A DNA stretch of 64,000 nt from Streptomyces sp. NBC_00654 (GTDB lineage Bacteria > Actinomycetota > Actinomycetes > Streptomycetales > Streptomycetaceae), in contig NZ_JAPEOB010000003.1 in NCBI RefSeq assembly GCF_026341775.1, forward strand, positions 806,001 to 870,000, written 5' to 3'. Numbering within the stretch: position 1 is the stretch's first letter; the number at the start of each line of letters is the position of its first letter. The position numbers and the translations under genes are program-made. Below are positions 1-64,000 of this stretch, piece by piece. Under the pieces are notes generated by a model that saw only the letters and a program-made list of their open reading frames with translations, made no database searches and had not been told where the DNA came from.

Positions 1-860
1 AGCCCGCCCAGCCTGCGGCGCAGCACCGGATCGTCCCAGCGGCCGTTCGCGCGTGCGGCGGCCGCCAGTTCGTCCAGGGTGCGGCGGCAGGCGACGACCT
101 CGCCGACGAAGGCCGTACCGCGTTCGAAGGAGAGGGTGACCATGGTGACCCGCCAGCCGTCGTTCTCCGCGCCGACGCGGTGGGAGAGGGGCACCCGGAC
201 CTCGTCGAGGAACATCTCGGCGAACTCGGTGGATCCGGCGAGGGTGCGCAGCGGGCGGACGGTGACCCCGGGCGCGTCCATCGGCATGGCGAGCCAGCTG
301 ATGCCTCGATGTTTCGGCGCCGCCGGGTCCGTGCGTACGAGCAGTTCGCACCAGTCGGCGACCTCGGCGTGCGAGGTCCAGATCTTGCTGCCGCTCACCA
401 CGTAGTCGTCGCCGTCGCGGACCGCGCGGGTGCGCAGGGCGGCCAGGTCGGAGCCGGCGTCCGGCTCGCTGAAGCCCTGGCACCAGATCTCGTCCCCGCG
501 CAGGACCGGCGGCAGCCAGCGGGCCCGCTGGGCGGCGGTGCCCTCGGCGGCGATGGTGGGCCCGGCGTGCAGCAGCCCGACGAAGTTCGCGCCGACGTAC
601 GGGGCTCCGGCCCGCTCCGTCTCCTCCAGGAAGATGAGGTGCTGGGTGGGGGTGGCGCCCCGGCCGCCCGCGTCGGGCGGCCAGTGCAGTCCGGCGTACC
701 CGGCGTCGTACAGCGTCCGCTGCCAGTGCGTGTCGTACGCGCGGCGGGCGGGCCAGTCGTCGGGGGACGGTTTCGCGGGCAGCCCGGGGAGCACCGAGGC
801 GAGCCATTCCCGCAGCCTCGCCCGGAACTCCTCCTCTTCCTCCGTGTACGCGAGATCCAC
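1..860 (-). CDS. acyl-CoA dehydrogenase (C-terminus beyond left edge)
   Basis: FAD-dependent acyl-CoA dehydrogenase, which oxidises an acyl-CoA to the 2-enoyl-CoA. About 286 N-terminal residues are visible of a family length near 390. They include the helical N-terminal domain (LREWLASVLPGLP), the mid-domain segment WCQGFSEPDAGSDLA that contacts FAD and substrate, and SKIWTSHAE of the beta domain; the catalytic-base region lies outside the window. I chose the GTG at 858-860 because it gives an N-terminus (MDLAYTEEEEEFR) typical of the family and lies 10 bp after the amidohydrolase stop, implying one operon. The substrate cannot be told from sequence. The neighbours (amidohydrolase, CoA ligase) suggest catabolism of an unusual acid. 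Confidence 0.88.
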   Translation of the reverse strand, partial: MDLAYTEEEEEFRARLREWLASVLPGLPAKPSPDDWPARRAYDTHWQRTLYDAGYAGLHWPPDAGGRGATPTQHLIFLEETERAGAPYVGANFVGLLHAGPTIAAEGTAAQRARWLPPVLRGDEIWCQGFSEPDAGSDLAALRTRAVRDGDDYVVSGSKIWTSHAEVADWCELLVRTDPAAPKHRGISWLAMPMDAPGVTVRPLRTLAGSTEFAEMFLDEVRVPLSHRVGAENDGWRVTMVTLSFERGTAFVGEVVACRRTLDELAAAARANGRWDDPVLRRRLGG

Positions 861-870
861 GCCCGGCGCC

Positions 871-2076
871 CTACTTGGCCCGGTCGCGGTCGAGATCCAG
901 ACCGAGCATCCGGATCGCGTTTCCGCGCATCAGTTTGTAGACGGTCTCCTCGTCCAGTCCCTTGACGTGGTCGAGGGCGACCTCCTTGGTGTGCGGGAAG
1001 GTCGAGTCGACGTGCGGGTAGTCCGTCTCGAAGGTGGCGTTGTCGCGGCCGACGACGTCGAGGGACGCGATCCCGTGCTTGTCGCGGAAGAAGCAGCAGA
1101 ACATCTGCCGGTAGTAGTACGTGGACGGCGGCTCGGGGATCAGACCGCGCACCCCGCCCCAGGCCCGGTGCTCCTCCCAGACGTCGTCGGCGCGTTCCAG
1201 GGCGTACGGGATCCAGCCCATCTGGCCCTCGCTGTACGCCAGTTTCAGCGTCGGGAACTTCACCAGGACCCCGCTGAAGAGGAAGTCCATCATCGAGGCC
1301 ATCGCGTTGTTGAAGGAGAGCGACGCCTGCACGGCCGGGGGCGCGTCCGGGGAGGCGGCGGGCATCTGGGAGCTGGAGCCGATGTGCATGTTGACGACCG
1401 TGCCGGTCTCCTGGCAGACGGCGAAGAACGGGTCCCAGTAGCCGGTGTGGATGGACGGCAGTCCCAGGTAGGTGGGGATCTCGGAGAAGGTGACCGCCCG
1501 CACCCCGCGCGCGGCGTTGCGCCTGATCTCCGCGACGGCGAGGTCGATGTCCCAGAGCGGGATGATGCAGAGCGGGATCAGCCGGCCGCCGCTGTCGCCG
1601 CACCACTCCTCGACCATCCAGTCGTTGTAGGCGCGCACACAGGCGAGGGCGACCTCCTTGTCGTGCGCCTCGGCGAAGGTCTGCCCGCAGAAGCGCGGGA
1701 AGGTGGGGAAGCAGAGGGACGCCTCGACATGGTTGAGGTCCATGTCCTTGAGGCGTTCGGCGGGGTCCCAGCAGCCGGGCCGCATCTCCGCGCGGGTGAT
1801 GCCCTCCAGGGTCATGTCGTCGCGGTCGAAGCCGACGGCGGCGATATTGCGCTTGTACGGGAACTTCAGGTCCTCGTAGATCCACCAGTCGGTCGGCGGC
1901 CCGTCCGGGTCCATCGTGATGACGTACTTGCCTCCCGTGTACGCCAGCTCGCCGATACCCGCGGTGAGCGGCTGCGGGCCGCGCTCGCGGTACTTGGCGG
2001 GCAGCCAGGTGGAGAAGAGGTGCGGTGGCTCGATCACGTGGTCGTCGACGCTGACGATCCGAGGCAGTTCCGTCAT
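871..2076 (-). CDS. amidohydrolase-2 family metal-dependent hydrolase
   Basis: A 401-residue TIM-barrel hydrolase or decarboxylase of the amidohydrolase-2 (ACMSD-like) family. The N-terminus SVDDHVIEPPHLF carries the D-x-H metal-site motif seen in this group. The C-terminal part has ETDYPHVDSTFPHTKE, where the DYPH segment is a family signature for a metal- or substrate-binding Asp. The length is normal. The gene precedes the acyl-CoA dehydrogenase by 10 bp on the same strand and diverges from a CoA ligase, so it may process a ring-cleavage or branched acid product activated by that ligase. That role is inference; members of this family in actinomycetes are mostly uncharacterised. Confidence 0.85.
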   Translation of the reverse strand: MTELPRIVSVDDHVIEPPHLFSTWLPAKYRERGPQPLTAGIGELAYTGGKYVITMDPDGPPTDWWIYEDLKFPYKRNIAAVGFDRDDMTLEGITRAEMRPGCWDPAERLKDMDLNHVEASLCFPTFPRFCGQTFAEAHDKEVALACVRAYNDWMVEEWCGDSGGRLIPLCIIPLWDIDLAVAEIRRNAARGVRAVTFSEIPTYLGLPSIHTGYWDPFFAVCQETGTVVNMHIGSSSQMPAASPDAPPAVQASLSFNNAMASMMDFLFSGVLVKFPTLKLAYSEGQMGWIPYALERADDVWEEHRAWGGVRGLIPEPPSTYYYRQMFCCFFRDKHGIASLDVVGRDNATFETDYPHVDSTFPHTKEVALDHVKGLDEETVYKLMRGNAIRMLGLDLDRDRAK

Positions 2077-2123
2077 GGTGTCCCCTTCGGCGCGCTCGGC
2101 CTTTGGCTGATGACCCGGCCCAT

Positions 2124-2142
2124 ATCTGATGACCCGTCAGAT
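2124..2142. promoter_or_regulatory. operator-like palindrome, copy 1
   Basis: ATCTGATGACCCGTCAGAT has perfect 6-bp arms (ATCTGA/TCAGAT) around a 7-bp centre. It sits 48 bp upstream of the amidohydrolase start and closely matches a second copy at 2213-2231. The size and symmetry suit a TetR-type repressor, but no regulator gene is adjacent inside the window. A related half-site, CTGATGACCCGG, occurs just to the left at about 2107-2118. Confidence 0.55.
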
Positions 2143-2212
2143 TCAGTTGCGCACCCAGGCTAGCCCCGCACCCCTGGACCGACAAGGCGCAGCGCTCTAC
2201 GCTCTCCGGACT

Positions 2213-2231
2213 ATCTGACTAACCGTCAGTT
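2213..2231. promoter_or_regulatory. operator-like palindrome, copy 2
   Basis: ATCTGACTAACCGTCAGTT matches the copy at 2124-2142 at 15 of 19 positions and keeps the same two arms (CTGA and TCAG). It lies just before the ribosome-binding site (AGAGGGGA) of the CoA ligase gene. The two copies, one in front of each divergent gene, suggest a single repressor controlling both directions. Confidence 0.55.
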
Positions 2232-2245
2232 CAGAGGGGATCACC

Positions 2246-3934
2246 GTGGGAGCCGTGAACGACGCGAACACCGGAAACACATCGACGGGCGGCGCGGAGG
2301 CGGCCGGAAGCACGGACACCGCACGGAGCGCGGACGCGACACGGAGCGCGGACGCGGCACGGAGCGCGGACGCGGCACGGAGCGCCGCGGACCTCGCGCA
2401 CGCGCTGGGCGCCTCCCGCACCTTCTGGGAGCTGATCGAACGCCGCGCCGCCCTGACCCCGGACCGCCCCGTGCTCCTCCAGGGCGACCGCGAACTGACC
2501 TTCGGCGAGCTGCGGGAGCGCGCCGAGCGGGTCGCCGCAGGGCTGTACGAGCGGGGCGTGCGCCCCGGCAGTGTGGTCGCCTGGCAGCTGCCGACCCGGC
2601 TGGAGACGGCCCTGCTGTCCTTCGCGCTGACCCGGCTCGGAGCGGTACAGACCCCGGTCATCCCGTTCTACCGGGACCGCGAGGTCGGGTTCGCGCTGCG
2701 CGAGTCACGGGCGGAGTTCTTCGCCGTACCGGGACTCTGGCGCGGCTTCGACCACACGGCGATGGCGCACCGGCTCGCGGCGGAACTGGAACACCCGCCG
2801 CTGGTCCTCGACGCGTACGACTCGCTCCCGGACGGCGATCCCTCGCTCCTGCCGCCCCCTCCCGCGCCCTGTGACGGGGAGGCGGTGCGCTGGATCTACT
2901 GGACCTCGGGCACCACGTCCGACCCGAAGGGCGTGCTGCACACCGACCGCAGCCTGATCGCGGCCGGATCCTGTCTGGCGCACGCGCTGCGGCTGTCGCC
3001 CCAGGACGTGGGCTCGATGGCGTTCCCGTTCGCCCATGTCGCCGGCCCGGACTACACCGTGATGCTGCTGCTGTACGGCTTCCCCGCGGTGATGTTCGAG
3101 CAGTTCGCGCTGCCGGACGCGCTGGCGGAGTACCGGCGCCACGGGGTGACCGTGGCGGGCGGTTCGACCGCGTTCTACTCGATGTTCCTGGCCGAACAGC
3201 GCAAGGACCCGGACCGGAGGCTGATCCCCACCCTGCGGCTGCTCGCGGGCGGCGGGGCACCGAAGCCGCCGGAGATCCACCACGCGGTCGTCCGCGAGAT
3301 GGGCGTCCAGCTCACCCACGGCTACGGCATGACCGAGGTCCCGATGATCACCATGGGCGCCCCGGACGACACGGCGGAGAACCTCGCCCTGACGGAGGGC
3401 CGCCCGCCCGCCGGCATGGAGATCCGGATCACCGACGAGACCGGCAAGCCGCTCCCGCACGGCACGGAGGGCGAGGTACGGCTGCGCGGCGAGGCCGTGT
3501 GCCGGGGCTATCTGAACCCGGACGCGTCGGCCCCGGCGTTCGACGCCGAGGGCTTCCTGATCACCGGCGATGTCGGCCGGCTCCAGGAGAGCGGCCATCT
3601 CACCCTGACCGGCCGCCTCAAGGACATCATCATCCGCAAGGGCGAGAACATCTCCGCCAAGGAGATCGAGGACCTGCTCCACCGCCACCCCGGCGTGGCC
3701 GACGCGGCGGTGATAGGACTGCCGGACCCGGAACGCGGGGAACGGGTCTGCGCGGTGATCGAACAGCCCCCGGGGGCAGCAGCCCTGACACTGGCGGAGA
3801 TCGCCGGACACCTGCGCACCGAGGGCCTGTCGGTGCACAAGCTGCCCGAACAGCTGGAACTGGTGGACGCGCTGCCGCGCAACGAGACGCTGCACAAGGT
3901 GCTCAAGTACAGACTGCGGGAGCGGTACGCCTGA
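2246..3934 (+). CDS. AMP-dependent acyl-CoA synthetase
   Basis: Adenylate-forming ligase of 562 residues that would activate a carboxylic acid to its CoA thioester. Visible motifs are the P-loop YWTSGTTSDPKGV, the A5 motif HGYGMTE, TGDVGRL, and the hinge region GRLKDIIIRKGENISAKE. A terminal lysine region (NETLHKVLKYRLR) corresponds to the catalytic Lys loop. The GTG start at 2246 follows AGAGGGGA at good spacing. The first 45 residues are low-complexity and contain four 6-residue repeats (ARSADA/TRSADA) from an 18-bp tandem DNA repeat at about 2320-2391; they look dispensable. The gene is divergent from the amidohydrolase and acyl-CoA dehydrogenase genes, so all three probably serve one degradation pathway. 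The substrate is unknown. Confidence 0.88.
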   Translation: MGAVNDANTGNTSTGGAEAAGSTDTARSADATRSADAARSADAARSAADLAHALGASRTFWELIERRAALTPDRPVLLQGDRELTFGELRERAERVAAGLYERGVRPGSVVAWQLPTRLETALLSFALTRLGAVQTPVIPFYRDREVGFALRESRAEFFAVPGLWRGFDHTAMAHRLAAELEHPPLVLDAYDSLPDGDPSLLPPPPAPCDGEAVRWIYWTSGTTSDPKGVLHTDRSLIAAGSCLAHALRLSPQDVGSMAFPFAHVAGPDYTVMLLLYGFPAVMFEQFALPDALAEYRRHGVTVAGGSTAFYSMFLAEQRKDPDRRLIPTLRLLAGGGAPKPPEIHHAVVREMGVQLTHGYGMTEVPMITMGAPDDTAENLALTEGRPPAGMEIRITDETGKPLPHGTEGEVRLRGEAVCRGYLNPDASAPAFDAEGFLITGDVGRLQESGHLTLTGRLKDIIIRKGENISAKEIEDLLHRHPGVADAAVIGLPDPERGERVCAVIEQPPGAAALTLAEIAGHLRTEGLSVHKLPEQLELVDALPRNETLHKVLKYRLRERYA

Positions 3935-3940
3935 TCCGGC

Positions 3941-4324
3941 TTACCGCAGCGCTTCCAGTTCGGCCTGGAGGTCCGGGTCGTCCAGGCCCGGCAGGGTGTA
4001 GCCCACCGGCTCCTCCCACTCGATCTCGCTGTCGTCGATCGCCACGCGCCACTCGGCGTCGGGCACGGCCCGGCGCAGCTCGGTCATCGAGCCCAGCAGG
4101 TGGCGGGTCTGCGGCAGATAGCGGGCGGGATCGTTGGTGAACTTGGTGCTTCCCGAGAGAACCTCGTCGGGATCGTCCTCGCCGGGCTCGTACAGGTAGA
4201 GCCCTTCCTCGTCGTCGTACGGATACGTGGCTCCGCGGGCGGTCACGACCTGCTGGACGGCATCGTTCTCGGCCGGGCTCAGGGGTGTGTCACGGCGGGC
4301 CGAGTAATAGAGGGAGACGCTCAT
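3941..4324 (-). CDS. small acidic protein of unknown function
   Basis: A 127-residue acidic protein if read from the ATG at 4322-4324 (MSVSLYYSARR). An upstream in-frame start at 4387 would add 21 unconvincing residues. The sequence is even and enzyme-free looking, with an acidic middle (YPYDDEEGLYLYEPGEDD) and no signal peptide or membrane segment. It ends 7 bp from the CoA-ligase stop, so the two genes are convergent. I do not recognise a named family. Codon use is ordinary Streptomyces, so I take it as a genuine gene. Confidence 0.72.
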   Translation of the reverse strand: MSVSLYYSARRDTPLSPAENDAVQQVVTARGATYPYDDEEGLYLYEPGEDDPDEVLSGSTKFTNDPARYLPQTRHLLGSMTELRRAVPDAEWRVAIDDSEIEWEEPVGYTLPGLDDPDLQAELEALR

Positions 4325-4520
4325 GGGTGGAGCGTAGAACGCGTCACTGACAACGCCCCGCGGTCCGGGCGCGCGGGGGTGGGGCACGGACGGCGCGACA
4401 GCGCGTCCGCACCCCGCCCCCGACCGGAGAACGGGAGAACGGGAGAACCGCGAAGCCGGAGAACCGGTAACCGGTAACCGGGAGCCTCGCGGCGGCGGGG
4501 CCGGAAGCCCGGGAAGGCGG

Positions 4521-5042
4521 TTACGCGTCCGGGGCGATCACCGTGAAGTAGACGGCGAACGCGGTCACCGCGTCGCTCTCGGCGATCCGGCCGTCCCCGT
4601 CGGTGTCCAGGCTCCGGGCGGCGACGCCCGCGATCTCCTCGCTGGCGCCGAGCACCCGCAGCACCCGCTCCACGGCCGCCACCGAGGCGGCCCCGTCGTT
4701 CTCGCGGTCCGCGACGGCGATGGCCGCGCGCAGGAAGGGGCGGGCGATCTCCGCGAAGCGCTCGGGGTTGTCGCGCAGCCGTTTCACGGCCCCGCCCACG
4801 AACTCCTCACGGGTGACGCGCTGGTCCCCGTCCACGTCGGCGATCCCCGCCATGCCCTGCCAGAACGCCTCGGCCCCGGTGTAGAGCGCCTGGCCCTTGT
4901 CGCAGCGGGCCGTCGTACCGAACTCGGCGAGCAGACGGGCCGCGGCTGCGTTGAAATCGGCGCGATCGATGTATCCGTTGCCGTCCTGGTCGAAGGCGGC
5001 GAACCGGTGCGCGATCTTGCGCTCGTACTCTGCGCTGTCCAT
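4521..5042 (-). CDS. EF-hand calcium-binding protein (calerythrin-like)
   Basis: A 173-residue cytosolic protein with four EF-hand positions, as in the sarcoplasmic calcium-binding/calerythrin group of actinomycetes. Loop 1 is DQDGNGYIDRAD (residues 18-29), loop 2 DVDGDQRVTREE (69-80) and loop 4 DTDGDGRIAESD (146-157). Loop 3 (DRENDGAASVAA, 112-123) has lost the acidic residue at position 12 and probably does not bind calcium. Loops 1 and 4 carry Asp instead of Glu at position 12. No membrane segment or signal peptide is seen. Its role is likely calcium buffering or sensing. It appears monocistronic between a convergent small gene and the STAS gene. Confidence 0.93.
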   Translation of the reverse strand: MDSAEYERKIAHRFAAFDQDGNGYIDRADFNAAAARLLAEFGTTARCDKGQALYTGAEAFWQGMAGIADVDGDQRVTREEFVGGAVKRLRDNPERFAEIARPFLRAAIAVADRENDGAASVAAVERVLRVLGASEEIAGVAARSLDTDGDGRIAESDAVTAFAVYFTVIAPDA

Positions 5043-5136
5043 GCGGGGAGCGTACGACGCCCGGGGCCATCACGTGTCACGGACGCCCACCGCCCATATG
5101 ACAACCTGGCGTTAAGTCAGCCCTTGTCCCACCCTG

Positions 5137-5511
5137 TCAGGCGGACAGCGGCTGGGCTTCCTCGTCCACCGCCGACGCCGCGTCGGGGTAGACCGAGAAG
5201 AGGCGGCGTACCCCGAGGGCGGCGAGCACCCGGTTGACGTGGGAGCCGTCCTCCGCGCCCCGGGCCGGGAGGATCAGCCGCAGACGGCCGCCGCAGGACT
5301 TCATCAGACGGCGCGAGGCGATCAGCACGCCGACCCCGCTGGAGTCGCAGAAGAAGACGTCCGACAGATCGAGCACCACGTCGTGCCGGCCCTCGGCGAC
5401 CGCCTCGTGGACGGACTGACGCACGACGGGTGAGGACACGAGGTCGAGTTCACCCCGGATCTCCAGCACGGTCCATGAGCCCTGCTCGGTCTCGTCCACC
5501 TTCAGTGTCAC
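5137..5511 (-). CDS. STAS-domain anti-sigma-factor antagonist
   Basis: A 124-residue SpoIIAA/RsbV-like protein. In this family the unphosphorylated antagonist binds an anti-sigma kinase and frees a sigma factor. The motif FFCDSSGVGVL holds the expected phospho-acceptor serine (about S57). I start at the GTG at 5509-5511 because GAGAGG lies 9 nt upstream and the protein then begins directly with the first STAS strand (MTLKVDETEQGSWTVLEI); the longer upstream reading has no family likeness. It is divergent from the sigma/anti-sigma pair at 5862-7762. Because that anti-sigma protein is of the zinc type rather than a kinase, direct partnership is not assured. Confidence 0.9.
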   Translation of the reverse strand: MTLKVDETEQGSWTVLEIRGELDLVSSPVVRQSVHEAVAEGRHDVVLDLSDVFFCDSSGVGVLIASRRLMKSCGGRLRLILPARGAEDGSHVNRVLAALGVRRLFSVYPDAASAVDEEAQPLSA

Positions 5512-5861
5512 GCGACTGGACCTCTCGTTCCGGGGGCTCCCGACGATCCGGAAGATTCCGTTCCTTCTCGCGGCTGCCCCACCGCACATCCATGAAACAC
5601 CGACCCGCTCACCCGTGCACAGAGGGTTTCCTGCGGAAATGATCACTTCAGCACGTTCCTCCTGCTCAGGAACGCCCAAGGGTGAGGCATTCCCTACCAT
5701 CTCCGGCCCTTCTGCGGGCAGAGTTGACGCAAAGAGGCGTGATCGGCGACCGTGCCGACTAGATTCGGGGTGACGAGCGGCACAGGGCAGGGCAGGGCAG
5801 AGCGGGACGGAACAGGCCGGACACGGCAGGACACAGGGGCAGGGCTGGGGCTGGGGATTTC
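5512..5861. other. divergent intergenic region between STAS and sigma genes
   Basis: This 350-bp region must hold the promoters of both flanking genes. On the plus side there is a purine-rich run of short GGGCA/GGACA-type repeats from about 5780 to 5855 just before the sigma start. TTGACG at 5724-5729 and TAGATT at 5760-5765 resemble promoter hexamers but are about 30 bp apart, too far to pair. I see no convincing gene inside. Confidence 0.5.
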
Positions 5862-6455
5862 ATGGCGAAGGACACACCTCCCCGCTGGGACCGCAGGATG
5901 CAGCAACGGCTGGCCCGCGGCGAGGCGGCGGCACTCGGCGAGCTCTACGACCGGTTCGCCTCCCTGGTGCACAGCCAGGCCCACCGGATGCTCGACGACG
6001 AGGACGCCGCCGACCTGGTCACCCGCGAGGTCTTCGGCCAGGTCTGGGAGAACCCCGAGGCGTACGACCCGAAACTGGGTTCGATGCGGTCCTGGGTGAC
6101 CCGGCTCGCCCACCGCCAGTCCGTGCAGCGGCTGCGCAGGACGGAGGCCTCCTCGTACGAGGAGGAGCACGGGCACGGCGCCGTCCCCGACCCGGCGGAG
6201 CTGGAACAGCGCGTGCTCAGGGCCACCGCGGCGGCCCGCGCCGACTACATCGTCGCCTCCATGCCGGCCCCGCTGCGGGCGGCACTGGAGCTGGCGTACA
6301 TCCAGCGCCGGGACTACCGGCAGACCGCCGCCGACCTCGGGGTCACCGAGGACGAGGCCCGCCGGCGGCTCCGGCTGGGACTCCAGCTGCTGTCCACCGC
6401 GAACACCCGGCCCCTGGAGGGGTCCTCGCCGCCCGGGTACGGACGGGCCCTGTGA
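5862..6455 (+). CDS. ECF-type RNA polymerase sigma factor
   Basis: A 197-residue sigma-70 family protein with only regions 2 and 4. Region 2 spans about residues 10-85 (RGEAAALGELYDRFASLVHS, then DEDAADLVTREVFGQVW, the core-binding helix). Region 4 spans about 135-180 (LELAYIQRRDYRQTAADLGV, a helix-turn-helix for the -35 element). The start follows a purine-rich leader. Its stop overlaps the GTG of the downstream anti-sigma gene (GTGA at 6452-6455), a classic coupled sigma/anti-sigma arrangement. Target promoters are unknown. Confidence 0.9.
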   Translation: MAKDTPPRWDRRMQQRLARGEAAALGELYDRFASLVHSQAHRMLDDEDAADLVTREVFGQVWENPEAYDPKLGSMRSWVTRLAHRQSVQRLRRTEASSYEEEHGHGAVPDPAELEQRVLRATAAARADYIVASMPAPLRAALELAYIQRRDYRQTAADLGVTEDEARRRLRLGLQLLSTANTRPLEGSSPPGYGRAL

Positions 6456-7762
6456 CGGCCGACGGCAACGGCCGCGAACGCCGCGGGCGCGACGACGGGG
6501 TCCAGGGCGCACCGCGCATACCGGGACCCCGTGGCGCCGCGGACGACCTCGCCCTCGGCTCCGTACCGCGCCCCGCTCCCCCGCCCCTACGGGACGAGCC
6601 CCCGGCCCGGGTACCCGCCCCCTCGACGGAACCGGAGACTCCGATGGCGGCGGCCACGCCGGTCCTCTCCCACCAGGTCCTCAAGGCCCTCCTCGGCGCC
6701 TGGGCCCTCTCGGCCTGCTCGCCCGAGGAGACGACGGCCGTCGAGGATCACCTCACCGAGTGCGCCGCCTGCGCGGACGAGGCCCTGCGGCTGCGCGACG
6801 CGGTGGGCCTGCTGCACACCGACCGCTCCCTGGACCTCGACCCGGCGCTGCGGTCCCGGGTGATCGACGGCTGCCTGGGGCGCCGTCCCGCCGGAATCCC
6901 GGTGCCGGACTGGGTCGCTCCGTACGACGCCGAGACCGCGCGGCTCGATGCCCTGCTCCGGGACATCGGCGACGCGGAATGGCACGCCCCGGTGCGGCTG
7001 AGGTGGTTCGAGGACGAGCGGGCGGTCCACCGCAGGACGACGGTCGCCGGGGTGATCGGCCATCTGACGACCGTGGACGGGCTGGTGTCCGCAGCCCTCG
7101 GGCTGGGCGACCCGCTCGGCCCCGGCGTGGTGCCGCTCCCGCCCACCGAGCGCACCGAGGCGTACTGGTCGGCCGCGCGCCTGCCACCGACCCGGGCCGT
7201 CCGCGAACCCTGGCGCGACCAGAGCCACGAGCTGATCCGTACGGCGTCCTTCGCGGGCCGCGACATCGCGGAGCTCTCCGTCCCGTACGGGGACTTCGCC
7301 CTTCCGCTCCAGGATTCGCTGCTGGACCGGGCCTTCGAGTGCTGGGTGCACGGCGGGGACATCGCCGACGCGGTCGACTACCCGTACGGGGATCCCTCCG
7401 CCGCCCATCTCCACCGGATGATCGACCTGGCGGCACGGCTGCTCCCGGCCACCCTCGCCGAGCGCCGTCGTGCCGGTCTCGCCGGACCGGCCAGGGATCT
7501 GGTCGCCGCCGGAGCACCGGGCCGCTCGCTCCATCTGGAGGTCGAGGGACACGGCGGCGGCAACTGGTACATCGCGCTGGACTCCCCGGCCGCCTTCGGC
7601 TCGCCCGACCACTCGGTGGCGCAGGTCGCGCTCGACGGGGTGGAGCTCTGCCGGCTCGTCGCGGGCCATATCTCGCCGGAGGACGCGGCGGCGGGCCAGG
7701 AGGGCGACCGCGAGGCGATCAACGACGTGCTGTTCGCGGCGGCCTCGCTCAGCCGCCTGTGA
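6452..7762 (+). CDS. zinc-type anti-sigma factor fused to a maleylpyruvate-isomerase-like domain
   Basis: A 436-residue protein with an unusual architecture. Residues 1-65 are a Pro/Arg-rich disordered leader. Residues 70-120 contain the ZAS/zf-HC2 motif H100-x3-C104-x2-C107, which binds zinc and holds the cognate sigma factor. From about residue 130 follows a mycothiol-dependent maleylpyruvate isomerase (DinB-fold) domain, with GVIGHLTTVDGLV at the site of the usual metal-ligand histidine and AFECWVHGGDIADAV further on. No transmembrane helix is present, so it would be a soluble anti-sigma factor. Overlap with the sigma gene implies co-translation. The C-terminal domain could sense mycothiol or a metal; that is inference. 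Confidence 0.85.
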   Translation: MTADGNGRERRGRDDGVQGAPRIPGPRGAADDLALGSVPRPAPPPLRDEPPARVPAPSTEPETPMAAATPVLSHQVLKALLGAWALSACSPEETTAVEDHLTECAACADEALRLRDAVGLLHTDRSLDLDPALRSRVIDGCLGRRPAGIPVPDWVAPYDAETARLDALLRDIGDAEWHAPVRLRWFEDERAVHRRTTVAGVIGHLTTVDGLVSAALGLGDPLGPGVVPLPPTERTEAYWSAARLPPTRAVREPWRDQSHELIRTASFAGRDIAELSVPYGDFALPLQDSLLDRAFECWVHGGDIADAVDYPYGDPSAAHLHRMIDLAARLLPATLAERRRAGLAGPARDLVAAGAPGRSLHLEVEGHGGGNWYIALDSPAAFGSPDHSVAQVALDGVELCRLVAGHISPEDAAAGQEGDREAINDVLFAAASLSRL

Positions 7763-8148
7763 GCGTGTGGCTGCTGGGCCCGTGAGCCTGTGAGCCTGTG
7801 GCGAACGCGCGCTTCCTCACTCGAATGAACAAGACGTTAGGCAAGGCGGGCGACGAATACCGCGTCGGCAGGCACAACGAGCGTCCGGCGCGTTTCCAGC
7901 TCGCGGCCTGGCCCACGGCCAAGGGCGAGGAGACGGGATCTGCGGGACGAGTCGAGGAGATGGCCGGATGATGGCGGACCCGAACATGGTCTTCTGACGA
8001 ACCTGCATCGCGCGCACCACCCGCCGTCCATCTATGCCAAAACCGTCCCACCTCAAGCGCCCAATACCGTGGGCGAGTTCGACGGCCCCGGCCTGTAATG
8101 CCCAGGTGAAATCCTGATTGCCGACCAAACGAATCCCGCGCTGCCGGT
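7763..8148 (-). other. intergenic region with a possible frameshifted gene remnant
   Basis: The 386 bp between the anti-sigma gene and trmO contain no intact gene I can defend. On the minus strand, 8128 down to about 7950 reads QAGAVELAHGIGRLRWDGFG and onward with coding-like composition. The other frame from about 7945 down to 7837 ends in LLALGRGPGRELETRRTLVV. Together they could be one short gene broken by a frameshift near 7945. The family is unknown. This is where the conserved block gives way to the island. Confidence 0.3.
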
Positions 8149-8622
8149 TCAGCTCCGTTCCGCCCAGTAGTCCACCAGCATCTCGGTCGGCCAGGCGGGC
8201 TCACGAACCGCGCCGCGCGGCCCCATCATGGTGAAGAACGGTGACACGTCGTAGATCTTTGTGCCGACCACCGCGTCCAGATCGGTCACCCGGAGCCGAA
8301 GGCCATCAACTTCCAGCAGACGAGGGAAGCTCTGAGCCAGCTGGTTGGGGCGCCGGTGGTTGCGGTGCGCGAACGTCCCCGTGGCCGGCCACTGCGCGTT
8401 CCCCCGCGGGCTCCGTGCGTGGTACTCGACATCGTCAGGTGATGCCTGGTCGAAGTGCCACACCACCACCAGGTGGGAGAACTCCTCCAGGCCCTGCACG
8501 GAGTCGATGGGGAAATCTGTCTTGTCGAGCTGGATCACGGACTCGACGCCACCCCAGTAGTCATCGGCCACCTCGGTTCGGCCGGCGACGACTTCCCCGA
8601 TCGGATTGATGTCCAAGGCCAT
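8149..8622 (-). CDS. TrmO-like tRNA methyltransferase
   Basis: A 157-residue protein of the TrmO/TsaA-like (UPF0066) beta-barrel family. Characterised TrmO methylates N6-threonylcarbamoyladenosine at tRNA position 37 using S-adenosylmethionine. The family signature appears as TFAHRNHRRPNQL, the equivalent of the ATRxPxRPNP segment, with LEEFSHLVVVWHFD before it and GTKIYDVSPFF after it (usually DGTPVLDIKPY). It has the core domain only and lacks the C-terminal extension of the E. coli protein. The ATG at 8620-8622 is preceded by AGAGGACGG. It lies 39 bp downstream of the TPR regulator gene on the same strand, so it is probably co-transcribed. Why a tRNA modifier sits here is unclear. Confidence 0.85.
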   Translation of the reverse strand: MALDINPIGEVVAGRTEVADDYWGGVESVIQLDKTDFPIDSVQGLEEFSHLVVVWHFDQASPDDVEYHARSPRGNAQWPATGTFAHRNHRRPNQLAQSFPRLLEVDGLRLRVTDLDAVVGTKIYDVSPFFTMMGPRGAVREPAWPTEMLVDYWAERS

Positions 8623-8661
8623 GGTCCCGTCCTCTCGACTCGGATGTACGGACGCTGGCGA

Positions 8662-10053
8662 TCAATCTACTTGGGCGAGATACGAGGCGGCGCGGGCATC
8701 GAGGACTCCTACCGTAGGGATGCCGCGCTTGCGGTAGGGCGACAGTAGGTGTCGCATCTCGACGACCCCCTGCCGGGCGCGGCCCGAGTAGATTCCGTCC
8801 TCCATAGCGTCCAGGACGCTGGTCCACGTCGCGCACGCTTCTTCCACACCACCGTGGGCGATCTGCGTCGCGCCCAGATATCCGAGGGTGACCGCGTGCG
8901 TGCGCCTGAATTCAGCACCGCGCGTGCGCACTGAACGGCGAAACTCTTTCACGGCTTGCTGGCGGTCACCCAAGTCCCGCAATGTGCAGGCTGTTTCATG
9001 AGCGAGAGACGCTTCTCCGAAGAAGAAGGTCCGATCGGGCTCCTTGATCCCGTCATGGGCGTTGGATAGATCATCCTCGGCTCGCAACAAGGCTTTAGCG
9101 GCTTGGTCGTTGTGTCGGTTCGCTGCGAGGGCCCGCGCGTGCACGACGCCCAGGAGGGCTCGCTCCCGAGGGGTGGCGGCTGCGTACCGTTCCCCGTGAA
9201 CCGACGCCTGCGCGAGTTGGAGAGCTTCGCGGCGAAAGCCCATGTCGAGCGCTTGGTGGGCCATGGCCCTCATGATGTGCCCGCTCAGGGGCGCGTCCCC
9301 GGACCGGGCTGCCAGTTTCACCGCGATATTGAATCGCTGGAGCGCAACTGCGTGCTCGCTGTTGTCGAAGGCCATCCAGCCCGCGACATAGGCGAGTTCG
9401 GCTGAGGCCGAGAACATGGCGCGACGGGTCTCGTCGTCAGTGAAGCGCCCCCGGAGAAAGCTGTGAGCTTCGTGCTTCAGGTATTCGTCGACGGCACGCC
9501 GACCATGTCCGCCTCCGCGTCGTTGGTCCATGCGCGAGAATGCCAGGGTCAGCTCCCGCACGGTCTCGACATCCCCATGGCCGACCCGCTTCCGAGCCGC
9601 GGTCTCCTCCGCCGGGGGCTCCACCATGGCTGCCCACCATGTAGCGTCCGGCAAGATCAGCGCCGCCGACGAATACACGCCACCTGCCAGCAGTCGACGC
9701 CGGTCCGTGTCCACGCCACTCCCCAAGTCGCTCAGCGCGATCAGAGGATCGACGCGCCAGTCCAGCGCTTCCTGCGCCGGCGAGGTGGCGGCTGCGAATC
9801 CGACTTCTTGTGGCGTGATCTTACGCTTCAAGCGACGGGACAGCGCCTGGCACAAGATAGCCGGAGCGATCCCTGAAGGCTGGACGCCTCCGACCCACAT
9901 GCTCACGTGGGAGCGTCCGATCTTGGAGTTCTCCAGTACTTCGCCGTTCAGTGTCTCGACGGCGACGCGGTTGTACGCAGCGGTGGCCTGAGCCCGTGAC
10001 CAGCAAGCTTCCAAGAGGAGCGAGGCCAGTCGCTCATTTCTCTCGCGCGCCAT
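8662..10053 (-). CDS. transcriptional regulator with HTH and TPR-like tail
   Basis: A 463-residue protein read from the ATG at 10051-10053 (MARERNERLASLLLEACWSR). A longer GTG reading from 10089 overlaps a repeated upstream element and is less likely. The first 80 residues look like the helix-turn-helix domain of this Streptomyces regulator group (RAQATAAYNRVAVETL, then GRSHVSMWVGG as the recognition part). A linker DTDRRRLLAGGVYSSAALIL follows, then about 300 residues of alpha-helical repeats (for example HIMRAMAHQALDMGFRREAL) typical of TPR-containing sporulation/antibiotic regulators. It diverges from the HATPase operon at 10427-11519 and shares a repeated 15-bp element with it. Probably autoregulated; the ligand is unknown. 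Confidence 0.85.
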   Translation of the reverse strand: MARERNERLASLLLEACWSRAQATAAYNRVAVETLNGEVLENSKIGRSHVSMWVGGVQPSGIAPAILCQALSRRLKRKITPQEVGFAAATSPAQEALDWRVDPLIALSDLGSGVDTDRRRLLAGGVYSSAALILPDATWWAAMVEPPAEETAARKRVGHGDVETVRELTLAFSRMDQRRGGGHGRRAVDEYLKHEAHSFLRGRFTDDETRRAMFSASAELAYVAGWMAFDNSEHAVALQRFNIAVKLAARSGDAPLSGHIMRAMAHQALDMGFRREALQLAQASVHGERYAAATPRERALLGVVHARALAANRHNDQAAKALLRAEDDLSNAHDGIKEPDRTFFFGEASLAHETACTLRDLGDRQQAVKEFRRSVRTRGAEFRRTHAVTLGYLGATQIAHGGVEEACATWTSVLDAMEDGIYSGRARQGVVEMRHLLSPYRKRGIPTVGVLDARAASYLAQVD

Positions 10054-10074
10054 TCTGCGCCCCCGGACCCGAAA

Positions 10075-10089
10075 ACGATCTTTGACCAC
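10075..10089 (+). repeat. 15-bp direct repeat, copy 1 (candidate operator)
   Basis: ACGATCTTTGACCAC, identical to 10317-10331. This copy ends 22 bp or more upstream of the regulator start at 10053, in its promoter or leader. Two perfect 15-mers 242 bp apart in front of two divergent genes suggest that the regulator binds both. Confidence 0.5.
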
Positions 10090-10316
10090 GTTGGCCGACC
10101 CGCCCTGTCGGGCAGCGCGGGGACGAGCACCTGTTCACCGTAGTGCTCAACTATTGCCTGGCGCAGGAAAGATGCTCCACAGTCACCCCGCTTGAAGCTT
10201 CGGTTTCGGTGCCGAGAACTCGCAACGCGATCATGGTCGGTCCTCCCGAGACGGCTCCAGCAGACAAGGCTGCCGATGAGGAAGACGAAGACCCCGCACC
10301 GACCAGCCGACCGTTG

Positions 10317-10331
10317 ACGATCTTTGACCAC
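10317..10331 (+). repeat. 15-bp direct repeat, copy 2, inside a TTGAC repeat cluster
   Basis: ACGATCTTTGACCAC is embedded in a series of TTGAC units (TTGACGATC at 10314, TTGACCACC at 10324 and again at 10333) spaced 9-10 bp apart, nearly a helical turn. It lies directly upstream of the TTGACT/GATTAG promoter-like pair that would transcribe the HATPase operon. Confidence 0.5.
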
Positions 10332-10350
10332 CTTGACCACCCCCAAGCCC

Positions 10351-10379
10351 TTGACTCCATTCCGGGCGCTGCGGATTAG
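10351..10379 (+). promoter_or_regulatory. candidate promoter of the HATPase operon
   Basis: TTGACT (10351-10356) and GATTAG (10374-10379) are separated by 17 bp, a spacing suited to the principal sigma factor; the -10 hexamer is a weak match. Transcription would start near 10386, giving a leader of about 40 nt before the small gene at 10427. Confidence 0.4.
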
Positions 10380-10426
10380 CGGTTCCCTCTTGTAGGCCAG
10401 CTACTCGACAAGCGGGAGCACCCCAC

Positions 10427-10597
10427 ATGAACGCCTCCACCGGCACAGAAGACGCCATGGGCGCCGAACGCCTGGCCAGCGTCGGTCTGCCACGGAACCG
10501 CGTCCCTCTGGAAAGGCCGCTCGTGATGCCGGAGGGCGTGAGAGTTGAGCGCCCGCCTCACGATCTCTCCCACGGCGTGCCAAGGGGAGGAGCATGA
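10427..10597 (+). CDS. small coupled ORF upstream of HATPase gene
   Basis: A 56-residue ORF (MNASTGTEDAMGAERLASVG at the start) with GGGAG 8 nt before its ATG. Its TGA (10595-10597) overlaps the ATG of the HATPase gene at 10594, so translation is probably coupled. The peptide is basic and proline-rich in its second half and has no recognised domain. Small ORFs next to HATPase genes are common in Streptomyces regulatory clusters (compare 55181-55273 here), but I cannot assign it to a family. It may be a real small regulator or only a coupling leader. Confidence 0.5.
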   Translation: MNASTGTEDAMGAERLASVGLPRNRVPLERPLVMPEGVRVERPPHDLSHGVPRGGA

Positions 10598-11034
10598 TGA
10601 GCACTGCAACGTCCGCCGTCGTCGTGACCGCGTGCGAAGTACGGCATGGAATTGGTCCCGGTTTCGCGGTCGCTTTCGCCCCTGACGAGCGGCGAGTGGC
10701 GCACATGCGCAAGATCACCGAGGCTCATCTGCGGTTGTGGCGGGTGCCGGAGCCGACTGCCGAGAACGTGATTCTCGCGGTGTCGGAGCTCGTGACCAAC
10801 GGCATCCAACATGGGCACTGCGCTATGAGGCTGAACGCCCTCTGCCGGGACGGCGTACTGCGATTCGAGGTTACGGACGGCAACCCGAGTCCCGCTCAAC
10901 TCTCCCAGGCGGACGATGACGACCTTTCCGGCCGCGGGCTCTTCGCCGTCGCTGCGCTCGCCCGCGACTGGGGGGTCAGCGACGACGGCTACACCACCTG
11001 GTGCGACTTTCGCCTCTCCTCAGGGAGGCCCTGA
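10594..11034 (+). CDS. small HATPase (RsbW/anti-sigma-kinase-like) protein
   Basis: A 146-residue stand-alone GHKL ATPase domain. The N box is ELVTNGIQH (N69 as Mg-ATP ligand), the G1 box is VTDGNPS (D95) and the G2 box is SGRGLFAV (residues 112-119). Such proteins are either serine kinases acting on STAS antagonists or, in Streptomyces, accessory regulators paired with helix-turn-helix proteins. It overlaps a small ORF upstream (ATGATG) and the next gene downstream (TGATG), so the three are translationally coupled. Divergence from the TPR regulator suggests a functional pair. No membrane segment is seen. Confidence 0.88.
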   Translation: MMSTATSAVVVTACEVRHGIGPGFAVAFAPDERRVAHMRKITEAHLRLWRVPEPTAENVILAVSELVTNGIQHGHCAMRLNALCRDGVLRFEVTDGNPSPAQLSQADDDDLSGRGLFAVAALARDWGVSDDGYTTWCDFRLSSGRP

Positions 11035-11519
11035 TGACCGCCCTGGCGTGCGAGAGCGCTGCTCCGATTCTCGTGGCAGCATTCGCGAGCGACATCGCGA
11101 CAACTAGTCGAGTCGACCTCGGTCTGCGCCGCTTCCTGGCCTCCGATGCGATCACCGTCGAGTTGTACGACGACCTGGAGACCATCCTCGGCGAGGACGC
11201 CGCGCGCCTTTCCCCGGAGGAAAGCGCGGTCATCTCGGCCCGGCTGCGGCATGTCACCCCGTCACTCAGAGAAGTGGTCGAGCGCTCGCTGACCCCTTAC
11301 CCACCGCAGATGGACGACGTCATGGTCCGGAGCGTCGGGTTCCCTGGCCCAGGCGATGCCTACGGCCACCTGGTGCGCTTTGCCACGCGGGGCCCCGTGG
11401 GGTGTTCTTCGGCTATTCCCCAACAGTCCCGCCCCTCCCCGTTGGCACGGGCCGGGGCCGCGTGGAAAGGAGGCCTTACGTGTTCATCGACTTCCCGAGC
11501 GAACTCGAAGCCGCTCTGA
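11034..11519 (+). CDS. hypothetical protein, C-terminus uncertain
   Basis: A 161-residue reading that starts at an ATG overlapping the HATPase stop by one base. Residues 1-120 are helical and acidic with coding-like composition (RVDLGLRRFLASDAITVELY, then EDAARLSPEESAVISARLRH). The last 40 residues (Ser/Arg-rich, from GCSSAIPQQ) look like out-of-frame sequence and overlap the oxygenase start by 40 nt. Either the gene simply overlaps the next one, or a frameshift near 11400 has altered its true end; the other frame there reads VFFGYSPTVPPLPVG, which looks more protein-like. No family recognised. Confidence 0.6.
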   Translation: MTALACESAAPILVAAFASDIATTSRVDLGLRRFLASDAITVELYDDLETILGEDAARLSPEESAVISARLRHVTPSLREVVERSLTPYPPQMDDVMVRSVGFPGPGDAYGHLVRFATRGPVGCSSAIPQQSRPSPLARAGAAWKGGLTCSSTSRANSKPL

Positions 11520-12400
11520 TCGACTCTTCGCTTCCGCCATGGCAACTGGACGGGTCGTTCCTGGCGCAGTCCACCATGGAGGAATACCGGACCGCGCTGA
11601 CGGCCATCCCGCGATTCGAGGAGACCGCCGCGGCCCTGCGCCACGCGTTGACCGGGAAGGGCGGCGGGTACGCCGTACTGCGCCTGGGGAACCTCGTCAA
11701 GGTGCTGGGGTCCGGCGTCCGGTTACGGCGGCTGGCGACCGGATTCGCGGCCGAGGTAGCAATCCCCTTCTCACCCTTCCCGCGGTGGCCCCTGTGGAAA
11801 GACATCGGCGTCAAGGTCAAAAAGGACCCCGGCAAGTCCAGCGGCATCGGGTACAACGCGTTTCATATGGACCTGGTGAACGCGCGCCTGCCCCCGGATT
11901 ACACCACGCTCCTGTGCATCCGCTCCGATCCTCTCGGCGGTGGCCCCAGCATTCTCTCGGACGCCCACGCTGCGGTGGCGCGGCTGTCGGAGAACAGCCG
12001 CACTCTGCTGGCCGAGTCGGCCTACCACTACGGGACCTTCTTCGACCTGTTCGGCGTGGGCGAGGAATACAAACCGTTCCCGATCCTGGACAGCTCGGAG
12101 CTGGACGAAGGGTTCATCCGGTTCACCGCCAAGATGCTGTCGAGGTCGGATCTCGGCCAGGCGCACGCCGACGCGGCCAAGGAACTTGCCGTGGAACTCG
12201 TCCGGGGGCAGGTCTCCTTCGCGCTCCAGCCCGGGGACTTCCTCATCGTGAACCAGCGCCGGTTCCTGCACGGCCGGGAAGCGCTCCACGACGGTCAGGA
12301 GACCGTGCCGGTCGCCGATCGGCGGCTGCTCCTCCAACTCTTCCTGCGCGCGAGGGCCGACGACGGCCCGCCGCGTAGCCGGCCCAAGGCACACCGGTGA
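11480..12400 (+). CDS. TauD/clavaminate-synthase-like Fe(II)/2-oxoglutarate oxygenase
   Basis: A 306-residue non-heme iron oxygenase that would hydroxylate or otherwise oxidise a small molecule using 2-oxoglutarate and O2. The iron triad is visible: H129-x-D131 in AFHMDL, and the distal H264 in NQRRFLHGREAL. An Arg at R281/R282 is placed to bind 2-oxoglutarate. The GTG start at 11480 has an excellent site (GGAAAGGAGG, 6 nt spacing) and yields MFIDFPSELE; a longer frame from 11402 lacks one. It follows the HATPase operon directly and faces the GT2 gene. Together with the sugar genes downstream it suggests tailoring of a glycosylated or amino-acid-derived metabolite; the substrate is unknown. 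Confidence 0.88.
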   Translation: MFIDFPSELEAALIDSSLPPWQLDGSFLAQSTMEEYRTALTAIPRFEETAAALRHALTGKGGGYAVLRLGNLVKVLGSGVRLRRLATGFAAEVAIPFSPFPRWPLWKDIGVKVKKDPGKSSGIGYNAFHMDLVNARLPPDYTTLLCIRSDPLGGGPSILSDAHAAVARLSENSRTLLAESAYHYGTFFDLFGVGEEYKPFPILDSSELDEGFIRFTAKMLSRSDLGQAHADAAKELAVELVRGQVSFALQPGDFLIVNQRRFLHGREALHDGQETVPVADRRLLLQLFLRARADDGPPRSRPKAHR

Positions 12401-12516
12401 CCCGCCGAGTCCCGCCCCCAGGCCCAGCCCCCGAACACGCGGCACGGCCACAGGGTGGGGCCCGGTCGGGCACACCCGGAAAAAGTCGCGCACCCCGCTC
12501 CCCAGGCCTGTGCGCA

Positions 12517-13290
12517 CTAGATGCGCGAGTTGCGCAACGACTGCCACACGGCGCCGGCCAGTGCCCGCGTCGCTCGCGGGACCGACAGGTCCTCGTGCTG
12601 GCGGTAGAGGGTCCAGTTGTATTTGACCAAAGACATCTTGTTGGAAGACAGCGATCCCGCCTGACCAGCCCGGTACACCGCAAGCGGCTCAGCCAAGCCG
12701 CGGGCATCAGCGCCGTCCCGCATAATCGACAGCCACAGCGCGTAGTCCTGGCGCTTGCGCATCTCTGGCATGAGCCTGGTGCCCAGGACGTTACGGTCGT
12801 ACATGGCGGTGAGGGCGCCGATGTAGTCCCGGCGCAGCATCGCGTGGTAGTCCACATGCTCTCGCGCTTGGATCACCCGCCCGTTAGGCACCCAATCGGT
12901 GCTCTCGCCGTCGTAGTCGGCGTCCATCTTGAAGTAGCTGGTGAACGTCAGCGGCGCATCGCCCTCGGCAGCGAAGGCGAGCTGCTTTTCGGTCTTCTCC
13001 GGCAGCCACATGTCATCGGAGTCGAGGAACGCCACGTAGTCCCCACGGGCTCGCTCGATCGCGAGATTGCGAGCCCGGCCCGCGCCACCCCGCTCGGGTG
13101 CCGACTGCGGCAGCACGCGCTTGTCCTGGGCGGCGAACTCGCGCAGCAGATCCATCGAGCTGTCGGAGGACTGATCATCGGTGACCAGCAGCTCCACGTC
13201 GCTGTGCGTCTGTGTGAGCACCGATCGGACGGCCGCGCCGAGGGTGGCCGCCGAGTTGTAGACGGGCATCACGACAGACACCAGAGGCAC
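12517..13290 (-). CDS. family 2 glycosyltransferase
   Basis: A 257-residue GT-A glycosyltransferase, read from the GTG at 13288-13290 (MPLVSVVMPVYNSAATLGAA), which has GGAGA 7-8 nt upstream. The upstream continuation of the same frame is antisense to the dehydrogenase gene and is rejected. The nucleotide-sugar site is seen as VVMPVYN, TDDQSSD and the D-S-D metal motif FLDSDD (residues 88-93). No membrane helix is present, so it is a soluble enzyme using a UDP- or dTDP-sugar. It is transcribed divergently from the nucleotide-sugar dehydrogenase, only 66 bp away, and convergently with the oxygenase. Confidence 0.88.
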   Translation of the reverse strand: MPLVSVVMPVYNSAATLGAAVRSVLTQTHSDVELLVTDDQSSDSSMDLLREFAAQDKRVLPQSAPERGGAGRARNLAIERARGDYVAFLDSDDMWLPEKTEKQLAFAAEGDAPLTFTSYFKMDADYDGESTDWVPNGRVIQAREHVDYHAMLRRDYIGALTAMYDRNVLGTRLMPEMRKRQDYALWLSIMRDGADARGLAEPLAVYRAGQAGSLSSNKMSLVKYNWTLYRQHEDLSVPRATRALAGAVWQSLRNSRI

Positions 13291-13356
13291 AGCACATCTC
13301 CTTACCAGATCAGGAATGACGGTCCATTCAAGCACCGCAACCGAGGAGGAGCTGAC

Positions 13357-14613
13357 ATGCAGATAGTCGTCGCTGGTCAGGGCTACGTAGGGCTTCCGCT
13401 GGCCGTACGCGCCGCAGAGGTGGGGCACCGCGTGATCGGCTACGACGTGGACGCTCACCGAATTCAGCAGCTCGCCGCCGGCCACTCCTACGTCGAGGAC
13501 GTGACCTCCGCGCGGCTGCGCGCCGTGCTGGACTCCAGGGACTACTCGGCGACCACCGACGCTTCCGCGCTGGCCGGTTTCGACATCGCGGTGATCACCG
13601 TGCCGACCCCACTGCGGGACGGCGTACCCGACCTGTCCTACATCGAGACCTGCGCCCGGACCCTGGGCGAACACCTTCGTCCCGGCGCGACCGTGGTCCT
13701 GGAGTCCACGACCTACCCCGGCTGCACCGAGGAACTGTTGGTGCCGATCCTGGAGAAGGCATCGGGCCTGTGGGCCGGGGACGACTTCCTGGCCGGGTTC
13801 AGTCCCGAGCGTATCGCTCCAGGGAACAAGCGCTGGTCGTTCGACGGGACACCGAAGGTGGTGTCCGGGATCGACGCCAAGTCGCTCAACGTGATCAAGG
13901 GGTTCTACGACGGGATCTTCCAGACCACGGTCCCTGTGTCCGGGCCCAAGGTCGCCGAGCTGGCGAAGCTGCTGGAGAACACCTTCCGGCTGGTCAACAT
14001 CTCGCTCATGAACGAGCTGGCGACGCTTGCGGCGCCCCTCGGCGTGAACCTCTGGGAGGCGATCGACGCTGCCGCGACCAAGCCGTTCGGCTTCACACGG
14101 TTCACCCCGGGGCCGGGAGTCGGCGGGCACTGCCTGCCCGTCGATCCGCTGTTCCTCTCCTGGAAGGTCGAGCAAGAGCTTGGGACCTCCTTCCGGTTCG
14201 TGGACCTCGCCGACGACGTGAACCGGCACATGCCCGACTACGTCGTTCAGCGCGTCGTGGACGGCCTCGACAAGCGCGGCCTGCCGGTCAAGGGATCGCG
14301 CATCCTCCTGCTCGGCCTGACTTACAAGTACAACGCCACCGACCTGCGCAACTCCCCTTCAGCGAGAATCGCCGAACTCCTCACCGGCCTCGGCGCCGAT
14401 GTCCGCGGCGCCGACCCCAACGTCCAGGAGAGCGACACCAGCAAGCTGAACGTGCCCTGGGTCGATGCAAGCCTGCAGGAGGTGGCCGCCACCGATGCCG
14501 TGGTGCTCCTCATGGACCACACCCAGTTCGACCTCACCATGATCGAGACGAACGCGTCGTACGTTCTCGACTGCCGCAATCGCCTGTCCGGAACGAACGT
14601 CGAAACCCTGTAA
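13357..14613 (+). CDS. UDP-glucose/GDP-mannose dehydrogenase family enzyme
   Basis: A 418-residue NAD-dependent nucleotide-sugar 6-dehydrogenase, converting the C6 hydroxyl of a UDP-sugar to the uronic acid in two steps. The Rossmann fingerprint is VVAGQGYVGLPLA (GxGYVG at residues 7-12). The catalytic cysteine is C259 in GVGGHCLPVDP, with K204 and N208 in ELAKLLENTF and FSPERIAPG before them. The C-terminal UDP-binding domain contains GLTYKYNATDLRNSPS. The sequence resembles WecC/WbpA types that act on UDP-ManNAc or UDP-GlcNAc more than UDP-glucose enzymes; that preference is inference. GAGGAGGA precedes the ATG. It is the first gene of a three-gene run ending with a GT4 enzyme. Confidence 0.9.
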   Translation: MQIVVAGQGYVGLPLAVRAAEVGHRVIGYDVDAHRIQQLAAGHSYVEDVTSARLRAVLDSRDYSATTDASALAGFDIAVITVPTPLRDGVPDLSYIETCARTLGEHLRPGATVVLESTTYPGCTEELLVPILEKASGLWAGDDFLAGFSPERIAPGNKRWSFDGTPKVVSGIDAKSLNVIKGFYDGIFQTTVPVSGPKVAELAKLLENTFRLVNISLMNELATLAAPLGVNLWEAIDAAATKPFGFTRFTPGPGVGGHCLPVDPLFLSWKVEQELGTSFRFVDLADDVNRHMPDYVVQRVVDGLDKRGLPVKGSRILLLGLTYKYNATDLRNSPSARIAELLTGLGADVRGADPNVQESDTSKLNVPWVDASLQEVAATDAVVLLMDHTQFDLTMIETNASYVLDCRNRLSGTNVETL

Positions 14614-14661
14614 CTCCCGCACTCCCCTGGCCCGCCGCTGACTTCAACCCCAGGAGTTCTC

Positions 14662-16047
14662 TTGCGCGACGAATGGGAGCACGCCCACACGGACTACACC
14701 AAGCCCGCGCAGCGTCCAGCTCCGGCCTCTCTGGCCGAGAGTGAGGACGACTGGCGTCGCTGCCTGGAAGGTGACACCCCCAATGGCTGGCTGATCCAGC
14801 ACAGCGCGATGACCGAAGCGCTCGCCAGCGGCCGGCCCATGTACTTGCTGCACACCACCAAGCACATCTCCGCCATCCGCAACAGCGGTGAACTGCACGT
14901 CTCCACCGGATGCCTGGTCGGAGCCCTGTACTGCTCCCCGCTCGTCCGCCAGCGCGAGGGATGGCGCCCGCACAACCTCGGCGCGTACCTCATGCAGACG
15001 AAGCCGAACACCACGCCCATCATCTTCGAGGTCACCTCGGACGCCCCGATCCCTACCAAGGGCGTGGACTACCTGCACCTCGGCGCCATCCACCTGCGCA
15101 CGTACTTGCGCTACCAGAGCTTCCTCACCCCGGCCGAGAACGACCATCTCGAACGTGCCCTGACGGCCGGGCTCCGCACCGCGGCTGTGTTCCTCGATAC
15201 GGCCCTGCGCAACGCCGCCGGCTTCGCCACCAAGGCAACGGAGTTCATCGACCAGTTGGCTGCCGCCGTGCCCGCCGTACCGTTCCTCGGCTATCTGTAC
15301 TTCGAGGTGCTGTCCGAGTACCTGATGCTCCACTCCGCGACTCCAGAGACCAAGTCCTACGCCCAGGCCGGAGAGCTGAACAACTGGCTGTACAAGAGGC
15401 TCGCGTTTGCCGCAGTGGACGGCATGCACGAGTTGTTCGACCTGGCTCGCTTCCAGCCGTGCCACCAGCAGCTCGTCCAGCTCATCGACGGCGTGGAACC
15501 GGCTCTCGTCCCAGGGGTCGCCGAGTACGTACGGCGGCGGCTGTCCCACCTGTTCTCCCACACGGCGCTGCACCCGTCCCAGGACGCGGCCACGGTCACC
15601 TTTCGGGGCACGGATCTCGGCACGCTCCGGGAAGTCGCGCCGGGGCTGATCGGCCAGATGGTCTTCCGCGAGATCCGGTACATGCCGCGCTACCAGCAGC
15701 TCTACCACTGCTTTGAGAAGGCCAAGGCACTGGAGGCGTGGGACTACTGGAACCACGTGGGTATCCCCACGCCCTTCAACGGCATCCTTCCCAAGGGCGA
15801 GATCGGGATACACCCCGTCTACCCCCGGTCGGCCATCCGGGCGTGGACGGCCACGCAGGACAGCAAGGGCTTCCTGCATCCCGCCCAGGAGGTCGCCGCC
15901 GTCTTCACGCCGCACCTCGCGTCGTGGTGGGCGCCACCTCGTCATCGTGGACAGAAGCCCACCGCCGACTCACGGATCACGGTGGACCGAGGAGCCCCGT
16001 CTCCGCTCCCCTCCCACCGGTCATCCATCAAAGGGATCTCCGCATGA
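14662..16047 (+). CDS. unknown 461-residue protein with possible ART-like N-terminal segment
   Basis: I do not recognise this family. The TTG start at 14662 is supported by AGGAG with 5 nt spacing. Residues 60-95 (PMYLLHTTKHISAIRNSGEL, followed by VSTGCLVGALYCSP) have the His-x-Thr strand, helix, small-residue turn and later Tyr pattern seen at the opening of ADP-ribosyltransferase-fold proteins. This is a shape resemblance only, not a confirmed match. The middle and C-terminal parts are helical and Tyr/Trp-rich. There is no signal peptide or membrane helix. Its stop overlaps the GT4 start (ATGA at 16044-16047), so it is tightly coupled to sugar transfer and may act on the same molecule. Confidence 0.7.
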   Translation: MRDEWEHAHTDYTKPAQRPAPASLAESEDDWRRCLEGDTPNGWLIQHSAMTEALASGRPMYLLHTTKHISAIRNSGELHVSTGCLVGALYCSPLVRQREGWRPHNLGAYLMQTKPNTTPIIFEVTSDAPIPTKGVDYLHLGAIHLRTYLRYQSFLTPAENDHLERALTAGLRTAAVFLDTALRNAAGFATKATEFIDQLAAAVPAVPFLGYLYFEVLSEYLMLHSATPETKSYAQAGELNNWLYKRLAFAAVDGMHELFDLARFQPCHQQLVQLIDGVEPALVPGVAEYVRRRLSHLFSHTALHPSQDAATVTFRGTDLGTLREVAPGLIGQMVFREIRYMPRYQQLYHCFEKAKALEAWDYWNHVGIPTPFNGILPKGEIGIHPVYPRSAIRAWTATQDSKGFLHPAQEVAAVFTPHLASWWAPPRHRGQKPTADSRITVDRGAPSPLPSHRSSIKGISA

Positions 16048-17165
16048 TTATGAAACCCTTGTCCATCCTTACCGGCATCAACCGCACTTCCGAGCCGTCG
16101 TCCGGGAGCCTGATCCTCGTCAACGACCTCTACCGCGCCATGCCCGACACCCATACGATCTACCTCGGCAGGAGACCGGTCAATCAAGAGTGGAAAGCCG
16201 CGTTCGATCACCTGATCCCCCTCTCGACGACGAAACGCCCCCAGGGCCCCGGCTTCGACGACTACGTGGACGAGCTAACACAAGAGGTAGGGGCGCTCAT
16301 TGAGCAGCTCAGGCCGGACGCCATCCACGCCCAGAACGTCGGGTTCGCACTCAGCCTGGCCTTCAGCCGTACCGCCGGCACCATCCCGATCGTCTCGATC
16401 GCCCACGGCCCCGAAGTGATGGCGGCCGAACGCAACGCAACGGAACACGCGGTCATGCTCGAAGTCGTCGCCGCCAGCGCCGCGATCGTCACCCCGACCT
16501 CCGTCCTCGCCGATCACATCGACCGGCTCACCGGGCGCCGTTTCACCGACCGCATCGCCGTCATCCCGTGGGGCATCCGTCTGGCTGATGCCCAGGTACG
16601 CGATCAGCCGTCCATAGGGACCGGGCCCCTGTCTCTGGTGCACGCCGGTCGCCTGGACGACAACAAGTCCACGATCACGGCCGTGGAAGCCCTTGCCCTC
16701 ACCGATCAGCCCCACTGCCTGACCGTGATCGGCAAAGGGCCCCTGCGCGAGCATCTGGAGCAACGAGCTGTCGAACTCGGCCTGCGGGACCGGGTCCACT
16801 TCGAGCGGCACCTGCCCCGTGCTGAGCTGTGGAGCCGCCTGCCGAGCTACGACGCCTTCGTGTTCACCACCAGAGGTCTGGAGGCTTTCGGACTCGCCCT
16901 CATCGAGGCCCAAGCTCACGGCCTCCCCGTCGTCTACTCTGCTCTCCCTGGCGTGAAAGCAATCCTCGGGAACGCTGGCACGGCCTTCGCCCCCGGCGAC
17001 CCGCGCTCGCTGGCCGCGGCACTCGACGAGATGGGCCGGGACTTCCATCTGCGCAAGGCCCTGACCAAGGCGTCTCTCACCAACGCGCGCCGGTACGACA
17101 TCGTTACCACCGGCTGCCAGCTTCGCGAACTGACGCTCCGCCTTATCTCCTCATGCAGGCACTAG
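16044..17165 (+). CDS. family 4 glycosyltransferase
   Basis: A 373-residue GT-B glycosyltransferase. The N-terminal acceptor half contains SIAHGPEVM. The C-terminal donor half has SLVHAGRLDDNKS (the site after the interdomain hinge) and the E-x7-E motif in GLEAFGLALIEAQAHGLP (E280 and E288). It uses a nucleotide-activated sugar and retains the anomeric configuration in this family. The ATG overlaps the stop of the unknown gene upstream. As the last gene of the island operon, it likely uses or extends the sugar product made with the help of the dehydrogenase at 13357. Confidence 0.9.
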   Translation: MIMKPLSILTGINRTSEPSSGSLILVNDLYRAMPDTHTIYLGRRPVNQEWKAAFDHLIPLSTTKRPQGPGFDDYVDELTQEVGALIEQLRPDAIHAQNVGFALSLAFSRTAGTIPIVSIAHGPEVMAAERNATEHAVMLEVVAASAAIVTPTSVLADHIDRLTGRRFTDRIAVIPWGIRLADAQVRDQPSIGTGPLSLVHAGRLDDNKSTITAVEALALTDQPHCLTVIGKGPLREHLEQRAVELGLRDRVHFERHLPRAELWSRLPSYDAFVFTTRGLEAFGLALIEAQAHGLPVVYSALPGVKAILGNAGTAFAPGDPRSLAAALDEMGRDFHLRKALTKASLTNARRYDIVTTGCQLRELTLRLISSCRH

Positions 17166-17516
17166 CGGGATCGACCGAGACGCCCGGCGGAGCGAAAGGC
17201 GGCGGACTCCACCACAGGAGTCGCCCAACGAACGGCTCGCTCGGTCCATCGTGCGACTGGTGCGCGTGCGCGTCGGCCTGCCCGGCGCAGGGAGAGAGGG
17301 GAACCCCATCTCGACCATGTTGGCGACGGAGCTCCTCACTCGACGTCGGCGCCTCCCCTTCGGCTCTTGGCTGCCTGGCCGTCCCTCTCCTGGGCGCGCC
17401 GAAGGAGTACGGCCTTCTTCTCCTGCGGCATGTCCGCTTCGGTGAGCACAGCCTCATGTCGCGGGCCGGACGGGACTCCCCGGACCCGGCACCGGACCCG
17501 GCCCCCGGGACAGCTC
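17166..17516. other. intergenic region at the right edge of the island
   Basis: This 351-bp convergent spacer between the GT4 gene and purU contains no clear gene. A minus-strand frame at 17336-17449 (37 codons, VLTEADMPQEKKAVLLRRAQ at the start) has coding-like composition but no good ribosome-binding site, and could be the tail of a decayed gene. No tRNA, integrase or direct-repeat boundary was found here. Confidence 0.4.
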
Positions 17517-18410
17517 TCAGGCGAAGACCACCGTACGGCGGCCGTTGAGCAGGATCCGCCGCTCCGCGTGCCACTTCACCGCACGCGCCAGCGCCTGGCA
17601 CTCCACATCGCGGCCGATCGCGACGAGCTGGTCCGGCGTCACGTCATGGCCGACGCGCTCGACCTCCTGCTCGATGATCGGGCCCTCGTCGAGGTCGGCG
17701 GTCACATAGTGCGCGGTCGCGCCGATCAGCTTCACCCCGCGCGCATGGGCCTGGTGGTACGGCTTCGCACCCTTGAAGCTCGGCAGGAACGAGTGGTGGA
17801 TGTTGATGATCCGGCCGCTCAGCTGCTTGCACAGGTCGTCCGAGAGGACCTGCATGTACCGGGCCAGGACGACCAGCTCCACGTCCTCCTCGCGCACCAG
17901 CTCCAGCAGCCTCGCCTCGGCGTCCGCCTTGGAGTCCTTGGTCACCGGAAGGTGCCGGAAGGGAATGCCGTACGAGGCGACGAGTTCGGCGAAGTCCGTG
18001 TGGTTGGAGACGACGGCCGCGATCTCGACGGGCAGCGCCCCGATCCGGGACCGGAACAGCAGGTCGTTCAGGCAGTGCCCGAACTTGCTGACCATCAGCA
18101 CGATCCGCATCCGGTCCGCGGACCGGTGGATCTGCCAGTCCATCCGGAAGGAGTCGCCGATGGCCGCGAAACTGGCCCGCAGTTTGTCCACCGTCACCGG
18201 GGCGTCCGCCGAGAAGTGGACGCGCATGAAGAAGAGACCCGTGTCGTGGTCGCCGAACTGCTGACTGTCCTCGATGTTGCAGCCGGTCATGAAGAGGTAG
18301 CTCGACACGGCGTGCACGATGCCCTGTTTGTCGGGGCACGAAAGGGTGAGGACGTACTGCCCGGATACGGCGTCCGAGGCGGCGGGAGAGGCGGGCTGCG
18401 GCGCGGTCAT
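17517..18410 (-). CDS. purU: formyltetrahydrofolate deformylase
   Basis: A 297-residue enzyme that hydrolyses 10-formyl-tetrahydrofolate to formate and tetrahydrofolate, balancing one-carbon pools for purine synthesis. An N-terminal ACT domain (about residues 18-95, LTLSCPDKQGIVHAVSSYLF) is followed by the formyltransferase-like catalytic domain. Catalytic residues appear in INIHHSFLPSFKGAKPYHQA (Asn and His) and in TADLDEGPII (Asp). The ATG at 18408-18410 is preferred over a GTG six codons upstream. Length and order match characterised PurU proteins. It is probably a single gene or co-transcribed with the SCO4402-type gene 28 bp upstream. Confidence 0.96.
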   Translation of the reverse strand: MTAPQPASPAASDAVSGQYVLTLSCPDKQGIVHAVSSYLFMTGCNIEDSQQFGDHDTGLFFMRVHFSADAPVTVDKLRASFAAIGDSFRMDWQIHRSADRMRIVLMVSKFGHCLNDLLFRSRIGALPVEIAAVVSNHTDFAELVASYGIPFRHLPVTKDSKADAEARLLELVREEDVELVVLARYMQVLSDDLCKQLSGRIINIHHSFLPSFKGAKPYHQAHARGVKLIGATAHYVTADLDEGPIIEQEVERVGHDVTPDQLVAIGRDVECQALARAVKWHAERRILLNGRRTVVFA

Positions 18411-18438
18411 CCCCGTAGGGTGCCACACCCGCCCGGTC

Positions 18439-18936
18439 TCAGGCGGCCCTGGTCATGATGCGGATGACGTCCAGGGAGCGCGGCGGTATGTCCGGATCCT
18501 CGGCATCGTTCACGGCGAGCATCACATGGGCCTCGCGGGCCGCGCGTACGGCCTCCGGCCAGCCATGATGTTCGAGATACGCGGATACGGGGGCGTCCGC
18601 GCCGACCTGGTGCATGATGCGCAGCACCCGCAGCGCGGCGACATCGACGGCGGCGGCCTCGGCGGAGTCGCGGAAGATCGTTCCGACGTACTTCTCGGCG
18701 GACCAGTTGTCGAGCCAGGTGTCCTCGACCAGGCGGTACACGGCGTCGGTGACGTCCCCGTACCCTTCCCGGCCGGCCAGCCAGCACTCGTGGTGGAAGA
18801 CGGGATCGGAGAGCATGTGCAGCGCCGAGCGCACGTTGGTGCGCCAGCGCCACCACGGCATGTCATTGAGCGGCATGCCGCCCATGGTGGAGGAGCGACG
18901 GCCGCGACGGGAAGTGTTCTCCGAACCTTGCTGCAC
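18439..18936 (-). CDS. conserved actinobacterial protein, SCO4402-like
   Basis: A 165-residue soluble protein without a known activity. The core is rich in Trp and His (MPLNDMPWWRWRTNVRSALH from about residue 21, then VEDTWLDNWSAEKYVGTIF). From memory it resembles the conserved Streptomyces protein encoded beside purU (SCO4402 type); I could not verify this. The first 20 residues are basic and variable, so translation may instead begin at the internal ATG near 18876. It lies 28 bp upstream of purU on the same strand and is probably co-transcribed with it. Confidence 0.75.
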   Translation of the reverse strand: MQQGSENTSRRGRRSSTMGGMPLNDMPWWRWRTNVRSALHMLSDPVFHHECWLAGREGYGDVTDAVYRLVEDTWLDNWSAEKYVGTIFRDSAEAAAVDVAALRVLRIMHQVGADAPVSAYLEHHGWPEAVRAAREAHVMLAVNDAEDPDIPPRSLDVIRIMTRAA

Positions 18937-19059
18937 GGTTGTCGATCGTACGTTCCCTTTTCACGTGTACGTACGGGCCCCTGTAATTCACCTCGATGTC
19001 ACCGAGCGTTGAACGAAGCACACTGTGGCGTTACCCGGGGGGCGGAAACGTTCAGACCC

Positions 19060-20337
19060 ATGACCGGACGGCGACGCCCCACCTCCCCCCGCCCCTACAC
19101 GTTCGTCACATGTACGGCGGCGGCCGGGGCGTTCCTGATATCCGGCTGCGGTGTGCTCCCTGGGGCCTCGGGGGGCTCCAGGGGGCCCGTCACCGTGATG
19201 ACGTGGGCGCCCGACCGTTCGGACGACGTGGCCGCGGTGAACATGTCGGGGATGACGGCGATGGCGAGGACGTACGCCCGCTGGGTCAACGGCCAGGGCG
19301 GCATCGGCGGACGCCGGCTGAAGGTGATCATCTGCAACGAGGGCGACACCTCGGTCGGCGCGGAGAAGTGCGCCCGGGAGGCCGTCCGGGAGAAGGTGAC
19401 CGCGGTCGTCGGCTCGTACAGTCGGCACGGGCGGTCCTTCATGGCTCCGCTGGAGGCCGCCGGCGTTCCGTACATCGGCGGCTACGGGGCCTCCGACGAG
19501 GAGTTCACCAGCTATGTCTCCTACCCGGTCAACGGCGGCCAGTCTGCGCTCCTCGCGGGCAACGGCAAGCAGCTGGCGGCCGGCTGCGACCGGGTGTCGC
19601 TCGTCCGGCCCGACTCGATCGCCGGCGACGGCATGCCGCCGCTCCTCGACGCCGGCCTCCTGGACGCCGAACGGCCCGAGTCCGTCGACATCCTGGCGCC
19701 CGAGGACGCCACCTCGTACGACGACCAGGCGGCCAAGGCGCTGGAGCGGGCCGGTGACGGCTGTGTGACGGCGGTGCTCGGCGACCGTACGGAAACCTTC
19801 TTCGACTCCTTCCGGCGGCTCGAACCGGAGACCGGCGGGGCGCGGATCTCCTCCGTGCTCGGCAGCGTCGGTCAGCCGCTCATCGACCGTACGGGCGGCC
19901 GGAACAGCCCGTTCGAGGGGGCGTACGTCACCGGCTGGTACCCGGACTCGGGCGACGCGCGCTGGGACACGATGCGCGAGGTGATCCGGGAGCACGCGTT
20001 CGGCGACAACCGGGTCGACCCGCAGGACACGGGGGTGCAGACCACCTGGATCGCGTACACGGCGCTGCGGGCGGTCATCGAGTCGCTCGGCGGCTCCGAG
20101 GTCACCTCCGGCACGGTGACCACCGCCCTCAACCGCGGCGCGGAGGTCGACACGGGCGGCCTGACCCCGGTCCTGCGCTGGCGCTACAAGGACATGCTCG
20201 GCTCGTCCGCGTACCCCCGGATCGTCAACGCCAAGGTGACGTTCCAGGTGGTCCGGGAGGGCCGTCTCGTCGCCCAGAAGAAGGGCTTCGTGGATGTCAC
20301 GGAGACCCTGACGGCGGCCCCGAACGTCAAGGGCTGA
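19060..20337 (+). CDS. lipoprotein, branched-chain-amino-acid-type substrate-binding protein
   Basis: A 425-residue exported lipoprotein of the type I periplasmic-binding fold. The signal peptide (positively charged MTGRRR, hydrophobic core to about residue 28) ends in the lipobox FLISGC with the lipidated Cys at residue 30. The mature part resembles ABC substrate-binding proteins for amino acids or amides (GMTAMARTYARWVNGQGGIG, then REKVTAVVGSYSRH). No permease or ATPase genes follow, so it is an orphan receptor: it may work with a distant transporter or act as a sensor. The ATG at 19060 gives the cleanest signal peptide. Confidence 0.88.
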   Translation: MTGRRRPTSPRPYTFVTCTAAAGAFLISGCGVLPGASGGSRGPVTVMTWAPDRSDDVAAVNMSGMTAMARTYARWVNGQGGIGGRRLKVIICNEGDTSVGAEKCAREAVREKVTAVVGSYSRHGRSFMAPLEAAGVPYIGGYGASDEEFTSYVSYPVNGGQSALLAGNGKQLAAGCDRVSLVRPDSIAGDGMPPLLDAGLLDAERPESVDILAPEDATSYDDQAAKALERAGDGCVTAVLGDRTETFFDSFRRLEPETGGARISSVLGSVGQPLIDRTGGRNSPFEGAYVTGWYPDSGDARWDTMREVIREHAFGDNRVDPQDTGVQTTWIAYTALRAVIESLGGSEVTSGTVTTALNRGAEVDTGGLTPVLRWRYKDMLGSSAYPRIVNAKVTFQVVREGRLVAQKKGFVDVTETLTAAPNVKG

Positions 20338-20390
20338 GCCGGCGGGCGGGCCGCCGGTACCGCCGCGGCCCGCTCCCCCGTGCGTCCACC

Positions 20391-20450
20391 GGCCGCCGGT
20401 CATCCGGCCGCCGGTCATCCGGCTGCCGGTCATCCGGCTGCCGGTGAACC
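20391..20450. repeat. four tandem 15-bp repeats between convergent genes
   Basis: Exactly four 15-bp units (GGCCGCCGGTCATCC, the same again, then GGCTGCCGGTCATCC and GGCTGCCGGTGAACC) fill most of the gap between the lipoprotein gene and the convergent Pro/Gln-rich gene. The unit length would keep frame, but no gene reads through. It may act as a bidirectional terminator or be a simple slippage product. Confidence 0.85.
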
Positions 20451-20458
20451 ACCGCGGC

Positions 20459-22114
20459 TCAGAGCTGGGTGGGGGCGTGCTTCGTCAGGCCGTACTTCTC
20501 GGCGATGCTGTTCCACTGGCCCGACGCCTGGACCTTGGCCTTGCTCGCCACGCTGCTGCGTTCGGTGGCCTTCACCGTCTCGTTGGTCGACCTGGCCTTG
20601 CCGCCCTTGCAGACCTTCTTGTTGTTCTTGGCCTGCCCGGCCCACGCGGCGTAGTGGTCGTCGGCCGACGCGGACGCCTCCCACGCCCTGGTCAGTGAGG
20701 CGGTGAGCGCGGCGTGGTTCGGCAGCTTGTCCACCGTGAGGCCCTGGAGCCTGGTCACCAGATCACGGCGCTGCTGGGCCGCGCCCTTCAGATCGGTGGC
20801 CGCCTGGTCCAGCGCCTGGCACGACTTGATCTTCTCCACGGCGCCGATCACCGTCGAACGGCTGTTGTTGCTGTCGGCCAGCAGCTTGTCCAGCGCCTCC
20901 GCCTGCGACTTGGCGGGATCGGCGGCCTGGGTGCTCGGCTCGGCCACCGGTGAACTCCCGGCGGCGACCGGCTGCTTGTCGTCCTTCTTGTCGTCGTCGC
21001 CACCGCTCATCAGCGCGCCCGCGCCGAGCCCGATGACAGCGCAGCCGACGACGACCGCGGCGATCAGGGGGATCGCCGCGGACCGCTTGCGCGGCGCGGG
21101 GCCGTCCCCCCGCCCCCGGGACGGCTCGTGCGGCCCCGCCGCGCCCGGGAACGCCTGCGGCGCCGGCTGGTAGGGCTGCTGCCCGGCCTGCGGGGGCAAC
21201 TGCCCGCCCTGCGGCTGCTGGTGCTGCTGGCCCTGGTACTGCTGGTGCTGCGGCGGCTGGTGCTGTCGCGTGGCGTCGACGTGCGGCATCTGCTGCGTGG
21301 CGCCCGCGGGCGCCTCGCTGCGGAACAGGTTGTCGAACTCCGCGGGCGGCTGCCGGTCCCCCGGCGCCCCGGGCCGGATCCCGTACGGCGCGCCACCGGG
21401 CACCGGCGGTATGTACTGCGTCGCGTCCGAGTCACCCGGCTGCGGCGCGGGACCGGACTGCGGCACCTGCCCCAGATACGCGGTGGACTCCGCGGGACGC
21501 TCGGGCGGCAGACCGCCGGCGGAAGGCCCCCCGTGGACGGGTCCGGCGCCGCCGGGGACGGGCGCGATGTACTGCGTGGCGTCCGCGTCCCCGCCCGGTA
21601 TGCCCGCGCCGGGTATCCCCGTGCCCGGTACGGCCTCCGGCGGCAACGGCTGCGCGTAGGGCTGGGGCCGGCCCTGCGACGGCTGGGGCTGGTACGGGCC
21701 CGGCTGCTGCGGGGGCTGCTGCTCCGGGACCTGCTGGTACGGCACCGGCTGCTGGTACTGCGCGGGCCGCAGCTGATGGGGCTGCGGGCCCGCCTGCGGC
21801 TGCGGCTGCGGCTGCGGCTGCTGCGGCTGCTGATACGGACCCGGCTGCGCGGGCGGCAACGGCTGCGCCTGCGGGTACCCCTGCTGCGCCTGCTGCCCCG
21901 GTGCCTGGGCGTCCGGGTGTGGAGGCTGGGCGGACTGCGGCCCCCAGTGCTGCCCCCATGGCTGCCCGCCCGCGGGCGCGGCCTGCTCGGCCGGGCCGCC
22001 CGCGTCACCCCCCGGCGTCCAGGGGGCACCACCCTCCGCGGGCAGCACGACACCTTCGTGCGCGGGCCGTACAGCAGGGAGCTGCCGCTCGTCACCCTGT
22101 CCGCTCTGCGTCAC
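20459..22114 (-). CDS. Pro/Gln-rich single-pass membrane protein
   Basis: A 551-residue protein with a long disordered cytoplasmic part, one transmembrane helix and an extracytoplasmic domain. About residues 1-345 are Pro, Gln and Gly repeats (QPQPQPQPQ; two copies of DATQYIxPVPGGA, one reading SDATQYIPPVPGGA), where DATQYI-type Thr sites are typical of Ser/Thr-kinase and FHA partners in Streptomyces. A basic KRSAAIPLIAAVVVGCAVIG begins the membrane helix. The outer C-terminal 170 residues are helical with two Cys. GGAGT lies 4 nt before the GTG start. The function is unknown; a signalling or envelope role is inference. Confidence 0.85.
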   Translation of the reverse strand: MTQSGQGDERQLPAVRPAHEGVVLPAEGGAPWTPGGDAGGPAEQAAPAGGQPWGQHWGPQSAQPPHPDAQAPGQQAQQGYPQAQPLPPAQPGPYQQPQQPQPQPQPQAGPQPHQLRPAQYQQPVPYQQVPEQQPPQQPGPYQPQPSQGRPQPYAQPLPPEAVPGTGIPGAGIPGGDADATQYIAPVPGGAGPVHGGPSAGGLPPERPAESTAYLGQVPQSGPAPQPGDSDATQYIPPVPGGAPYGIRPGAPGDRQPPAEFDNLFRSEAPAGATQQMPHVDATRQHQPPQHQQYQGQQHQQPQGGQLPPQAGQQPYQPAPQAFPGAAGPHEPSRGRGDGPAPRKRSAAIPLIAAVVVGCAVIGLGAGALMSGGDDDKKDDKQPVAAGSSPVAEPSTQAADPAKSQAEALDKLLADSNNSRSTVIGAVEKIKSCQALDQAATDLKGAAQQRRDLVTRLQGLTVDKLPNHAALTASLTRAWEASASADDHYAAWAGQAKNNKKVCKGGKARSTNETVKATERSSVASKAKVQASGQWNSIAEKYGLTKHAPTQL

Positions 22115-22297
22115 CGGGACTCCTACGTGTAAACCTACGGAATCGTCGGCTCACGCTATCGGGTGGTTACCCGCCTCCGCCAAGCGCGTGCTGCCACTCA
22201 CCGCCCCGCCCCCGCCGGGTAACACTCAACGCTCTTGAGGCGCTGTTCATGGGCGACTTCCCGAATCCCCGGTTCAGGCCGCCGCCCGGGACACCGC

Positions 22298-23680
22298 TCA
22301 GGCCGCCTGGAGCTCCAGCCGCGCGCCGAATTCCCGTACCGCGGCCTCGTCCCCGTACGGCATCAGCCGCTGCTGGAGGTCATCGAGATACTCCGCGCCC
22401 CGGCTGGAGCGCACCGTCCCCAGCAGCTCCATCGCGCGCATCCCCGTGTGGCAGGCCCGCTCCACGTCGCGCTGCTGCACCTGGGCCGTGGCCAGCAGCA
22501 CCAGGCCGATGCCGCGACGCCGGGCCCGCGACTCCGGCAGGGCCGCCAGCGCCTCCTTCGCCCGGCGCGCGGCGGCCTCCGCCTGCCCCAGGTCGCGGTG
22601 ACAGTGCGCCAGTTCGTCCGCGAGATACCCGGCGTCGAAGTGGGCGATCCAGTCCGGGTCGTCACCGGTGTCCGGATCGGCGTGCTCCAGGGCGGCCAGC
22701 GCCCGGCCCGCCACCACCTGGCAGGTGCGGGCGTCACCCAGCAGCGCGTGCCCCCGGGCCTCCGCCGCGTGGAACATCGCCTCCGCCCTCGGCGTCACCC
22801 GCCCCCGCGCCCCCTCCTGCGCCGCCCGTGCCAGCTGGGCGATCTCCCGGGGGTTGCCGAGCTGTGCGGCGAGATGGCTCATCGACGCGGCCAGCACATA
22901 GCCGCCGTACGCCCGGTCCCCCGCGGCCTGGGCCAGGCGGAGCGCCTGGATGTAGTACCGCTGGGCGAGCCCCGGCTGGCCGGTGTCGACCGCCATGTAC
23001 CCGCCGAGCTCGGTGAGTCGCGCCACCGCGCCGAACAGCTCCCGGCCGACGGTCTCGCGGTAGGCCCCCGAAAGCAGCCCGGAGACCACGCTGTTGAGGT
23101 AGTGGACCAGCACCGGCCGTACGTGCCCGCTGCCGAAGCGGTGGTCGAGGTCGACGAGCGCGGCCGTCATCGCCCGCACCGCCTCCACGTCCGCCATGCC
23201 GACGCGGGCCCCGGCGGTCCGGGCGACCTGTGGGTCGGCGCCCGTGATCAGCCAGTCCCGGCTGGGTTCGACCAGCGCGGAGGCGGCCACCGCCGAGCCG
23301 GTCAGCAGATCGCGGCGGCCCACGTCGCTGCGCCACAGCTCACACACCTGCTCGATGGCGCCGAGGACGGTCGGCGCGAACTGCAGGCCGACGCCGGAGG
23401 CGAGGTTCTTGCCGTTGGCCATGCCGATCTCGTCGATCGTGACCGTACGGCCGAGCTTGCGGCCGAGCGCCTCGGCGATGATTCCCGGGGCCCTGCCGCG
23501 TGGTTGCTGGCCGCGCAGCCACCGGGCCACGGATGTCTTGTCGTAGCGGAGATCGAGTCCGCGTTCGGCGCCGACCATGTTGACGCGGCGCGCGAGGCCC
23601 GCGTTGGAACACGCGGCCTCCTGGATGAGTGTCTGAAGGCGTTCGTTCGGCTGACGGGCTACGAGTGGCCTGGCTGCCAT
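22298..23680 (-). CDS. transcriptional regulator with HTH and TPR-like tail
   Basis: A 460-residue relative of the regulator at 8662-10053. The N-terminal DNA-binding part (about residues 10-75) includes LQTLIQEAACSNAGLARRVN and DKTSVARWLRGQQPRG. A linker (VGRRDLLTGSAVAASALV) follows, then a helical-repeat region to the C-terminus (RYYIQALRLAQAAGDRAYGG, AEAAARRAKEALAALPESRA). The start at 23680 has AGGGGGA 3 nt upstream and removes an out-of-family extension. It lies upstream of the Pro/Gln-rich gene on the same strand, 183 bp apart. No HATPase gene is adjacent here, unlike the other two copies. Such regulators often control development or antibiotic production; the target is unknown. Confidence 0.87.
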   Translation of the reverse strand: MAARPLVARQPNERLQTLIQEAACSNAGLARRVNMVGAERGLDLRYDKTSVARWLRGQQPRGRAPGIIAEALGRKLGRTVTIDEIGMANGKNLASGVGLQFAPTVLGAIEQVCELWRSDVGRRDLLTGSAVAASALVEPSRDWLITGADPQVARTAGARVGMADVEAVRAMTAALVDLDHRFGSGHVRPVLVHYLNSVVSGLLSGAYRETVGRELFGAVARLTELGGYMAVDTGQPGLAQRYYIQALRLAQAAGDRAYGGYVLAASMSHLAAQLGNPREIAQLARAAQEGARGRVTPRAEAMFHAAEARGHALLGDARTCQVVAGRALAALEHADPDTGDDPDWIAHFDAGYLADELAHCHRDLGQAEAAARRAKEALAALPESRARRRGIGLVLLATAQVQQRDVERACHTGMRAMELLGTVRSSRGAEYLDDLQQRLMPYGDEAAVREFGARLELQAA

Positions 23681-24008
23681 GTGTCCCCCTGGACGGGCAT
23701 AGATGGGTAAGCGATAAACGAATTCACTTTGGACAGTTGCGCGTTGATCAAAATCGCGGTGATCGGACGCGCCGTTTGCGATGAGGGGATCATTGCCCTG
23801 CGGATACTCAAGAAATGCGCATATTCCGTCGGCATTCGGTACGAGCACGGCGAGTTGCTCAGTCCTGCATGGGGCTACCCACACAGTGACGCACCGCCGC
23901 ACGCGCGCCCCCACCCATGCATCCATGCGCCCCATTCGCGGTACCGATGCGCCGTGGCCCGCCGCATCACGCCCGTAACCCCAGGTGGCGGCGGGAGTTG
24001 AGCTGTTC
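23681..24008. other. divergent intergenic region
   Basis: The 328 bp between the regulator and the prim-pol gene are slightly less GC-rich than their surroundings (for example around 23720-23830). They presumably carry both promoters. I see no convincing hexamer pair, hairpin or small gene. Confidence 0.4.
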
Positions 24009-24686
24009 GTGGAAGATCTCATCGGAGTCACCCAAGCCGCCCAGATCCCCCGACAGCGAAGTGAGCAACTCCTCGACGCCGCGGTGCGTTACGCGGAGGA
24101 GCGCCACTGGGACGTGTTCCCGGGCACCTGGCTGGAGGCGGTGGACGGGCGGAACCGATGCTCCTGCGGGGACGACGGCTGCGCCGCTCCCGGCGCCCAC
24201 GCCCCGCGTCCGGACTGGGCGGGCCAGGCGACCGGCAGCGCCGCGGCAGCACGCCGGATGTGGTCCAAGCACCCCAAGGCCTCGGTCCTCCTGCCGACCG
24301 GCCGTACGTTCGACGTGCTCGACGTCCCCGAGTCCGCGGGGTTCCTCGCCCTGGCCCGGATGGAGCGGATGGAACTGACGCTCGGTCCGGTCACCTGCAC
24401 CCCGGACCGCCGGATGATGTTCTTCGTGCTGCCGGGCGCCGCGGCCAAGGTCGCCGACCTGGTGCGGACGCTGGGCTGGAACGCCGAGTCGATCGACCTG
24501 ACGGGCATCGGAGAGGGCCATTACGTGGCCGGCCCGCCGACCCGGGTCGGCGGGCGCGGTGCCGTCCAGTGGGCCTGCCGGCCCACCCCCGCCAACCGGT
24601 GGCTGCCGGACGCGGAGGAGCTGATCAGCCCGCTCGCCTATGCCTGCGCACGTGAGGCCGCGGATGCCCGGACGCGCCTTTCGTAG
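24009..24686 (+). CDS. bifunctional DNA primase/polymerase-type (prim-pol) protein
   Basis: A 225-residue protein equivalent to the N-terminal prim-pol domain alone. It begins RSEQLLDAAVRYAEERHWDV followed by FPGTW. A small metal-site-like cluster CSCGDDGCAAPGAHAP comes next, and the active-site strand is FDVLDVPES. It lacks the helicase or C-terminal regions of replication primases. Streptomyces chromosomes commonly carry such short forms, and their role is not established. I prefer the GTG at 24009 (GGGAG about 11 nt upstream) over the GTG at 23985, which has no ribosome-binding site. The ABC transporter genes follow after 39 bp on the same strand. Confidence 0.8.
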   Translation: MEDLIGVTQAAQIPRQRSEQLLDAAVRYAEERHWDVFPGTWLEAVDGRNRCSCGDDGCAAPGAHAPRPDWAGQATGSAAAARRMWSKHPKASVLLPTGRTFDVLDVPESAGFLALARMERMELTLGPVTCTPDRRMMFFVLPGAAAKVADLVRTLGWNAESIDLTGIGEGHYVAGPPTRVGGRGAVQWACRPTPANRWLPDAEELISPLAYACAREAADARTRLS

Positions 24687-24725
24687 GGTGGTCCCCAACG
24701 TATGGGGATATCGAAAGGCTGTGCC

Positions 24726-25589
24726 ATGCCCGACCAGGCAGATGCACGAGAAACAGATACACAAGAAGAAAAGACCGACGCGCGGGACATACGGACGAGC
24801 GGGGCGGGCGGAACGCGTACGGCGCCGCCCGCCGTTCATGTGCGGGGGCTGTGGAAGCGGTTCGGGGAACAGGTCGCGGTGGCGGGCATCGACCTGGAGC
24901 TGCCCGCGGGCAAGTTCATCGGGCTGGTGGGGCCCAACGGGGCGGGAAAGACCACCACACTGTCGATGGTCACCGGTCTGCTCCGGCCCGACATGGGGCA
25001 GGTCGAGGTCGCGGGCCACGATGTGTGGACGGACCCGGTCGAGGTGAAGTCCCGGATCGGCGTACTGCCGGAGGGGCTGCGGCTCTTCGAGCGGCTGTCG
25101 GGACGTGAGCTTCTCGCGTACACCGGACGGCTGCGCGGGCTGCCGGGGGACGAGGTGGACAAGCGGGCGGCCCAGTTGCTGGACGTTCTGGATCTCGCGG
25201 GGTCCCAGCACAAACTGGTCGTGGACTACTCCACCGGCATGCGGAAGAAGATCGGGCTCGCCTCCGCCCTGCTGCACAACCCCGAAGTGCTCTTCCTCGA
25301 CGAGCCCTTCGAGGGCGTCGACCCGGTGTCGGCACAGACCATTCGCGGGGTTCTGGAGCGGTACACCCGCTCCGGGGCGACCGTCGTCTTCTCCAGCCAT
25401 GTGATGGAACTGGTCGAGTCGCTGTGCGACTGGGTGGCCGTCATGGCCGCGGGCCGGATCAAGGCGCAAGGCACCCTCGCCGAGGTGCGCGGCGACGCGC
25501 CCTCGTTGCAGAGCGCCTTCCTGGAACTGGTCGGCGCGGGCGGCCGGGACACCGCGGACTCCCTGGACTGGCTGGGCGGTGCCCGATGA
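24726..25589 (+). CDS. ABC transporter ATP-binding protein
   Basis: A 287-residue ATPase subunit. Walker A is GPNGAGKT (residues 69-76), the signature is YSTGMRKKI, Walker B is EVLFLDEPFEGVDP, and the H-loop is VFSSHVME. The 38-residue N-terminal extension is polar and unrelated to the family core. Its TGA overlaps the ATG of the permease gene, so the two are translated together. The subfamily resembles two-component exporters (CcmA/DrrA type) rather than importers, and no substrate-binding protein is adjacent. The substrate is unknown. Confidence 0.93.
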   Translation: MPDQADARETDTQEEKTDARDIRTSGAGGTRTAPPAVHVRGLWKRFGEQVAVAGIDLELPAGKFIGLVGPNGAGKTTTLSMVTGLLRPDMGQVEVAGHDVWTDPVEVKSRIGVLPEGLRLFERLSGRELLAYTGRLRGLPGDEVDKRAAQLLDVLDLAGSQHKLVVDYSTGMRKKIGLASALLHNPEVLFLDEPFEGVDPVSAQTIRGVLERYTRSGATVVFSSHVMELVESLCDWVAVMAAGRIKAQGTLAEVRGDAPSLQSAFLELVGAGGRDTADSLDWLGGAR

Positions 25590-27229
25590 GCGTGCTCGAC
25601 GCCCCGGCGGGTGCCGCGGCCCCGGCCGGCCGGGGCGAGAGCCTCGTCTCCGTCTTCGTACGGCTCAAACTGACGCTCCTGCGCAACGGGCTGCGGCAGT
25701 CCTCCGGACGGCGGGCCGCGTTCATCGCCTCCCTCGTCGTCACCCTGCTGCTCGCCGCGAGCCAGGTGCTCGGGCTGATCCTGCTGCGCGGCAACGAGCA
25801 GGTGGGCACCCTCGTCGTGCTGCTCACCGGGGTGGTGGCGCTCGGCTGGGCCGTGCTGCCGCTGTTCTTCCCCAGCGGCGACGAGACGCTCGACCCGAGC
25901 AGGCTGGTGATGCTGCCACTGCGGCCCCGCCCGCTGGTCCGGGCGCTACTGGTGGCCTCTCTGGTCGGCATCGGCCCGCTGTTCACGCTCTGCCTGTTCC
26001 TCGGCTCGGTGCTGGCTCTGGCGCACGGGGCGGCGGCCGTGGTGTTCGCGGTGATCGCGGTTCCGCTGACGCTGCTGATCTGTGTGGCGCTCGCCCGGTC
26101 CGTGGCCACGGCCAACATCCGGCTGCTGACCTCGCGCAAGGGCCGCGACCTGGCGGTACTGAGCGGTCTGGTGATCGCGGTGGGCATCCAGTTCGTCAAC
26201 TTCGGGGCGCAGCGGCTCGGGCAGGCGGGCGGGCTCGGCGCGCTGGAACCGGCTGCGGACGTGGCGCGCTGGCTGCCCGCGGCCTCGGCGATCGCCTCGG
26301 TGGACGCCGCCTCGGACGGTGCGTACGGACCGGCCCTCGCGCAGCTGCTGATCTCGGTGGTGGCCCTGGGGGTGCTGCTGTGGCTGTGGCAGCGGAGCCT
26401 GGTGAAGCTGATGACGGCACCGGACGGTTCGACGCTGGTCGCGGCGGAGCCCTCGCGCAAGGGGTCCGGCTCCGGACGCACGGGGCTCGCCGGGCTGCTG
26501 CCGGAGGGCCGAACGGCCACGGTGATGCAGCGCAGTCTGCGGTACGTGGCACGGGACCCGAAGACCAAGGCGGCCTGGGTGACGGCGCTGGCGATCGGGA
26601 TGATCGTGCCGGTGCTCAACGCGGTGCAGGGGGCGGGTTCGGTCTACTTCGCGTGCTTCGCCGCCGGGATGCTCGGCATGCAGATGTACAACCAGTTCGG
26701 CCAGGACACCTCCGCGTTCTGGATCGTGGCCCTGTCGATCTCCTCGGCCCGGGACGCGTACGTCGAGCTGCGGGCGCGGGCCCTGGCCCTGCTGCTGATC
26801 ACCCTGCCGTACACGATTCTGGTGGCCGTGGTGACAGCGGCGGTGCTGGGCGACTGGCGGTCGCTCCCCGGGGTGGTGGGGCTGTCGTTCGCCCTGCTCG
26901 GCGCGATGCTGGCGACCGGCGCGGTGGCCTCCGCGACCTACCCGTACTCGATTCCGCAGGACGGCGCGTTCAAGAACGTGGTGCCGGGGCAGGGCGGGCT
27001 CGCCTGGATCTCGATCCTGGGCGGAATGGTGGCCTCGGCACTGCTGGCGGCGCCGGTGATCGCCCTGACGGTCTGGATGCACGCGTCGGACCGGCAGGAC
27101 GCGTTGTGGCTGCTGATACCGGTGGGCGCGGTGTACGGGGCCCTCATCGGCTGGGCCGGGCTGCGGCTGGCCGCCCCGCGCACGGCGGACCGGCTGCCGG
27201 AGATCCTGACCGCGGTCAGCAAGGGCTGA
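25586..27229 (+). CDS. ABC transporter permease
   Basis: A 547-residue integral membrane protein with about a dozen hydrophobic segments. Early helices include AAFIASLVVTLLLAASQVLG; the late ones are near VVGLSFALLGAMLATGAVAS. A cytoplasmic loop around residues 285-320 carries the charged stretch SRKGSGSGRTGL. It partners the ATPase encoded immediately upstream (ATGA overlap). The large size and two-part helix distribution suggest a fused half-transporter pair. It probably exports a hydrophobic or antibiotic-like compound; this is inferred from the subfamily only. Confidence 0.88.
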   Translation: MSVLDAPAGAAAPAGRGESLVSVFVRLKLTLLRNGLRQSSGRRAAFIASLVVTLLLAASQVLGLILLRGNEQVGTLVVLLTGVVALGWAVLPLFFPSGDETLDPSRLVMLPLRPRPLVRALLVASLVGIGPLFTLCLFLGSVLALAHGAAAVVFAVIAVPLTLLICVALARSVATANIRLLTSRKGRDLAVLSGLVIAVGIQFVNFGAQRLGQAGGLGALEPAADVARWLPAASAIASVDAASDGAYGPALAQLLISVVALGVLLWLWQRSLVKLMTAPDGSTLVAAEPSRKGSGSGRTGLAGLLPEGRTATVMQRSLRYVARDPKTKAAWVTALAIGMIVPVLNAVQGAGSVYFACFAAGMLGMQMYNQFGQDTSAFWIVALSISSARDAYVELRARALALLLITLPYTILVAVVTAAVLGDWRSLPGVVGLSFALLGAMLATGAVASATYPYSIPQDGAFKNVVPGQGGLAWISILGGMVASALLAAPVIALTVWMHASDRQDALWLLIPVGAVYGALIGWAGLRLAAPRTADRLPEILTAVSKG

Positions 27230-27242
27230 CCGGGCGGGGCGC

Positions 27243-27268
27243 CGTCGGCGGGTGGTGCGCCGCCGACG
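27243..27268. terminator. hairpin between convergent genes
   Basis: CGTCGGCGG (27243-27251) pairs with CCGCCGACG (27260-27268) around an 8-nt loop. It lies 14 bp after the permease stop and before the convergent hydrolase stop. There is no U-tract, which is usual for Streptomyces terminators. Confidence 0.5.
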
Positions 27269-27338
27269 CGCGGTGAGCGGCCGGCGGGCGGGGGCCCGGT
27301 CACCGTGCCGGGCCCTGCCGCCGACTGCGGGCTACGGG

Positions 27339-28265
27339 CTACGGCGCCACCGGCTCCCGCTCGCCCCGGGCGTCCTCGGCCAGTTGCTCCAGGAACGGCT
27401 CCACCGCCGCCCGCCAGCCCTCCGGCTGGTCGTAGTGGACGAGGTGTCCGGCGTCCGCCACCTCCGCGTACTGTCCGCGGGGCAGGACGCGGACCATCTC
27501 CTGGGCCTCGGCCCGGCCCAGCTCCCCGTCCAGGCCGCGCAGCACGAGGACCGGGCACCGGACCTGAGCCAGCTCCTCCCAGTGCGCGTCGAAGACCCAG
27601 GTCGCCCGGGACTTGAGCATCTGACGGCGGGAGAACACGGGGCGCCAGCCGTCCGCCCGCTCGGCCATCACCTCGGCGTAGAACTCACCGCGGGACGGGT
27701 TCGGCCGCTCCACCCAGGGATCGTCCTCCCCGAACCACTTCCGTACGTCGGCGAGCGTCGCGAAGGGGACGGGCCAGGAGTCGAACCAGTCGCCCCACTC
27801 CCGCTGGGAGGCGGCACCGATGGCGGAGGCCCGCATGTCGCAGATGACCAGGGCCCGGACGAGGTCGGGGCGCTTGGCGGCGAGCTGCCAGCCGGTGAGG
27901 GCGCCCATCGCGTGTCCGATGACGGTGACGGGGCCGAGGCCCAGCTGCTCGACGGCGGCCTCGGCGTCGGCGACGTAGGCGTCACGGGTGTACGGCCCGT
28001 CCGCAGGCTTCTCGCTGCGGCCGTGGCCCCGCTGGTCGAGGCCGACCGCGCGGTGCCGCTCGGCGAGCCAGCGGGCCGTGGCGGCCCAGTGGGAGGCCCG
28101 GCCCATCAGTCCGTGCAGCAGTAAGACTCCCGGCGCGCGCTCCGCCTCCGCGCGTCCTTTGGGCGGATCGGCGAACTCCCACGCCGCGAGACGTACACCG
28201 TGGGATCCGGTCACATCGATGCGCTTCACCACAAGCCCTGGCACCCCCTTCTGGTCCTCGATCAC
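27339..28265 (-). CDS. alpha/beta-hydrolase-fold protein with Ala in place of the nucleophile
   Basis: A 308-residue alpha/beta-hydrolase. The oxyanion region LLLHGLMGRASHW, the acid region VLVLRGLDGELG and the C-terminal histidine ADAGHLVHY are all present. The nucleophile elbow, however, reads IGHAMGALTG, with Ala (GCG codon near 27908) where Ser, Asp or Cys is expected. It may therefore be a binding protein, a pseudo-enzyme or a mechanistic variant. The start is uncertain: GTG at 28265 gives 308 residues but has no clear ribosome-binding site, and GTG codons at 28232 and 28229 are alternatives. A LexA-like box lies 26 bp upstream. Confidence 0.85.
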   Translation of the reverse strand: MIEDQKGVPGLVVKRIDVTGSHGVRLAAWEFADPPKGRAEAERAPGVLLLHGLMGRASHWAATARWLAERHRAVGLDQRGHGRSEKPADGPYTRDAYVADAEAAVEQLGLGPVTVIGHAMGALTGWQLAAKRPDLVRALVICDMRASAIGAASQREWGDWFDSWPVPFATLADVRKWFGEDDPWVERPNPSRGEFYAEVMAERADGWRPVFSRRQMLKSRATWVFDAHWEELAQVRCPVLVLRGLDGELGRAEAQEMVRVLPRGQYAEVADAGHLVHYDQPEGWRAAVEPFLEQLAEDARGEREPVAP

Positions 28266-28290
28266 CGTATGGACGCGTCCCGCCAGACTA

Positions 28291-28306
28291 TCGAACTCTT
28301 ATTCGA
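28291..28306. promoter_or_regulatory. LexA (SOS)-like box
   Basis: TCGAACTCTTATTCGA matches the actinobacterial SOS box TCGAAC-N4-GTTCGA at 11 of 12 defined positions. It sits 26 bp upstream of the hydrolase start, where a repressor would block transcription. I saw no other copy in the window. Confidence 0.5.
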
Positions 28307-28771
28307 AAGCTGGGGTCCGCCATGCAACACCCCACGTTCGAGTGACCACCCCCGAGGATTGATGCCCGCCGCCGAGGGGAGATCTTCTCCGGGAGGCGGG
28401 CCGCTCGGGGAAAACGGTCCGTAGGGAATGACCTTGAGAGCTCGGGGCTCCGGGTCAGCACGGGGGAGGACCGGCCCCGGCGCCCTCCGGCGCCGGGGCC
28501 GCCCCCTGTTCCGGAGGAGCCGGGCGCGCGCCTCCGAGCGCCCGGCCCGCTCCGTACGACAACGATGGCAAGCGGCAGCCGGGGCCGGTCCGTGACAAGG
28601 GCGTACGGGAGCGCGGCAGCCACCTTCCGGTGCACATGCCAGTACGACGGGCGCATTCCCTGCTCCCTCCCCGACCGCGCGGCCGAACCCGGCCGGCACC
28701 CTCAGGTCATATGCCTGGCCTCAGCCTGGCACGCGAGGCGCGCGGGCGCTGCAATTCCGGACGGAAAACAG
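28307..28771. other. gene-poor region upstream of the hydrolase and downstream of dmdR1
   Basis: No convincing gene is found here. A 13-bp GC hairpin, CGGCCCCGGCGCC (28472-28484) with GGCGCCGGGGCCG (28489-28501), lies in the middle. The right part carries the dmdR1 terminator described separately. Confidence 0.5.
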
Positions 28772-28811
28772 AAAGCGGGCGTTACGGCTCGGTTGCCGTA
28801 ACGCCCGCTTT
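28772..28811 (-). terminator. strong terminator of dmdR1
   Basis: A perfect 17-bp stem, AAAGCGGGCGTTACGGC with GCCGTAACGCCCGCTTT, closes a 6-nt loop. Read on the minus strand it is followed by a T-rich stretch (TTTCTGTTTTCC). It lies about 160 bp downstream of the dmdR1 stop and is the best intrinsic terminator in the window. Confidence 0.85.
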
Positions 28812-28940
28812 CCCTGTTCCGTGCAGCGCTCCGCGTACGCGGAACACACCGTTACACGCGCCCCCGCCGCACGCCGGGCGCATACGCGGGGCACCCGCCC
28901 CCGCCGGCGCCCCCGTCAGCGCTCCGGTCGCCGCGCCGGC

Positions 28941-28972
28941 CGGCGCGGTGCGGCGCGGTGCGGCGCGGCGCG
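28941..28972. repeat. short GCGGCGCGGT tandem repeats after dmdR1
   Basis: About three copies of a 10-bp unit (GGCGCGGTGC type) end at the dmdR1 stop codon. They are probably simple GC slippage in the 3' untranslated region. Confidence 0.6.
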
Positions 28973-29665
28973 TCAGCGCTTGGCGACGAACACGTGCGAC
29001 GCGACCTCGGCGTCCAGCTCGGCCGCCTCCCCGCTGGAGCCGACGAGCACACCGCCGGGCGACTCCGTCACGCTGACCACGGAGCCGGGCTGCACGCCCG
29101 CCCGCCGCAGCGTGTACATCAGCTGGGCGTCGGTCTGGATCGGCTCCCCGATCCGCCGCACCACCACCGTCTTGCCCTCCGCCCCCGGGTCGAGGTCGGC
29201 CAGGCTCACCATGCCCTCGTCCAGGAACGGATCGGCCTCGGCCTTCTCGCCCAGCTCCTCCAGACCCGGGATGGGGTTCCCGTACGGAGACTCCGTGGGG
29301 TGCCGCAGCAGCTCCAGCACCCGGCGCTCCACGGCCTCGCTCATCACGTGCTCCCAGCGGCACGCCTCCGCGTGGACCTGCTCCCACTCCAGGCCGATCA
29401 CGTCGACGAGCAGGCATTCGGCCAGCCGGTGCTTGCGCATCACGCGCGTCGCGAGCCTGCGGCCCTCGTCGGTCAGCTCCAGGTGACGGTCGCCCGCGAC
29501 CTGCACGAGCCCGTCGCGCTCCATGCGGGCCACCGTCTGGCTGACCGTAGGACCGCTCTGGTCCAGCCGTTCAGCGATCCGGGCGCGCATGGGGACCACG
29601 CCTTCCTCTTCGAGTTCGAGGATGGTGCGGAGATACATCTCCGTGGTGTCGATCAGTCCGGACAT
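28973..29665 (-). CDS. dmdR1: DtxR/IdeR-family iron-dependent repressor
   Basis: A 230-residue ferrous-iron-activated repressor; in Streptomyces this type controls siderophore and iron-uptake genes through 19-bp iron boxes. The winged helix spans about residues 1-70 (RARIAERLDQSGPTVSQTVA as recognition region). The metal-binding/dimer domain includes HRLAECLLVDVIGLEWEQVH and CRWEHVMSEAVERRV, with the ligand Cys, Glu and His residues in place. An SH3-like domain ends the protein. The ATG at 29663-29665 is preceded by GAGGGG; upstream extension is unsupported. Position and length match the S. coelicolor dmdR1 product as I recall it. It diverges from the SIS-domain gene. Confidence 0.92.
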   Translation of the reverse strand: MSGLIDTTEMYLRTILELEEEGVVPMRARIAERLDQSGPTVSQTVARMERDGLVQVAGDRHLELTDEGRRLATRVMRKHRLAECLLVDVIGLEWEQVHAEACRWEHVMSEAVERRVLELLRHPTESPYGNPIPGLEELGEKAEADPFLDEGMVSLADLDPGAEGKTVVVRRIGEPIQTDAQLMYTLRRAGVQPGSVVSVTESPGGVLVGSSGEAAELDAEVASHVFVAKR

Positions 29666-29788
29666 ACGTGCCCCTCGATGCTGTGACAAGAAAACGTCGT
29701 GCGATGGCCCTCCACCAATTCTGACGCATACCGCCGACAACCGTGCCGCGCCGACCGAAGGCCGTGTGGCCGAGCCTCGCGGGTGCTA

Positions 29789-29818
29789 TTGACAGGTCAC
29801 TGGTCCAGACCGCAACGT
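29789..29818 (+). promoter_or_regulatory. promoter of the SIS-domain gene with DasR-like operator
   Basis: TTGACA (29789-29794) and CAACGT (29813-29818) form a -35/-10 pair with an 18-bp spacer. Between them ACTGGTCCAGACCGCA (29799-29814) matches the palindromic DasR site AGTGGTCTAGACCACT at 12 of 16 positions, with the core TGGTC-AGACC intact. DasR binding here would block the promoter. Confidence 0.6.
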
Positions 29819-29864
29819 GATCGGCGGCACGGACACCCCCACCCCGCCGAAAGGGCTCTCTCCG

Positions 29865-30620
29865 ATGAGCGACAGCAAGCTGGCCGGTCAGTTCTTCGAC
29901 GCTGCGATCGGCCTGTTGACGCGCGTGCGCGACGAGGAGTCCGACAGCATCGCGGCCGCCGGTGCCGCCATCGCCGACACCGTGGCGGCGGGCGGCCGGC
30001 TCTTCGCCTTCGGCGCCGGGCACTCCTCCCTCGCCGCCCAGGACGTCGTCTACCGGGCGGGCGGGATGGCCCTGATGAATCCGCTCGTGGTGCCGGGCAC
30101 GATGGGTGTCGACGTCATGCCCGCCACGCTCGGCTCCGCACTGGAGCGGGTGGACGGGCTCGCCTCGGCGGTGCTGGACTCCAGCCCCGCCGCCTCCGGC
30201 GACGTACTCGTGATCATCTCGCTCTCCGGGCGCAACTCGCTGCCCGTCGAGATGGCCCAGAACGCCCGCGCGCTCGGACTGAAGGTCATCGGGGTCACCT
30301 CGGTCGCCTACACGGAGGGCACCCGCTCACGGCACGCCTCGGGCGGCTTCCTGCGGGACCACTGCGACATCGTGCTCGACAGCAAGATCGCGATCGGCGA
30401 CGCGGAGCTGACGATCGACGGCGTCGAGGCGCCGTTCGCGCCCGCCTCCACGGTCGTCACCAGCGCGCTGATGCAGGCGATGATGGCCGCCGCCGCCGAG
30501 GCGCTGGTGGCCCGGGGGATCGAACCGCCGCTGCTGCGCTCGGGCAACGTCGACGGCGGTCACGAGTGGAACGGGCGGGTCATGACCGAGTACGCGGACC
30601 GGATCTTCTACCGCCACTGA
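29865..30620 (+). CDS. SIS-domain sugar-phosphate-binding protein
   Basis: A 251-residue SIS (sugar isomerase) fold protein of the group that binds phosphorylated amino sugars. The nucleotide-fold core is RLFAFGAGHSSLAAQDVVYR and the phosphosugar-binding loop is VLVIISLSGRNSLPVEMA (SxSG type). The C-terminal half has ALMQAMMAAAAEALV. It begins at the ATG at 29865, after AAAGGG. It is a stand-alone domain without the amidotransferase half of GlmS and without a helix-turn-helix, so it is probably an isomerase or etherase-like enzyme rather than a regulator. The DasR-like promoter site links it to N-acetylglucosamine metabolism; the reaction is unknown. Confidence 0.88.
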   Translation: MSDSKLAGQFFDAAIGLLTRVRDEESDSIAAAGAAIADTVAAGGRLFAFGAGHSSLAAQDVVYRAGGMALMNPLVVPGTMGVDVMPATLGSALERVDGLASAVLDSSPAASGDVLVIISLSGRNSLPVEMAQNARALGLKVIGVTSVAYTEGTRSRHASGGFLRDHCDIVLDSKIAIGDAELTIDGVEAPFAPASTVVTSALMQAMMAAAAEALVARGIEPPLLRSGNVDGGHEWNGRVMTEYADRIFYRH

Positions 30621-30704
30621 TTCCCGGTCCGCCACTGATTCCCGGAACGCCTCTGCTCCCCGGAACGCCTCTGCTCCCTTCCCGGAACGCCGCTGATTCC
30701 CGGA
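30611..30704. repeat. five tandem copies of an 18-bp unit starting at the SIS stop codon
   Basis: Units begin at 30611, 30629, 30647, 30665 (22 bp, with a 4-bp insertion) and 30687, of the form CCGCCACTGATTCCCGG. The first unit includes the last codons and stop of the SIS gene. The array fills the convergent gap toward the PAS gene. Confidence 0.85.
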
Positions 30705-30732
30705 CCGCTACCGGACGCCGAGGCCCGGTTCC

Positions 30733-32121
30733 TCAGCCGTCGGCGGCGAGCAGCTGGTGCAGATCCACGGCGGACGCCACCCGGACCGCCACGCTCTCCG
30801 CGTACATCGCGTCCGGGCGTTCGAACGCGACACGATTCGCCGCCCGCAGGAACGTCACCACGCCCAGGGTCCGCCCCCGGCTCCGGAGCACCGTGCACAG
30901 GGCGTGCGCCGCGTCCCGGGGCCACTGCCGCTCCACCGCCCACGCCCCGCCCGCCGCATCCGCACCCGCGCTCGTCCGTACCGTGCCGACGCGGTCCACC
31001 GCCTGGAGGGCCGGGTGGCCGGGACCGTAGCGCGCCGGGGCGGCGCCCCCCGACACCGGCAGGCACGGGCCCGGCGCGTCGGCGGGTGTCGCGGCCGTCC
31101 GCACCAGCCGCTCCCCCGCCAGCAGGTCGACCAGCACATGGTCGGCGAACCCGGCGAGGGCGAAGTCCAGCGAGGATGTCGCGGCCTCCATCGGGTCCTC
31201 GCACTCGGAGGCCGCCCGCGCGGCCCGGTGGAGCTGGTTGGCCCGGAAGCGCACCCGGTCCGCGTCCTGCTCGGCCAGCTTCGCCCGGGTCACGTCCTGG
31301 AACAGCCAGCCCACCCCCAGCGGCACCGGCTCCTCGGTCAGCGGTGAGGCCAGCCGCACGAACCCGCTGCGCCAGCAGCGCCGCCGGTCCCCCTCCGCCG
31401 CCCGCAGGGTCACCCAGGTCTCGGTGGGGACGGCGGGCGCCCCCTCGGCGAGCACATGCTGCAACGCGCCCTCCAGATCCTCGACGCCCTGGACGACGAG
31501 GTCGCCCAGCGGCCGCCCCAGCAGGGTCGTACGGCCGCCGCCCAGCGCGCGTGCCGCGTAGGAGTTGAGGACGGTGGGCCGCAGATCCACATCGACCAGG
31601 ACCACACCCCAGGACGCGTCCTGGAACAGCGCCTCGCTGAGTGCGATCGACCGCTCCAGGTCTATCTGGGCGTGGACCTCGCTGAACGCGCAGTACACCC
31701 CGGCCGGTTTCCCGTCCGCGCCGCGCACCCCGGCCGACTGGGTCCGTACGAGCACCCGGCCGCCGTCCTTGCGCAGCAGCGCGAATTCGTGCACCAGACG
31801 CCCCGGCGCGGACATGGCGGCCATCAGCCGCTCCCGTACCTCGTCCGCGTCGGCCCGGCGCACGGCCCAGCCCGCGAATCCGGTCCGGCCCACCGCCTCG
31901 TCGGCGGACCAGCCGAGAATCCGCTCGGCCTCACGGTTCCAGTGGGTGATCGTGCCGCCCGCGTCGAACGCGCACAGGGCGGCGTCCATCCCGTCGAGCA
32001 GCGCGGCGAGCAGTTCGGACCCGGGGACCGTGGCGCCGTCCGGGGCCGCCGGGGCCGCGCTCACGGGGTCCTCCTCCGGCCCGAGAGCGTCGGTGGTCCC
32101 ACTGCTCCTGGAAGCACTCAC
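30733..32121 (-). CDS. PAS-domain signalling protein with GAF-like C-terminus
   Basis: A 462-residue cytosolic sensor, read from the GTG at 32119-32121, which has a perfect GGGAGG 6 nt upstream. A first PAS domain covers about residues 35-140 (TITHWNREAERILGWSADEA, then HEFALLRKDGGRVLVRTQS), and a second about 150-270 (VLVDVDLRPTVLNSYAARAL, DVTRAKLAEQDADR). The last 190 residues resemble a GAF domain (LDFALAGFADHVLVDLLAGE). Unlike many Streptomyces relatives it has no PP2C phosphatase or kinase output at the C-terminus, so the output mechanism is unclear. It faces the candidate small RNA at 32453. Confidence 0.85.
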   Translation of the reverse strand: MSASRSSGTTDALGPEEDPVSAAPAAPDGATVPGSELLAALLDGMDAALCAFDAGGTITHWNREAERILGWSADEAVGRTGFAGWAVRRADADEVRERLMAAMSAPGRLVHEFALLRKDGGRVLVRTQSAGVRGADGKPAGVYCAFSEVHAQIDLERSIALSEALFQDASWGVVLVDVDLRPTVLNSYAARALGGGRTTLLGRPLGDLVVQGVEDLEGALQHVLAEGAPAVPTETWVTLRAAEGDRRRCWRSGFVRLASPLTEEPVPLGVGWLFQDVTRAKLAEQDADRVRFRANQLHRAARAASECEDPMEAATSSLDFALAGFADHVLVDLLAGERLVRTAATPADAPGPCLPVSGGAAPARYGPGHPALQAVDRVGTVRTSAGADAAGGAWAVERQWPRDAAHALCTVLRSRGRTLGVVTFLRAANRVAFERPDAMYAESVAVRVASAVDLHQLLAADG

Positions 32122-32417
32122 TCCGTACCTCCCGCAGGACGTGTCGGCCCTGGGGCCGCTCGTGTGGATCAGGCCGGGCCGGCGTGCCGCGCCCGGCTCC
32201 CCGATCCTGCCCGATCCCGGCGGAAGACCCTGGCCGCGCGTGGTGCCGCACGCATTACCGCACGTCACACCATTCAACTCGAACGTGACCCGGAGCACAG
32301 CCACTTCACCGAAATCCGGCCGACCCCTTCGGCTCCTCCCGGCGTCGGCGGGAGTTCACCTCCGAGCGCGACGGGGCCTCGGTGCCGAACCCGCCCCTGG
32401 GCCCTGGATTAAATAGG
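32122..32417. other. intergenic region upstream of the PAS gene
   Basis: This 296-bp region contains the PAS gene promoter on the minus strand and ends at the promoter of the small RNA on the plus strand. The right part, around 32370-32420, is less GC-rich. No gene is seen. Confidence 0.45.
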
Positions 32418-32447
32418 TTGAGGCTCCCGGGCGGGGTTTCCTAGGCT
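32418..32447 (+). promoter_or_regulatory. promoter of the candidate small RNA
   Basis: TTGAGG (32418-32423) and TAGGCT (32442-32447) are separated by 18 bp, a good match to the principal Streptomyces sigma factor. Transcription is predicted near 32453-32455. Confidence 0.65.
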
Positions 32448-32478
32448 GAAGGCACACAAGAGAGGAGGTGTTCCGGAA

Positions 32479-32517
32479 GTGATTTATCTTCGGACTCGTG
32501 AGGTGGCTGCGGGCTGA
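32479..32517 (+). CDS. 12-residue peptide ORF in the small RNA
   Basis: The GTG at 32479 follows AGGAGG (32463-32468) with 10 nt spacing and encodes MIYLRTREVAAG before TGA. The ribosome-binding site is far stronger than average and begins only about 10 nt after the predicted transcript start, so the ORF is likely translated. Its composition does not suggest amino-acid-attenuation runs, apart from two Arg codons. It overlaps, in another frame, a longer GTG frame at 32498 that I reject. Confidence 0.5.
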   Translation: MIYLRTREVAAG

Positions 32518-32577
32518 CGCCCGTTGTCGCGCTCTTGCAGTGCCGGCCGGTCATCGGCCAATCCCAAGCAGTCACCG

Positions 32578-32648
32578 ACCCGCAGGCTCGCCGGTAAGTC
32601 CGGCCGGCCCCTCCGCAAGGAGGGACCAGAGCCTGCGGGTTTCTGCGT
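32578..32648 (+). terminator. three-way-junction terminator of the small RNA
   Basis: A 12-bp closing stem with two internal hairpins, followed by TTTCTGCG. Because the stem is symmetrical it may also end pdxH transcription arriving from the right, whose stop codon is at 32726. Confidence 0.65.
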
Positions 32649-32725
32649 GTCCGGGCCGCACGCGTGCGCGCGCCCGGACACGTACGCGCGCACGCCCCGT
32701 GTCCGGAGCCGTACGCGCGCACGCC

Positions 32726-33448
32726 CTACGGGCAGAGCCGCTCCACCCGCCAGCCCGCGTCCCCGCGCACGTACCGCAGCCGGTCGTGCAGCCGGTTCTC
32801 ATGCCCCTGCCAGAACTCGATCGTGTCCGGGACGACCCGGAAGCCGCCCCAGTGCGGCGGGGCCGGGACCTTCTCGCCCTCCGGGTAGCGGGCGGCCAGG
32901 TCCTCGTAACGCGTGAGGAGCTCCTGACGGGAGCCGATGACCGTGGACTGGGCACTGGCCCACGCGCCCAGCTGGGAGCCGTGCGGGCGGGTACGGAAGT
33001 AGGCGACGGTCTCCTCGCGGGAGACCCGGACCGCGCTGCCGGTGACGATGACCTGGCGGGCCAGCGGGTGCCAGGGGAAGAGCAGCGAGGCATACGGATT
33101 CGCGGTCAGCTCGCGGCCCTTGCGGGACTCGTAGTTCGTGAAGAAGACGAAGCCGCGGGCGTCGTAGTGCTTCAGCAGCACCGTGCGCGAGGACGGGCGG
33201 CCCTCAGGCGTGGCGGTGGAGACCACCATGGCGTTCGGCTCGTGGAGCACGCCGCCCGCCGCGACCTGGCGGAACCAGCGGGCGAACTGGTCCATCGGAT
33301 CGGGGCTGAGGTCCTGCTCGGCGAACTCCTGCGAACGGTACTGCTCGCGCATCGCCGCCGGATCAGTGGTGCAATCGGAATTGGGGGAAGGAACGGAGGC
33401 AGGAGCGGAGGAGGCAGCGGAGGGGGCCTTGTCGTCTCGTGTGGGCAC
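32726..33448 (-). CDS. pdxH: pyridoxamine 5'-phosphate oxidase
   Basis: A 240-residue FMN enzyme that oxidises pyridoxamine or pyridoxine 5'-phosphate to pyridoxal 5'-phosphate. The FMN-binding segment reads [20 protein letters not shown] and [19 protein letters not shown]. The substrate and C-terminal motifs are [12 protein letters not shown] and the final RVERLCP (RLxP type), with [13 protein letters not shown] before it. The GTG at 33446-33448 has AGGA 7 nt upstream. The first 35 residues are a variable Ser/Ala/Pro-rich extension compared with E. coli PdxH. It diverges from the citrate synthase gene; its 3' end faces the small RNA. Confidence 0.96.
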
Positions 33449-33633
33449 GGGGTCATCCTGCCGCAGCGGGCAAGTGTGCCCGGCGAGGAGGGGTGGTAAT
33501 CGCTCACCGTCGAAATGGGGCCCTGTGCCGGATGTCACGCTTCCCCGGGTCATCGGAACCCGCCAATATCTTGGGGCAGGCCCTTGTGGCCTTCGTACAG
33601 CCACCACCCGCGCCGAACTGAGGGAGCCGTCTG

Positions 33634-34743
33634 ATGTCCGACTTCGTACCGGGACTAGAGGGAGTCGTCGCCTTCGAGACGGAGATCGCCGAACCCGACA
33701 AGGAAGGCGGCTCGCTCCGCTACCGCGGGGTCGACATCGAGGACCTCGTCGGCCAGGTGTCCTTCGGCAACGTCTGGGGCCTGCTGGTGGACGGGGCGTT
33801 CAACCCCGGTCTGCCGCCCGCCGAACCGTTCCCGATCCCGATCCACTCCGGTGACATCCGGGTCGACGTGCAGTCCGCGCTGGCGATGCTCGCCCCCGTG
33901 TGGGGCCTGAAACCGCTGCTGGACATCGACGAGGCGACCGCCCGCGACGATCTGGCACGGGCCGCCGTGATGGCCCTGTCGTACGTCGCGCAGTCGGCGC
34001 GCGGCCAGGGGCTGCCGATGGTGCCGCAGAACGAGATCGACAAGGCCCGGTCCGTGGTGGAGCGGTTCATGATCCGCTGGCGCGGGGAGCCGGACCCCCA
34101 GCACGTCAAGGCCGTCGACGCGTACTGGACCTCGGCCGCTGAGCACGGCATGAACGCCTCCACGTTCACCGCCCGGGTCATCGCCTCGACGGGCGCCGAT
34201 GTGGCGGCCGCGCTGTCCGGCGCGGTGGGCGCGATGTCGGGCCCGCTGCACGGCGGCGCGCCGTCCCGGGTCCTCGGCATGATCGAGGAGATCGAGCGCA
34301 CCGGCGACGCGACGGCATACGTGAAGAAGGCCCTGGACCGGGGCGAGCGCCTGATGGGCTTCGGTCACCGGGTGTACCGGGCCGAGGACCCCCGGGCCCG
34401 CGTCCTGCGCCGTACGGCCAGGGAGCTGGCCGCGCCGCGCTTCGAGGTGGCGGAGGCGCTGGAGAAGGCCGCGCTGGAGGAGCTGCACGCACGGCGCCCC
34501 GACCGGGTGCTGGCGACGAACGTGGAGTTCTGGGCGGCCATCGTGCTGGACTTCGCGGAGGTCCCGGCGCACATGTTCACGTCGATGTTCACCTGTGCCC
34601 GTACGGCGGGCTGGTCGGCGCACATCCTGGAGCAGAAGCGCACGGGCCGCCTGGTGCGCCCCTCGGCGACGTACGTCGGTCCCGGGACGCGGAACCCGGC
34701 CGAGATCGCGGGCTTCGACCAGCTGGCGGCCCTGGGGAACTGA
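33634..34743 (+). CDS. citA: citrate synthase (actinobacterial CitA type)
   Basis: A 369-residue citrate synthase, condensing oxaloacetate with acetyl-CoA. Catalytic and binding histidines appear in AEHGMNAST (H171), GPLHGGAPS (H206) and GFGHRVY (H245). At the position of the catalytic Asp of E. coli GltA (NVDF) this protein has Glu, E298 in TNVEFW. This variant may be characteristic of the subgroup, and it could also signal 2-methylcitrate synthase or altered activity. GAGGGAG precedes the ATG. The gene is divergent from pdxH. Length is typical of the short Gram-positive type. Confidence 0.93.
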
Positions 34744-34763
34744 ACCGCTCCGGCGCGTGCGCG

Positions 34764-34779
34764 GGCCGGGGCACCGGCC
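34764..34779. terminator. short hairpin after citrate synthase
   Basis: GGCCGG and CCGGCC around a 4-nt loop, 20 bp after the citA stop, in the gap before the convergent ABC operon. Modest stability; no U-tract. Confidence 0.4.
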
Positions 34780-34813
34780 GTCGGAGCACTGGGGCGTGGG
34801 CTCGCGGGGATCG

Positions 34814-35545
34814 TCAGACCGACTCCAGGAGCGCCGTGTAGGCACCCTCGGCGCTCCTGCCCTCGGCGGTGCCCGCGGGCGTGTGGGCGAGGAAGTCCGC
34901 GGTCGATCCGTTGAGGACGAGCCGCCCGGCCGCGAGGACCGACACATGGTCGGCCTCCTCGGCGAGATCGGCCACGTCATGGGTGGACATCAGGATCCTG
35001 ACCTCCCTCTTCAGGCCCGCCAGCAGGTCCCGGAAGACGCGCCGCTGGCGCGGGTCCATACCGGCCGTCGGCTCGTCGAGGAGCATCACCCTGGCCTCGT
35101 GCACGAGAGCGCAGGCCACGCCCACCCTGCGCAGCTGGCCCCCGGAGAGCCGGTCGGTCCGCTCCTCGGACAGTTCGCCGATCTCCACGCGGTCCAGGGC
35201 CCGCGGGGCCCGCTCCCACGCGCCGCGCCGGTCCATGCCCTTGAGCCACCCCACGTACGCGACGTACTCCCGGACCGTGAGGGAGGGCAGTGGCGTGATG
35301 GTCTGCGGCATCCACGCCACCGCCCGGCGGTACTCCCTGGACCGCGCGGACGCCCCGTCCAGGGTCACCGTCCCGCGGCAGGGCGGGGCGACCGCGGCGG
35401 CGAGCCTCAACAGGGTGGACTTGCCCGCGCCGTTGGGCCCCAGGAGGATCGTCAGCCCGTCCGGCAGCCGGAAGTCGAAATCCCGCAGTACGGGGCGGCG
35501 GCGACGCCCGTACGCATAGGTGCAGGATTCCAGGACGACGGTCAT
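34814..35545 (-). CDS. ABC transporter ATP-binding protein
   Basis: A 243-residue ATPase subunit, read from the ATG at 35543-35545. Walker A is LGPNGAGKSTLL, the signature is LSGGQLRRVGVA, Walker B is RVMLLDEPTAGMDP, and the H-loop is STHDVADL. It is of the exporter/bacitracin-resistance (CcmA-like) type. Its ATG overlaps the stop of the membrane protein upstream (ATGA), which in turn overlaps the next gene, so 37391-34814 is one coupled unit of two membrane proteins and the ATPase. It probably energises movement of the secreted protein's partner or an envelope function; the substrate is unknown. Confidence 0.92.
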   Translation of the reverse strand: MTVVLESCTYAYGRRRRPVLRDFDFRLPDGLTILLGPNGAGKSTLLRLAAAVAPPCRGTVTLDGASARSREYRRAVAWMPQTITPLPSLTVREYVAYVGWLKGMDRRGAWERAPRALDRVEIGELSEERTDRLSGGQLRRVGVACALVHEARVMLLDEPTAGMDPRQRRVFRDLLAGLKREVRILMSTHDVADLAEEADHVSVLAAGRLVLNGSTADFLAHTPAGTAEGRSAEGAYTALLESV

Positions 35546-36126
35546 GCGGGCCTCCGTGGGCAGAAGATGTGGAAGCCGATGCCGACGGCCAGCATCAGCA
35601 CGGCCCCGGTGGTGGCGTACCAGGTGTGGGCCGGTTCGAGCAGCACGGTCCACGGATAGGGGTCGCCCGGGCCGCGCAGTCCGAACATGACGACCAGCAG
35701 CGGCCACACCGCGGGCATGAGCACGGCCGAGCTTCCGAACAACGCGCCGCACAGCAGGGTGAGTCCGGCGAGGAAGGCGGTGTTGCGGTCCAGGGTCCGG
35801 GCCGCCCGGGAGCCGGTCACCTCGGCCAGCGCGGAGCCGATCGGCCCCGCGAGCGCGACGACACCGAGGGCCAGCAGGGCGTCGTACACGCGCACGGGCC
35901 GGACGCCGGAGTCCTCGGCCGGTCCGAGCCGCGAACCCAGGCAGTTGAACAGGACCGCCGTCAGGGCGAGCGGCACGAAGAGCATGGCCTGCGCGCCCTC
36001 CGAGGTGCCGAGCGAGATCGACGGCAGGGGAACCGGTCCGTCCTGGACCATCGCCGCCAGCAGGACGAACAGCAGAAGGCCGGCCGGCAGATGGGTGTGG
36101 ACCCGGCGGGCCTTGAGCCACCACAT
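35542..36126 (-). CDS. integral membrane protein of the ABC cassette
   Basis: A 194-residue protein with about five hydrophobic helices (for example LPAGLLLFVLLAAMVQ, AMLFVPLALTAVLFN and VLMLAVGIGFHIFC). The ATG at 36126 overlaps the upstream stop by one base (TGATG), and its own stop overlaps the ATPase start. No family is recognised. By position it is a candidate permease subunit, although it is small for one; the larger membrane protein upstream may complete the channel. Confidence 0.8.
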   Translation of the reverse strand: MWWLKARRVHTHLPAGLLLFVLLAAMVQDGPVPLPSISLGTSEGAQAMLFVPLALTAVLFNCLGSRLGPAEDSGVRPVRVYDALLALGVVALAGPIGSALAEVTGSRAARTLDRNTAFLAGLTLLCGALFGSSAVLMPAVWPLLVVMFGLRGPGDPYPWTVLLEPAHTWYATTGAVLMLAVGIGFHIFCPRRPA

Positions 36127-37391
36127 CACGCCGCCCGCTCGCAGGCGGCGGCCACCGTGTGCCGGAACCAGCCCGTCTGGTCCCGCGCGCTCATACCGAG
36201 CACCTCGTCCACCCGCGCGCGCAGCGCGTCACGGCTGCGGGCCGTGAAGTCGGGCTCGGCCGCGAGGCGCCAGAGGTAGGTGTCCCCCTCCCCGACCTTC
36301 ATGGACACCCAGTAGTACGCCTGCCGGGCGAGGCCGGTCGCCGGAGCCTCGCAGGTGAAACGGACGGCCGCACGGGCCACTTGGTAGCGCGCGGTGCCGG
36401 GCGCGAGAGGGATGTGCCACGCGGTCGCGGTGGACGGTTCCGGGTACCGGATCGCGGTGAAGGAGTCGGTGATCGTGGCCGGCCGGGCCTCGATCTCCGC
36501 CGCCCGGAGCACCTCCAGGGCGCTGTCCACGTCCTCGCTCAGGGCGGGGAGCGCCCCGGCGTGGGCGGACGGCAGGCAGATGCGGGGCTTCTCGCCCGCG
36601 CACGACACCGGCCCGTGCCCCATGCTCCGCGGAGCCACGTAGCTCCAGTCCTTGACCAGGGTGTACGCCCCGCCGACGCTGCCCATCGCCACCGCTGCCG
36701 CGAGCGCCGACCGCGGCCAGGGGCGGCGCGGCCCCGACCAGAGCAGGACAACGGCCGCGCAGAGCCCGAGGGCGATCAGGAGCGGGGCCGCGAACGAGGA
36801 CACCGTGGGCAGCTCGCCGAACATCAGCTTGCCCGAGAGGAGTCCGGTGAGATGCCGGGGCCAGGGGACCGTCAGGGCCACGGACCAGCCGACGAACAGG
36901 AAGTCGGCGACCGCGATCACGGGCACGGCCGCGATGTGCCGTACCCGGACCCCCCAGGCGAAGCCGATCACCGCGTGGGCGGTACAGAGCAGCATGGCGA
37001 AGGCGACGAGCCCGATCCCGGCCGCGTCGGGGGGAGTTCGCTTCTGGACCAGAGCGCACAGCGTGGGCAGGACCAGGATCAGCCAGGCCAGCACGACCAC
37101 GGGGACGAGGCTGTGGGCGGCGATGGTGTAGCGGGAGCGTACGGCGCCCCACTGCCACAGGTCCGCCTTCCCCAGCTTGCGCGCCTCCCAGGCACCGAGC
37201 GCCGCCGCCACCGCGTAGACCACGGGTGTCAGATTGCGCAGCACCGCGTCGACGACGGTGGGTGCGTAGCCGAGAGGATCCAGTCGCAGATCGTCCTGAA
37301 TGTCGGTGAGGTAGTAGGCGAGCATGAGCAGCAGCACGACGGGCGCGACCCACATCGCGCTGCTCGACCGGATTCGGGTGAGTGCTTTCAA
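36126..37391 (-). CDS. large membrane protein of the ABC cassette
   Basis: A 421-residue protein with about six N-terminal membrane helices (residues 1-255: MWVAPVVLLLMLAYYLT through ALLIALGLCAAVVLLW and one more) and a C-terminal extracytoplasmic part of roughly 170 residues with four Cys. I read it from a TTG at 37389-37391 because GAGGAAA precedes it; a longer reading begins at 37448. The multi-helix part plus coupling to an ATPase suggests an ABC permease-like role. No family name can be given. The gene for a secreted protein lies 75 bp upstream on the same strand. Confidence 0.78.
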   Translation of the reverse strand: MKALTRIRSSSAMWVAPVVLLLMLAYYLTDIQDDLRLDPLGYAPTVVDAVLRNLTPVVYAVAAALGAWEARKLGKADLWQWGAVRSRYTIAAHSLVPVVVLAWLILVLPTLCALVQKRTPPDAAGIGLVAFAMLLCTAHAVIGFAWGVRVRHIAAVPVIAVADFLFVGWSVALTVPWPRHLTGLLSGKLMFGELPTVSSFAAPLLIALGLCAAVVLLWSGPRRPWPRSALAAAVAMGSVGGAYTLVKDWSYVAPRSMGHGPVSCAGEKPRICLPSAHAGALPALSEDVDSALEVLRAAEIEARPATITDSFTAIRYPEPSTATAWHIPLAPGTARYQVARAAVRFTCEAPATGLARQAYYWVSMKVGEGDTYLWRLAAEPDFTARSRDALRARVDEVLGMSARDQTGWFRHTVAAACERAA

Positions 37392-37466
37392 CGGTTTCCT
37401 CGCGGCAGCTTCGGGACGGGCCGAGGCGCGGCACCCCCGCAGGGACACCGCGCCTCGGCGGGAGAT

Positions 37467-37907
37467 TCAGCTGTCGGCCTTGGTGGTGTCCACGTTCACC
37501 TTGCCCACATGCAGCAGGCAGCAGCTGCCGCCCTGGCCGATCCTGTCGGCCTCGAAGAAGAAGTCGGGTTCGGACGGAAGTCCCGTCCACTCGCCGTTAC
37601 TCACCGAGGAGCCGCTGTTGAAACATTTACTGAAGGTCTTCATGCCGTAGTAGTCATTGGCCGTGAGGGCATCGTAGTCCCAGAGTTTGACGACCACGCT
37701 CTTCTTCGTGGCGTTCTCCGCCTGGCAGCCGGTGAAAAGGATCTGGCTGTAGCCCGCGTCGGCCCACTTCGTCCTGGATGTCTCGCCGTCCGTCCAGGAG
37801 TAGATATGGCTCGACCAGTTCGCCCAGGCCCCGGGGGCCGTCGCCAGCACCGCGGCTGCCGCGAGACCGATCACTGTCGAAACACACTTGGAAATTCCCA
37901 CACGCAT
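37467..37907 (-). CDS. small secreted protein of the ABC cassette
   Basis: A 146-residue protein with a clear Sec signal peptide: MRVGISKCVSTVIGLAAAAV, then cleavage after PGAWA at about residue 30. The mature part (NWSSHIYSWTDGETSRTKWA onward) has four to five Cys, including a CC pair near the end (GGSCCLLHVGKVN), and is rich in Trp, Tyr and Asp. AGGGGGA lies 6 nt before the ATG. I know no homologous family. It heads the operon that encodes two membrane proteins and an ATPase, so it may be their substrate, a cell-surface sensor or an immunity-like factor. Confidence 0.82.
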   Translation of the reverse strand: MRVGISKCVSTVIGLAAAAVLATAPGAWANWSSHIYSWTDGETSRTKWADAGYSQILFTGCQAENATKKSVVVKLWDYDALTANDYYGMKTFSKCFNSGSSVSNGEWTGLPSEPDFFFEADRIGQGGSCCLLHVGKVNVDTTKADS

Positions 37908-38233
37908 TCGAATTCCCCCTGTTCGATCCGCCGGCACCACGCCCCCATAAAGCGTGACCATGACCGGGCGGGACACACAGAGGTTAACGAGTGGTCATCT
38001 TAGGGTCAATGTTCTTGAAGTTCATGCACCGTAATGAACAGTGAATTCGCACGAGTGTTTCCGATGTTCGGAAAGTGCTGGCCGGATCAGTTCCCCTGGG
38101 CAGCCGAATTCGATTTATCCGTCCCCGCGGAAAAGCAATTTCTTGAATGGCGAACGAAGGTCGGAGGATTCGGCGCCCCCGCCCCGCCCCCGCCCTCGGC
38201 CCGGCGCCGTCCCTCAGCCCGGCTCCCCCGCCC
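37908..38233. other. AT-richer promoter region of the secreted-protein cassette
   Basis: A 326-bp region clearly lower in GC than the rest of the window between about 37980 and 38160. It includes the inverted repeat GTTCAT (38020-38025) with ATGAAC (38034-38039). A plus-strand frame from 38034 has no ribosome-binding site and turns into antisense of the TetR gene; I do not call it. The base composition hints at foreign origin for the cassette. Confidence 0.5.
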
Positions 38234-38821
38234 TCAGCCCAGCGCCTCGTCCAGCACCGCCGCCCACTGCGCGACCACGCGCTCGCGGCGGGCGGTGTCG
38301 TCGGTGAGGAGGTTGGCCAGGCCCAGGCCCCGGGCCATGTCCAGGAGACCCTGGACCGTCTCGCGCACGCCGGGGCGGGTCTCGTCCGCCCCGAGGAGGT
38401 CCACCGCGATGCGGTGGGTCTCACGGCCCACCCGGGCTTCGAGTTCGGTGACGCGGGGGCGGAGCTGGGCCTCGTTGGAGGCGGCCACCCAGAGGTGGAG
38501 CGCGGCGCGGAAGAGCGGGCCGGTGTACAGGCCGACCAGGGCCGCGACGATTTCGCCGCGGCCCTGGGCAGGCAGTGCGCGCAGGGCGGCGGAGCGTTCC
38601 TCGGCGACGTACTCGACGGCTCCGGTGAACAGGTCCTCGCGGGTGGGGAAGTGGTGCTGGGCCGCGCCGCGCGAGACTCCGGCGCGTTCGGCGACGACGG
38701 AGACGGTGGAGCCCGCCCAGCCGTGTTCGGCCAGGCAGGCGACCGCCGCTTCCAGGAGCCGCTGCCGGGTGGCCCGGCTGCGGTCCTGTTTGGGGGCGTT
38801 GGGGGTCTTGGGGGATGTCAC
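38234..38821 (-). CDS. TetR-family transcriptional regulator
   Basis: A 195-residue repressor. The N-terminal helix-turn-helix reads LLEAAVACLAEHGWAGSTVS and ERAGVSRGAAQHHFPTREDL, and the rest is a helical ligand domain (LFRAALHLWVAASNEAQLRP). I start at the GTG whose bases overlap the stop of the hydratase gene (GTGA, 38818-38821); an ATG three codons earlier is possible. Because it is translated with the CoA ligase and hydratase genes, it probably senses an acyl-CoA or free acid of that pathway and controls this locus. Confidence 0.88.
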   Translation of the reverse strand: MTSPKTPNAPKQDRSRATRQRLLEAAVACLAEHGWAGSTVSVVAERAGVSRGAAQHHFPTREDLFTGAVEYVAEERSAALRALPAQGRGEIVAALVGLYTGPLFRAALHLWVAASNEAQLRPRVTELEARVGRETHRIAVDLLGADETRPGVRETVQGLLDMARGLGLANLLTDDTARRERVVAQWAAVLDEALG

Positions 38822-39561
38822 CACACCCATGCGGGGTCCCGTCGTTCGAGGAAGGCCGTCATCCCCTCCCGTGCCTCGGCGGAGGCGAAGAGTGCTGCCG
38901 AGCGGGCGATGAGGTCTTCGGCGTGCTGGTCGAAGCTCTGCAGAACCGTAGCCGTGACCAGCTCCTTCGACGCCATCAGCCCCTGCGGTGAGGCCCTGCG
39001 CAGTCCGTCCAGTACGGGTACGAGCGCCTTGTCGACGTCCTCGTCCGCCACCGTGACGAGGCCGATGCGGGCGGCTTCGGCCGCGTCGAAGCGTTCCCCG
39101 GTGAGGAAGTAGCGGCTCGCGGCGGCCGGGTCGAGGCGGGGCAGCAGGGGCAGGGAGATGACGGTCGGCGCGAGGCCCAGCCGGGACTCGGTGAGCGCGA
39201 AGCTCGCGCCGGGACCGGCCACCGAGATGTCGCAGGCCGCCAGGAGGCCGAGACCGCCGGCCCGGACGTGTCCGGTGACCCGGGCCACGACGGGCTTGGG
39301 GAGCGCGAGGACGCCGCGCATCAGGGCGACGTACGCGGCCGGGTCGGGCGGGGACTTGAGGTCGGCCCCCGCGCAGAAGGTGTTGCCGGTGTGGGTGAGG
39401 ACGACCGCCCGCACCGAGTCGTCGGCCGCGCACGTCTCCAGCGCCGCCGACAGGTCGCCGACGAGCCGCGCGGAGAGCGCGTTGCGGTTCGCCGGCGCGT
39501 CCAGGGTGAGGGTGGTGATGCCCCGGTCGTGCGCGGGCGCGGTCAGGGCCTCGTACGTCAT
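38818..39561 (-). CDS. enoyl-CoA hydratase/isomerase family protein
   Basis: A 247-residue crotonase-fold enzyme. The oxyanion-hole segments are FCAGADLKS (about residues 62-70) and GHVRAGGLGLLAACD (97-111). Of the two catalytic glutamates of crotonase, the second is kept (E125 in TESRLGLAP), but the first aligns with a glycine (G105). It may therefore perform isomerisation, hydration of an unusual enoyl-CoA, or C-C bond chemistry. It overlaps the CoA ligase (ATGA) and the TetR gene (GTGA). In the atu-like comparison it would occupy the position of AtuE. Confidence 0.86.
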   Translation of the reverse strand: MTYEALTAPAHDRGITTLTLDAPANRNALSARLVGDLSAALETCAADDSVRAVVLTHTGNTFCAGADLKSPPDPAAYVALMRGVLALPKPVVARVTGHVRAGGLGLLAACDISVAGPGASFALTESRLGLAPTVISLPLLPRLDPAAASRYFLTGERFDAAEAARIGLVTVADEDVDKALVPVLDGLRRASPQGLMASKELVTATVLQSFDQHAEDLIARSAALFASAEAREGMTAFLERRDPAWVW

Positions 39562-41144
39562 GCGGTCGTTCCCTTCTCTCGGTCGCGCAGTTCACGCCTG
39601 AGGATCTTCCCCGACGCGGCGCGCGGTACGGCGTCGATGAACTCGGCCCGCCGGACCTTCTTGTACGGGGCGACGCGCTCGGCGACGTACGCCATGACGT
39701 CCCGCGCCGTGAGGGCCTCGGCGGCGGGTGACGGCCTGCGGACCAGATACGCCTTGGGGACCTCGTTGCCGTCCTCGTCGTACACCCCGATGACGGCCGC
39801 GTCCGCGAGGTGTTCATGGCCCAGCAGCAGGGCCTCCAGCTCGGCGGGCGCGACCTGGTAGCCCTTGTACTTGATCAGCTCCTTGACCCGGTCGACGACG
39901 AACAGCCAGCCGTCCGCGTCGACCCGGCCGATGTCCCCGGTGTGCACCCAGCCGTCCGCGTCGATCATGTCGGCGGTGGCCTCGGGGCGGCCGAGGTAGC
40001 CCTTCATCACCTGGGGGCCCCGGATGAGGACCTCACCGACGGTGCCGGCGTCCGCGTCCCGGCCCGGCTCGTCGAGGGACACGATCCGCATCTCGGTGCT
40101 GGGCAGCAGCTTCCCGACGGAGCCGGGCGGCGGATTCCCGGCGGACAGCGGCACCACATGGGTGGCGGGCGACAGTTCCGTCATCCCGTAGGCCTGACGG
40201 ACGGGCAGCCCCAGCCGCTCGGCGCAGGCGGAGGCGAGCGCGGCGTCCAGCGGGGCGGCGGAACTGACGATGTACGCGAGCGACGACAGGTCGTACTGGT
40301 CCACCACCGGGTGCTTGGCCAGCGCCAGGACGATCGGCGGGGCCACGAACAGGCCGGTGATCCGCTGCTTCTCGATCACGGAGAGGAAGTCCACGAGGTC
40401 GAAACGCGGCAGCACGACGACCGTGGCACCGCTGCGCAACGGGGCGTTCATCAGCGCGGTGAGGCCGTAGATGTGGAAGAAGGGGAGCACGGCGAGGATG
40501 CGGTCGCCGGGGCCGGAGGGAACGAGCGGACTCAGCTGCTCCAGATTGGTCGCGATGGAGCGGTGCGTGAGCATGACGCCCTTGGGAGCGCCGGTGGTGC
40601 CCGAGGAGTACGGGAGGGCCGCCACGTCCTCGCCGGGCTCGAAGGCGATCCGCGGTTCGGGGGCGGTGGAGCCCGCCATGTCCTGGATGGAGCGATGGCC
40701 CTCGGCCCGGTCGCAGACGAATATCTCCTCGACACCGCCCGCGAGTCCGGCGGCCCGGCGGGCGGCTTCGAGGAGCGGGGACACGGTGACGATCCAGCGG
40801 GCGCCGGAGTCGCTCAGCTGCTTGGCGAACTCCTCGGCCGTGGCGAGCGGGTGGACCGTGGTGACGGAGGCGCCGGCGCGCGTGGCCCCGTAGAAGACGG
40901 CGGGGTAGGCGATCGTGTTGGGGCTGTGCAGCGCCAGGACGTCGCCCTTGCGGAGTCCGGACTCGGCCAGGGCTGCGGCGACGCGCCGGTGGAAGCCGTC
41001 GAGCTGGGCGTAGGTGAGCGTGGTGCCGTTCGTCCCGTCGACGAGGGCGACGGTGTCGCCGAACCGCGCGGCCTCCCCCAGGACCGCCTCGTGGATGGGT
41101 GTGTCGAGGGCCTGGACATCTGCGTACTCGCTGCGGAACACCAT
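39558..41144 (-). CDS. 4-coumarate/cinnamate:CoA ligase-type synthetase
   Basis: A 528-residue adenylate-forming ligase of the 4CL class. Motifs are PYSSGTTGAPKGVMLTH (ATP loop), QAYGMTELSP (A5), GWVHTGDIG and VDRVKELIKYKGYQVAPAEL (hinge), with the terminal catalytic Lys in PRAASGKILRREL. From memory the S. coelicolor counterpart (SCO4383) was shown in vitro to be a cinnamate:CoA ligase; the equivalence here is inferred from order and sequence type. The ATG at 41144 has AGGGG 6 nt upstream. It is the first gene of a ligase-hydratase-TetR operon. Confidence 0.9.
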   Translation of the reverse strand: MVFRSEYADVQALDTPIHEAVLGEAARFGDTVALVDGTNGTTLTYAQLDGFHRRVAAALAESGLRKGDVLALHSPNTIAYPAVFYGATRAGASVTTVHPLATAEEFAKQLSDSGARWIVTVSPLLEAARRAAGLAGGVEEIFVCDRAEGHRSIQDMAGSTAPEPRIAFEPGEDVAALPYSSGTTGAPKGVMLTHRSIATNLEQLSPLVPSGPGDRILAVLPFFHIYGLTALMNAPLRSGATVVVLPRFDLVDFLSVIEKQRITGLFVAPPIVLALAKHPVVDQYDLSSLAYIVSSAAPLDAALASACAERLGLPVRQAYGMTELSPATHVVPLSAGNPPPGSVGKLLPSTEMRIVSLDEPGRDADAGTVGEVLIRGPQVMKGYLGRPEATADMIDADGWVHTGDIGRVDADGWLFVVDRVKELIKYKGYQVAPAELEALLLGHEHLADAAVIGVYDEDGNEVPKAYLVRRPSPAAEALTARDVMAYVAERVAPYKKVRRAEFIDAVPRAASGKILRRELRDREKGTTA

Positions 41145-41253
41145 GGCGGTCCCCTGAGGTCGTGGTGTGGCCGGATCGGCGTCCCCGGGCCGTGGAGCGG
41201 GCGGGGCGCCGTACGGAGGTGGAGAGGCGGGCCGGTCCGGACCGTCGGGAGCC

Positions 41254-41306
41254 GGACCGACCGGCACGCGGGAAGCGGCGTCGCACCCCCATGTGCCGGT
41301 CGGTCC
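41254..41306. repeat. 14-bp inverted repeat between dehydrogenase and CoA ligase genes
   Basis: GGACCGACCGGCAC (41254-41267) and GTGCCGGTCGGTCC (41293-41306) are perfect arms around a 25-nt spacer. It may terminate the carboxylase operon or attenuate read-through into the ligase gene, 110 bp downstream. Confidence 0.6.
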
Positions 41307-41373
41307 CAGAATCACCCGTGGCGGCGGGGCTTGGGGAGACTCCGGACCGAACCCGTGCGCCGCCGCGGCCGCG

Positions 41374-42546
41374 TCAGTACGACTTGGGCAGACCGAGCGA
41401 CTGGTGGGACACGTAGTTCAGGATCATCTCCCGGCTGACCGGGGCGATCCGGGCCACCCGGGACGCGGTGATCAGTGCGGCGAGCCCGTACTCACGGGTG
41501 AGGCCGTTGCCGCCGAGGGTGTGGACGGCCTGGTCGACGGCCTTCACGCAGGCCTCTCCGGCCGCGTACTTCGCCATGTTCGCGGCCTCGCCCGCGCCGA
41601 TGTCATCGCCGTCGTCGTACAGCCTGGCGGCCTTCTGCATCATCAGCCGGGCGAGCTCCAGCTCGATGTGGGCGGTGGCCAGCGGGTGCGCGATGGCCTG
41701 GTGGGAGCCGATGGGCTCGCGCCACACCTGGCGGGTCCTGGCGTACTCGACGGCCCGGCCGAGCGCGTACCGGCCCATGCCGATGCCGAAGGCGGCGGTC
41801 ATGACGCGTTCCGGGTTCAGCCCGGCGAAGAGCTGGAGCAGCCCGGCGTCCTCGTCGCCGACGAGTGCGTCGGCGGGCAGCCGTACGTCGTCCAGGACCA
41901 GCTCGAACTGCTTCTCCGGCGCCTGGAGTTCCATGTCGATCCGCGAGCGTCCGAAGCCCGGGGCCTCGCGCTCCACGATGAACAGGCACGGCTTGAGCTT
42001 GCCCGACCTGGCGTCCTCGGTCCGGCCGACGATCAGGGTGGCGTCGGCGATGTCGACGCCGGAGACGAAGACCTTGCGGCCGGTGAGCAGCCAGTCGGCG
42101 TCGGGTCCGGAGCCGTCACGGCGGGCGGTGGTGGTGATGCGGTGCGAGTTGGAGCCCGCGTCCGGCTCGGTGATGCCGAAGGCCATGGTGAGGGTGCCGT
42201 CGGCGAGTCCCGGCAGCCACTGGCGCTTCTGCGCCTCGGTGCCGAAGCGGGCGATGACGGTGCCGCAGATCGCGGGCGAGACGACCATCATCAGCAGGGG
42301 TGCGCCCGCCGCCCCCAACTCCTCCAGGACTATGGAGAGTTCGGCCAGACCGCCGCCCCCTCCGCCGTACTCCTCGGGCAGGTTCACCCCGAGGTAGCCG
42401 AGCTTGGCGGCCTCGTCCCACAGCTCGCGGGGGTGGCTGTCCTCGTCGATCACGGAGGTCATGTAGTCGCGGCCGTAGCGCTTGCCGAGGGCGGCGACGG
42501 CGGCGCGCAGCGCCTGGTGCTCTTCGGTTTCGAGGACGGTGCTCAT
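41374..42546 (-). CDS. acyl-CoA dehydrogenase
   Basis: A 390-residue FAD enzyme oxidising a branched or terpenoid acyl-CoA to its enoyl form. FAD and substrate segments are TMAFGITEPDAGSNSH (about residues 120-135) and GRKVFVSGVDIADATLIVGR. The C-terminal part reads VHTLGGNGLTREYGLAALIT, the GGxG..(E/R)Y region near the active site. The ATG at 42546 overlaps the stop of the carboxylase alpha gene. Residue-level substrate prediction is not possible. Position beside a biotin carboxylase fits isovaleryl- or citronellyl-CoA dehydrogenase (AtuD-like) roles. Confidence 0.9.
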   Translation of the reverse strand: MSTVLETEEHQALRAAVAALGKRYGRDYMTSVIDEDSHPRELWDEAAKLGYLGVNLPEEYGGGGGGLAELSIVLEELGAAGAPLLMMVVSPAICGTVIARFGTEAQKRQWLPGLADGTLTMAFGITEPDAGSNSHRITTTARRDGSGPDADWLLTGRKVFVSGVDIADATLIVGRTEDARSGKLKPCLFIVEREAPGFGRSRIDMELQAPEKQFELVLDDVRLPADALVGDEDAGLLQLFAGLNPERVMTAAFGIGMGRYALGRAVEYARTRQVWREPIGSHQAIAHPLATAHIELELARLMMQKAARLYDDGDDIGAGEAANMAKYAAGEACVKAVDQAVHTLGGNGLTREYGLAALITASRVARIAPVSREMILNYVSHQSLGLPKSY

Positions 42547-44498
42547 ACGTTCTCCTCCGGTGCGGCGGGTTCGGTGACGACGGCGAGCAGGGCGCCGACC
42601 TCGACCTGGCGGCCGGGCTCGGCGAGCAGAGCGGTGAGGGTGCCGGAGGCGGGGGCGAGGATGCGGTGCTCCATCTTCATCGCCTCCAGCCAGATCAGCG
42701 GCTGCCCGGCCGCCACGGACACGCCCGGGGCCAGTCCGTCCGCGAGGCGTACGACGGTGCCGGGCATCGGGGCGAGCAGCGAGCCGGGTTCGGCCCGGGT
42801 GCTGGGGTCGGTGAAGCGGGGCAGTGCGGTGAAGGTGTACGAACCGGTCGCGCCGTCCACGTGGACCCGGTCGCCGTGGACGGTGATGTCGAAGTGACGG
42901 GTGACTCCGCCGGTTTCGAGGGTGACGCGGTCGGGGCGGACGGCGAGGACCCGGACGCCGGGTGCGTCGTGCGGTACCGGGCCGCCACGGGTGGTGCGGT
43001 AGACGGCCTCGTGCTCGGCTCCGTCCGGTTCGCCGCGGTAGCGCTTGGTCTGCGGCTGCGAGGGCACGTTGCGCCAGGCCCCGAAGCGGCCGGGGACGGT
43101 GCCGGGCCCGGGACCGGTGCGCACGGCCTGGGCGAGGGCGGCGGCGAGGGCGGCGCGGGCCGGGTCGCCGTCCCCCGGAGCGGTGAGGTCCGCCAGGTGC
43201 CGGTCGTAGAAACCGGTGTCCGGGCGGGCTGCGGCGAAGTCCGGGTGGCGCAGGGACCGTACGAGCAGATCGCGGTTGGTGACCGGGCCGTGGACGCGGG
43301 CGCGTTCCAGGGCGCGGGCGAGGAGGCGTACGGCCTCGGTGCGGGTGGGCGCGTGGGCGATGACCTTGGCGATCATCGGGTCGTAGTGCACGCCGATGGT
43401 GTCGCCGCCGGTGTATCCGGTGTCCAGGCGCAGTCCGGGCGCGTCCGGGACCTCCAGCGCGGTCAGCCGGCCGGTCTGCGGCTGCCAGTCGCGCGCCGGG
43501 TCCTCGGCGTAGAGCCGGGCCTCGACGGCGTGCCCCACCGGCCGCGGCGGACCGTCGGCGGGCAGCGGTTCCCCCTCCGCGATCCGCAGTTGCAGCGCGA
43601 CCAGGTCGAGCCCGAACACCGCTTCCGTCACCGGGTGTTCGACCTGGAGCCGGGTGTTCATCTCCAGGAAGTACGGGCGCCCCCCGTCCGACAGCAGGAA
43701 CTCGACGGTGCCCGCGCCCACATAGCCGACGGCCCGCGCGGCGGCGACGGCCGCCTCGTGCAGCCCGGCCCGCAGGGCGTCGTCCAGGCCGGGTGCCGGG
43801 GCCTCCTCGATCACCTTCTGGTGGCGGCGCTGGAGCGAGCAGTCCCGGGTCCCGAGCGCCCATACGGTGCCGTGCGCGTCCGCCATGACCTGGACCTCGA
43901 CATGCCGGCCGCGCTCCACGTACGGCTCGGCGAACACCTCACCGTCCCCGAAGGCGGCCGCCGCCTCGGCGGATGCCGCCGTCAACTCGGCTTCCAGAGC
44001 ACCCAGTTCCCGTACGATCCGCATTCCGCGGCCGCCCCCGCCGGACGCGGCCTTCAGCAGCAGCGGCAGATCGGCGGCGGTCACGCTCCCGGTGTCCAGG
44101 GGCGCCAGCAGCGGCACCCCGGCCGCCCCCATCAGCTCCTTGGCCCTCGTCTTCGACGCCATCAGCTCGATGGCCTTGACCGGCGGCCCGATCCAGCGGA
44201 GCCCGGCGTCCTGGACGGCGGCGGCGAACGCGGCGTTCTCGGAGAGGAAGCCGTACCCGGGATGCACCGCGTCGGCGCCCGCCGCCAGCGCGGCGGCCAC
44301 GACGAGATCGCCGCGCAGATACGTGTCCGCCGGGGCGGCCCCCGGCAGCCGTACGGCGAGGTCGGCCTCCCGCACGTGCAGGGCGTCCGCGTCGGCGTCC
44401 GCGTACACGGCGACGCCGGTGATGCCCAGCTCACGGCAGGTGCGGAAGATCCGGCAGGCGATCTCGCCCCGGTTGGCGACGAGCAGAGTGGAGATCAT
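42543..44498 (-). CDS. acyl-CoA carboxylase alpha subunit (biotin carboxylase + BCCP)
   Basis: A 651-residue biotin-dependent carboxylase subunit. The biotin carboxylase half spans about residues 1-450, with the ATP-grasp Gly-rich loop KAASGGGGRGMR (149-160), ATP/metal residues in YFLEMNTRLQVEHPVTE, and RxRxxxED-type ARLYAEDPARDW. The C-terminal carrier domain has the biotinylation motif EAMKMEH with the target lysine at residue 608. Its partner is the carboxyltransferase encoded immediately upstream. The pair resembles methylcrotonyl-/geranyl-CoA carboxylases (AccA1/AtuF) rather than acetyl-CoA carboxylase, judging by neighbours. Confidence 0.93.
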   Translation of the reverse strand: MISTLLVANRGEIACRIFRTCRELGITGVAVYADADADALHVREADLAVRLPGAAPADTYLRGDLVVAAALAAGADAVHPGYGFLSENAAFAAAVQDAGLRWIGPPVKAIELMASKTRAKELMGAAGVPLLAPLDTGSVTAADLPLLLKAASGGGGRGMRIVRELGALEAELTAASAEAAAAFGDGEVFAEPYVERGRHVEVQVMADAHGTVWALGTRDCSLQRRHQKVIEEAPAPGLDDALRAGLHEAAVAAARAVGYVGAGTVEFLLSDGGRPYFLEMNTRLQVEHPVTEAVFGLDLVALQLRIAEGEPLPADGPPRPVGHAVEARLYAEDPARDWQPQTGRLTALEVPDAPGLRLDTGYTGGDTIGVHYDPMIAKVIAHAPTRTEAVRLLARALERARVHGPVTNRDLLVRSLRHPDFAAARPDTGFYDRHLADLTAPGDGDPARAALAAALAQAVRTGPGPGTVPGRFGAWRNVPSQPQTKRYRGEPDGAEHEAVYRTTRGGPVPHDAPGVRVLAVRPDRVTLETGGVTRHFDITVHGDRVHVDGATGSYTFTALPRFTDPSTRAEPGSLLAPMPGTVVRLADGLAPGVSVAAGQPLIWLEAMKMEHRILAPASGTLTALLAEPGRQVEVGALLAVVTEPAAPEENV

Positions 44499-44506
44499 CT
44501 GGGGCC

Positions 44507-46105
44507 TCACATCCGGAAGATGCCGAAGCCGCCGCGGGCGCCTTCGACCGGGGCGGTGTGGATCGCGGACAGGCACATCCCGAGGACGGTCCTGGTGTCG
44601 CGCGGGTCGATGACCCCGTCGTCGTACAGCCGCCCGGAGAGGAACATCGGCAGCGACTCCGACTCGATCTGCTGCTCCACCATGGCGCGCAGCCCGGCGT
44701 CCGCCTCGTCGTCGTACGGCAGCCCCTTCGCGGCGGAGGAGGCGCGGGCCACGATGGAGAGCACCCCCGCGAGCTGCTGCGGCCCCATGACGGCGGACTT
44801 GCTGCCGGGCCAGGCGAAGAGGAAGCGGGGGTCGTAGGCGCGGCCGCACATGCCGTAGTGCCCGGCGCCGTAGGAGGCGCCCATCAGCACGGAGAGATGC
44901 GGGACCTTCGAGTTCGACACCGCGTTGATCATCATCGCGCCGTGCTTGATGATGCCGCCCTGCTCGTACTCCTTGCCGACCATGTAGCCGGTGGTGTTGT
45001 GCAGGAAGAGGAGCGGGATGTCGCGCTGGTTGGCGAGCTGGATGAACTGGGCGGCCTTCTGCGACTCCTCGCTGAACAGCACGCCCTGCGCGTTGGCGAG
45101 GATGCCGACGGGATAGCCGTGCAGGGCGGCCCACCCGGTGACCAGGCTGGTCCCGTACAGCGGCTTGAACGCGTCGAAGTCCGAGCCGTCGACGAGCCGG
45201 GCGATGACCTCGTGCGGGTCGAAGGGCACCTTCAGGTCCCCCGGCACGATCCCGATCAGCTCGTCCTCGTCGTACGCGGGCGGCTCTGCGGGGCCCGGAT
45301 CGGCGTGCGCCTTGCGCCAGTTGAGCCGGGCGACGATCCGGCGGGCCCGGCGCAGCGCGTCGTGCTCGTCCACGGCGAAGTGATCGGCGAGCCCGGAGGT
45401 GCGGGCGTGCATCTCGGCGCCGCCGAGCGACTCGTCGTCGCTCTCCTCGCCCGTGGCCATCTTCACCAGGGGCGGTCCGCCGAGGAAGACCTTGGACTGT
45501 TCCCGGATCATGACGGTGTGGTCCGACATGCCGGGGACGTACGCCCCACCGGCCGTCGAGTTCCCGAACACGACCGCGACGGTGGGGATACCGGCGGCGG
45601 AGAGCCGGGTGAGGTCGCGGAACAGCGCCCCGCCGGGGATGAAGATCTCCTTCTGGGAGGGCAGGTCCGCGCCCCCCGACTCCACCAGGCTGATGCAGGG
45701 GAGCCGGTTGGCGAAGGCGATCTCGTTGGCGCGCAGGGCCTTCTTCAGCGTCCACGGGTTCGACGCGCCGCCGCGCACGGTCGGGTCGTTCGCGGTGATC
45801 AGGCATTCGACGCCCGACACCACACCGATCCCGGTGACGAGGGACGCGCCCACGGCGTAGTCACTGCCCCAGGCGGCGAGCGGGGACAGCTCCAGGAACG
45901 GGGTGTCCGGGTCGAGGAGCAGCTCGATCCGTTCCCGGGCCAGGAGCTTGCCGCGCTTCCGGTGCCGCGCGAGGTACTTCTCACCGCCGCCCGCGAGTGC
46001 CTTGGCGTGCTCGGTGTCCAGCTCGGCGAGCTTGCCGAGCATGGCCTCGCGGTTGGCTGCGTACTCGGGTCCGGCGGTGTCGAGCGCGGTCGGCAGGACG
46101 GTCAT
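44507..46105 (-). CDS. acyl-CoA carboxylase beta subunit (carboxyltransferase)
   Basis: A 532-residue carboxyltransferase that moves CO2 from carboxybiotin to an acyl-CoA. The two crotonase-like halves show the expected loops: PCISLVESGGADLPSQ with FGNSTAGGAYVPGMSD (N-terminal half), and LFLHNTTGYMVGKEYEQGG with MGASYGAGHYGMCGRA (C-terminal half). The MCC/GCC-type subunits (AccD1, AtuC) share this length and motif set. The ATG overlaps the stop of the AtuA-like gene (ATGA), and the alpha-subunit gene follows after 8 bp, so expression is coupled and stoichiometric. Confidence 0.92.
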   Translation of the reverse strand: MTVLPTALDTAGPEYAANREAMLGKLAELDTEHAKALAGGGEKYLARHRKRGKLLARERIELLLDPDTPFLELSPLAAWGSDYAVGASLVTGIGVVSGVECLITANDPTVRGGASNPWTLKKALRANEIAFANRLPCISLVESGGADLPSQKEIFIPGGALFRDLTRLSAAGIPTVAVVFGNSTAGGAYVPGMSDHTVMIREQSKVFLGGPPLVKMATGEESDDESLGGAEMHARTSGLADHFAVDEHDALRRARRIVARLNWRKAHADPGPAEPPAYDEDELIGIVPGDLKVPFDPHEVIARLVDGSDFDAFKPLYGTSLVTGWAALHGYPVGILANAQGVLFSEESQKAAQFIQLANQRDIPLLFLHNTTGYMVGKEYEQGGIIKHGAMMINAVSNSKVPHLSVLMGASYGAGHYGMCGRAYDPRFLFAWPGSKSAVMGPQQLAGVLSIVARASSAAKGLPYDDEADAGLRAMVEQQIESESLPMFLSGRLYDDGVIDPRDTRTVLGMCLSAIHTAPVEGARGGFGIFRM

Positions 46106-48024
46106 GCGGTCACCTCCGGGGCGGGGGCGGTCTGGGCTTCGGGTCCGGGTACGGGTACGGGTACGGGTACGGGTACGGGTCCGGGTCCGGGTACGGGTCC
46201 GGCTCCCGCTCCGGGGCGGGGTCCCGCTCCGGGGCGGGGTCCCGCTCCGGGTTCCGCTTCAGGTCCGGCTCCGGTTTCGGATTCGGCTCCCGGGGCGGGC
46301 AGGAGGGCCACAGGGACCGGGAGGCACCGGGACCGCAGCCACTCCCCCACCGCCTTGGCCTGCGGGTCGAAGCGGGCCTGCGCGGCGACGCCCTCGCCCA
46401 GGAGGCCCCGGACGGTGAAGTTCAGGGCGCGCAGGTTCGGCAGGACATGACGTACGACGGTCAGTCCGGCGGTCTCCGGGAGCAGTTCCCGGAACCGCTC
46501 GACGGTCAGCTCGTGCGCCAGCCACCGCCACGCCTCGTCGGTGCGCACCCAGACCCCCACGTTGGCGTCGCCGCCCTTGTCCCCGCTGCGGGCACCCGCG
46601 ACACGTCCGAGGGGTGCGGTGCGGGTGGGGCCGGGAGGCAGGGGGACGGGAAGGCCGGGCGGGTCCGCGAGATCCTCCAGTACCCGGGTGACGGGGGCCG
46701 GTGGCACCGCTTCCCTCGCCCCGTCCGGCAGGACGGCGAGGTGCGGGACGTCCCCGGCCGGTACGTGGCGGGCCTCGAACACCCCGTAGGGCGCGCCCTT
46801 CCCGGGCGGGGCGGTGACATGGAAGCCCGGGTAGCTGCCGAGCGCCAGCTCCACGGCGGCGCCCGACACGGCACGCCCGACGCGCTCGGCGTCCTGGTCG
46901 CGGACGACGAGCCGGAGCAGTGCGCTGGCGGTCTCCTCGGTGGCCGCGTCGGGCCGGTCGGTACGGGCCAGCTCCCAGCGCACCTCGGCCGGCCGGCCCC
47001 CGCCCCGGACGAAGGCGTCCTCGCACTGTTCCCGGACGAGCCGCGCCTTGGCCTCGATGTCGAGGCCGGTCAGCACGAAGACGACCTCGTTGCGCCAGCC
47101 GCCGAGCCGGGTGAGCCCGGCCTTGAGGGTCGGCGGCGGGGCCTCGCCCCGCACCCCCGAGACGCGGACCCGGTCCGGCCCGTCCTGGGCGAGCCGTACG
47201 GTGTCGAGGCGGGCGGTGACATCGGGCCCCGCGTACCGGGCGCCCCCGGTCTCGTACAGGAGCTGGGCGGTCACGGTGCCGATGTCGACGACGCCGCCCG
47301 TACCGGGGTGCTTGGTGATGACGGACGAGCCGTCGGCGTGGATCTCGGCGAGCGGGAAGCCGGGGCGGCGCATGTCGTGCCCGCCGAAGAAGGCGTAGTT
47401 CCCGCCGGTGGCCTGGGTGCCGCACTCCAGCACATGCCCGGCGACGACGGCCCCGGCGAGCGCGTCGAGGTCGCCCGGTCCCCAGCCGAAGTGCGCGGCG
47501 GCGGGCCCGGTGACGAGGGCGGCGTCGGTGACCCGTCCGGTGACGACGACATCGGCCCCGGCCCGCAGACAGGCGGCGATGCCCGCGCCGCCGAGGTAGG
47601 CGTTGGCGGTGAGGTACCCCTCGGGCACGGGCAGGCTGTCGCCCTCGACATGGGCGACGCGCACGGGCACACCCACCGTGCCGGCCAGTTCGCGGACGGC
47701 TTCGGCCAGCCCGGCGGGGTTGAGCCCCCCGGCGTTGGCGACGATCCTCACCCCGCGCTCATGGGCGAGCCCGAGCGCTTCTTCGAGCTGGCGCAGGAAG
47801 GTGGTGGCGTACCCGCGACGGGGGTCCTTCAGGCGGCTGCGGCCGAGGATGAGCATGGTCAGCTCGGCGAGATAGTCGCCGGTGAGGATGTCGAGGGGCC
47901 CGTCGGTGAGCATGTCGCGCACGGCGTCGAAGCGGTCGCCGTAGAAGCCGGAGGCGTTGCCGATCCGCAGGGGTTCGGTCCGCGCGGGCCCTGTCGGCGG
48001 GCGCGGTACCGGCGGGGTCCGCAT
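46102..48024 (-). CDS. AtuA-like protein (acyclic terpene utilisation family)
   Basis: A 640-residue protein of the AtuA/DUF1446 family; AtuA is needed for citronellol/geraniol degradation in Pseudomonas, but its reaction is not established. Family features visible are ILTGDYLAELTMLILGRSR, RIVANAGGLNPAGLAEAV and ECGTQATGGNYAFFGGHD. A C-terminal small domain carries ARSGDKGGDANVGVWVRTDE. The last 50 residues or so are a repeat-encoded tail (PV dipeptides and GPRPGA units) not found in the family core. The start overlaps the DinB-like gene stop by one base. It leads directly into the carboxylase genes. Confidence 0.9.
   Translation of the reverse strand: MRTPPVPRPPTGPARTEPLRIGNASGFYGDRFDAVRDMLTDGPLDILTGDYLAELTMLILGRSRLKDPRRGYATTFLRQLEEALGLAHERGVRIVANAGGLNPAGLAEAVRELAGTVGVPVRVAHVEGDSLPVPEGYLTANAYLGGAGIAACLRAGADVVVTGRVTDAALVTGPAAAHFGWGPGDLDALAGAVVAGHVLECGTQATGGNYAFFGGHDMRRPGFPLAEIHADGSSVITKHPGTGGVVDIGTVTAQLLYETGGARYAGPDVTARLDTVRLAQDGPDRVRVSGVRGEAPPPTLKAGLTRLGGWRNEVVFVLTGLDIEAKARLVREQCEDAFVRGGGRPAEVRWELARTDRPDAATEETASALLRLVVRDQDAERVGRAVSGAAVELALGSYPGFHVTAPPGKGAPYGVFEARHVPAGDVPHLAVLPDGAREAVPPAPVTRVLEDLADPPGLPVPLPPGPTRTAPLGRVAGARSGDKGGDANVGVWVRTDEAWRWLAHELTVERFRELLPETAGLTVVRHVLPNLRALNFTVRGLLGEGVAAQARFDPQAKAVGEWLRSRCLPVPVALLPAPGAESETGAGPEAEPGAGPRPGAGPRPGAGAGPVPGPGPVPVPVPVPVPGPEAQTAPAPEVTA
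46141..46250. repeat. hexanucleotide and 18-bp tandem repeats in the 3' end of the AtuA-like gene
   Basis: From 46141 to 46200 a GGGTAC/GGGTCC hexamer is repeated about ten times. From 46208 two identical 18-bp units (GCTCCGGGGCGGGGTCCC) and a partial third follow. All keep frame and encode the Pro-Val and Gly-Pro-Arg-Pro tail. Confidence 0.9.
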
Positions 48025-48830
48025 CAGTGGGCCTTCCGGGGTGAGCGCCCGGTTCCCGCGGGGCCCGCGAACGCCTGGGCGATGTCCAGCCACTGCCCGG
48101 CGTCGGGTCCGACGGCGGTCACGGCGAGGTCGTCGCGGTGGGCGCGCTGGGTGACCAGGAGACAGAAGTCGAGGAGCGGTCCGGTGACGCGCTGCGGGGC
48201 GCCCTCGGGCCCGTACGTGATCGACTCGCCGCCGGGTACGGACAGTTCCACCCGGAACTCCTCCTCGGGCGGCTCGATCCCCCGTACCGCGTAGGCGTAG
48301 TCCCGGGCCCGGACCCCGATCCGCGCCACATGCCGCAGCCGGGCGGTCGGCGTGCGGGTGACACCGAGGGCATCGGCGATGTCCTGCCCGTGCGCCCAGG
48401 TCTCCATGATCCGCGCGGTGGCCATCGAGGCGACACTCATCGGCGGCCCGTACCAGGGGATACGGGTCCCCGCCGGGGCGGTGCGCAGCACCTCGTGGAG
48501 CCGCCGCCGACCCGCCCGCCAGCGCGTGAGCAGGGCTTCCGGACGGTGGGCGGCCACCAGCTCTCCGGCGGCCTCGTCCACGAAGGAGTCGGGGTGCTCC
48601 AGCGCCTTGGCCACCTCATCCGCGAACGCCCCGGGGTCGTCGGCGGCGAGCAGCGCGACCTCGTCGGTCCAGGAGAGGTGGGCGATCTGATGGGCGACGG
48701 ACCACCCGGCGGCGGGTGTCGCGAGACCCCACTGTCCGGGCGTCAACTCCCCCACCATCAGGTCGACTTCCCCGCTCTCGTCGAGCAGGTCGTCGAGCAG
48801 GCCGCCGATCACGGCTGCGGCATCGGACAC
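48024..48830 (-). CDS. TIGR03084-type metal-binding DinB/maleylpyruvate-isomerase-fold protein
   Basis: A 268-residue four-helix protein of the mycothiol-dependent isomerase superfamily. Metal-ligand histidine sites appear in WSVAHQIAHLSWTDEVALL and IMETWAHGQDIADALG. The GTG at 48828-48830 has GGGGAG 5 nt upstream. It is the first gene of the five-gene operon with AtuA, the carboxylase subunits and the dehydrogenase. It could therefore isomerise or conjugate an intermediate with mycothiol; this is inferred from fold and position. Confidence 0.87.
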   Translation of the reverse strand: MSDAAAVIGGLLDDLLDESGEVDLMVGELTPGQWGLATPAAGWSVAHQIAHLSWTDEVALLAADDPGAFADEVAKALEHPDSFVDEAAGELVAAHRPEALLTRWRAGRRRLHEVLRTAPAGTRIPWYGPPMSVASMATARIMETWAHGQDIADALGVTRTPTARLRHVARIGVRARDYAYAVRGIEPPEEEFRVELSVPGGESITYGPEGAPQRVTGPLLDFCLLVTQRAHRDDLAVTAVGPDAGQWLDIAQAFAGPAGTGRSPRKAH

Positions 48831-49025
48831 GTGCGCTCCCCTCGGGGCAAGGCGTGGTGCCCAGGAGCATGACAGCGCCCCAGGAAACAAACAAGCATGC
48901 TTGCATGATTTTTGACGCGCCGATCGGCGAGCGGCTTGTCAGAGCGCGGTGCGAGGATGGGACGTGTCCCGGGAGGAGACGACCGGGGCACGGACGAGGG
49001 CAGGTTTCGAGCGGTCGGAGGCAGC

Positions 49026-49460
49026 ATGGCCAAGGAATTCCAGGTGACGTACGACTGCGCCGATCCGGGCGCGCAGGCGGTGTTCTGGGCCGAGGCGCTG
49101 GGCTATCGCGTCCAGCCGCCGCCGGAGGGCTTCCCCGACTGGCCGTCCGCGCTGACGGCGTGGGGCGTACCGCCCGAGAAGCACAACAGCCGGTCGGCCA
49201 TCACGGATCCGGACGGCAAGGGGCCTCGGGTGTTCTTCCAGAAGGTCCCGGAGGGCAAGACGGCGAAGAACCGCCTGCACCTGGATCTGCGCGCGGCACC
49301 CGGCCAGACCGGGGACGAGCGGATGGCCACACTGGAGGTGGAGGCCACCAGGCTGGAGAAGCTGGGCGCGCAGCGGCTGTACCGGCTCGACCCCGATGGC
49401 GTGGACGAGGGGATCATCGTGATGGCGGACCCCGAGGGCAACGAGTTCTGCCTGGACTGA
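49026..49460 (+). CDS. VOC-superfamily (glyoxalase-like) protein
   Basis: A 144-residue vicinal-oxygen-chelate fold protein. The N-terminal module begins FQVTYDCADPGAQAVFWAEA and the C-terminal strand is VMADPEGNEFCLD, where the Glu near the end is the usual metal ligand; HLDLRA carries the paired His. It belongs to the Streptomyces group annotated as glyoxalase-like. The substrate is unknown, and such proteins may be dioxygenases, resistance proteins or isomerases. GGAGGCAGC precedes the ATG. It is divergent from the 48024 operon. Confidence 0.87.
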   Translation: MAKEFQVTYDCADPGAQAVFWAEALGYRVQPPPEGFPDWPSALTAWGVPPEKHNSRSAITDPDGKGPRVFFQKVPEGKTAKNRLHLDLRAAPGQTGDERMATLEVEATRLEKLGAQRLYRLDPDGVDEGIIVMADPEGNEFCLD

Positions 49461-49487
49461 GGGCGGGGTGGCGGCTTCTATGCCGCC

Positions 49488-49528
49488 CGCCCCGTCAACT
49501 GCCGGGCCGCCCGGCAGTTGACGGGGCG
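49488..49528. terminator. perfect 19-bp hairpin after the VOC gene
   Basis: CGCCCCGTCAACTGCCGGG pairs perfectly with its complement ending at 49528, leaving a 3-nt loop (49507-49509). It starts 28 bp after the VOC stop and ends 62 bp before the next gene. It is stable enough to terminate in either direction; no T-run follows. Confidence 0.65.
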
Positions 49529-49589
49529 AGAGGGATACCGGACATAATTCGCAGGTGTTCGGTGACGGCAATGACCTAATCTGCCCGTC

Positions 49590-50381
49590 ATGACCGACTG
49601 GAACAGCGTAGAGGCCGCCGACTGTGCCGTGCCCGCCGACCGGCCCATGGACGACCTCGTCAGCGAGCTGTCCCGCGCCCTGGCAGATCCCGATCCACTG
49701 GTCCGGGACGGCGCGCCGTACGCCGTCCTCGCGACCTGGATAGCCCGCGGGACGATCGGGACGTCCCGGCGGCTGGAGCTGGGGGACGAGATGGCCACCC
49801 GGTTCACCGACCCGCGGGTCGAGGCCCGCACCTTCGCGCCCCTCGTGCTCGGCATGCTGGTGACAGCGGGCGACTTCAAGGCCGGGTGGGTGGACTCGTT
49901 CGAGCGCTGGTACCCGGCGGAGCGGGATCTGCGCGGCCACGACGGGACGCTCGGCTGGCTTCACGCGGTGGCGCACGGCGCGGACCTGCTCGCCGGCTTC
50001 GGCCGCCACCCCGAGGTGGCGCCGGCGCGGATGCTGAACCTTGCCGCCGCGCGGCTGACGGCGCCCACCGACCACGTGTACGACCAGCTGGAGGACGACC
50101 GCCTGGCGCGGGCGATCGCCCTGGTCCTCACCCGCTCCGACCTCAGCGAACACGACGCCGTCGGCTGGCTGGATCCGATCGCCGACCGCTTCGGGTCGGA
50201 CCGCATCAGCACCCCGGTGCCCGCTCACATCAGCAATTGCCTGCGCACCCTGCGCCTGCTCCATATCCTCGCCGACCGGGGGGTTCGCCCGACCAGCGAA
50301 CTGCCCGCGGAGCCTCTCCACCACCGCGACGCGGTCAAGTCCGCCACCGCCGCCGTCCTCGACCGGATCGTCAGACGCTGA
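49590..50381 (+). CDS. DUF2785 protein
   Basis: A 263-residue all-helical protein of the DUF2785 family, function unknown. Characteristic segments are MDDLVSELSRALADPDPLVR, GWVDSFERWYPAERDLRGHD, GWLHAVAHGADLLAGFGRHP and EDDRLARAIALVLTRS. There is no signal peptide or membrane helix. Length is normal for the family. It appears monocistronic, between a strong hairpin and a convergent hypothetical gene. Confidence 0.87.
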   Translation: MTDWNSVEAADCAVPADRPMDDLVSELSRALADPDPLVRDGAPYAVLATWIARGTIGTSRRLELGDEMATRFTDPRVEARTFAPLVLGMLVTAGDFKAGWVDSFERWYPAERDLRGHDGTLGWLHAVAHGADLLAGFGRHPEVAPARMLNLAAARLTAPTDHVYDQLEDDRLARAIALVLTRSDLSEHDAVGWLDPIADRFGSDRISTPVPAHISNCLRTLRLLHILADRGVRPTSELPAEPLHHRDAVKSATAAVLDRIVRR

Positions 50382-50442
50382 CCGACCGCGCCGCGGTTGG
50401 GCCGGGCGGCCGCTCTCGGTCGTCACGAGTCGTCACGCGTCG

Positions 50443-50976
50443 TCATGTGTCGGCAAGATGGCGCGCCGCCGCTTCGGTGAAGCGGTCGACGGCGACTCCC
50501 AGACTGGCGTAGAAGTTCCGGACGGCGTGCCCCGCATCGCCGGAGTTCTGCCGGATCTGCCTGGCGAGGTCTTCCGCGACATCGTTGATCCGGCGGGCCT
50601 CGGAGTACAGCTGGAGCCCCGACAACGCGATCAGGGGCATCTGAAGGGCAACGCGGTCGGCTTCCCGGTGAACGGCGTCGGCCCACGCCTGGTCGAGATG
50701 GGATTCGTTGATCGGCTGAACCCAGATTCCCCGGTGCCCCGGCGGAGGAGGGACCCGCTCATGCCGGTAGGTGCTCTTCCTCCGGGGATCCGTGGCCTGC
50801 ATCCCGTAGGCCGCGGCAAGGAGCGCGGCGAACGCCTCCCGCTGCTCCTGCCTGCGTACCTGCTGCCGCTGACGATCATGATTGAAGCGTGCGGCCCAGG
50901 CCGTGGCCAACGCGGTCAGCGCCGTTCCTGAGACACCGATAGCCGCACCCACGAGTCCTGCGGTCGCCTGGTCCAT
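50443..50976 (-). CDS. membrane-anchored hypothetical protein
   Basis: A 177-residue protein with one N-terminal hydrophobic helix (AGLVGAAIGVSGTALTALAT, residues 6-25) followed by a basic, Gln-rich stretch (NHDRQRQQVRRQEQREAF). This is a signal-anchor pattern seen in many small Streptomyces proteins. The remainder is helical and soluble, probably cytoplasmic. The ATG at 50976 is preceded by GGGTCCCGGG. No recognised domain. Divergent from the methyltransferase gene. Confidence 0.77.
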   Translation of the reverse strand: MDQATAGLVGAAIGVSGTALTALATAWAARFNHDRQRQQVRRQEQREAFAALLAAAYGMQATDPRRKSTYRHERVPPPPGHRGIWVQPINESHLDQAWADAVHREADRVALQMPLIALSGLQLYSEARRINDVAEDLARQIRQNSGDAGHAVRNFYASLGVAVDRFTEAAARHLADT

Positions 50977-51066
50977 TCCCGGGACCCTAGGGCAATCCCC
51001 CGGAAGTGGGGTACGGAAGTCCGAAGCCCGGGACCCGCGCGGCCCCGCGCCCCTAGCGTCACTTGT

Positions 51067-51822
51067 ATGACTTCCTCCTGGACGAACGAGGCAGCGATCA
51101 GACAGTGGGACGCCACCGCCACCCGTGAGGCGATGGAAGCCACGGCGCAGGACGGGGACTTCGCCAAGCGCCATCTGGTCAACCCGGTGCTGGAGCGCCT
51201 GTTGGGAGACGTCCACGGCCGCCGGGTGCTGGACGCGGGCTGCGGCAACGGCTACTTCAGCCGGATGCTCGCCCGGCGCGGGGCGCGGGTGGTCGGGGTC
51301 GAACCGACGGGGAGCATGACCGCGTTCGCCCGGGAGCGGGAGGTACGGGAGCGGCTCGGCATCACGTACGTCCGGGCGGATCTGGCCCGGCTGCCCGAGG
51401 ACACAGGCCCCGCCCGGGGTCCCTTCGACGCGGTGGTGAGCAGCATGGTGTTCATGGCGATCCCGGACTGGAGACCGGCGATGCGGTCCTGTGTGAGGGC
51501 GCTGCGGCCCGGTGGCCGGTTCGTGTTCGCGGTGGTCCACCCGGCGTTCGAGGGGCTGCGGGCCGAGTGGCGGGAGCACGGCGAGTACCGCGTACGGCGC
51601 TATCTGGAGGAGTACGAGATCCCGGGCCCGGTCGCCTGCGACTTCCACCGCCCGCTCTCCGCGTACCTCAACGAACTGGCCTCCCTGGGCTGCCGCCTGC
51701 GCGAGGTCGTGGAACCGGGGCTCGACCCGGTGGTGTCCGAGGGGGCCCGGGACGCGGTGCCGGGGCTCGACGGCTATGTCCACCTGCCGAACTTCCTGGT
51801 GGTGGCGGCGGACGCGCCGTAG
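51067..51822 (+). CDS. class I SAM-dependent methyltransferase
   Basis: A 251-residue methyltransferase of the UbiE/Methyltransf_11 type. Motif I is RRVLDAGCGNGYFSRML, the post-I acidic position is GVEPTGS, and the post-II/III region is DAVVSSMVFMAIPDW followed by ALRPGGRFVFAVVHP. The C-terminal part (YLEEYEIPGPVACDFHRPLS) is found in small-molecule methyltransferases. Substrate unknown. The gene stands alone; it is divergent from 50976. Confidence 0.92.
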   Translation: MTSSWTNEAAIRQWDATATREAMEATAQDGDFAKRHLVNPVLERLLGDVHGRRVLDAGCGNGYFSRMLARRGARVVGVEPTGSMTAFAREREVRERLGITYVRADLARLPEDTGPARGPFDAVVSSMVFMAIPDWRPAMRSCVRALRPGGRFVFAVVHPAFEGLRAEWREHGEYRVRRYLEEYEIPGPVACDFHRPLSAYLNELASLGCRLREVVEPGLDPVVSEGARDAVPGLDGYVHLPNFLVVAADAP

Positions 51823-52024
51823 CGGAATGGGCGCGGGGTGCGGGGGGCGTGGACGGGGCCCTCGGGGCGGTGGAGCGCCTTTCACCGGCCCGCTCGCCGG
51901 GTTCGGACGATCGGGGTGTGCGGGGAAGGCGGTGCGGGGGTGATTGCGCCGAGCTTGCGGCTCAGCGACCGCGAACGACGATCACGCGAAGGCACCTCCC
52001 GCGCCAGGCCACCCCCGCACGGCA

Positions 52025-52573
52025 TCACTCCCCGCGCGAGGCGGCCTCCGCCATCCGGGCGGTGGTGCTGGCGCCGTCCAGGGCCTCGCGCACGATGTCC
52101 GCGTGGCCACTGTGGTGCGCGATCTCCCGGAAGACATGCATCAGGGCGTGCCGGACGGTCCAGATGACCGGCTCCGGAGGCGACCACGGGTACTGCGGCA
52201 GCGTCACCGTACGGTTGAGATCGGTTTCCTCCCGCACCGTACGGTCGAACTCTCCGGCGGCGGCGTGAAAGGCGTCGAGCGCGCCCGCCAGGGTCTCGGT
52301 CTCGGTCAGCCGGTTACCGTCCGGGTCGAGGTCGGACCAGCCCACCTCGGCCGGCGCCGTGCCCTCGACCACGTCGAGCCAGCCGCGCTGCACCTGCGCG
52401 AGATGCTTGACCAGCCCACCGAGTGTCAGCTCGCTCACCGTCGTACGGGCGCGGGCCTGCTCCTCGGTGAGGTCCGCGACGGTGTAGAGGAAGTTGGTGC
52501 GCTGGTCGGTGACCAGTGCCAGCAGGTCCTCGCGCTCCACGGACTGCGGGAGGTCGGAGCTGGTCGATGTCAT
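52025..52573 (-). CDS. DinB-family (DUF664-like) protein
   Basis: A 182-residue four-helix DinB/YfiT superfamily protein. The metal-ligand histidines are in TLGGLVKHLAQVQRGWL and in the C-terminal TVRHALMHVFREIAHHSGHA (His-x3-His type). Such proteins in mycothiol producers are metal-dependent thiol transferases, but most have no assigned substrate. The ATG at 52573 has GGACGG 4 nt upstream. It faces the methyltransferase gene and follows the GNAT remnant upstream on the same strand. Confidence 0.88.
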   Translation of the reverse strand: MTSTSSDLPQSVEREDLLALVTDQRTNFLYTVADLTEEQARARTTVSELTLGGLVKHLAQVQRGWLDVVEGTAPAEVGWSDLDPDGNRLTETETLAGALDAFHAAAGEFDRTVREETDLNRTVTLPQYPWSPPEPVIWTVRHALMHVFREIAHHSGHADIVREALDGASTTARMAEAASRGE

Positions 52574-52707
52574 CGTGCCGTCCTTCTGGTCGTTCTGGAT
52601 CAACCAGCCGATTCTGCGCTGCGCGACCGGGCGGACGATGGCGTTCCGGCCAGGTCGCCGCAGGTACACCCGCCTGGACCCGGGTAGTCCCGGCGGCCGG
52701 GCAGCGG

Positions 52708-53161
52708 CTACCGGATGGTACGAATCATCACCGTGAGAACTGGCGAGGCCGGTGACGGCTGGCTCTGGCCTATGTCCTCGTACCCCCACGACCTGTAGAG
52801 CGCGTGGACCTTTCCCTCACCGGCGGCCGGGTTGACCATGAGCGTGACGAACGCCTCGTCGCGGGTGGCGAGGTGAGCGTCATGGATACGCCGGGCTGTT
52901 CCGGTCTTCCGCCAGGTCCGCCGGACCCCGATCTCCTTCAGGGCCAAGGTCGGACGCGCGGTGTACTTCTCGGCCGGTGCCGGGTCCGTGCGCTGCCAGT
53001 ACCGGTCGCCGTGCTCGATGGTGTTGCCGTAGGCGTAGCCGACCGGTTGCCCGTCCGCGTACGCGAGTACAGCCGCGAATCCTGGCTCGGCGCTGTGCCG
53101 GTCCACGGGAAGGTGGAGCAGCGGGGCGCACCTCGGTGGACGCGTTGAGGAGGGTCGCCAC
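52708..53161 (-). pseudogene. truncated/frameshifted GNAT acetyltransferase
   Basis: The intact frame 53106-52708 encodes 132 residues of a GNAT fold: AVLAYADGQPVGYAYGN, a middle RTWRKTGTARRIHDAHLATR (acetyl-CoA-binding region, normally RGxGxA/G), and a C-terminal ALYRSWGYEDIG. Family members are near 190 residues, so about 60 N-terminal residues are missing. The next frame upstream begins MATLLNASTEVR, which looks like the lost segment and points to a frameshift around 53115-53125. The upstream part stops at the regulator gene. The fragment may still be translated from a GTG at 53106. Confidence 0.65.
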
Positions 53162-53212
53162 AGGCCGAGTCGAGAGCGGCGAACCTCCGCAGATCCATGG
53201 CGGGCGCCATGG

Positions 53213-54496
53213 TCAGGCGGTGGTTGTCCAGGTGGCGGCGTGCTCGGCCCAGGTCCGGACAGCGGCGCTGCGGGGCGCGGTGGCGCGCAGCGCGGTACCG
53301 AACCCCCGCAGCATCCGTGTCACACGGGCGTGTTGGGCAGCGATGTCGGAGGGAACCTTCATCGCCGTGGCGATGGCCGGTTCGATATCGCGTTGCCCGA
53401 GTTGGGCGGCGGCAAGCCGGGCAGTGTTGATGGCTCGGTCGCGCCGCATCTGAGGGTGGAGCAGGGCCAGGCTCCGGTGGGCATGCGTTTCGGCCTGTGC
53501 AAAGTTTCCGAGGCGAAGGTGTGCGGCGAGAGCGAGTGTTTCAAGCTCTGCTCCGTTGCGGACCGCAGTCATCCATACCGGTCGGGCAAGACCTGGGTCA
53601 GCGCGTTCGAGTGCTTCCTGAGCACAAGCAAGGGCGTGCCGCACGGCGGTGGTGTCGTTCGTGAGGCCGAGGCTGGCGGCCTGGCGCGCATGCCCCAAGC
53701 AGGCGAACAAGGGGTCACGGCGTGTGAGGTGCAAGTTGCGGGCGACATCGTTTGCGGCGAGGGAGTCGGCAGGGCGGCCCATGTGCCGGTACAGGGTCCC
53801 CGCGTGACTCCAGATTCGGAACTTGATCGCCTGATCGCTGGACATCTCGGCGAGCGCCTGGGCCTCACGCATGTGCGCCTCCGCGACGTCGTAGCGGCGA
53901 CTGTCGATGGCAGCCCACATCGCCGAGGAGCGGAACGCCGCTGCGGAAGCGTAGAGGCTGTTGCGTACGCGTTGGGTGGCGGTGCCGGCGTTCTGGAGGT
54001 TCAGCGCATCGTCGGCGAGCGCGGCGGCACGCTGTTCGAGCCCGAGCCGTCCGCCATGGCGCTGGTCGCTGGCGATGATCTCGGTGAATCGCTTCTGGAG
54101 ACGGTCGACGTCGCTCATTCCGATACGGCGGGGCCATGCGGTGCTGGGGGTTGCTGCTGAGGCAGCGGCAGCCACAATTCCGCCGACGAGGGTACGGCGC
54201 TTCATGTCGGAGTCCTCCTGGTGCGGTGAGGCCGGGGTGGACGTAGTCCGGCTCCGTGGCACGAACCCTAGGGCGACGGCAGACAGACCGGTGACGTCCT
54301 CAAGCGCCTTACGGGTGAGCGATTTGGGCCACATGACCCGGCCCGCTTTCCATGCCCGGACGGATGAGCCGTCGAGCCCGCCCGGCCTCCCCGTCAGTTG
54401 CTCCACGGCCCTGTTCACAGCGGCAGCAAGGCTGTTGGAGCTGAATCCGTGTTCGGCCATCCACGCCTCAAGGGCGGTGTTACGCGTGGTGTCCAT
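53213..54496 (-). CDS. transcriptional regulator with HTH and TPR-like tail
   Basis: A 427-residue third member of the regulator type also found at 8662 and 22298. The DNA-binding part (residues 1-80) includes NSLAAAVNRAVEQLTGRPGG and SSVRAWKAGRVMWPKS. It is followed by a Tat-like or hydrophobic linker (KRRTLVGGIVAAAASAATPS) and helical repeats (EAQALAEMSSDQAIKFRIWS and onward). The ATG at 54496 is preferred over an upstream reading from 54526. It diverges from the HATPase operon at 54738, as the 8662 copy does from its own. It is likely an autoregulated partner of that HATPase. Confidence 0.86.
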   Translation of the reverse strand: MDTTRNTALEAWMAEHGFSSNSLAAAVNRAVEQLTGRPGGLDGSSVRAWKAGRVMWPKSLTRKALEDVTGLSAVALGFVPRSRTTSTPASPHQEDSDMKRRTLVGGIVAAAASAATPSTAWPRRIGMSDVDRLQKRFTEIIASDQRHGGRLGLEQRAAALADDALNLQNAGTATQRVRNSLYASAAAFRSSAMWAAIDSRRYDVAEAHMREAQALAEMSSDQAIKFRIWSHAGTLYRHMGRPADSLAANDVARNLHLTRRDPLFACLGHARQAASLGLTNDTTAVRHALACAQEALERADPGLARPVWMTAVRNGAELETLALAAHLRLGNFAQAETHAHRSLALLHPQMRRDRAINTARLAAAQLGQRDIEPAIATAMKVPSDIAAQHARVTRMLRGFGTALRATAPRSAAVRTWAEHAATWTTTA

Positions 54497-54564
54497 CCGG
54501 ACACGGTAGCCCTCGCGCGCACCCACTCGCAGGTAACCGGTAGGTCAAATCACCCTAGGGCCCT

Positions 54565-54604
54565 CCGTCGGATGGATACCGGATCGCCCTAATCATCCGG
54601 ACGG
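54565..54604. promoter_or_regulatory. imperfect inverted repeat in the divergent control region
   Basis: CCGTCGGATG (54565-54574) and CATCCGGACGG (54594-54604) are complementary with a one-base bulge. A related CATCCGGAC lies over the regulator start at 54494. It is a candidate binding site for the TPR regulator, located between the divergent genes. Confidence 0.4.
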
Positions 54605-54660
54605 AAAAGCGAGTTGCCTTGTTGTTGGTCGCCCGCCGCACCTCACAGTGCGGGCGGCTG

Positions 54661-54689
54661 TTGACGGCTCGGTCCGCCCCCCAAAAAAT
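54661..54689 (+). promoter_or_regulatory. candidate promoter of the second HATPase operon
   Basis: TTGACG (54661-54666) with AAAAAT (54684-54689) at 17 bp; the -10 is a weak match but lies in the only A-rich run nearby. The leader would be about 40 nt. Confidence 0.35.
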
Positions 54690-54737
54690 CATTCGAGGGG
54701 CGGCCGGGCGCCGAGACAACACGAAGGCTCCACCCCA

Positions 54738-55184
54738 ATGACGAGTCTCAGTAAGCAAGTTCCCTACGCATCAGTCGGCCACCCTGCCTATAGCCAGACC
54801 TTTCCGTGCGAGCCTTCAACGGCCGAGATCGGCCGCAAGCTCGTCCGGAGCGTCCTTGACATGTGGTGTCTCGACGGCCTCGCCGATCGCGCCGCCCTGA
54901 TCGCCACGGAGCTGATCGCGAACGCCGCCAGGCACACCCCGTGTCACGAGATCCGCCTGATCGTCACGCAGCCGAGCGCGACGCGGGTCCGTGTCGGGGT
55001 CGTGGACCAGGAACCGTCGCGCCTTCCGGCTCTCAGTCGGGCCGATGACAACGAAGAGTCGGGCCGGGGGCTGCTCCTCATCGACGCGTTGTCCGACCGC
55101 TGGGGCTGCGACCTGCACGGCTCGGGCATGAGCCCCTGGGCCAAAGAGGTCTGGGCGGAACTGCACCTTGAGGGCACCCGGTGA
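54738..55184 (+). CDS. small HATPase (RsbW/anti-sigma-kinase-like) protein
   Basis: A 148-residue stand-alone GHKL ATPase, paralogous to 10594-11034. The N box is TELIANAARH (N62), G1 is VVDQEPS (D90) and G2 is SGRGLLLI (108-115). In other Streptomyces such proteins pair with helix-turn-helix regulators, and the divergent TPR regulator is the natural candidate. Its stop overlaps the GTG of a 30-codon ORF (GTGA at 55181-55184), which in turn overlaps the next gene. The upstream leader contains AAGG before the ATG. Confidence 0.88.
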   Translation: MTSLSKQVPYASVGHPAYSQTFPCEPSTAEIGRKLVRSVLDMWCLDGLADRAALIATELIANAARHTPCHEIRLIVTQPSATRVRVGVVDQEPSRLPALSRADDNEESGRGLLLIDALSDRWGCDLHGSGMSPWAKEVWAELHLEGTR

Positions 55185-55273
55185 ACGCCCCGCTCACGGC
55201 GTGCGCGGTTCTCACCAACCTCTTCGACCGCGCAGAAGCCGAGCACGGAGCCGAGCACGGAGACCGGCCATGA
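55181..55273 (+). CDS. 30-residue coupled ORF
   Basis: It starts with GTG overlapping the HATPase stop and ends with TGA overlapping the next ATG (ATGA at 55270-55273). The peptide begins MNAPLTACAVLTNLFDRAEA. Overlap at both ends strongly suggests it is translated, either as a functional small protein or as a relay that carries ribosomes to the next gene. No family recognised. Confidence 0.5.
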   Translation: MNAPLTACAVLTNLFDRAEAEHGAEHGDRP

Positions 55274-56115
55274 CGTTCTTACCGGTCCTGCTCGCCCTCA
55301 CGCTCGCCCTCGCCGGAATCCGCTTGCGGCAGCGCTTCCCTCGGATCATGCGGGTGCTCGCCCCTCAACCGCCCCGTACGCAGCGGCTGTTCGCCGAGTT
55401 GCAACGTATCGAGGCCGACCCCGCCTACCGGGCCCTGTTCCTCACCGGACTGGACGCCGCGATCCTCCGACGCGACGCGGAACGTACCGCCGAACTGCAC
55501 GCCGTCGAAGCAGCGGCCGGCTTGCTCCAGCACCTGGTCCACCCGGAACCCGGCCCCGGCGAGCGTGCCACCGACGCAGACGTGGCCTACGTCGCCGAGC
55601 TGACCGTTTCCGCCGGGACCGCCGGGACAAGGCGCACCGTGTCTCTCGGCCGGGTCACCGTGCCGAACCGCCGACTCGCCCTGCGGTGGCTGCGCAGGCA
55701 GGCGCTCCGGCTCGCGGACGCGCACGGGCACCTCATACCCCCCGACACCACCCCCTGGACACAGGCGATCCGCGACGTGCGGCCGGTCACCTTCCACGGC
55801 TCCGACGCCCCCGAAGCGCTCCGAGCCTGGGCCACCGACGACCAGCGCCAGGCCGACGCACTGCACCGCCTCGCATCCGGCCCCCACACACTGCTCACCG
55901 TCACCGATCCGGCGGTCGGCCTGCACCTCACCCTCACCGGACAGCCTCACCGGCCGAACCGGACCGCCGACCCCCGGCACCCCACCAGCCCCCGTCCCGG
56001 TCGCGTACGCAGTGGCTCCCCCACGGGCGACCGGGACGGGCACCACCCGGCGGGAACCACGATTCCCGTCCGCCCCACAACCACCCCCACGAGGAACACG
56101 CCATGCCCCTCCTGA
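55270..56115 (+). CDS. hypothetical protein with N-terminal membrane anchor
   Basis: A 281-residue protein with a hydrophobic N-terminus (MTFLPVLLALTLALAGIRLR), probably a single anchor, then a helical basic domain (LQRIEADPAYRALFLTGLDA) and a beta-rich middle (TVSAGTAGTRRTVSLGRVT). The last 60 residues are Pro/Arg/Thr-rich and probably disordered. No recognised family. Coupled to the HATPase through the 30-codon ORF; its end overlaps the next gene by 13 nt. It may be an effector of the HATPase/TPR-regulator module. Confidence 0.75.
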   Translation: MTFLPVLLALTLALAGIRLRQRFPRIMRVLAPQPPRTQRLFAELQRIEADPAYRALFLTGLDAAILRRDAERTAELHAVEAAAGLLQHLVHPEPGPGERATDADVAYVAELTVSAGTAGTRRTVSLGRVTVPNRRLALRWLRRQALRLADAHGHLIPPDTTPWTQAIRDVRPVTFHGSDAPEALRAWATDDQRQADALHRLASGPHTLLTVTDPAVGLHLTLTGQPHRPNRTADPRHPTSPRPGRVRSGSPTGDRDGHHPAGTTIPVRPTTTPTRNTPCPS

Positions 56116-56711
56116 CCCCGTACGTCGCCTCACGGAGCAGCGACAGGGGCACCCTGCAATCCGCCCTCGACATCCGGTTCACCCCGAACGGACCCCGGCT
56201 CGTCTACCGCGACGAACGCCCCGAAGACCGGGACAAGCACGGCAACCTGTGGGTCCGCGTCGAGGAATCCGACGACCCCGGACACATCCAGTACGACTCC
56301 CTCCACCCCACCCGCCAACGCACCTGCATGGAACAGCTCCTCTGCCAGATCTGCGCCCGGCCCGCCGACCGCAACAAGGACGGCTGGCTCTTCATCGACT
56401 GGCGACGCCAGGACTCACCCCCCACCTGGCCCGAGAAATCCCTCACCACCATGCCCCCGCTCTGCACCGAACACGCCCACATCTCCACCCACCAGTGCCC
56501 CTTCCTACGCCGGGACGAACACCTCCTCCTCCGCGTACGCAAACCCCACCTCTACGGAGTAGCCGGAACCCTCTACACCCTCACCACCACCGGCTGGACC
56601 ACCACCGACAACGGCCAACTCTCCCCCTACAACCAACCCCAATACCCCGGCATGCTCGCCTCCCTCCTCATCCGCCAACTACGCGGCGTGAAAGTCGTGG
56701 AACACCCATGA
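56103..56711 (+). CDS. hypothetical protein with Cys/His metal-site pattern
   Basis: A 202-residue soluble protein. It contains a CxxC (LCQICARPAD) and a later Cys-His-His-Cys set (PPLCTEHAHISTHQCPFL), spaced as in a zinc-binding treble-clef or HNH-like core, but the catalytic HNH residues are not evident. It is rich in Trp and Arg (GWLFIDWRRQDSPPTWPEKS). Third-position C is extreme, more than in neighbours. It overlaps the gene before it by 13 nt, so it completes the four-ORF HATPase operon. Function unknown. Confidence 0.75.
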   Translation: MPLLTPYVASRSSDRGTLQSALDIRFTPNGPRLVYRDERPEDRDKHGNLWVRVEESDDPGHIQYDSLHPTRQRTCMEQLLCQICARPADRNKDGWLFIDWRRQDSPPTWPEKSLTTMPPLCTEHAHISTHQCPFLRRDEHLLLRVRKPHLYGVAGTLYTLTTTGWTTTDNGQLSPYNQPQYPGMLASLLIRQLRGVKVVEHP

Positions 56712-56830
56712 CCCCCGAGCAGTGGTCCGGCTCTCCCGGTTGCCCTGTCCCCGCCCCCGTGCGCAATTCTTGGGGCACGGCACCGTCTGCCTTCAACGCC
56801 CACCGAAGCGTCCGCCCCCGCCGCCCCGGC

Positions 56831-57790
56831 TCAGCCCTTCTTCCCCCCGCCCACCTGCCCGCGCACCGCGCCCATGCTCGCGCCGATGACCAGGGCGATG
56901 GCGAGGGCGTCCAGGGTGGACAGGGCCTGGTCCAGGATCAGGAAGCCGGCCGTGGCGGCGATTGCCGGTTCCAGGCTCATCATCACCGCGAAGGTGGAGG
57001 CGGGTATTCGGCGCAGGGCCATCAGTTCCAGGGTGTACGGGAGGACCGAGCTCAGCATCGCCACCGCCGCGCCCAGCGCCAGGGTGGAGGGGACCGCGAG
57101 CTTGGTGCCCGACTCCATGATGCCGAGCGGCAGGGAAAGGGCCGCCGCGACCACCATGGCCAGCGCCAGGCCGTCCGCCTGGGGGAAGCGGCGGCCCGTG
57201 CGGGCGCTGAAGACGATGTACGCCGCCCACATCGCGCCGGCCCCCAGGGCGTAGGCCGCGCCGACCGGGTCGAGGCGGTCGAAGCCGCCGCCGCCGAGCA
57301 GGACGACGCCGACCAGTGCGAGGCCCGCCCACAGGACGTTGATCAGGCGGCGGGAGACGAAGACGGAGAGCGCGAGCGGGCCCAGCACCTCCAGCGTCAC
57401 GGCGATACCGAGCGGGATGCGGTCCAGGGCCTGGTAGAAGAGCGTGTTCATCCCGGCCATCGCGATGCCGAAGGCCACCACCGTGCCCCAGTCGGCCCGC
57501 GAGTGGCCGCGCAGCCGGGGGCGGCAGATGATCAGCAGGACCAGCGCGGCGACGGCCAGGCGCAGGGTGACGACACCGAGCGCGCCCGCCCTCGGCATCA
57601 GCAGTGCCGCGACCGCCGAGCCGAACTGGACCGAGAGGCCGCCCGCGACCACGAGCGCCACCGGCCCCAGCGCGGCCCGCCGGCCACCCGGGCGCCGTTC
57701 ACCACCGCCGGTCCTGTCGAGCGCCGACACCGCCTCGGGTACGGCGACGGCGGCTGCGGCCGGTTCTGCGGCGGTACGCAGGTCGTTCAC
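56831..57790 (-). CDS. EamA-family transporter (DMT superfamily)
   Basis: A 319-residue inner-membrane protein with ten hydrophobic helices in two EamA halves, the second containing AALGAAVAML-like segments (TLALGAAVAMLSSVLPYTLE). The RhtA-like branch exports amino acids such as threonine or homoserine; the real substrate is unknown. The first 40 residues are a soluble Ala/Pro-rich extension. GTG at 57790 has GGAAGG 8 nt upstream. Divergent from a LysR regulator 150 bp away, which is likely its regulator. Confidence 0.9.
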   Translation of the reverse strand: MNDLRTAAEPAAAAVAVPEAVSALDRTGGGERRPGGRRAALGPVALVVAGGLSVQFGSAVAALLMPRAGALGVVTLRLAVAALVLLIICRPRLRGHSRADWGTVVAFGIAMAGMNTLFYQALDRIPLGIAVTLEVLGPLALSVFVSRRLINVLWAGLALVGVVLLGGGGFDRLDPVGAAYALGAGAMWAAYIVFSARTGRRFPQADGLALAMVVAAALSLPLGIMESGTKLAVPSTLALGAAVAMLSSVLPYTLELMALRRIPASTFAVMMSLEPAIAATAGFLILDQALSTLDALAIALVIGASMGAVRGQVGGGKKG

Positions 57791-57940
57791 TGGGCTGGCC
57801 TTCCGGAGGGATGTTCAGTCCGATGAAACGCACTAAACGATGAAAGATGCTGGACTGCCCGATCAGCCGGGCCTTTCCACCGTAAGGAGCCCGGCGCGTC
57901 TCGTGAAATGCCTGCTGGGCTCCCGTTATGCTCCCCACGC

Positions 57941-58837
57941 ATGAGCATGGACCCCTCTTCCGGCCGCCCCTTGGAACTCCGGCACCTGCGCGCCTTCCTC
58001 GCCGTCGCGGATGAGGGAAACATCACCCGCGCCGCCGCCCGCCTCCGGCTCACCCAGCCCGCCGTCTCCCGGACCCTCGCCGCCCTGGAGAAACACCTGG
58101 GCGTCCTGCTCGTCGACCGTTCCACCCACCATCTCGCCCTCACCCCCGAGGGCGTCGCCTTCCGCGACAAGGCCGCCGCCGCGGTGGCCGCCTTCGACGA
58201 GGCACTCGACTCCGGGCGGCTGCGGACCTGGCCCCTGCGGCTCGGACACGCCTGGTCGGCCTTCGGGCCGTACACCACACCGCTGCTGCGGACCTGGCAG
58301 GAGCGCTACCCGCAGACCCCGCTCGAACTGCTGCGCGTCGACGACCGCACCGCCGGGCTCACCCGGGGCGAGGTCGACGCGGCCCTCCTGCGCGGGCCGG
58401 TGGACGCGCCGGGGATCGTCACCGAGGTGCTGTTCACCGAGGCCCGGGTGGCGGCCGTCGCCACCGACGGGCCGCTCGCGGCGCGCCCTTCCCTGTCGCT
58501 CGGCGACCTGGTGGCCGGGACCGTCGTACTGAACACCGTCTCCGGCACCACCACCCTCGACCTGTGGCCGCCGCACGCCCGGCCCACCACCACCCTGACC
58601 GTCGCCAACACCGACGACTGGCTCACCGCCATCGCCGCCGGGCGCGGCTCCGGGGTGTCCGGCGCCTCCACCGCCGGTATGCATCCACACGCCGGAGTGG
58701 CCTACCGCCCGCTCGACGACGCCCCGCCCCTGCCCGTGCTGCTCGCCCGCCGCGACGCCCCCGGCCACCCCGCGCTGCCGAAGCTCACCGCGCTGGCCCG
58801 CGAGATCGTGGGGCGGGACCACGACGCTCGGCCCTGA
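57941..58837 (+). CDS. LysR-family transcriptional regulator
   Basis: A 298-residue LysR protein. The helix-turn-helix reads LRHLRAFLAVADEGNITRAA and LRLTQPAVSRTLAALEKHLG in the first 65 residues, followed by the effector-binding domain (LRLGHAWSAFGPYTTPLLRT). The ATG at 57941 or 57947 gives the standard N-terminus. Divergence from the EamA gene is the usual LysR-target layout, so it probably activates that transporter in response to its substrate. Effector unknown. Confidence 0.92.
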   Translation: MSMDPSSGRPLELRHLRAFLAVADEGNITRAAARLRLTQPAVSRTLAALEKHLGVLLVDRSTHHLALTPEGVAFRDKAAAAVAAFDEALDSGRLRTWPLRLGHAWSAFGPYTTPLLRTWQERYPQTPLELLRVDDRTAGLTRGEVDAALLRGPVDAPGIVTEVLFTEARVAAVATDGPLAARPSLSLGDLVAGTVVLNTVSGTTTLDLWPPHARPTTTLTVANTDDWLTAIAAGRGSGVSGASTAGMHPHAGVAYRPLDDAPPLPVLLARRDAPGHPALPKLTALAREIVGRDHDARP

Positions 58838-59061
58838 GGGCTGTCGAGCAGGACCCGAAGCCCCGGTTGCTCCGTCCGCTACCAGGCGACCGCGCTGGTC
58901 GCATCCGTGAACGGACGGCTGTGATCAGCACCGCGCAACGGCCCTCAGACGACGTCGATTACCAGCGTTCGAGTCCGGTGTCGATGCGGGGGTTCGAACG
59001 CGGCCACGTCGTCGAACGCCCCGAGGCTCACGCGGCATGCCCGGGATGCCAGAATTTGCCG

Positions 59062-59490
59062 ATGCCCAGCGCGAAAGACACAGTCCACCAGTTCCTGCTG
59101 CAGGTGCGGTCGGGGCTGCACCCCGGCCGGGCCGACCGCTTCATGGCCGGCCGGGTCCAAGCCCACCAGATCGTCTCGGAGGCGCCGGTGGTCGTGGAAC
59201 GAACACCGCAGCAGTACGCCGAGCACGTCCAGGAGATGCTCGACGCCTACGGCGCCTTCACGCTCACCGTGGACGAACTCATCGCCGACGGTGATCGCGT
59301 CTACGCCCGTTGGACGCAGACCGGACGACATGTCGGAGCCATCGATCACTTTCCGCCGACCGGTGCGCAGCTCACCGCGATGACCAGTGCGGTCTATCGA
59401 GTCGAGGACGGCCTGATTGTCGAGTACTGGATTCAGATCGACCGGCACGGAATCACAGCCCAGCTGGAGCGAGCCGCTGCCGAGCGCTGA
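59062..59490 (+). CDS. SnoaL/NTF2-like ester-cyclase-type protein
   Basis: A 142-residue cone-shaped NTF2-fold protein. Segments are SGLHPGRADRFMAGRVQAHQ, TPQQYAEHVQEMLDAY, and the C-terminal VYRVEDGLIVEYWIQIDRHG, typical of SnoaL-like polyketide cyclases and stress-related relatives. No polyketide genes are nearby, so the role is unclear. The ATG at 59062 fits the family N-terminus; a longer frame from 58564 overlaps the LysR gene. Confidence 0.82.
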   Translation: MPSAKDTVHQFLLQVRSGLHPGRADRFMAGRVQAHQIVSEAPVVVERTPQQYAEHVQEMLDAYGAFTLTVDELIADGDRVYARWTQTGRHVGAIDHFPPTGAQLTAMTSAVYRVEDGLIVEYWIQIDRHGITAQLERAAAER

Positions 59491-59754
59491 ACCAGAACCC
59501 GATCGACGTCGGCTGCGTATGCGGACCGCCGACGGCACCCCGAGCGGCTTCACCCTCCGCCCGGCCCGCACCATGTTGTGAGACTGCTTCGGTCATGTCG
59601 TCATGGCCGGGCGGTGGGCGTTCCGGTAATCGCGGGCGTCACAGGGGCAGCATCTGCCACTCGGTCATCGAAGCTCATCCCGAGCAGGCCGACAAGCCGC
59701 TTCCGTGATCGTGGGAGAGGCGCGAGGAGGCGGACGCCGCGCCCGGGACAGCCG

Positions 59755-62661
59755 TCAAGGGCCGTCCGCCGCGTGCACCGCGTCCGCCTCCAGCCCCTCA
59801 GCCAGCACCTCCGCCAGGTGTCTGGCCCGGCGTCCCGCGAGCTGGTCCAGCTGGGTTCGGCAGGAGAATCCGTCGGCCAGGAGTTCCGTACCGGGCTCCG
59901 CCGCCCGTACGGAGGGCAGGAGCTGTTCCTCCGCACAGGCCACCGACACCTCCCAGTGCCCCTTCTCGAAGCCGAAGTTCCCGGCGAGGCCGCAGCAGCC
60001 GCCGCTCAGTTCGCCGGTCAGGCCCATCCGTTCACGGAGTCTGCGCTCGGCGCCGTCGCCCAGCACCGCGTGCTGGTGACAGTGCGTCTGGCCCGCGACC
60101 GGGCGTTCGACGCGGGGCGGGGTCCAGTCGGGGGCGTACTCCTCCAGATACTGGGCCAGGGTGCGGACGGACGCGGCGAGTCCGGCGGCTCGCGGGTCGT
60201 CGGGGAGCAGTTCCGGCAGGTCGGTACGGAGGGTTGCCGCGCAGCTCGGTTCGAGGACGACGAGCGGGGCGCCGGGAAGGCGGTCCAGCCGGTCCAGGGT
60301 GCGGCGCATCACCGTACGCGCCCTGTCCAGGCGGCCCGTCGATACATACGTGAGGCCGCAGCACACGCCCTCGCCGGGGACGCGCACCGTACGGCCCGCC
60401 GCCTCCAGGACCCGTACCGCCGCCCGCCCCGCCTCCGGCGAGAGGTGGTCGGTGAAGGTGTCCGGCCAGAGGGTCACCACCTCGTCGGCCCGGAGGTTCC
60501 GCGTCCTCTTCTCCACGCGTCCGCGCGCCCACCGGCGGAACGTCTCCGTCGCCAGCACCGGAAGCCTCCGTTCGGGCGCGATGCCCGCCAGCCGTTTGGC
60601 GAGGGCGGCGAGCGGGCGGACCCGGGCCAGGGCGTTCAGCGGGCGGGCGAACGGGGCGGCGAGCCGCAGCCACCGCGGCAGCCCGCCCATCGCGTAGTGG
60701 GCGGCGGGCCGCAGCCGCCCCTGGTAGTGGTGGTGCAGGAACTCCGCCTTGTACGTGGCCATGTCCACGCCCACCGGGCAGTCGCTGCGGCAGCCCTTGC
60801 AGGACAGACAGAGGTCGAGGGCGTCCCGTACCTCCGTCGACCGCCAGCCGTCCGTGATGACCTCGCCCGCCAGCATCTCGTGCAGCAGCCGGGCCCGGCC
60901 ACGTGTCGAGTGGGCCTCCTCGCCGGTCGCCCGGAAGGACGGACACATGACGTCCGGGCCCGCCGCCCCGGCCGTACGGCACTTGGCGACGCCCACGCAG
61001 CGGCGGACCGCGCCCGAGAAGTCGCCGCCGTCCTGCGGGTAGCCGAAGGCCACGTCCACCGGGCCCTTGGGCAGCACGGCGAACCGGAGGTTGGAGTCGA
61101 GGCGGTCCGGGCGGGCGAGCATCCCGGGGTTCAGCCCGCCGTCCGGGTCCCACAGGTCCTTGAACCGGTGGAAGACGCCGACGAGTTCGTCCCCGTACAT
61201 CCGGGGCAGCAGTTCGGCGCGCGCCTGGCCGTCGCCGTGCTCGCCGCTGAGGGAGCCGCCGTGCGCGACGACGAGGCCGGCCTGCTCCTCGGAGAACCGG
61301 CGGAAGCGCGCGACACCCTCGGGGCTCAGCAGGTCGAAGTCGATGCGGACGTGGATGCAGCCGTCGCCGAAGTGGCCGTACGGGGTGCCGCGCAGCCCGT
61401 GTTCGGTGAGCAGGGCGCGGAAGTCGCGGAGGTACGGGCCGAGCCGGGCGGGCGGAACCGCGCAGTCCTCCCAGCCGGGCCAGGCCTCGCTGCCGTCGGG
61501 CATCCGGGTCGCGGTACCGGAGGCGTCCTCACGGATGCGCCACAGGGCGCGCTGTCCGGCCGGGTCGGTGACCACCGCGCCGTCGAGCGCGTCGGCCGCG
61601 CGCAGGACGCGTTCGGCACGGCCGCGCGCCTCGGCCGGGGTGGCCCCGCCCGTCTCCACGAAGAGCCAGGCCCCGCCGCGCGGCAGCCCCGCCGGTTCGC
61701 GTACGAGGTCGGCGGCCATGCCCTCGACGGTGAGCGGGCCGTACGGGAGGAGCCCGGCGGCGGCCTCGGCGGCGGCGGACTCGTCGGCGTATCCGAGTAC
61801 GGCGAGCGCGCGTGAGCGCGGGGCCTCGACCAGGCGGACGGTCGCCTCCGTGACGACGGCCAGGGTGCCCTCGCTGCCGCAGAAGGCGCGGGCCGGGTCG
61901 GGGCCGCCCGGGTGTTCGGGGAGCAGGGCGTCGAGGGCGTAACCGGAGATACGGCGCGGGAGGTCGGGGTAGCCGGTGCGCAGCAGGGCCAGGTGTCCGC
62001 CGACGAGTTCCCGCACCCCTGCCGGGCCGCCGCCGTCGCCGGAGGCCCGCTCACGGTCCAGCCGCAGGGTGGCGCCGCCGTAGCGGACGACGGAGAGCGC
62101 GTGGACGTTGTCGGCGGTGGTGCCCCAGGCGACCGAGTGCGAGCCGCAGGAGTTGTTGCCGATCATGCCGCCGAGGGTGCAGCGGCTGTGCGTGGAGGGG
62201 TCGGGGCCGAAGGTCAGCCCGTGCGGCGCGGCGGCGGCGCGCAGGTCGTCCAGGACCACGCCGGGCTGGACGACGGCGGTACGGGAGCCGGCGTCCACCG
62301 CCACGATCGAGCGCAGATGGCGGGTCAGGTCCAGCACGATGCCGGTACCGGTGGCCTGACCGGCGATGGAGGTGCCGCCGCCGCGCGGCACCACCGCGAC
62401 TCCGTACTCGCGGCAGACGGCGAGTGCGGCGGCGACGTCGTCCGCGTCGCGCGGGGCGACGACGCCGAGGGGCACCCGGCGGTAGTTGGAGGCGTCCATC
62501 GTCGTCAGGGCCCGCGCGGTGGTGTCGAAGCGGACCTCTCCGCGCACGGCGGCCCCGAGGGCGTGCTCCAGGTCCGGACCAAGCCCCCCGCTCCGGTCTG
62601 CACCAAGTCCGTGTCCGGGGTCGTCCGTCTGTCCGGAAATCCCCTCGCGCTCTTCGGCCAT
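59755..62661 (-). CDS. FAD-linked oxidase fused to Fe-S/CCG domain (D-lactate dehydrogenase-like)
   Basis: A 968-residue soluble or membrane-associated oxidoreductase. The N-terminal FAD-binding type 4 domain (about residues 45-240) contains VVPRGGGTSIAGQATGTGIV and GGMIGNNSCGSHSVAWG. An FAD-oxidase C-terminal domain follows (HGGSLSGEHGDGQARAELLP). A 4Fe-4S segment has CLSCKGCRSDCPVG, then two CCG repeats (GEGVCCGLTYVST and SGGCCGLAGNFG). This fused layout is that of quinone-linked D-lactate/glycolate or D-2-hydroxyglutarate dehydrogenases; the substrate is not resolvable. Start ATG at 62661. Monocistronic. Confidence 0.92.
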   Translation of the reverse strand: MAEEREGISGQTDDPGHGLGADRSGGLGPDLEHALGAAVRGEVRFDTTARALTTMDASNYRRVPLGVVAPRDADDVAAALAVCREYGVAVVPRGGGTSIAGQATGTGIVLDLTRHLRSIVAVDAGSRTAVVQPGVVLDDLRAAAAPHGLTFGPDPSTHSRCTLGGMIGNNSCGSHSVAWGTTADNVHALSVVRYGGATLRLDRERASGDGGGPAGVRELVGGHLALLRTGYPDLPRRISGYALDALLPEHPGGPDPARAFCGSEGTLAVVTEATVRLVEAPRSRALAVLGYADESAAAEAAAGLLPYGPLTVEGMAADLVREPAGLPRGGAWLFVETGGATPAEARGRAERVLRAADALDGAVVTDPAGQRALWRIREDASGTATRMPDGSEAWPGWEDCAVPPARLGPYLRDFRALLTEHGLRGTPYGHFGDGCIHVRIDFDLLSPEGVARFRRFSEEQAGLVVAHGGSLSGEHGDGQARAELLPRMYGDELVGVFHRFKDLWDPDGGLNPGMLARPDRLDSNLRFAVLPKGPVDVAFGYPQDGGDFSGAVRRCVGVAKCRTAGAAGPDVMCPSFRATGEEAHSTRGRARLLHEMLAGEVITDGWRSTEVRDALDLCLSCKGCRSDCPVGVDMATYKAEFLHHHYQGRLRPAAHYAMGGLPRWLRLAAPFARPLNALARVRPLAALAKRLAGIAPERRLPVLATETFRRWARGRVEKRTRNLRADEVVTLWPDTFTDHLSPEAGRAAVRVLEAAGRTVRVPGEGVCCGLTYVSTGRLDRARTVMRRTLDRLDRLPGAPLVVLEPSCAATLRTDLPELLPDDPRAAGLAASVRTLAQYLEEYAPDWTPPRVERPVAGQTHCHQHAVLGDGAERRLRERMGLTGELSGGCCGLAGNFGFEKGHWEVSVACAEEQLLPSVRAAEPGTELLADGFSCRTQLDQLAGRRARHLAEVLAEGLEADAVHAADGP

Positions 62662-62887
62662 GCGCTCAGGATGCCCTTCGACGGGGTGAACTCTTGGGAT
62701 AGGACCGGACGCAAAGGCACATTCGGAACAAAAAAGCCCACAGGAACTTCCCAAATCAATCGTCAATTCTCTTATAGTGACCAAGACTTGAGCAGGAATT
62801 ATCAGCTCCAGTTGTCACGTTCATCCATTCTCGTGACGGACTGTCCCAATCTGACCTGTCCCGCACCGTCCGCCCCAAGGACTCCGA
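62662..62887. other. divergent promoter region
   Basis: Between the FAD oxidoreductase and the sensor kinase. The part from 62700 to 62820 is AT-richer than its surroundings (AATTCTCTTATAGTGACC near 62765) and may contain the promoters. No gene. Confidence 0.45.
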
Positions 62888-64000
62888 TTGCGCCCCTCAT
62901 TCCGGCCGACCGCACTCGCCTTGCTGATCTCGGCAATCGTCACCGGCTCACTGACCGTGTGGGCGGTCGCCGTCGCCCCTGATGCGGTGAGGACCCCGCT
63001 GGCCTGGGGAGCGGGCGCCGCCGCCGTGCTGCTGAGCGTCGCCCTGGCCGTCACCGTCCACACCCTGGGCACGGCACGCGCCCTGCGCGCCCAGCGGACC
63101 GCCGAGTCCCAGCGGTTCACCGCCGAAACCTCGCGCATGGTCTCCGCCTCGGCGGCGGACGCCCAGCGCTTCACCGCCGAGACCGCCAGGATCAAGGCGG
63201 CGGCCTCCGCCGAGAACGCCCGGATCACCGCCGAGGCACGGGCCGAGATGTCCCGCCTCAGCAACGAGGCCGCCTCGGAGCAGGCCCGCCTCACCGCCGA
63301 GACCCAGCGGCTCACGGCTCGTGCCAGCCGCAGCGAGACCGAGCGCTCCGCCGCCGTCGCCGCCTGCGCCAACGCCGCCGGACGCATGCAGGCCCTGGCC
63401 ACCAGCATGCTGGCCGACCTGCGGGAGATGGAGCACCGGCACACCTCCGAGGACGTGCTCGGGGATCTGCTCCACCTGGACCACCGCACCGCCCAGGCGG
63501 GCCGGCTCGCCGACTCCATCGCCGTACTGACCGGTGCCCGCTCCGGGCGCCGCTGGGCGAAGCCGATCGTGATGGAGTCGATCCTGCGCGGCGCGATGGG
63601 GCGGATCGGCAGCTACCAGCGGGTGCGGCTGCACTCGACGAGCGATGTCGCGATCGCCGGGCACGCCGCCGAGGGCGTCATGCACGCCCTGGCCGAGCTG
63701 CTCGACAACGCCGCCAACTTCTCGCCGCCCACCGCAGAGGTCCACGTGTACGTCGAGGAGGTCCCGGCGGGCATCGTCATCACCGTCGAGGACAGCGGCC
63801 TCGTCATGAGCGATGTCCAGCTGCGCCGCGCCGAACGCGCCGTGGCCGCCGAGAACCACGACCTGACCGGTCTGTCCGGCACCCGGCTCGGCCTCGCCGT
63901 CGTCGGCCGGCTGGCCCGCAAGCACGGCCTCACCGTCTCCTTCCGGCCGTCCGCCCGGGGCGGCACCGGCGCGCTGATGATGCTGCCGCAGGACCTCATC
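62888..64000 (+). CDS. CvnA-like sensor histidine kinase (truncated by window edge)
   Basis: A membrane kinase, 371 residues visible, reading past the right edge. The TTG start at 62888 has AAGGA 6 nt upstream. Two helices (ALLISAIVTGSLTVWAVAVA and GAGAAAVLLSVALAVTVHTL, residues 11-60) are followed by a long heptad coiled coil (about 65-155) built on AET/AEN-R repeats. A dimerisation region with the likely phospho-His (HLDHRTAQAGRL, H199) precedes the GHKL ATPase with N box AELLDNAANFS (N274). The kinase resembles CvnA of conservons; a roadblock (CvnB) gene is expected just outside the window. Confidence 0.85.
   Translation, partial: MRPSFRPTALALLISAIVTGSLTVWAVAVAPDAVRTPLAWGAGAAAVLLSVALAVTVHTLGTARALRAQRTAESQRFTAETSRMVSASAADAQRFTAETARIKAAASAENARITAEARAEMSRLSNEAASEQARLTAETQRLTARASRSETERSAAVAACANAAGRMQALATSMLADLREMEHRHTSEDVLGDLLHLDHRTAQAGRLADSIAVLTGARSGRRWAKPIVMESILRGAMGRIGSYQRVRLHSTSDVAIAGHAAEGVMHALAELLDNAANFSPPTAEVHVYVEEVPAGIVITVEDSGLVMSDVQLRRAERAVAAENHDLTGLSGTRLGLAVVGRLARKHGLTVSFRPSARGGTGALMMLPQDLI

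Follow-up and report, generated by a model that had tools for sequence, protein, structure and literature searches.

Within the window, the whole 64,000-nucleotide stretch of Streptomyces sp. NBC_00654 DNA analyzed here, the plus strand from 32454 to 32648 carries an RNA gene of the Rfam family RF02471 (Ms_IGR-5), recognized as a full-length covariance-model match (95.6 bits against a gathering cutoff of 45; model positions 1 to 184 of 184) with its 5' end inferred at 32454. This was the only Rfam match at gathering score in the 64-kb window and the one RF02471 match in the genome. Our own model, R1, scored 136.8 bits over 32454-32650, the window sequence itself being part of R1, and the folding energy of 32440-32660 had a z score of -4.0 against dinucleotide shuffles, with 0 of 200 shuffles as low. 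An earlier reading made from the letters alone (the sequence-only reading) had proposed a search of known RNA families, and this search now gives the element the family name that reading had missed. The anatomy it described is present on the plus strand: a promoter (TTGAGG-18-TAGGCT), a strong ribosome-binding site (GGAGGTG, 32464-32470) followed by a 12-codon open reading frame (GTG...TGA, 32479-32517), and a terminator-like domain (32578-32640) in which a 12-bp closing stem (32578-32589/32629-32640) encloses two inner hairpins, one of them with a GCAA loop at 32615-32618. The pdxH gene is convergent to the RNA, as had also been claimed. Between the RNA terminator and the pdxH 3' end lies a 17-base direct repeat, CGTACGCGCGCACGCCC, at 32681-32697 and 32710-32726, the second copy of which reaches the end of the pdxH ORF.

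The promoter combines a -35-like TTGAGG (32418-32423) with a -10-like TAGGCT (32442-32447) at an 18-nucleotide spacing; upstream, at 32408-32415, is an A/T-rich patch (attaaata) where related loci carry an A-rich patch. These features recur in a set of 110 related loci, which joins the 30 best matches of the order draw to 60 others drawn from the order and the class and to 20 of the 25 matches found outside the class. In 99 of the 110, a TANNNT box lies between -16 and -4 relative to the inferred start of transcription, against about 6 expected from shuffles; positions -36 to -34 are T, T, and G in 66%, 55%, and 45%, and positions -45 to -41 are A in 46 to 76%. The bases before the transcript start are G rich, with G at -2 in 79% of the 110 loci; together with the A-rich patch, they resemble the pattern of strong, growth-regulated promoters. 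A scan of 31500-33800 for the strict sigma-70 consensus returned no promoter, and no U-tract terminator was found there.

RF02471 is widespread in the phylum. At an E value of 0.001 or below, matches were found in 117 of 119 genomes of the order (117 above the Rfam cutoff), in 192 of 295 genomes of the class (191 above it), and in 41 of 197 genomes of a phylum-wide draw (21 above it). Of the 20 loci taken from outside the class, 15 score below the Rfam cutoff yet carry the same conserved blocks. One genome of the order holds a second, weak match of 27.6 bits, below the cutoff (G021:C377:10470-10603). An exact-pattern search, in which GAGGTG and TAG were fixed and the start codon was not, returned at least 80 loci (77 distinct), with Mycobacterium, Nocardia, Rhodococcus, Amycolatopsis, Nocardioides, Cellulomonas, Frankia, Actinomadura, Micromonospora, Geodermatophilus, and Acidimicrobiia among the matches listed; the same pattern had 0 matches in viral contigs. 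In mycobacteria, the RNA locus presumably lies between the homologs of Rv0812 and Rv0813c, a placement that combines the neighbors found (Aminotran_4 upstream and a convergent THAP4 heme-binding protein) with the M. tuberculosis gene numbering.

Transcription of family members has been reported before: Ms_IGR-5 was validated by RNA-Seq in S. lividans as SLIV_16488 (PMC8079986), S. avermitilis has two sRNA units that match Rfam, Ms_IGR-5 being one of them (PMC8780764), and in M. smegmatis the RNA is overlapped by ncMSMEG15794c (PMC10454040). Homologs of MS_IGR-5 carry ribosome reads in both M. abscessus and M. smegmatis, according to authors who cautioned that such footprints can also fall on classical noncoding RNA (PMC4974804). 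The passages of these four papers available to us give no function, ORF, or structure for Ms_IGR-5, and a search of mainly openly accessible literature found nothing on its function, translation, or pseudoknot beyond that footprint remark. Of two papers on M. tuberculosis small proteins, one mentions, in the part available, only Rv0813c, with a predicted uORF in its 5' untranslated region that apparently lies, as far as the passage tells, on the other side of Rv0813c than the RNA locus (PMC11133741); the main text of the other, as available, contains no mention of Rv0812, sRNA, or small RNA (PMC9094748). The RNA gene itself is therefore already known, as an uncharacterized actinobacterial small RNA; on comparative grounds, it is one whose core holds a deeply conserved 12-codon ORF, and its translated, pseudoknotted anatomy is the new part.

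The genes around the RNA differ from family to family and include pdxH/citrate synthase, a THAP4 heme-binding protein, a His_Phos phosphatase, an NlpC/P60 protein, and DNA ligase. By mechanical ORF selection and clustering, the nearest downstream gene was convergent in 46 of 81 contexts, codirectional in 19, and of undetermined orientation in 16. A succession of Shine-Dalgarno sequence, short ORF, and terminator is the anatomy of a leader, and the element might act as a leader or attenuator of, or as an antisense element to, a neighboring gene, here pdxH. Since the neighbors differ and are mostly not codirectional, such a cis-acting role has at best a very slight chance of being right. The suggestion of an antisense or terminator element for pdxH fares no better, a pdxH-like gene being close by in only 11 of the 81 contexts, window included, a count that may miss distant relatives. 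The companion suggestion of an independent small RNA agrees with both the sRNA family and the changing surroundings.

The window ORF (GTG ATT TAT CTT CGG ACT CGT GAG GTG GCT GCG GGC TGA) starts at 32479 and stops at 32515-32517. To compare it with related loci, we anchored the frame on GAGGTG (codons Glu-Val; 32500-32505 in the window), which is complementary to 16S CACCTC. Among 97 distinct sequences from Shine-Dalgarno region to stop, the stop is at the same codon in 96 (TAG in 82, TGA in 10, and TAA in 4), and an ATG, TTG, or GTG stands in frame no more than 13 nucleotides after the Shine-Dalgarno sequence in 88, whereas the other two frames have such a codon in 31 and 11; the gaps found between Shine-Dalgarno sequence and start range from 7 to 11 nucleotides. 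The remaining nine ORFs have CTG, ATT, ATC, or ACG at the expected place. The sample from named genera (at least 80 loci, 77 distinct), which came from a different collection, gave the same picture, with 73 in-frame starts against 19 and 8 in the other frames. ORFs with regular starts (n = 88) have 12 codons in 76 cases, 13 in 4, and 14 in 7. The single 17-codon ORF belongs to L043, the only one of the 110 loci with TGG at the position of the conserved stop, where an in-frame TGA follows five codons on.

The near-constant ORF length is kept despite a distance from Shine-Dalgarno sequence to GAGGTG that ranges from 34 to 45 nucleotides, and in five loci with an extra base between a conserved GGAC and GAGGTG the start is shifted and the frame to the stop retained. 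In most of the loci measured (155 of 168), the first base of GGAC is at +14 of the ORF; +14 is approximately the leading edge of an initiating ribosome. At the other end, GAGGTG lies 9 nucleotides before the stop in 96 of the 97 distinct sequences and ends 6 nucleotides before the last sense codon. As judged by comparison of loci, the ORF is conserved as an ORF, in its start, frame, and stop, across the phylum.

The amino acid sequence, by the same comparison, is not what is conserved; the pattern is the reverse of peptide selection. We counted residues in 169 distinct ORFs of 190 loci. The codon containing the GG of GGAC is AGG, CGG, TGG, or GGG (R, W, or G) in 158 of them, the codon preceding GAG varies among R, C, L, S, G, E, P, and H, and the last codon is NGC (R, S, G, or C) in 165, with R, S, G, C, A, and H found there overall. 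In the NGG codon and the last codon, the third base is nearly fixed and the first base drifts. Thr is present in 155 of the 169 and Glu-Val in all, a figure that has to be read with GAGGTG being the anchor of the count and fixed by the search pattern for the 80 named loci; in the 110 loci, which were not chosen for it, GAGGTG is nevertheless found in 110. These are the residues that could speak, along with the conserved ORF itself, for a dual-function RNA with a functional 12-residue peptide. The Thr and Glu-Val codons, however, lie in GGAC, GAGGUG, and helix P2 (described below), where they are constrained as RNA, and changes in codon 7, from R to E in L021 and from R to L in L097, accompany changes at the RNA 5' end. 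Residues thus drift outside the RNA-constrained bases, as judged from these codon counts, and a conserved arrest peptide, as expected of an arrest-peptide regulator, is absent. A functional peptide is very unlikely, because the amino acid sequence is not what is conserved. The idea of a dual-function mRNA therefore stands only in part: a start, frame, and stop conserved across the phylum agree with it, and the drifting residues do not. SgrS/SgrT and SR1, both named in PMC11133741, are likewise stand-alone sRNAs with a translated small ORF, and such dual-function sRNAs share with RF02471 an ORF that can be translated and whose start, frame, and stop are kept; the differences are that residues here are not conserved and that the ORF strand here forms helices of the RNA core.

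Comparison of the related loci indicates that the strand of codons 5 to 11 is the center of that core: it pairs with the 5' end of the RNA (P0) and with the strand adjacent to the terminator (P2), and a third helix (PK) probably joins it to a loop in the terminator domain. None of these three helices is in the Rfam structure line as we read it, and all three show compensatory changes. Covariation upheld the closing stem described by the sequence-only reading, and the comparison brought out further helices involving the ORF, P0 and P2 among them, that this reading had overlooked.

P0 joins the RNA 5' end (C2-A6; 32455-32459) to codons 6 to 8 (32496-32500), with one A-C mismatch in the window copy. 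Across 190 loci, its positions 2 to 7 are paired in 187, 186, 186, 157, 73, and 172 of 188, and position 3 alone occurs as AU (143), GC (27), CG (11), and UA (3); the fifth pair is weak (unpaired in 44 of 68). Counted by itself, P0 shows double changes in 41 cells; shuffled alignments gave 10.6 (0 of 500 as high) and slid controls 0 to 11. P2 pairs the last ORF codons, GGUGRCUGN (GGUGGCUGC in the window, 32502-32510), with the strand directly 5' of the terminator (GCAGUCACC, 32568-32576). In P2, 96.2% of cells are paired, double changes occur in five of nine pairs, and the helix by itself has 42 double-change cells, compared with 9.7 in shuffled alignments (0 of 500 as high) and 2 to 9 in slid controls. 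It is complete, with 9 of 9 pairs, in 73 of 106 loci (4 loci without a recognizable stem were left out); swapping partners between loci lowered the pair sum from 796 to at most 759 (300 shuffles, 95 loci). P2 also appears in the unconstrained minimum-energy fold of 11 of 13 loci, window included, and is absent from that of L004 and L098. Directly before the P2 3' strand is a conserved RAAUNCC (32560-32567 in the window), which is unpaired in the folds and for which no partner was found; nor was one found for the A of GAGGUG, invariant in alignment A1.

The pseudoknot PK, which is less certain than P0 and P2, would pair CGGACU (32491-32496) with AGUCCG (32597-32602) in the apical loop of the first inner hairpin. 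In the related loci this is GGACN with a GUCC-containing apical loop of the terminator domain, the GUCC being nearly invariant in alignment A1; 85% of cells are paired and 45 have double changes, whereas shuffles gave 21.1 and slid controls no more than 9, and covariation is 0.186 against 0.061 shuffled. The pair beside the core occurs as GC (20), UA (14), AU (6), and CG (6), the core pair is GC in 66 and CG in 2, and the sixth, outer pair does not form in 39 of 68. Across families, Watson-Crick pairing at the wobble position was seen in 49 of 86, with 23.1 expected from permutation (0 of 2,000 as high); when permutation was confined within families, the mean was 43.6 and 50 of 2,000 permutations were as high. 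The base preceding GGAC gave no clear signal (30 of 86; 292 of 2,000 within families). Inside families, PK is therefore only moderately supported by covariation.

We also considered other partners for these strands. GGAC can alternatively pair with 32472-32474 (P1, GGUCC with GGAC), where 94.9% of cells are paired with no double change; in L091 and L092, which carry the core double change of PK, GGAC changes together with the terminator loop, and GGUCC does not follow. These two loci are from genomes of one family and possibly represent one event. P1 was rejected as the main partner of GGAC, and we keep it as an alternative partner only. The stem drawn by Rfam between the Shine-Dalgarno region and the last ORF codons pairs in 90.2% of cells, against 90.3% in shuffles, with 0 double changes in 68 sequences; it may still form, though covariation does not support it. 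Masking of the Shine-Dalgarno region by the 3' tail, an idea taken from single-sequence folds, was rejected, the duplex being no stronger than with shuffled tails (over 85 loci, the mean duplex energy was -9.55 kcal/mol with the real tail, -10.12 with shuffled tails, and between -9.36 and -9.70 with segments taken further downstream). The terminator stem, on which Rfam and we agree, covaries in 10 of the 11 closing-stem pairs counted and carries 145 of the 253 double-change cells of the combined structure (P0, P1, P2, P3, and P3a; 85.2% paired cells; 89.5 double-change cells in shuffles). The alignment columns of inner hairpin P3a are poor (43.5% paired), and we claim no covariation there. Once P0 and PK have formed, the loop that is left measures 31 to 40 nucleotides, 32 to 34 in 86 of 98 loci, and holds the Shine-Dalgarno sequence and the start codon. 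If this arrangement of P0 and P2 in place of the Rfam stem is right, it would correct the Rfam structure.

The Shine-Dalgarno region itself is extended, at 32459-32474 in the window, where it pairs with the 16S rRNA 3' tail at 15 of 16 positions, with a longest run of 12 and one U-U mismatch. With the last 16 nucleotides of 16S rRNA, G-U allowed, all 16 positions pair in 90 of the 110 loci; 19 loci have 15 pairs and a single locus has 14, with the 16S tail of Streptomyces sp. NBC_00654 used throughout. Such a near-complete complement might serve to hold or test-load 30S subunits, with a micro-ORF that merely lets captured ribosomes leave. The conserved promoter fits a capturing RNA of this kind, as does GAGGTG, a second anti-Shine-Dalgarno complement, which would lie 6 nucleotides upstream of the codon held in the P site when a ribosome terminates. 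In the NBC_00654 genome, a 14-mer of the region occurs only at the six 16S genes, on the complement strand, and at the RNA locus. Its rarity means little by itself, however, because controls are as frequent: the backwards control also occurs once in that genome, and a 13-mer occurs 1 to 10 times in each of 14 other genomes, in total less often than its backwards control. We consider ribosome capture rather unlikely, and the same holds for its further implication that the RNA titrates, parks, or checks ribosomes.

The reading we prefer, with a probability of about 0.5, is that RF02471 is a stand-alone actinobacterial RNA gene acting as a ribosome-gated RNA switch. A fold made of ORF codons and the conserved translatability of the same codons cannot both be realized at once on one molecule. 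The Shine-Dalgarno sequence and start codon remain in the loop of the folded core, and the very long Shine-Dalgarno region would recruit 30S subunits to it; a translating ribosome would have to pull the core apart, and on reaching the stop codon would cover the P2 5' strand. Two states might thus alternate, one folded and untranslated and the other opened and translated, the latter with a free 3' strand, AAUCCCAAGCAGUCACC. The state of the RNA would report the availability or activity of ribosomes, its output may be the freed 3' part or a changed stability of the RNA, and the peptide would be a by-product of an RNA that works by being translated.

An ordinary trans-acting antisense sRNA, binding mRNAs through its conserved 3' strand or its loops and having a translatable start only by chance and an ORF of little importance, would agree with the Rfam class (sRNA), with the stand-alone gene, and with the AAUNCC stretch conserved before P2. 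Against it stand the phylum-wide conservation of start, frame, and stop, in which one stop codon replaces another, and the compensated one-base shift between GGAC and GAGGTG. The stop interchange and the compensated shift are hard to explain without translation, and we regard a purely antisense role as distinctly improbable.

Known systems share parts of the ribosome-gated switch proposed here. In leader-peptide attenuators, and likewise in uORF leaders, the fold that the RNA adopts depends on whether a short ORF is translated, as we propose for RF02471, and the pairing of an ORF strand with a downstream strand, typical of attenuators, is found here in P2, although we infer the exclusion itself. 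RF02471 differs from them in having no fixed downstream gene and a terminator that ends the RNA instead of being a competing fold. The 6C RNA and the Ms1/6S-like RNA of mycobacteria are stand-alone actinobacterial sRNAs like RF02471; the window's only Rfam match at gathering score, in contrast, is RF02471. With the Rfam entry, our description shares the full-length match and the terminator stem and differs in P0, P2, and the pseudoknot, in the stem between Shine-Dalgarno region and last ORF codons that Rfam has instead, and in the filing of the family as an sRNA.

What these results point to is a signature of obligatory translation without selection on the peptide in a widely kept RNA filed as an sRNA. 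We suggest, tentatively and as the less probable outcome, that RF02471 might be the founding member of a new class of RNAs, acting as a ribosome sensor that stands alone and reads free or working ribosomes by being translated. Its design, equally tentative, would be a pseudoknotted core made of a micro-ORF whose peptide is irrelevant, joined to a maximal anti-Shine-Dalgarno binding site. If true, a ribosome sensor would be near universal in the order and widespread in the phylum, and Streptomyces and its relatives would possess an RNA dedicated to linking the state of their ribosomes with regulation.
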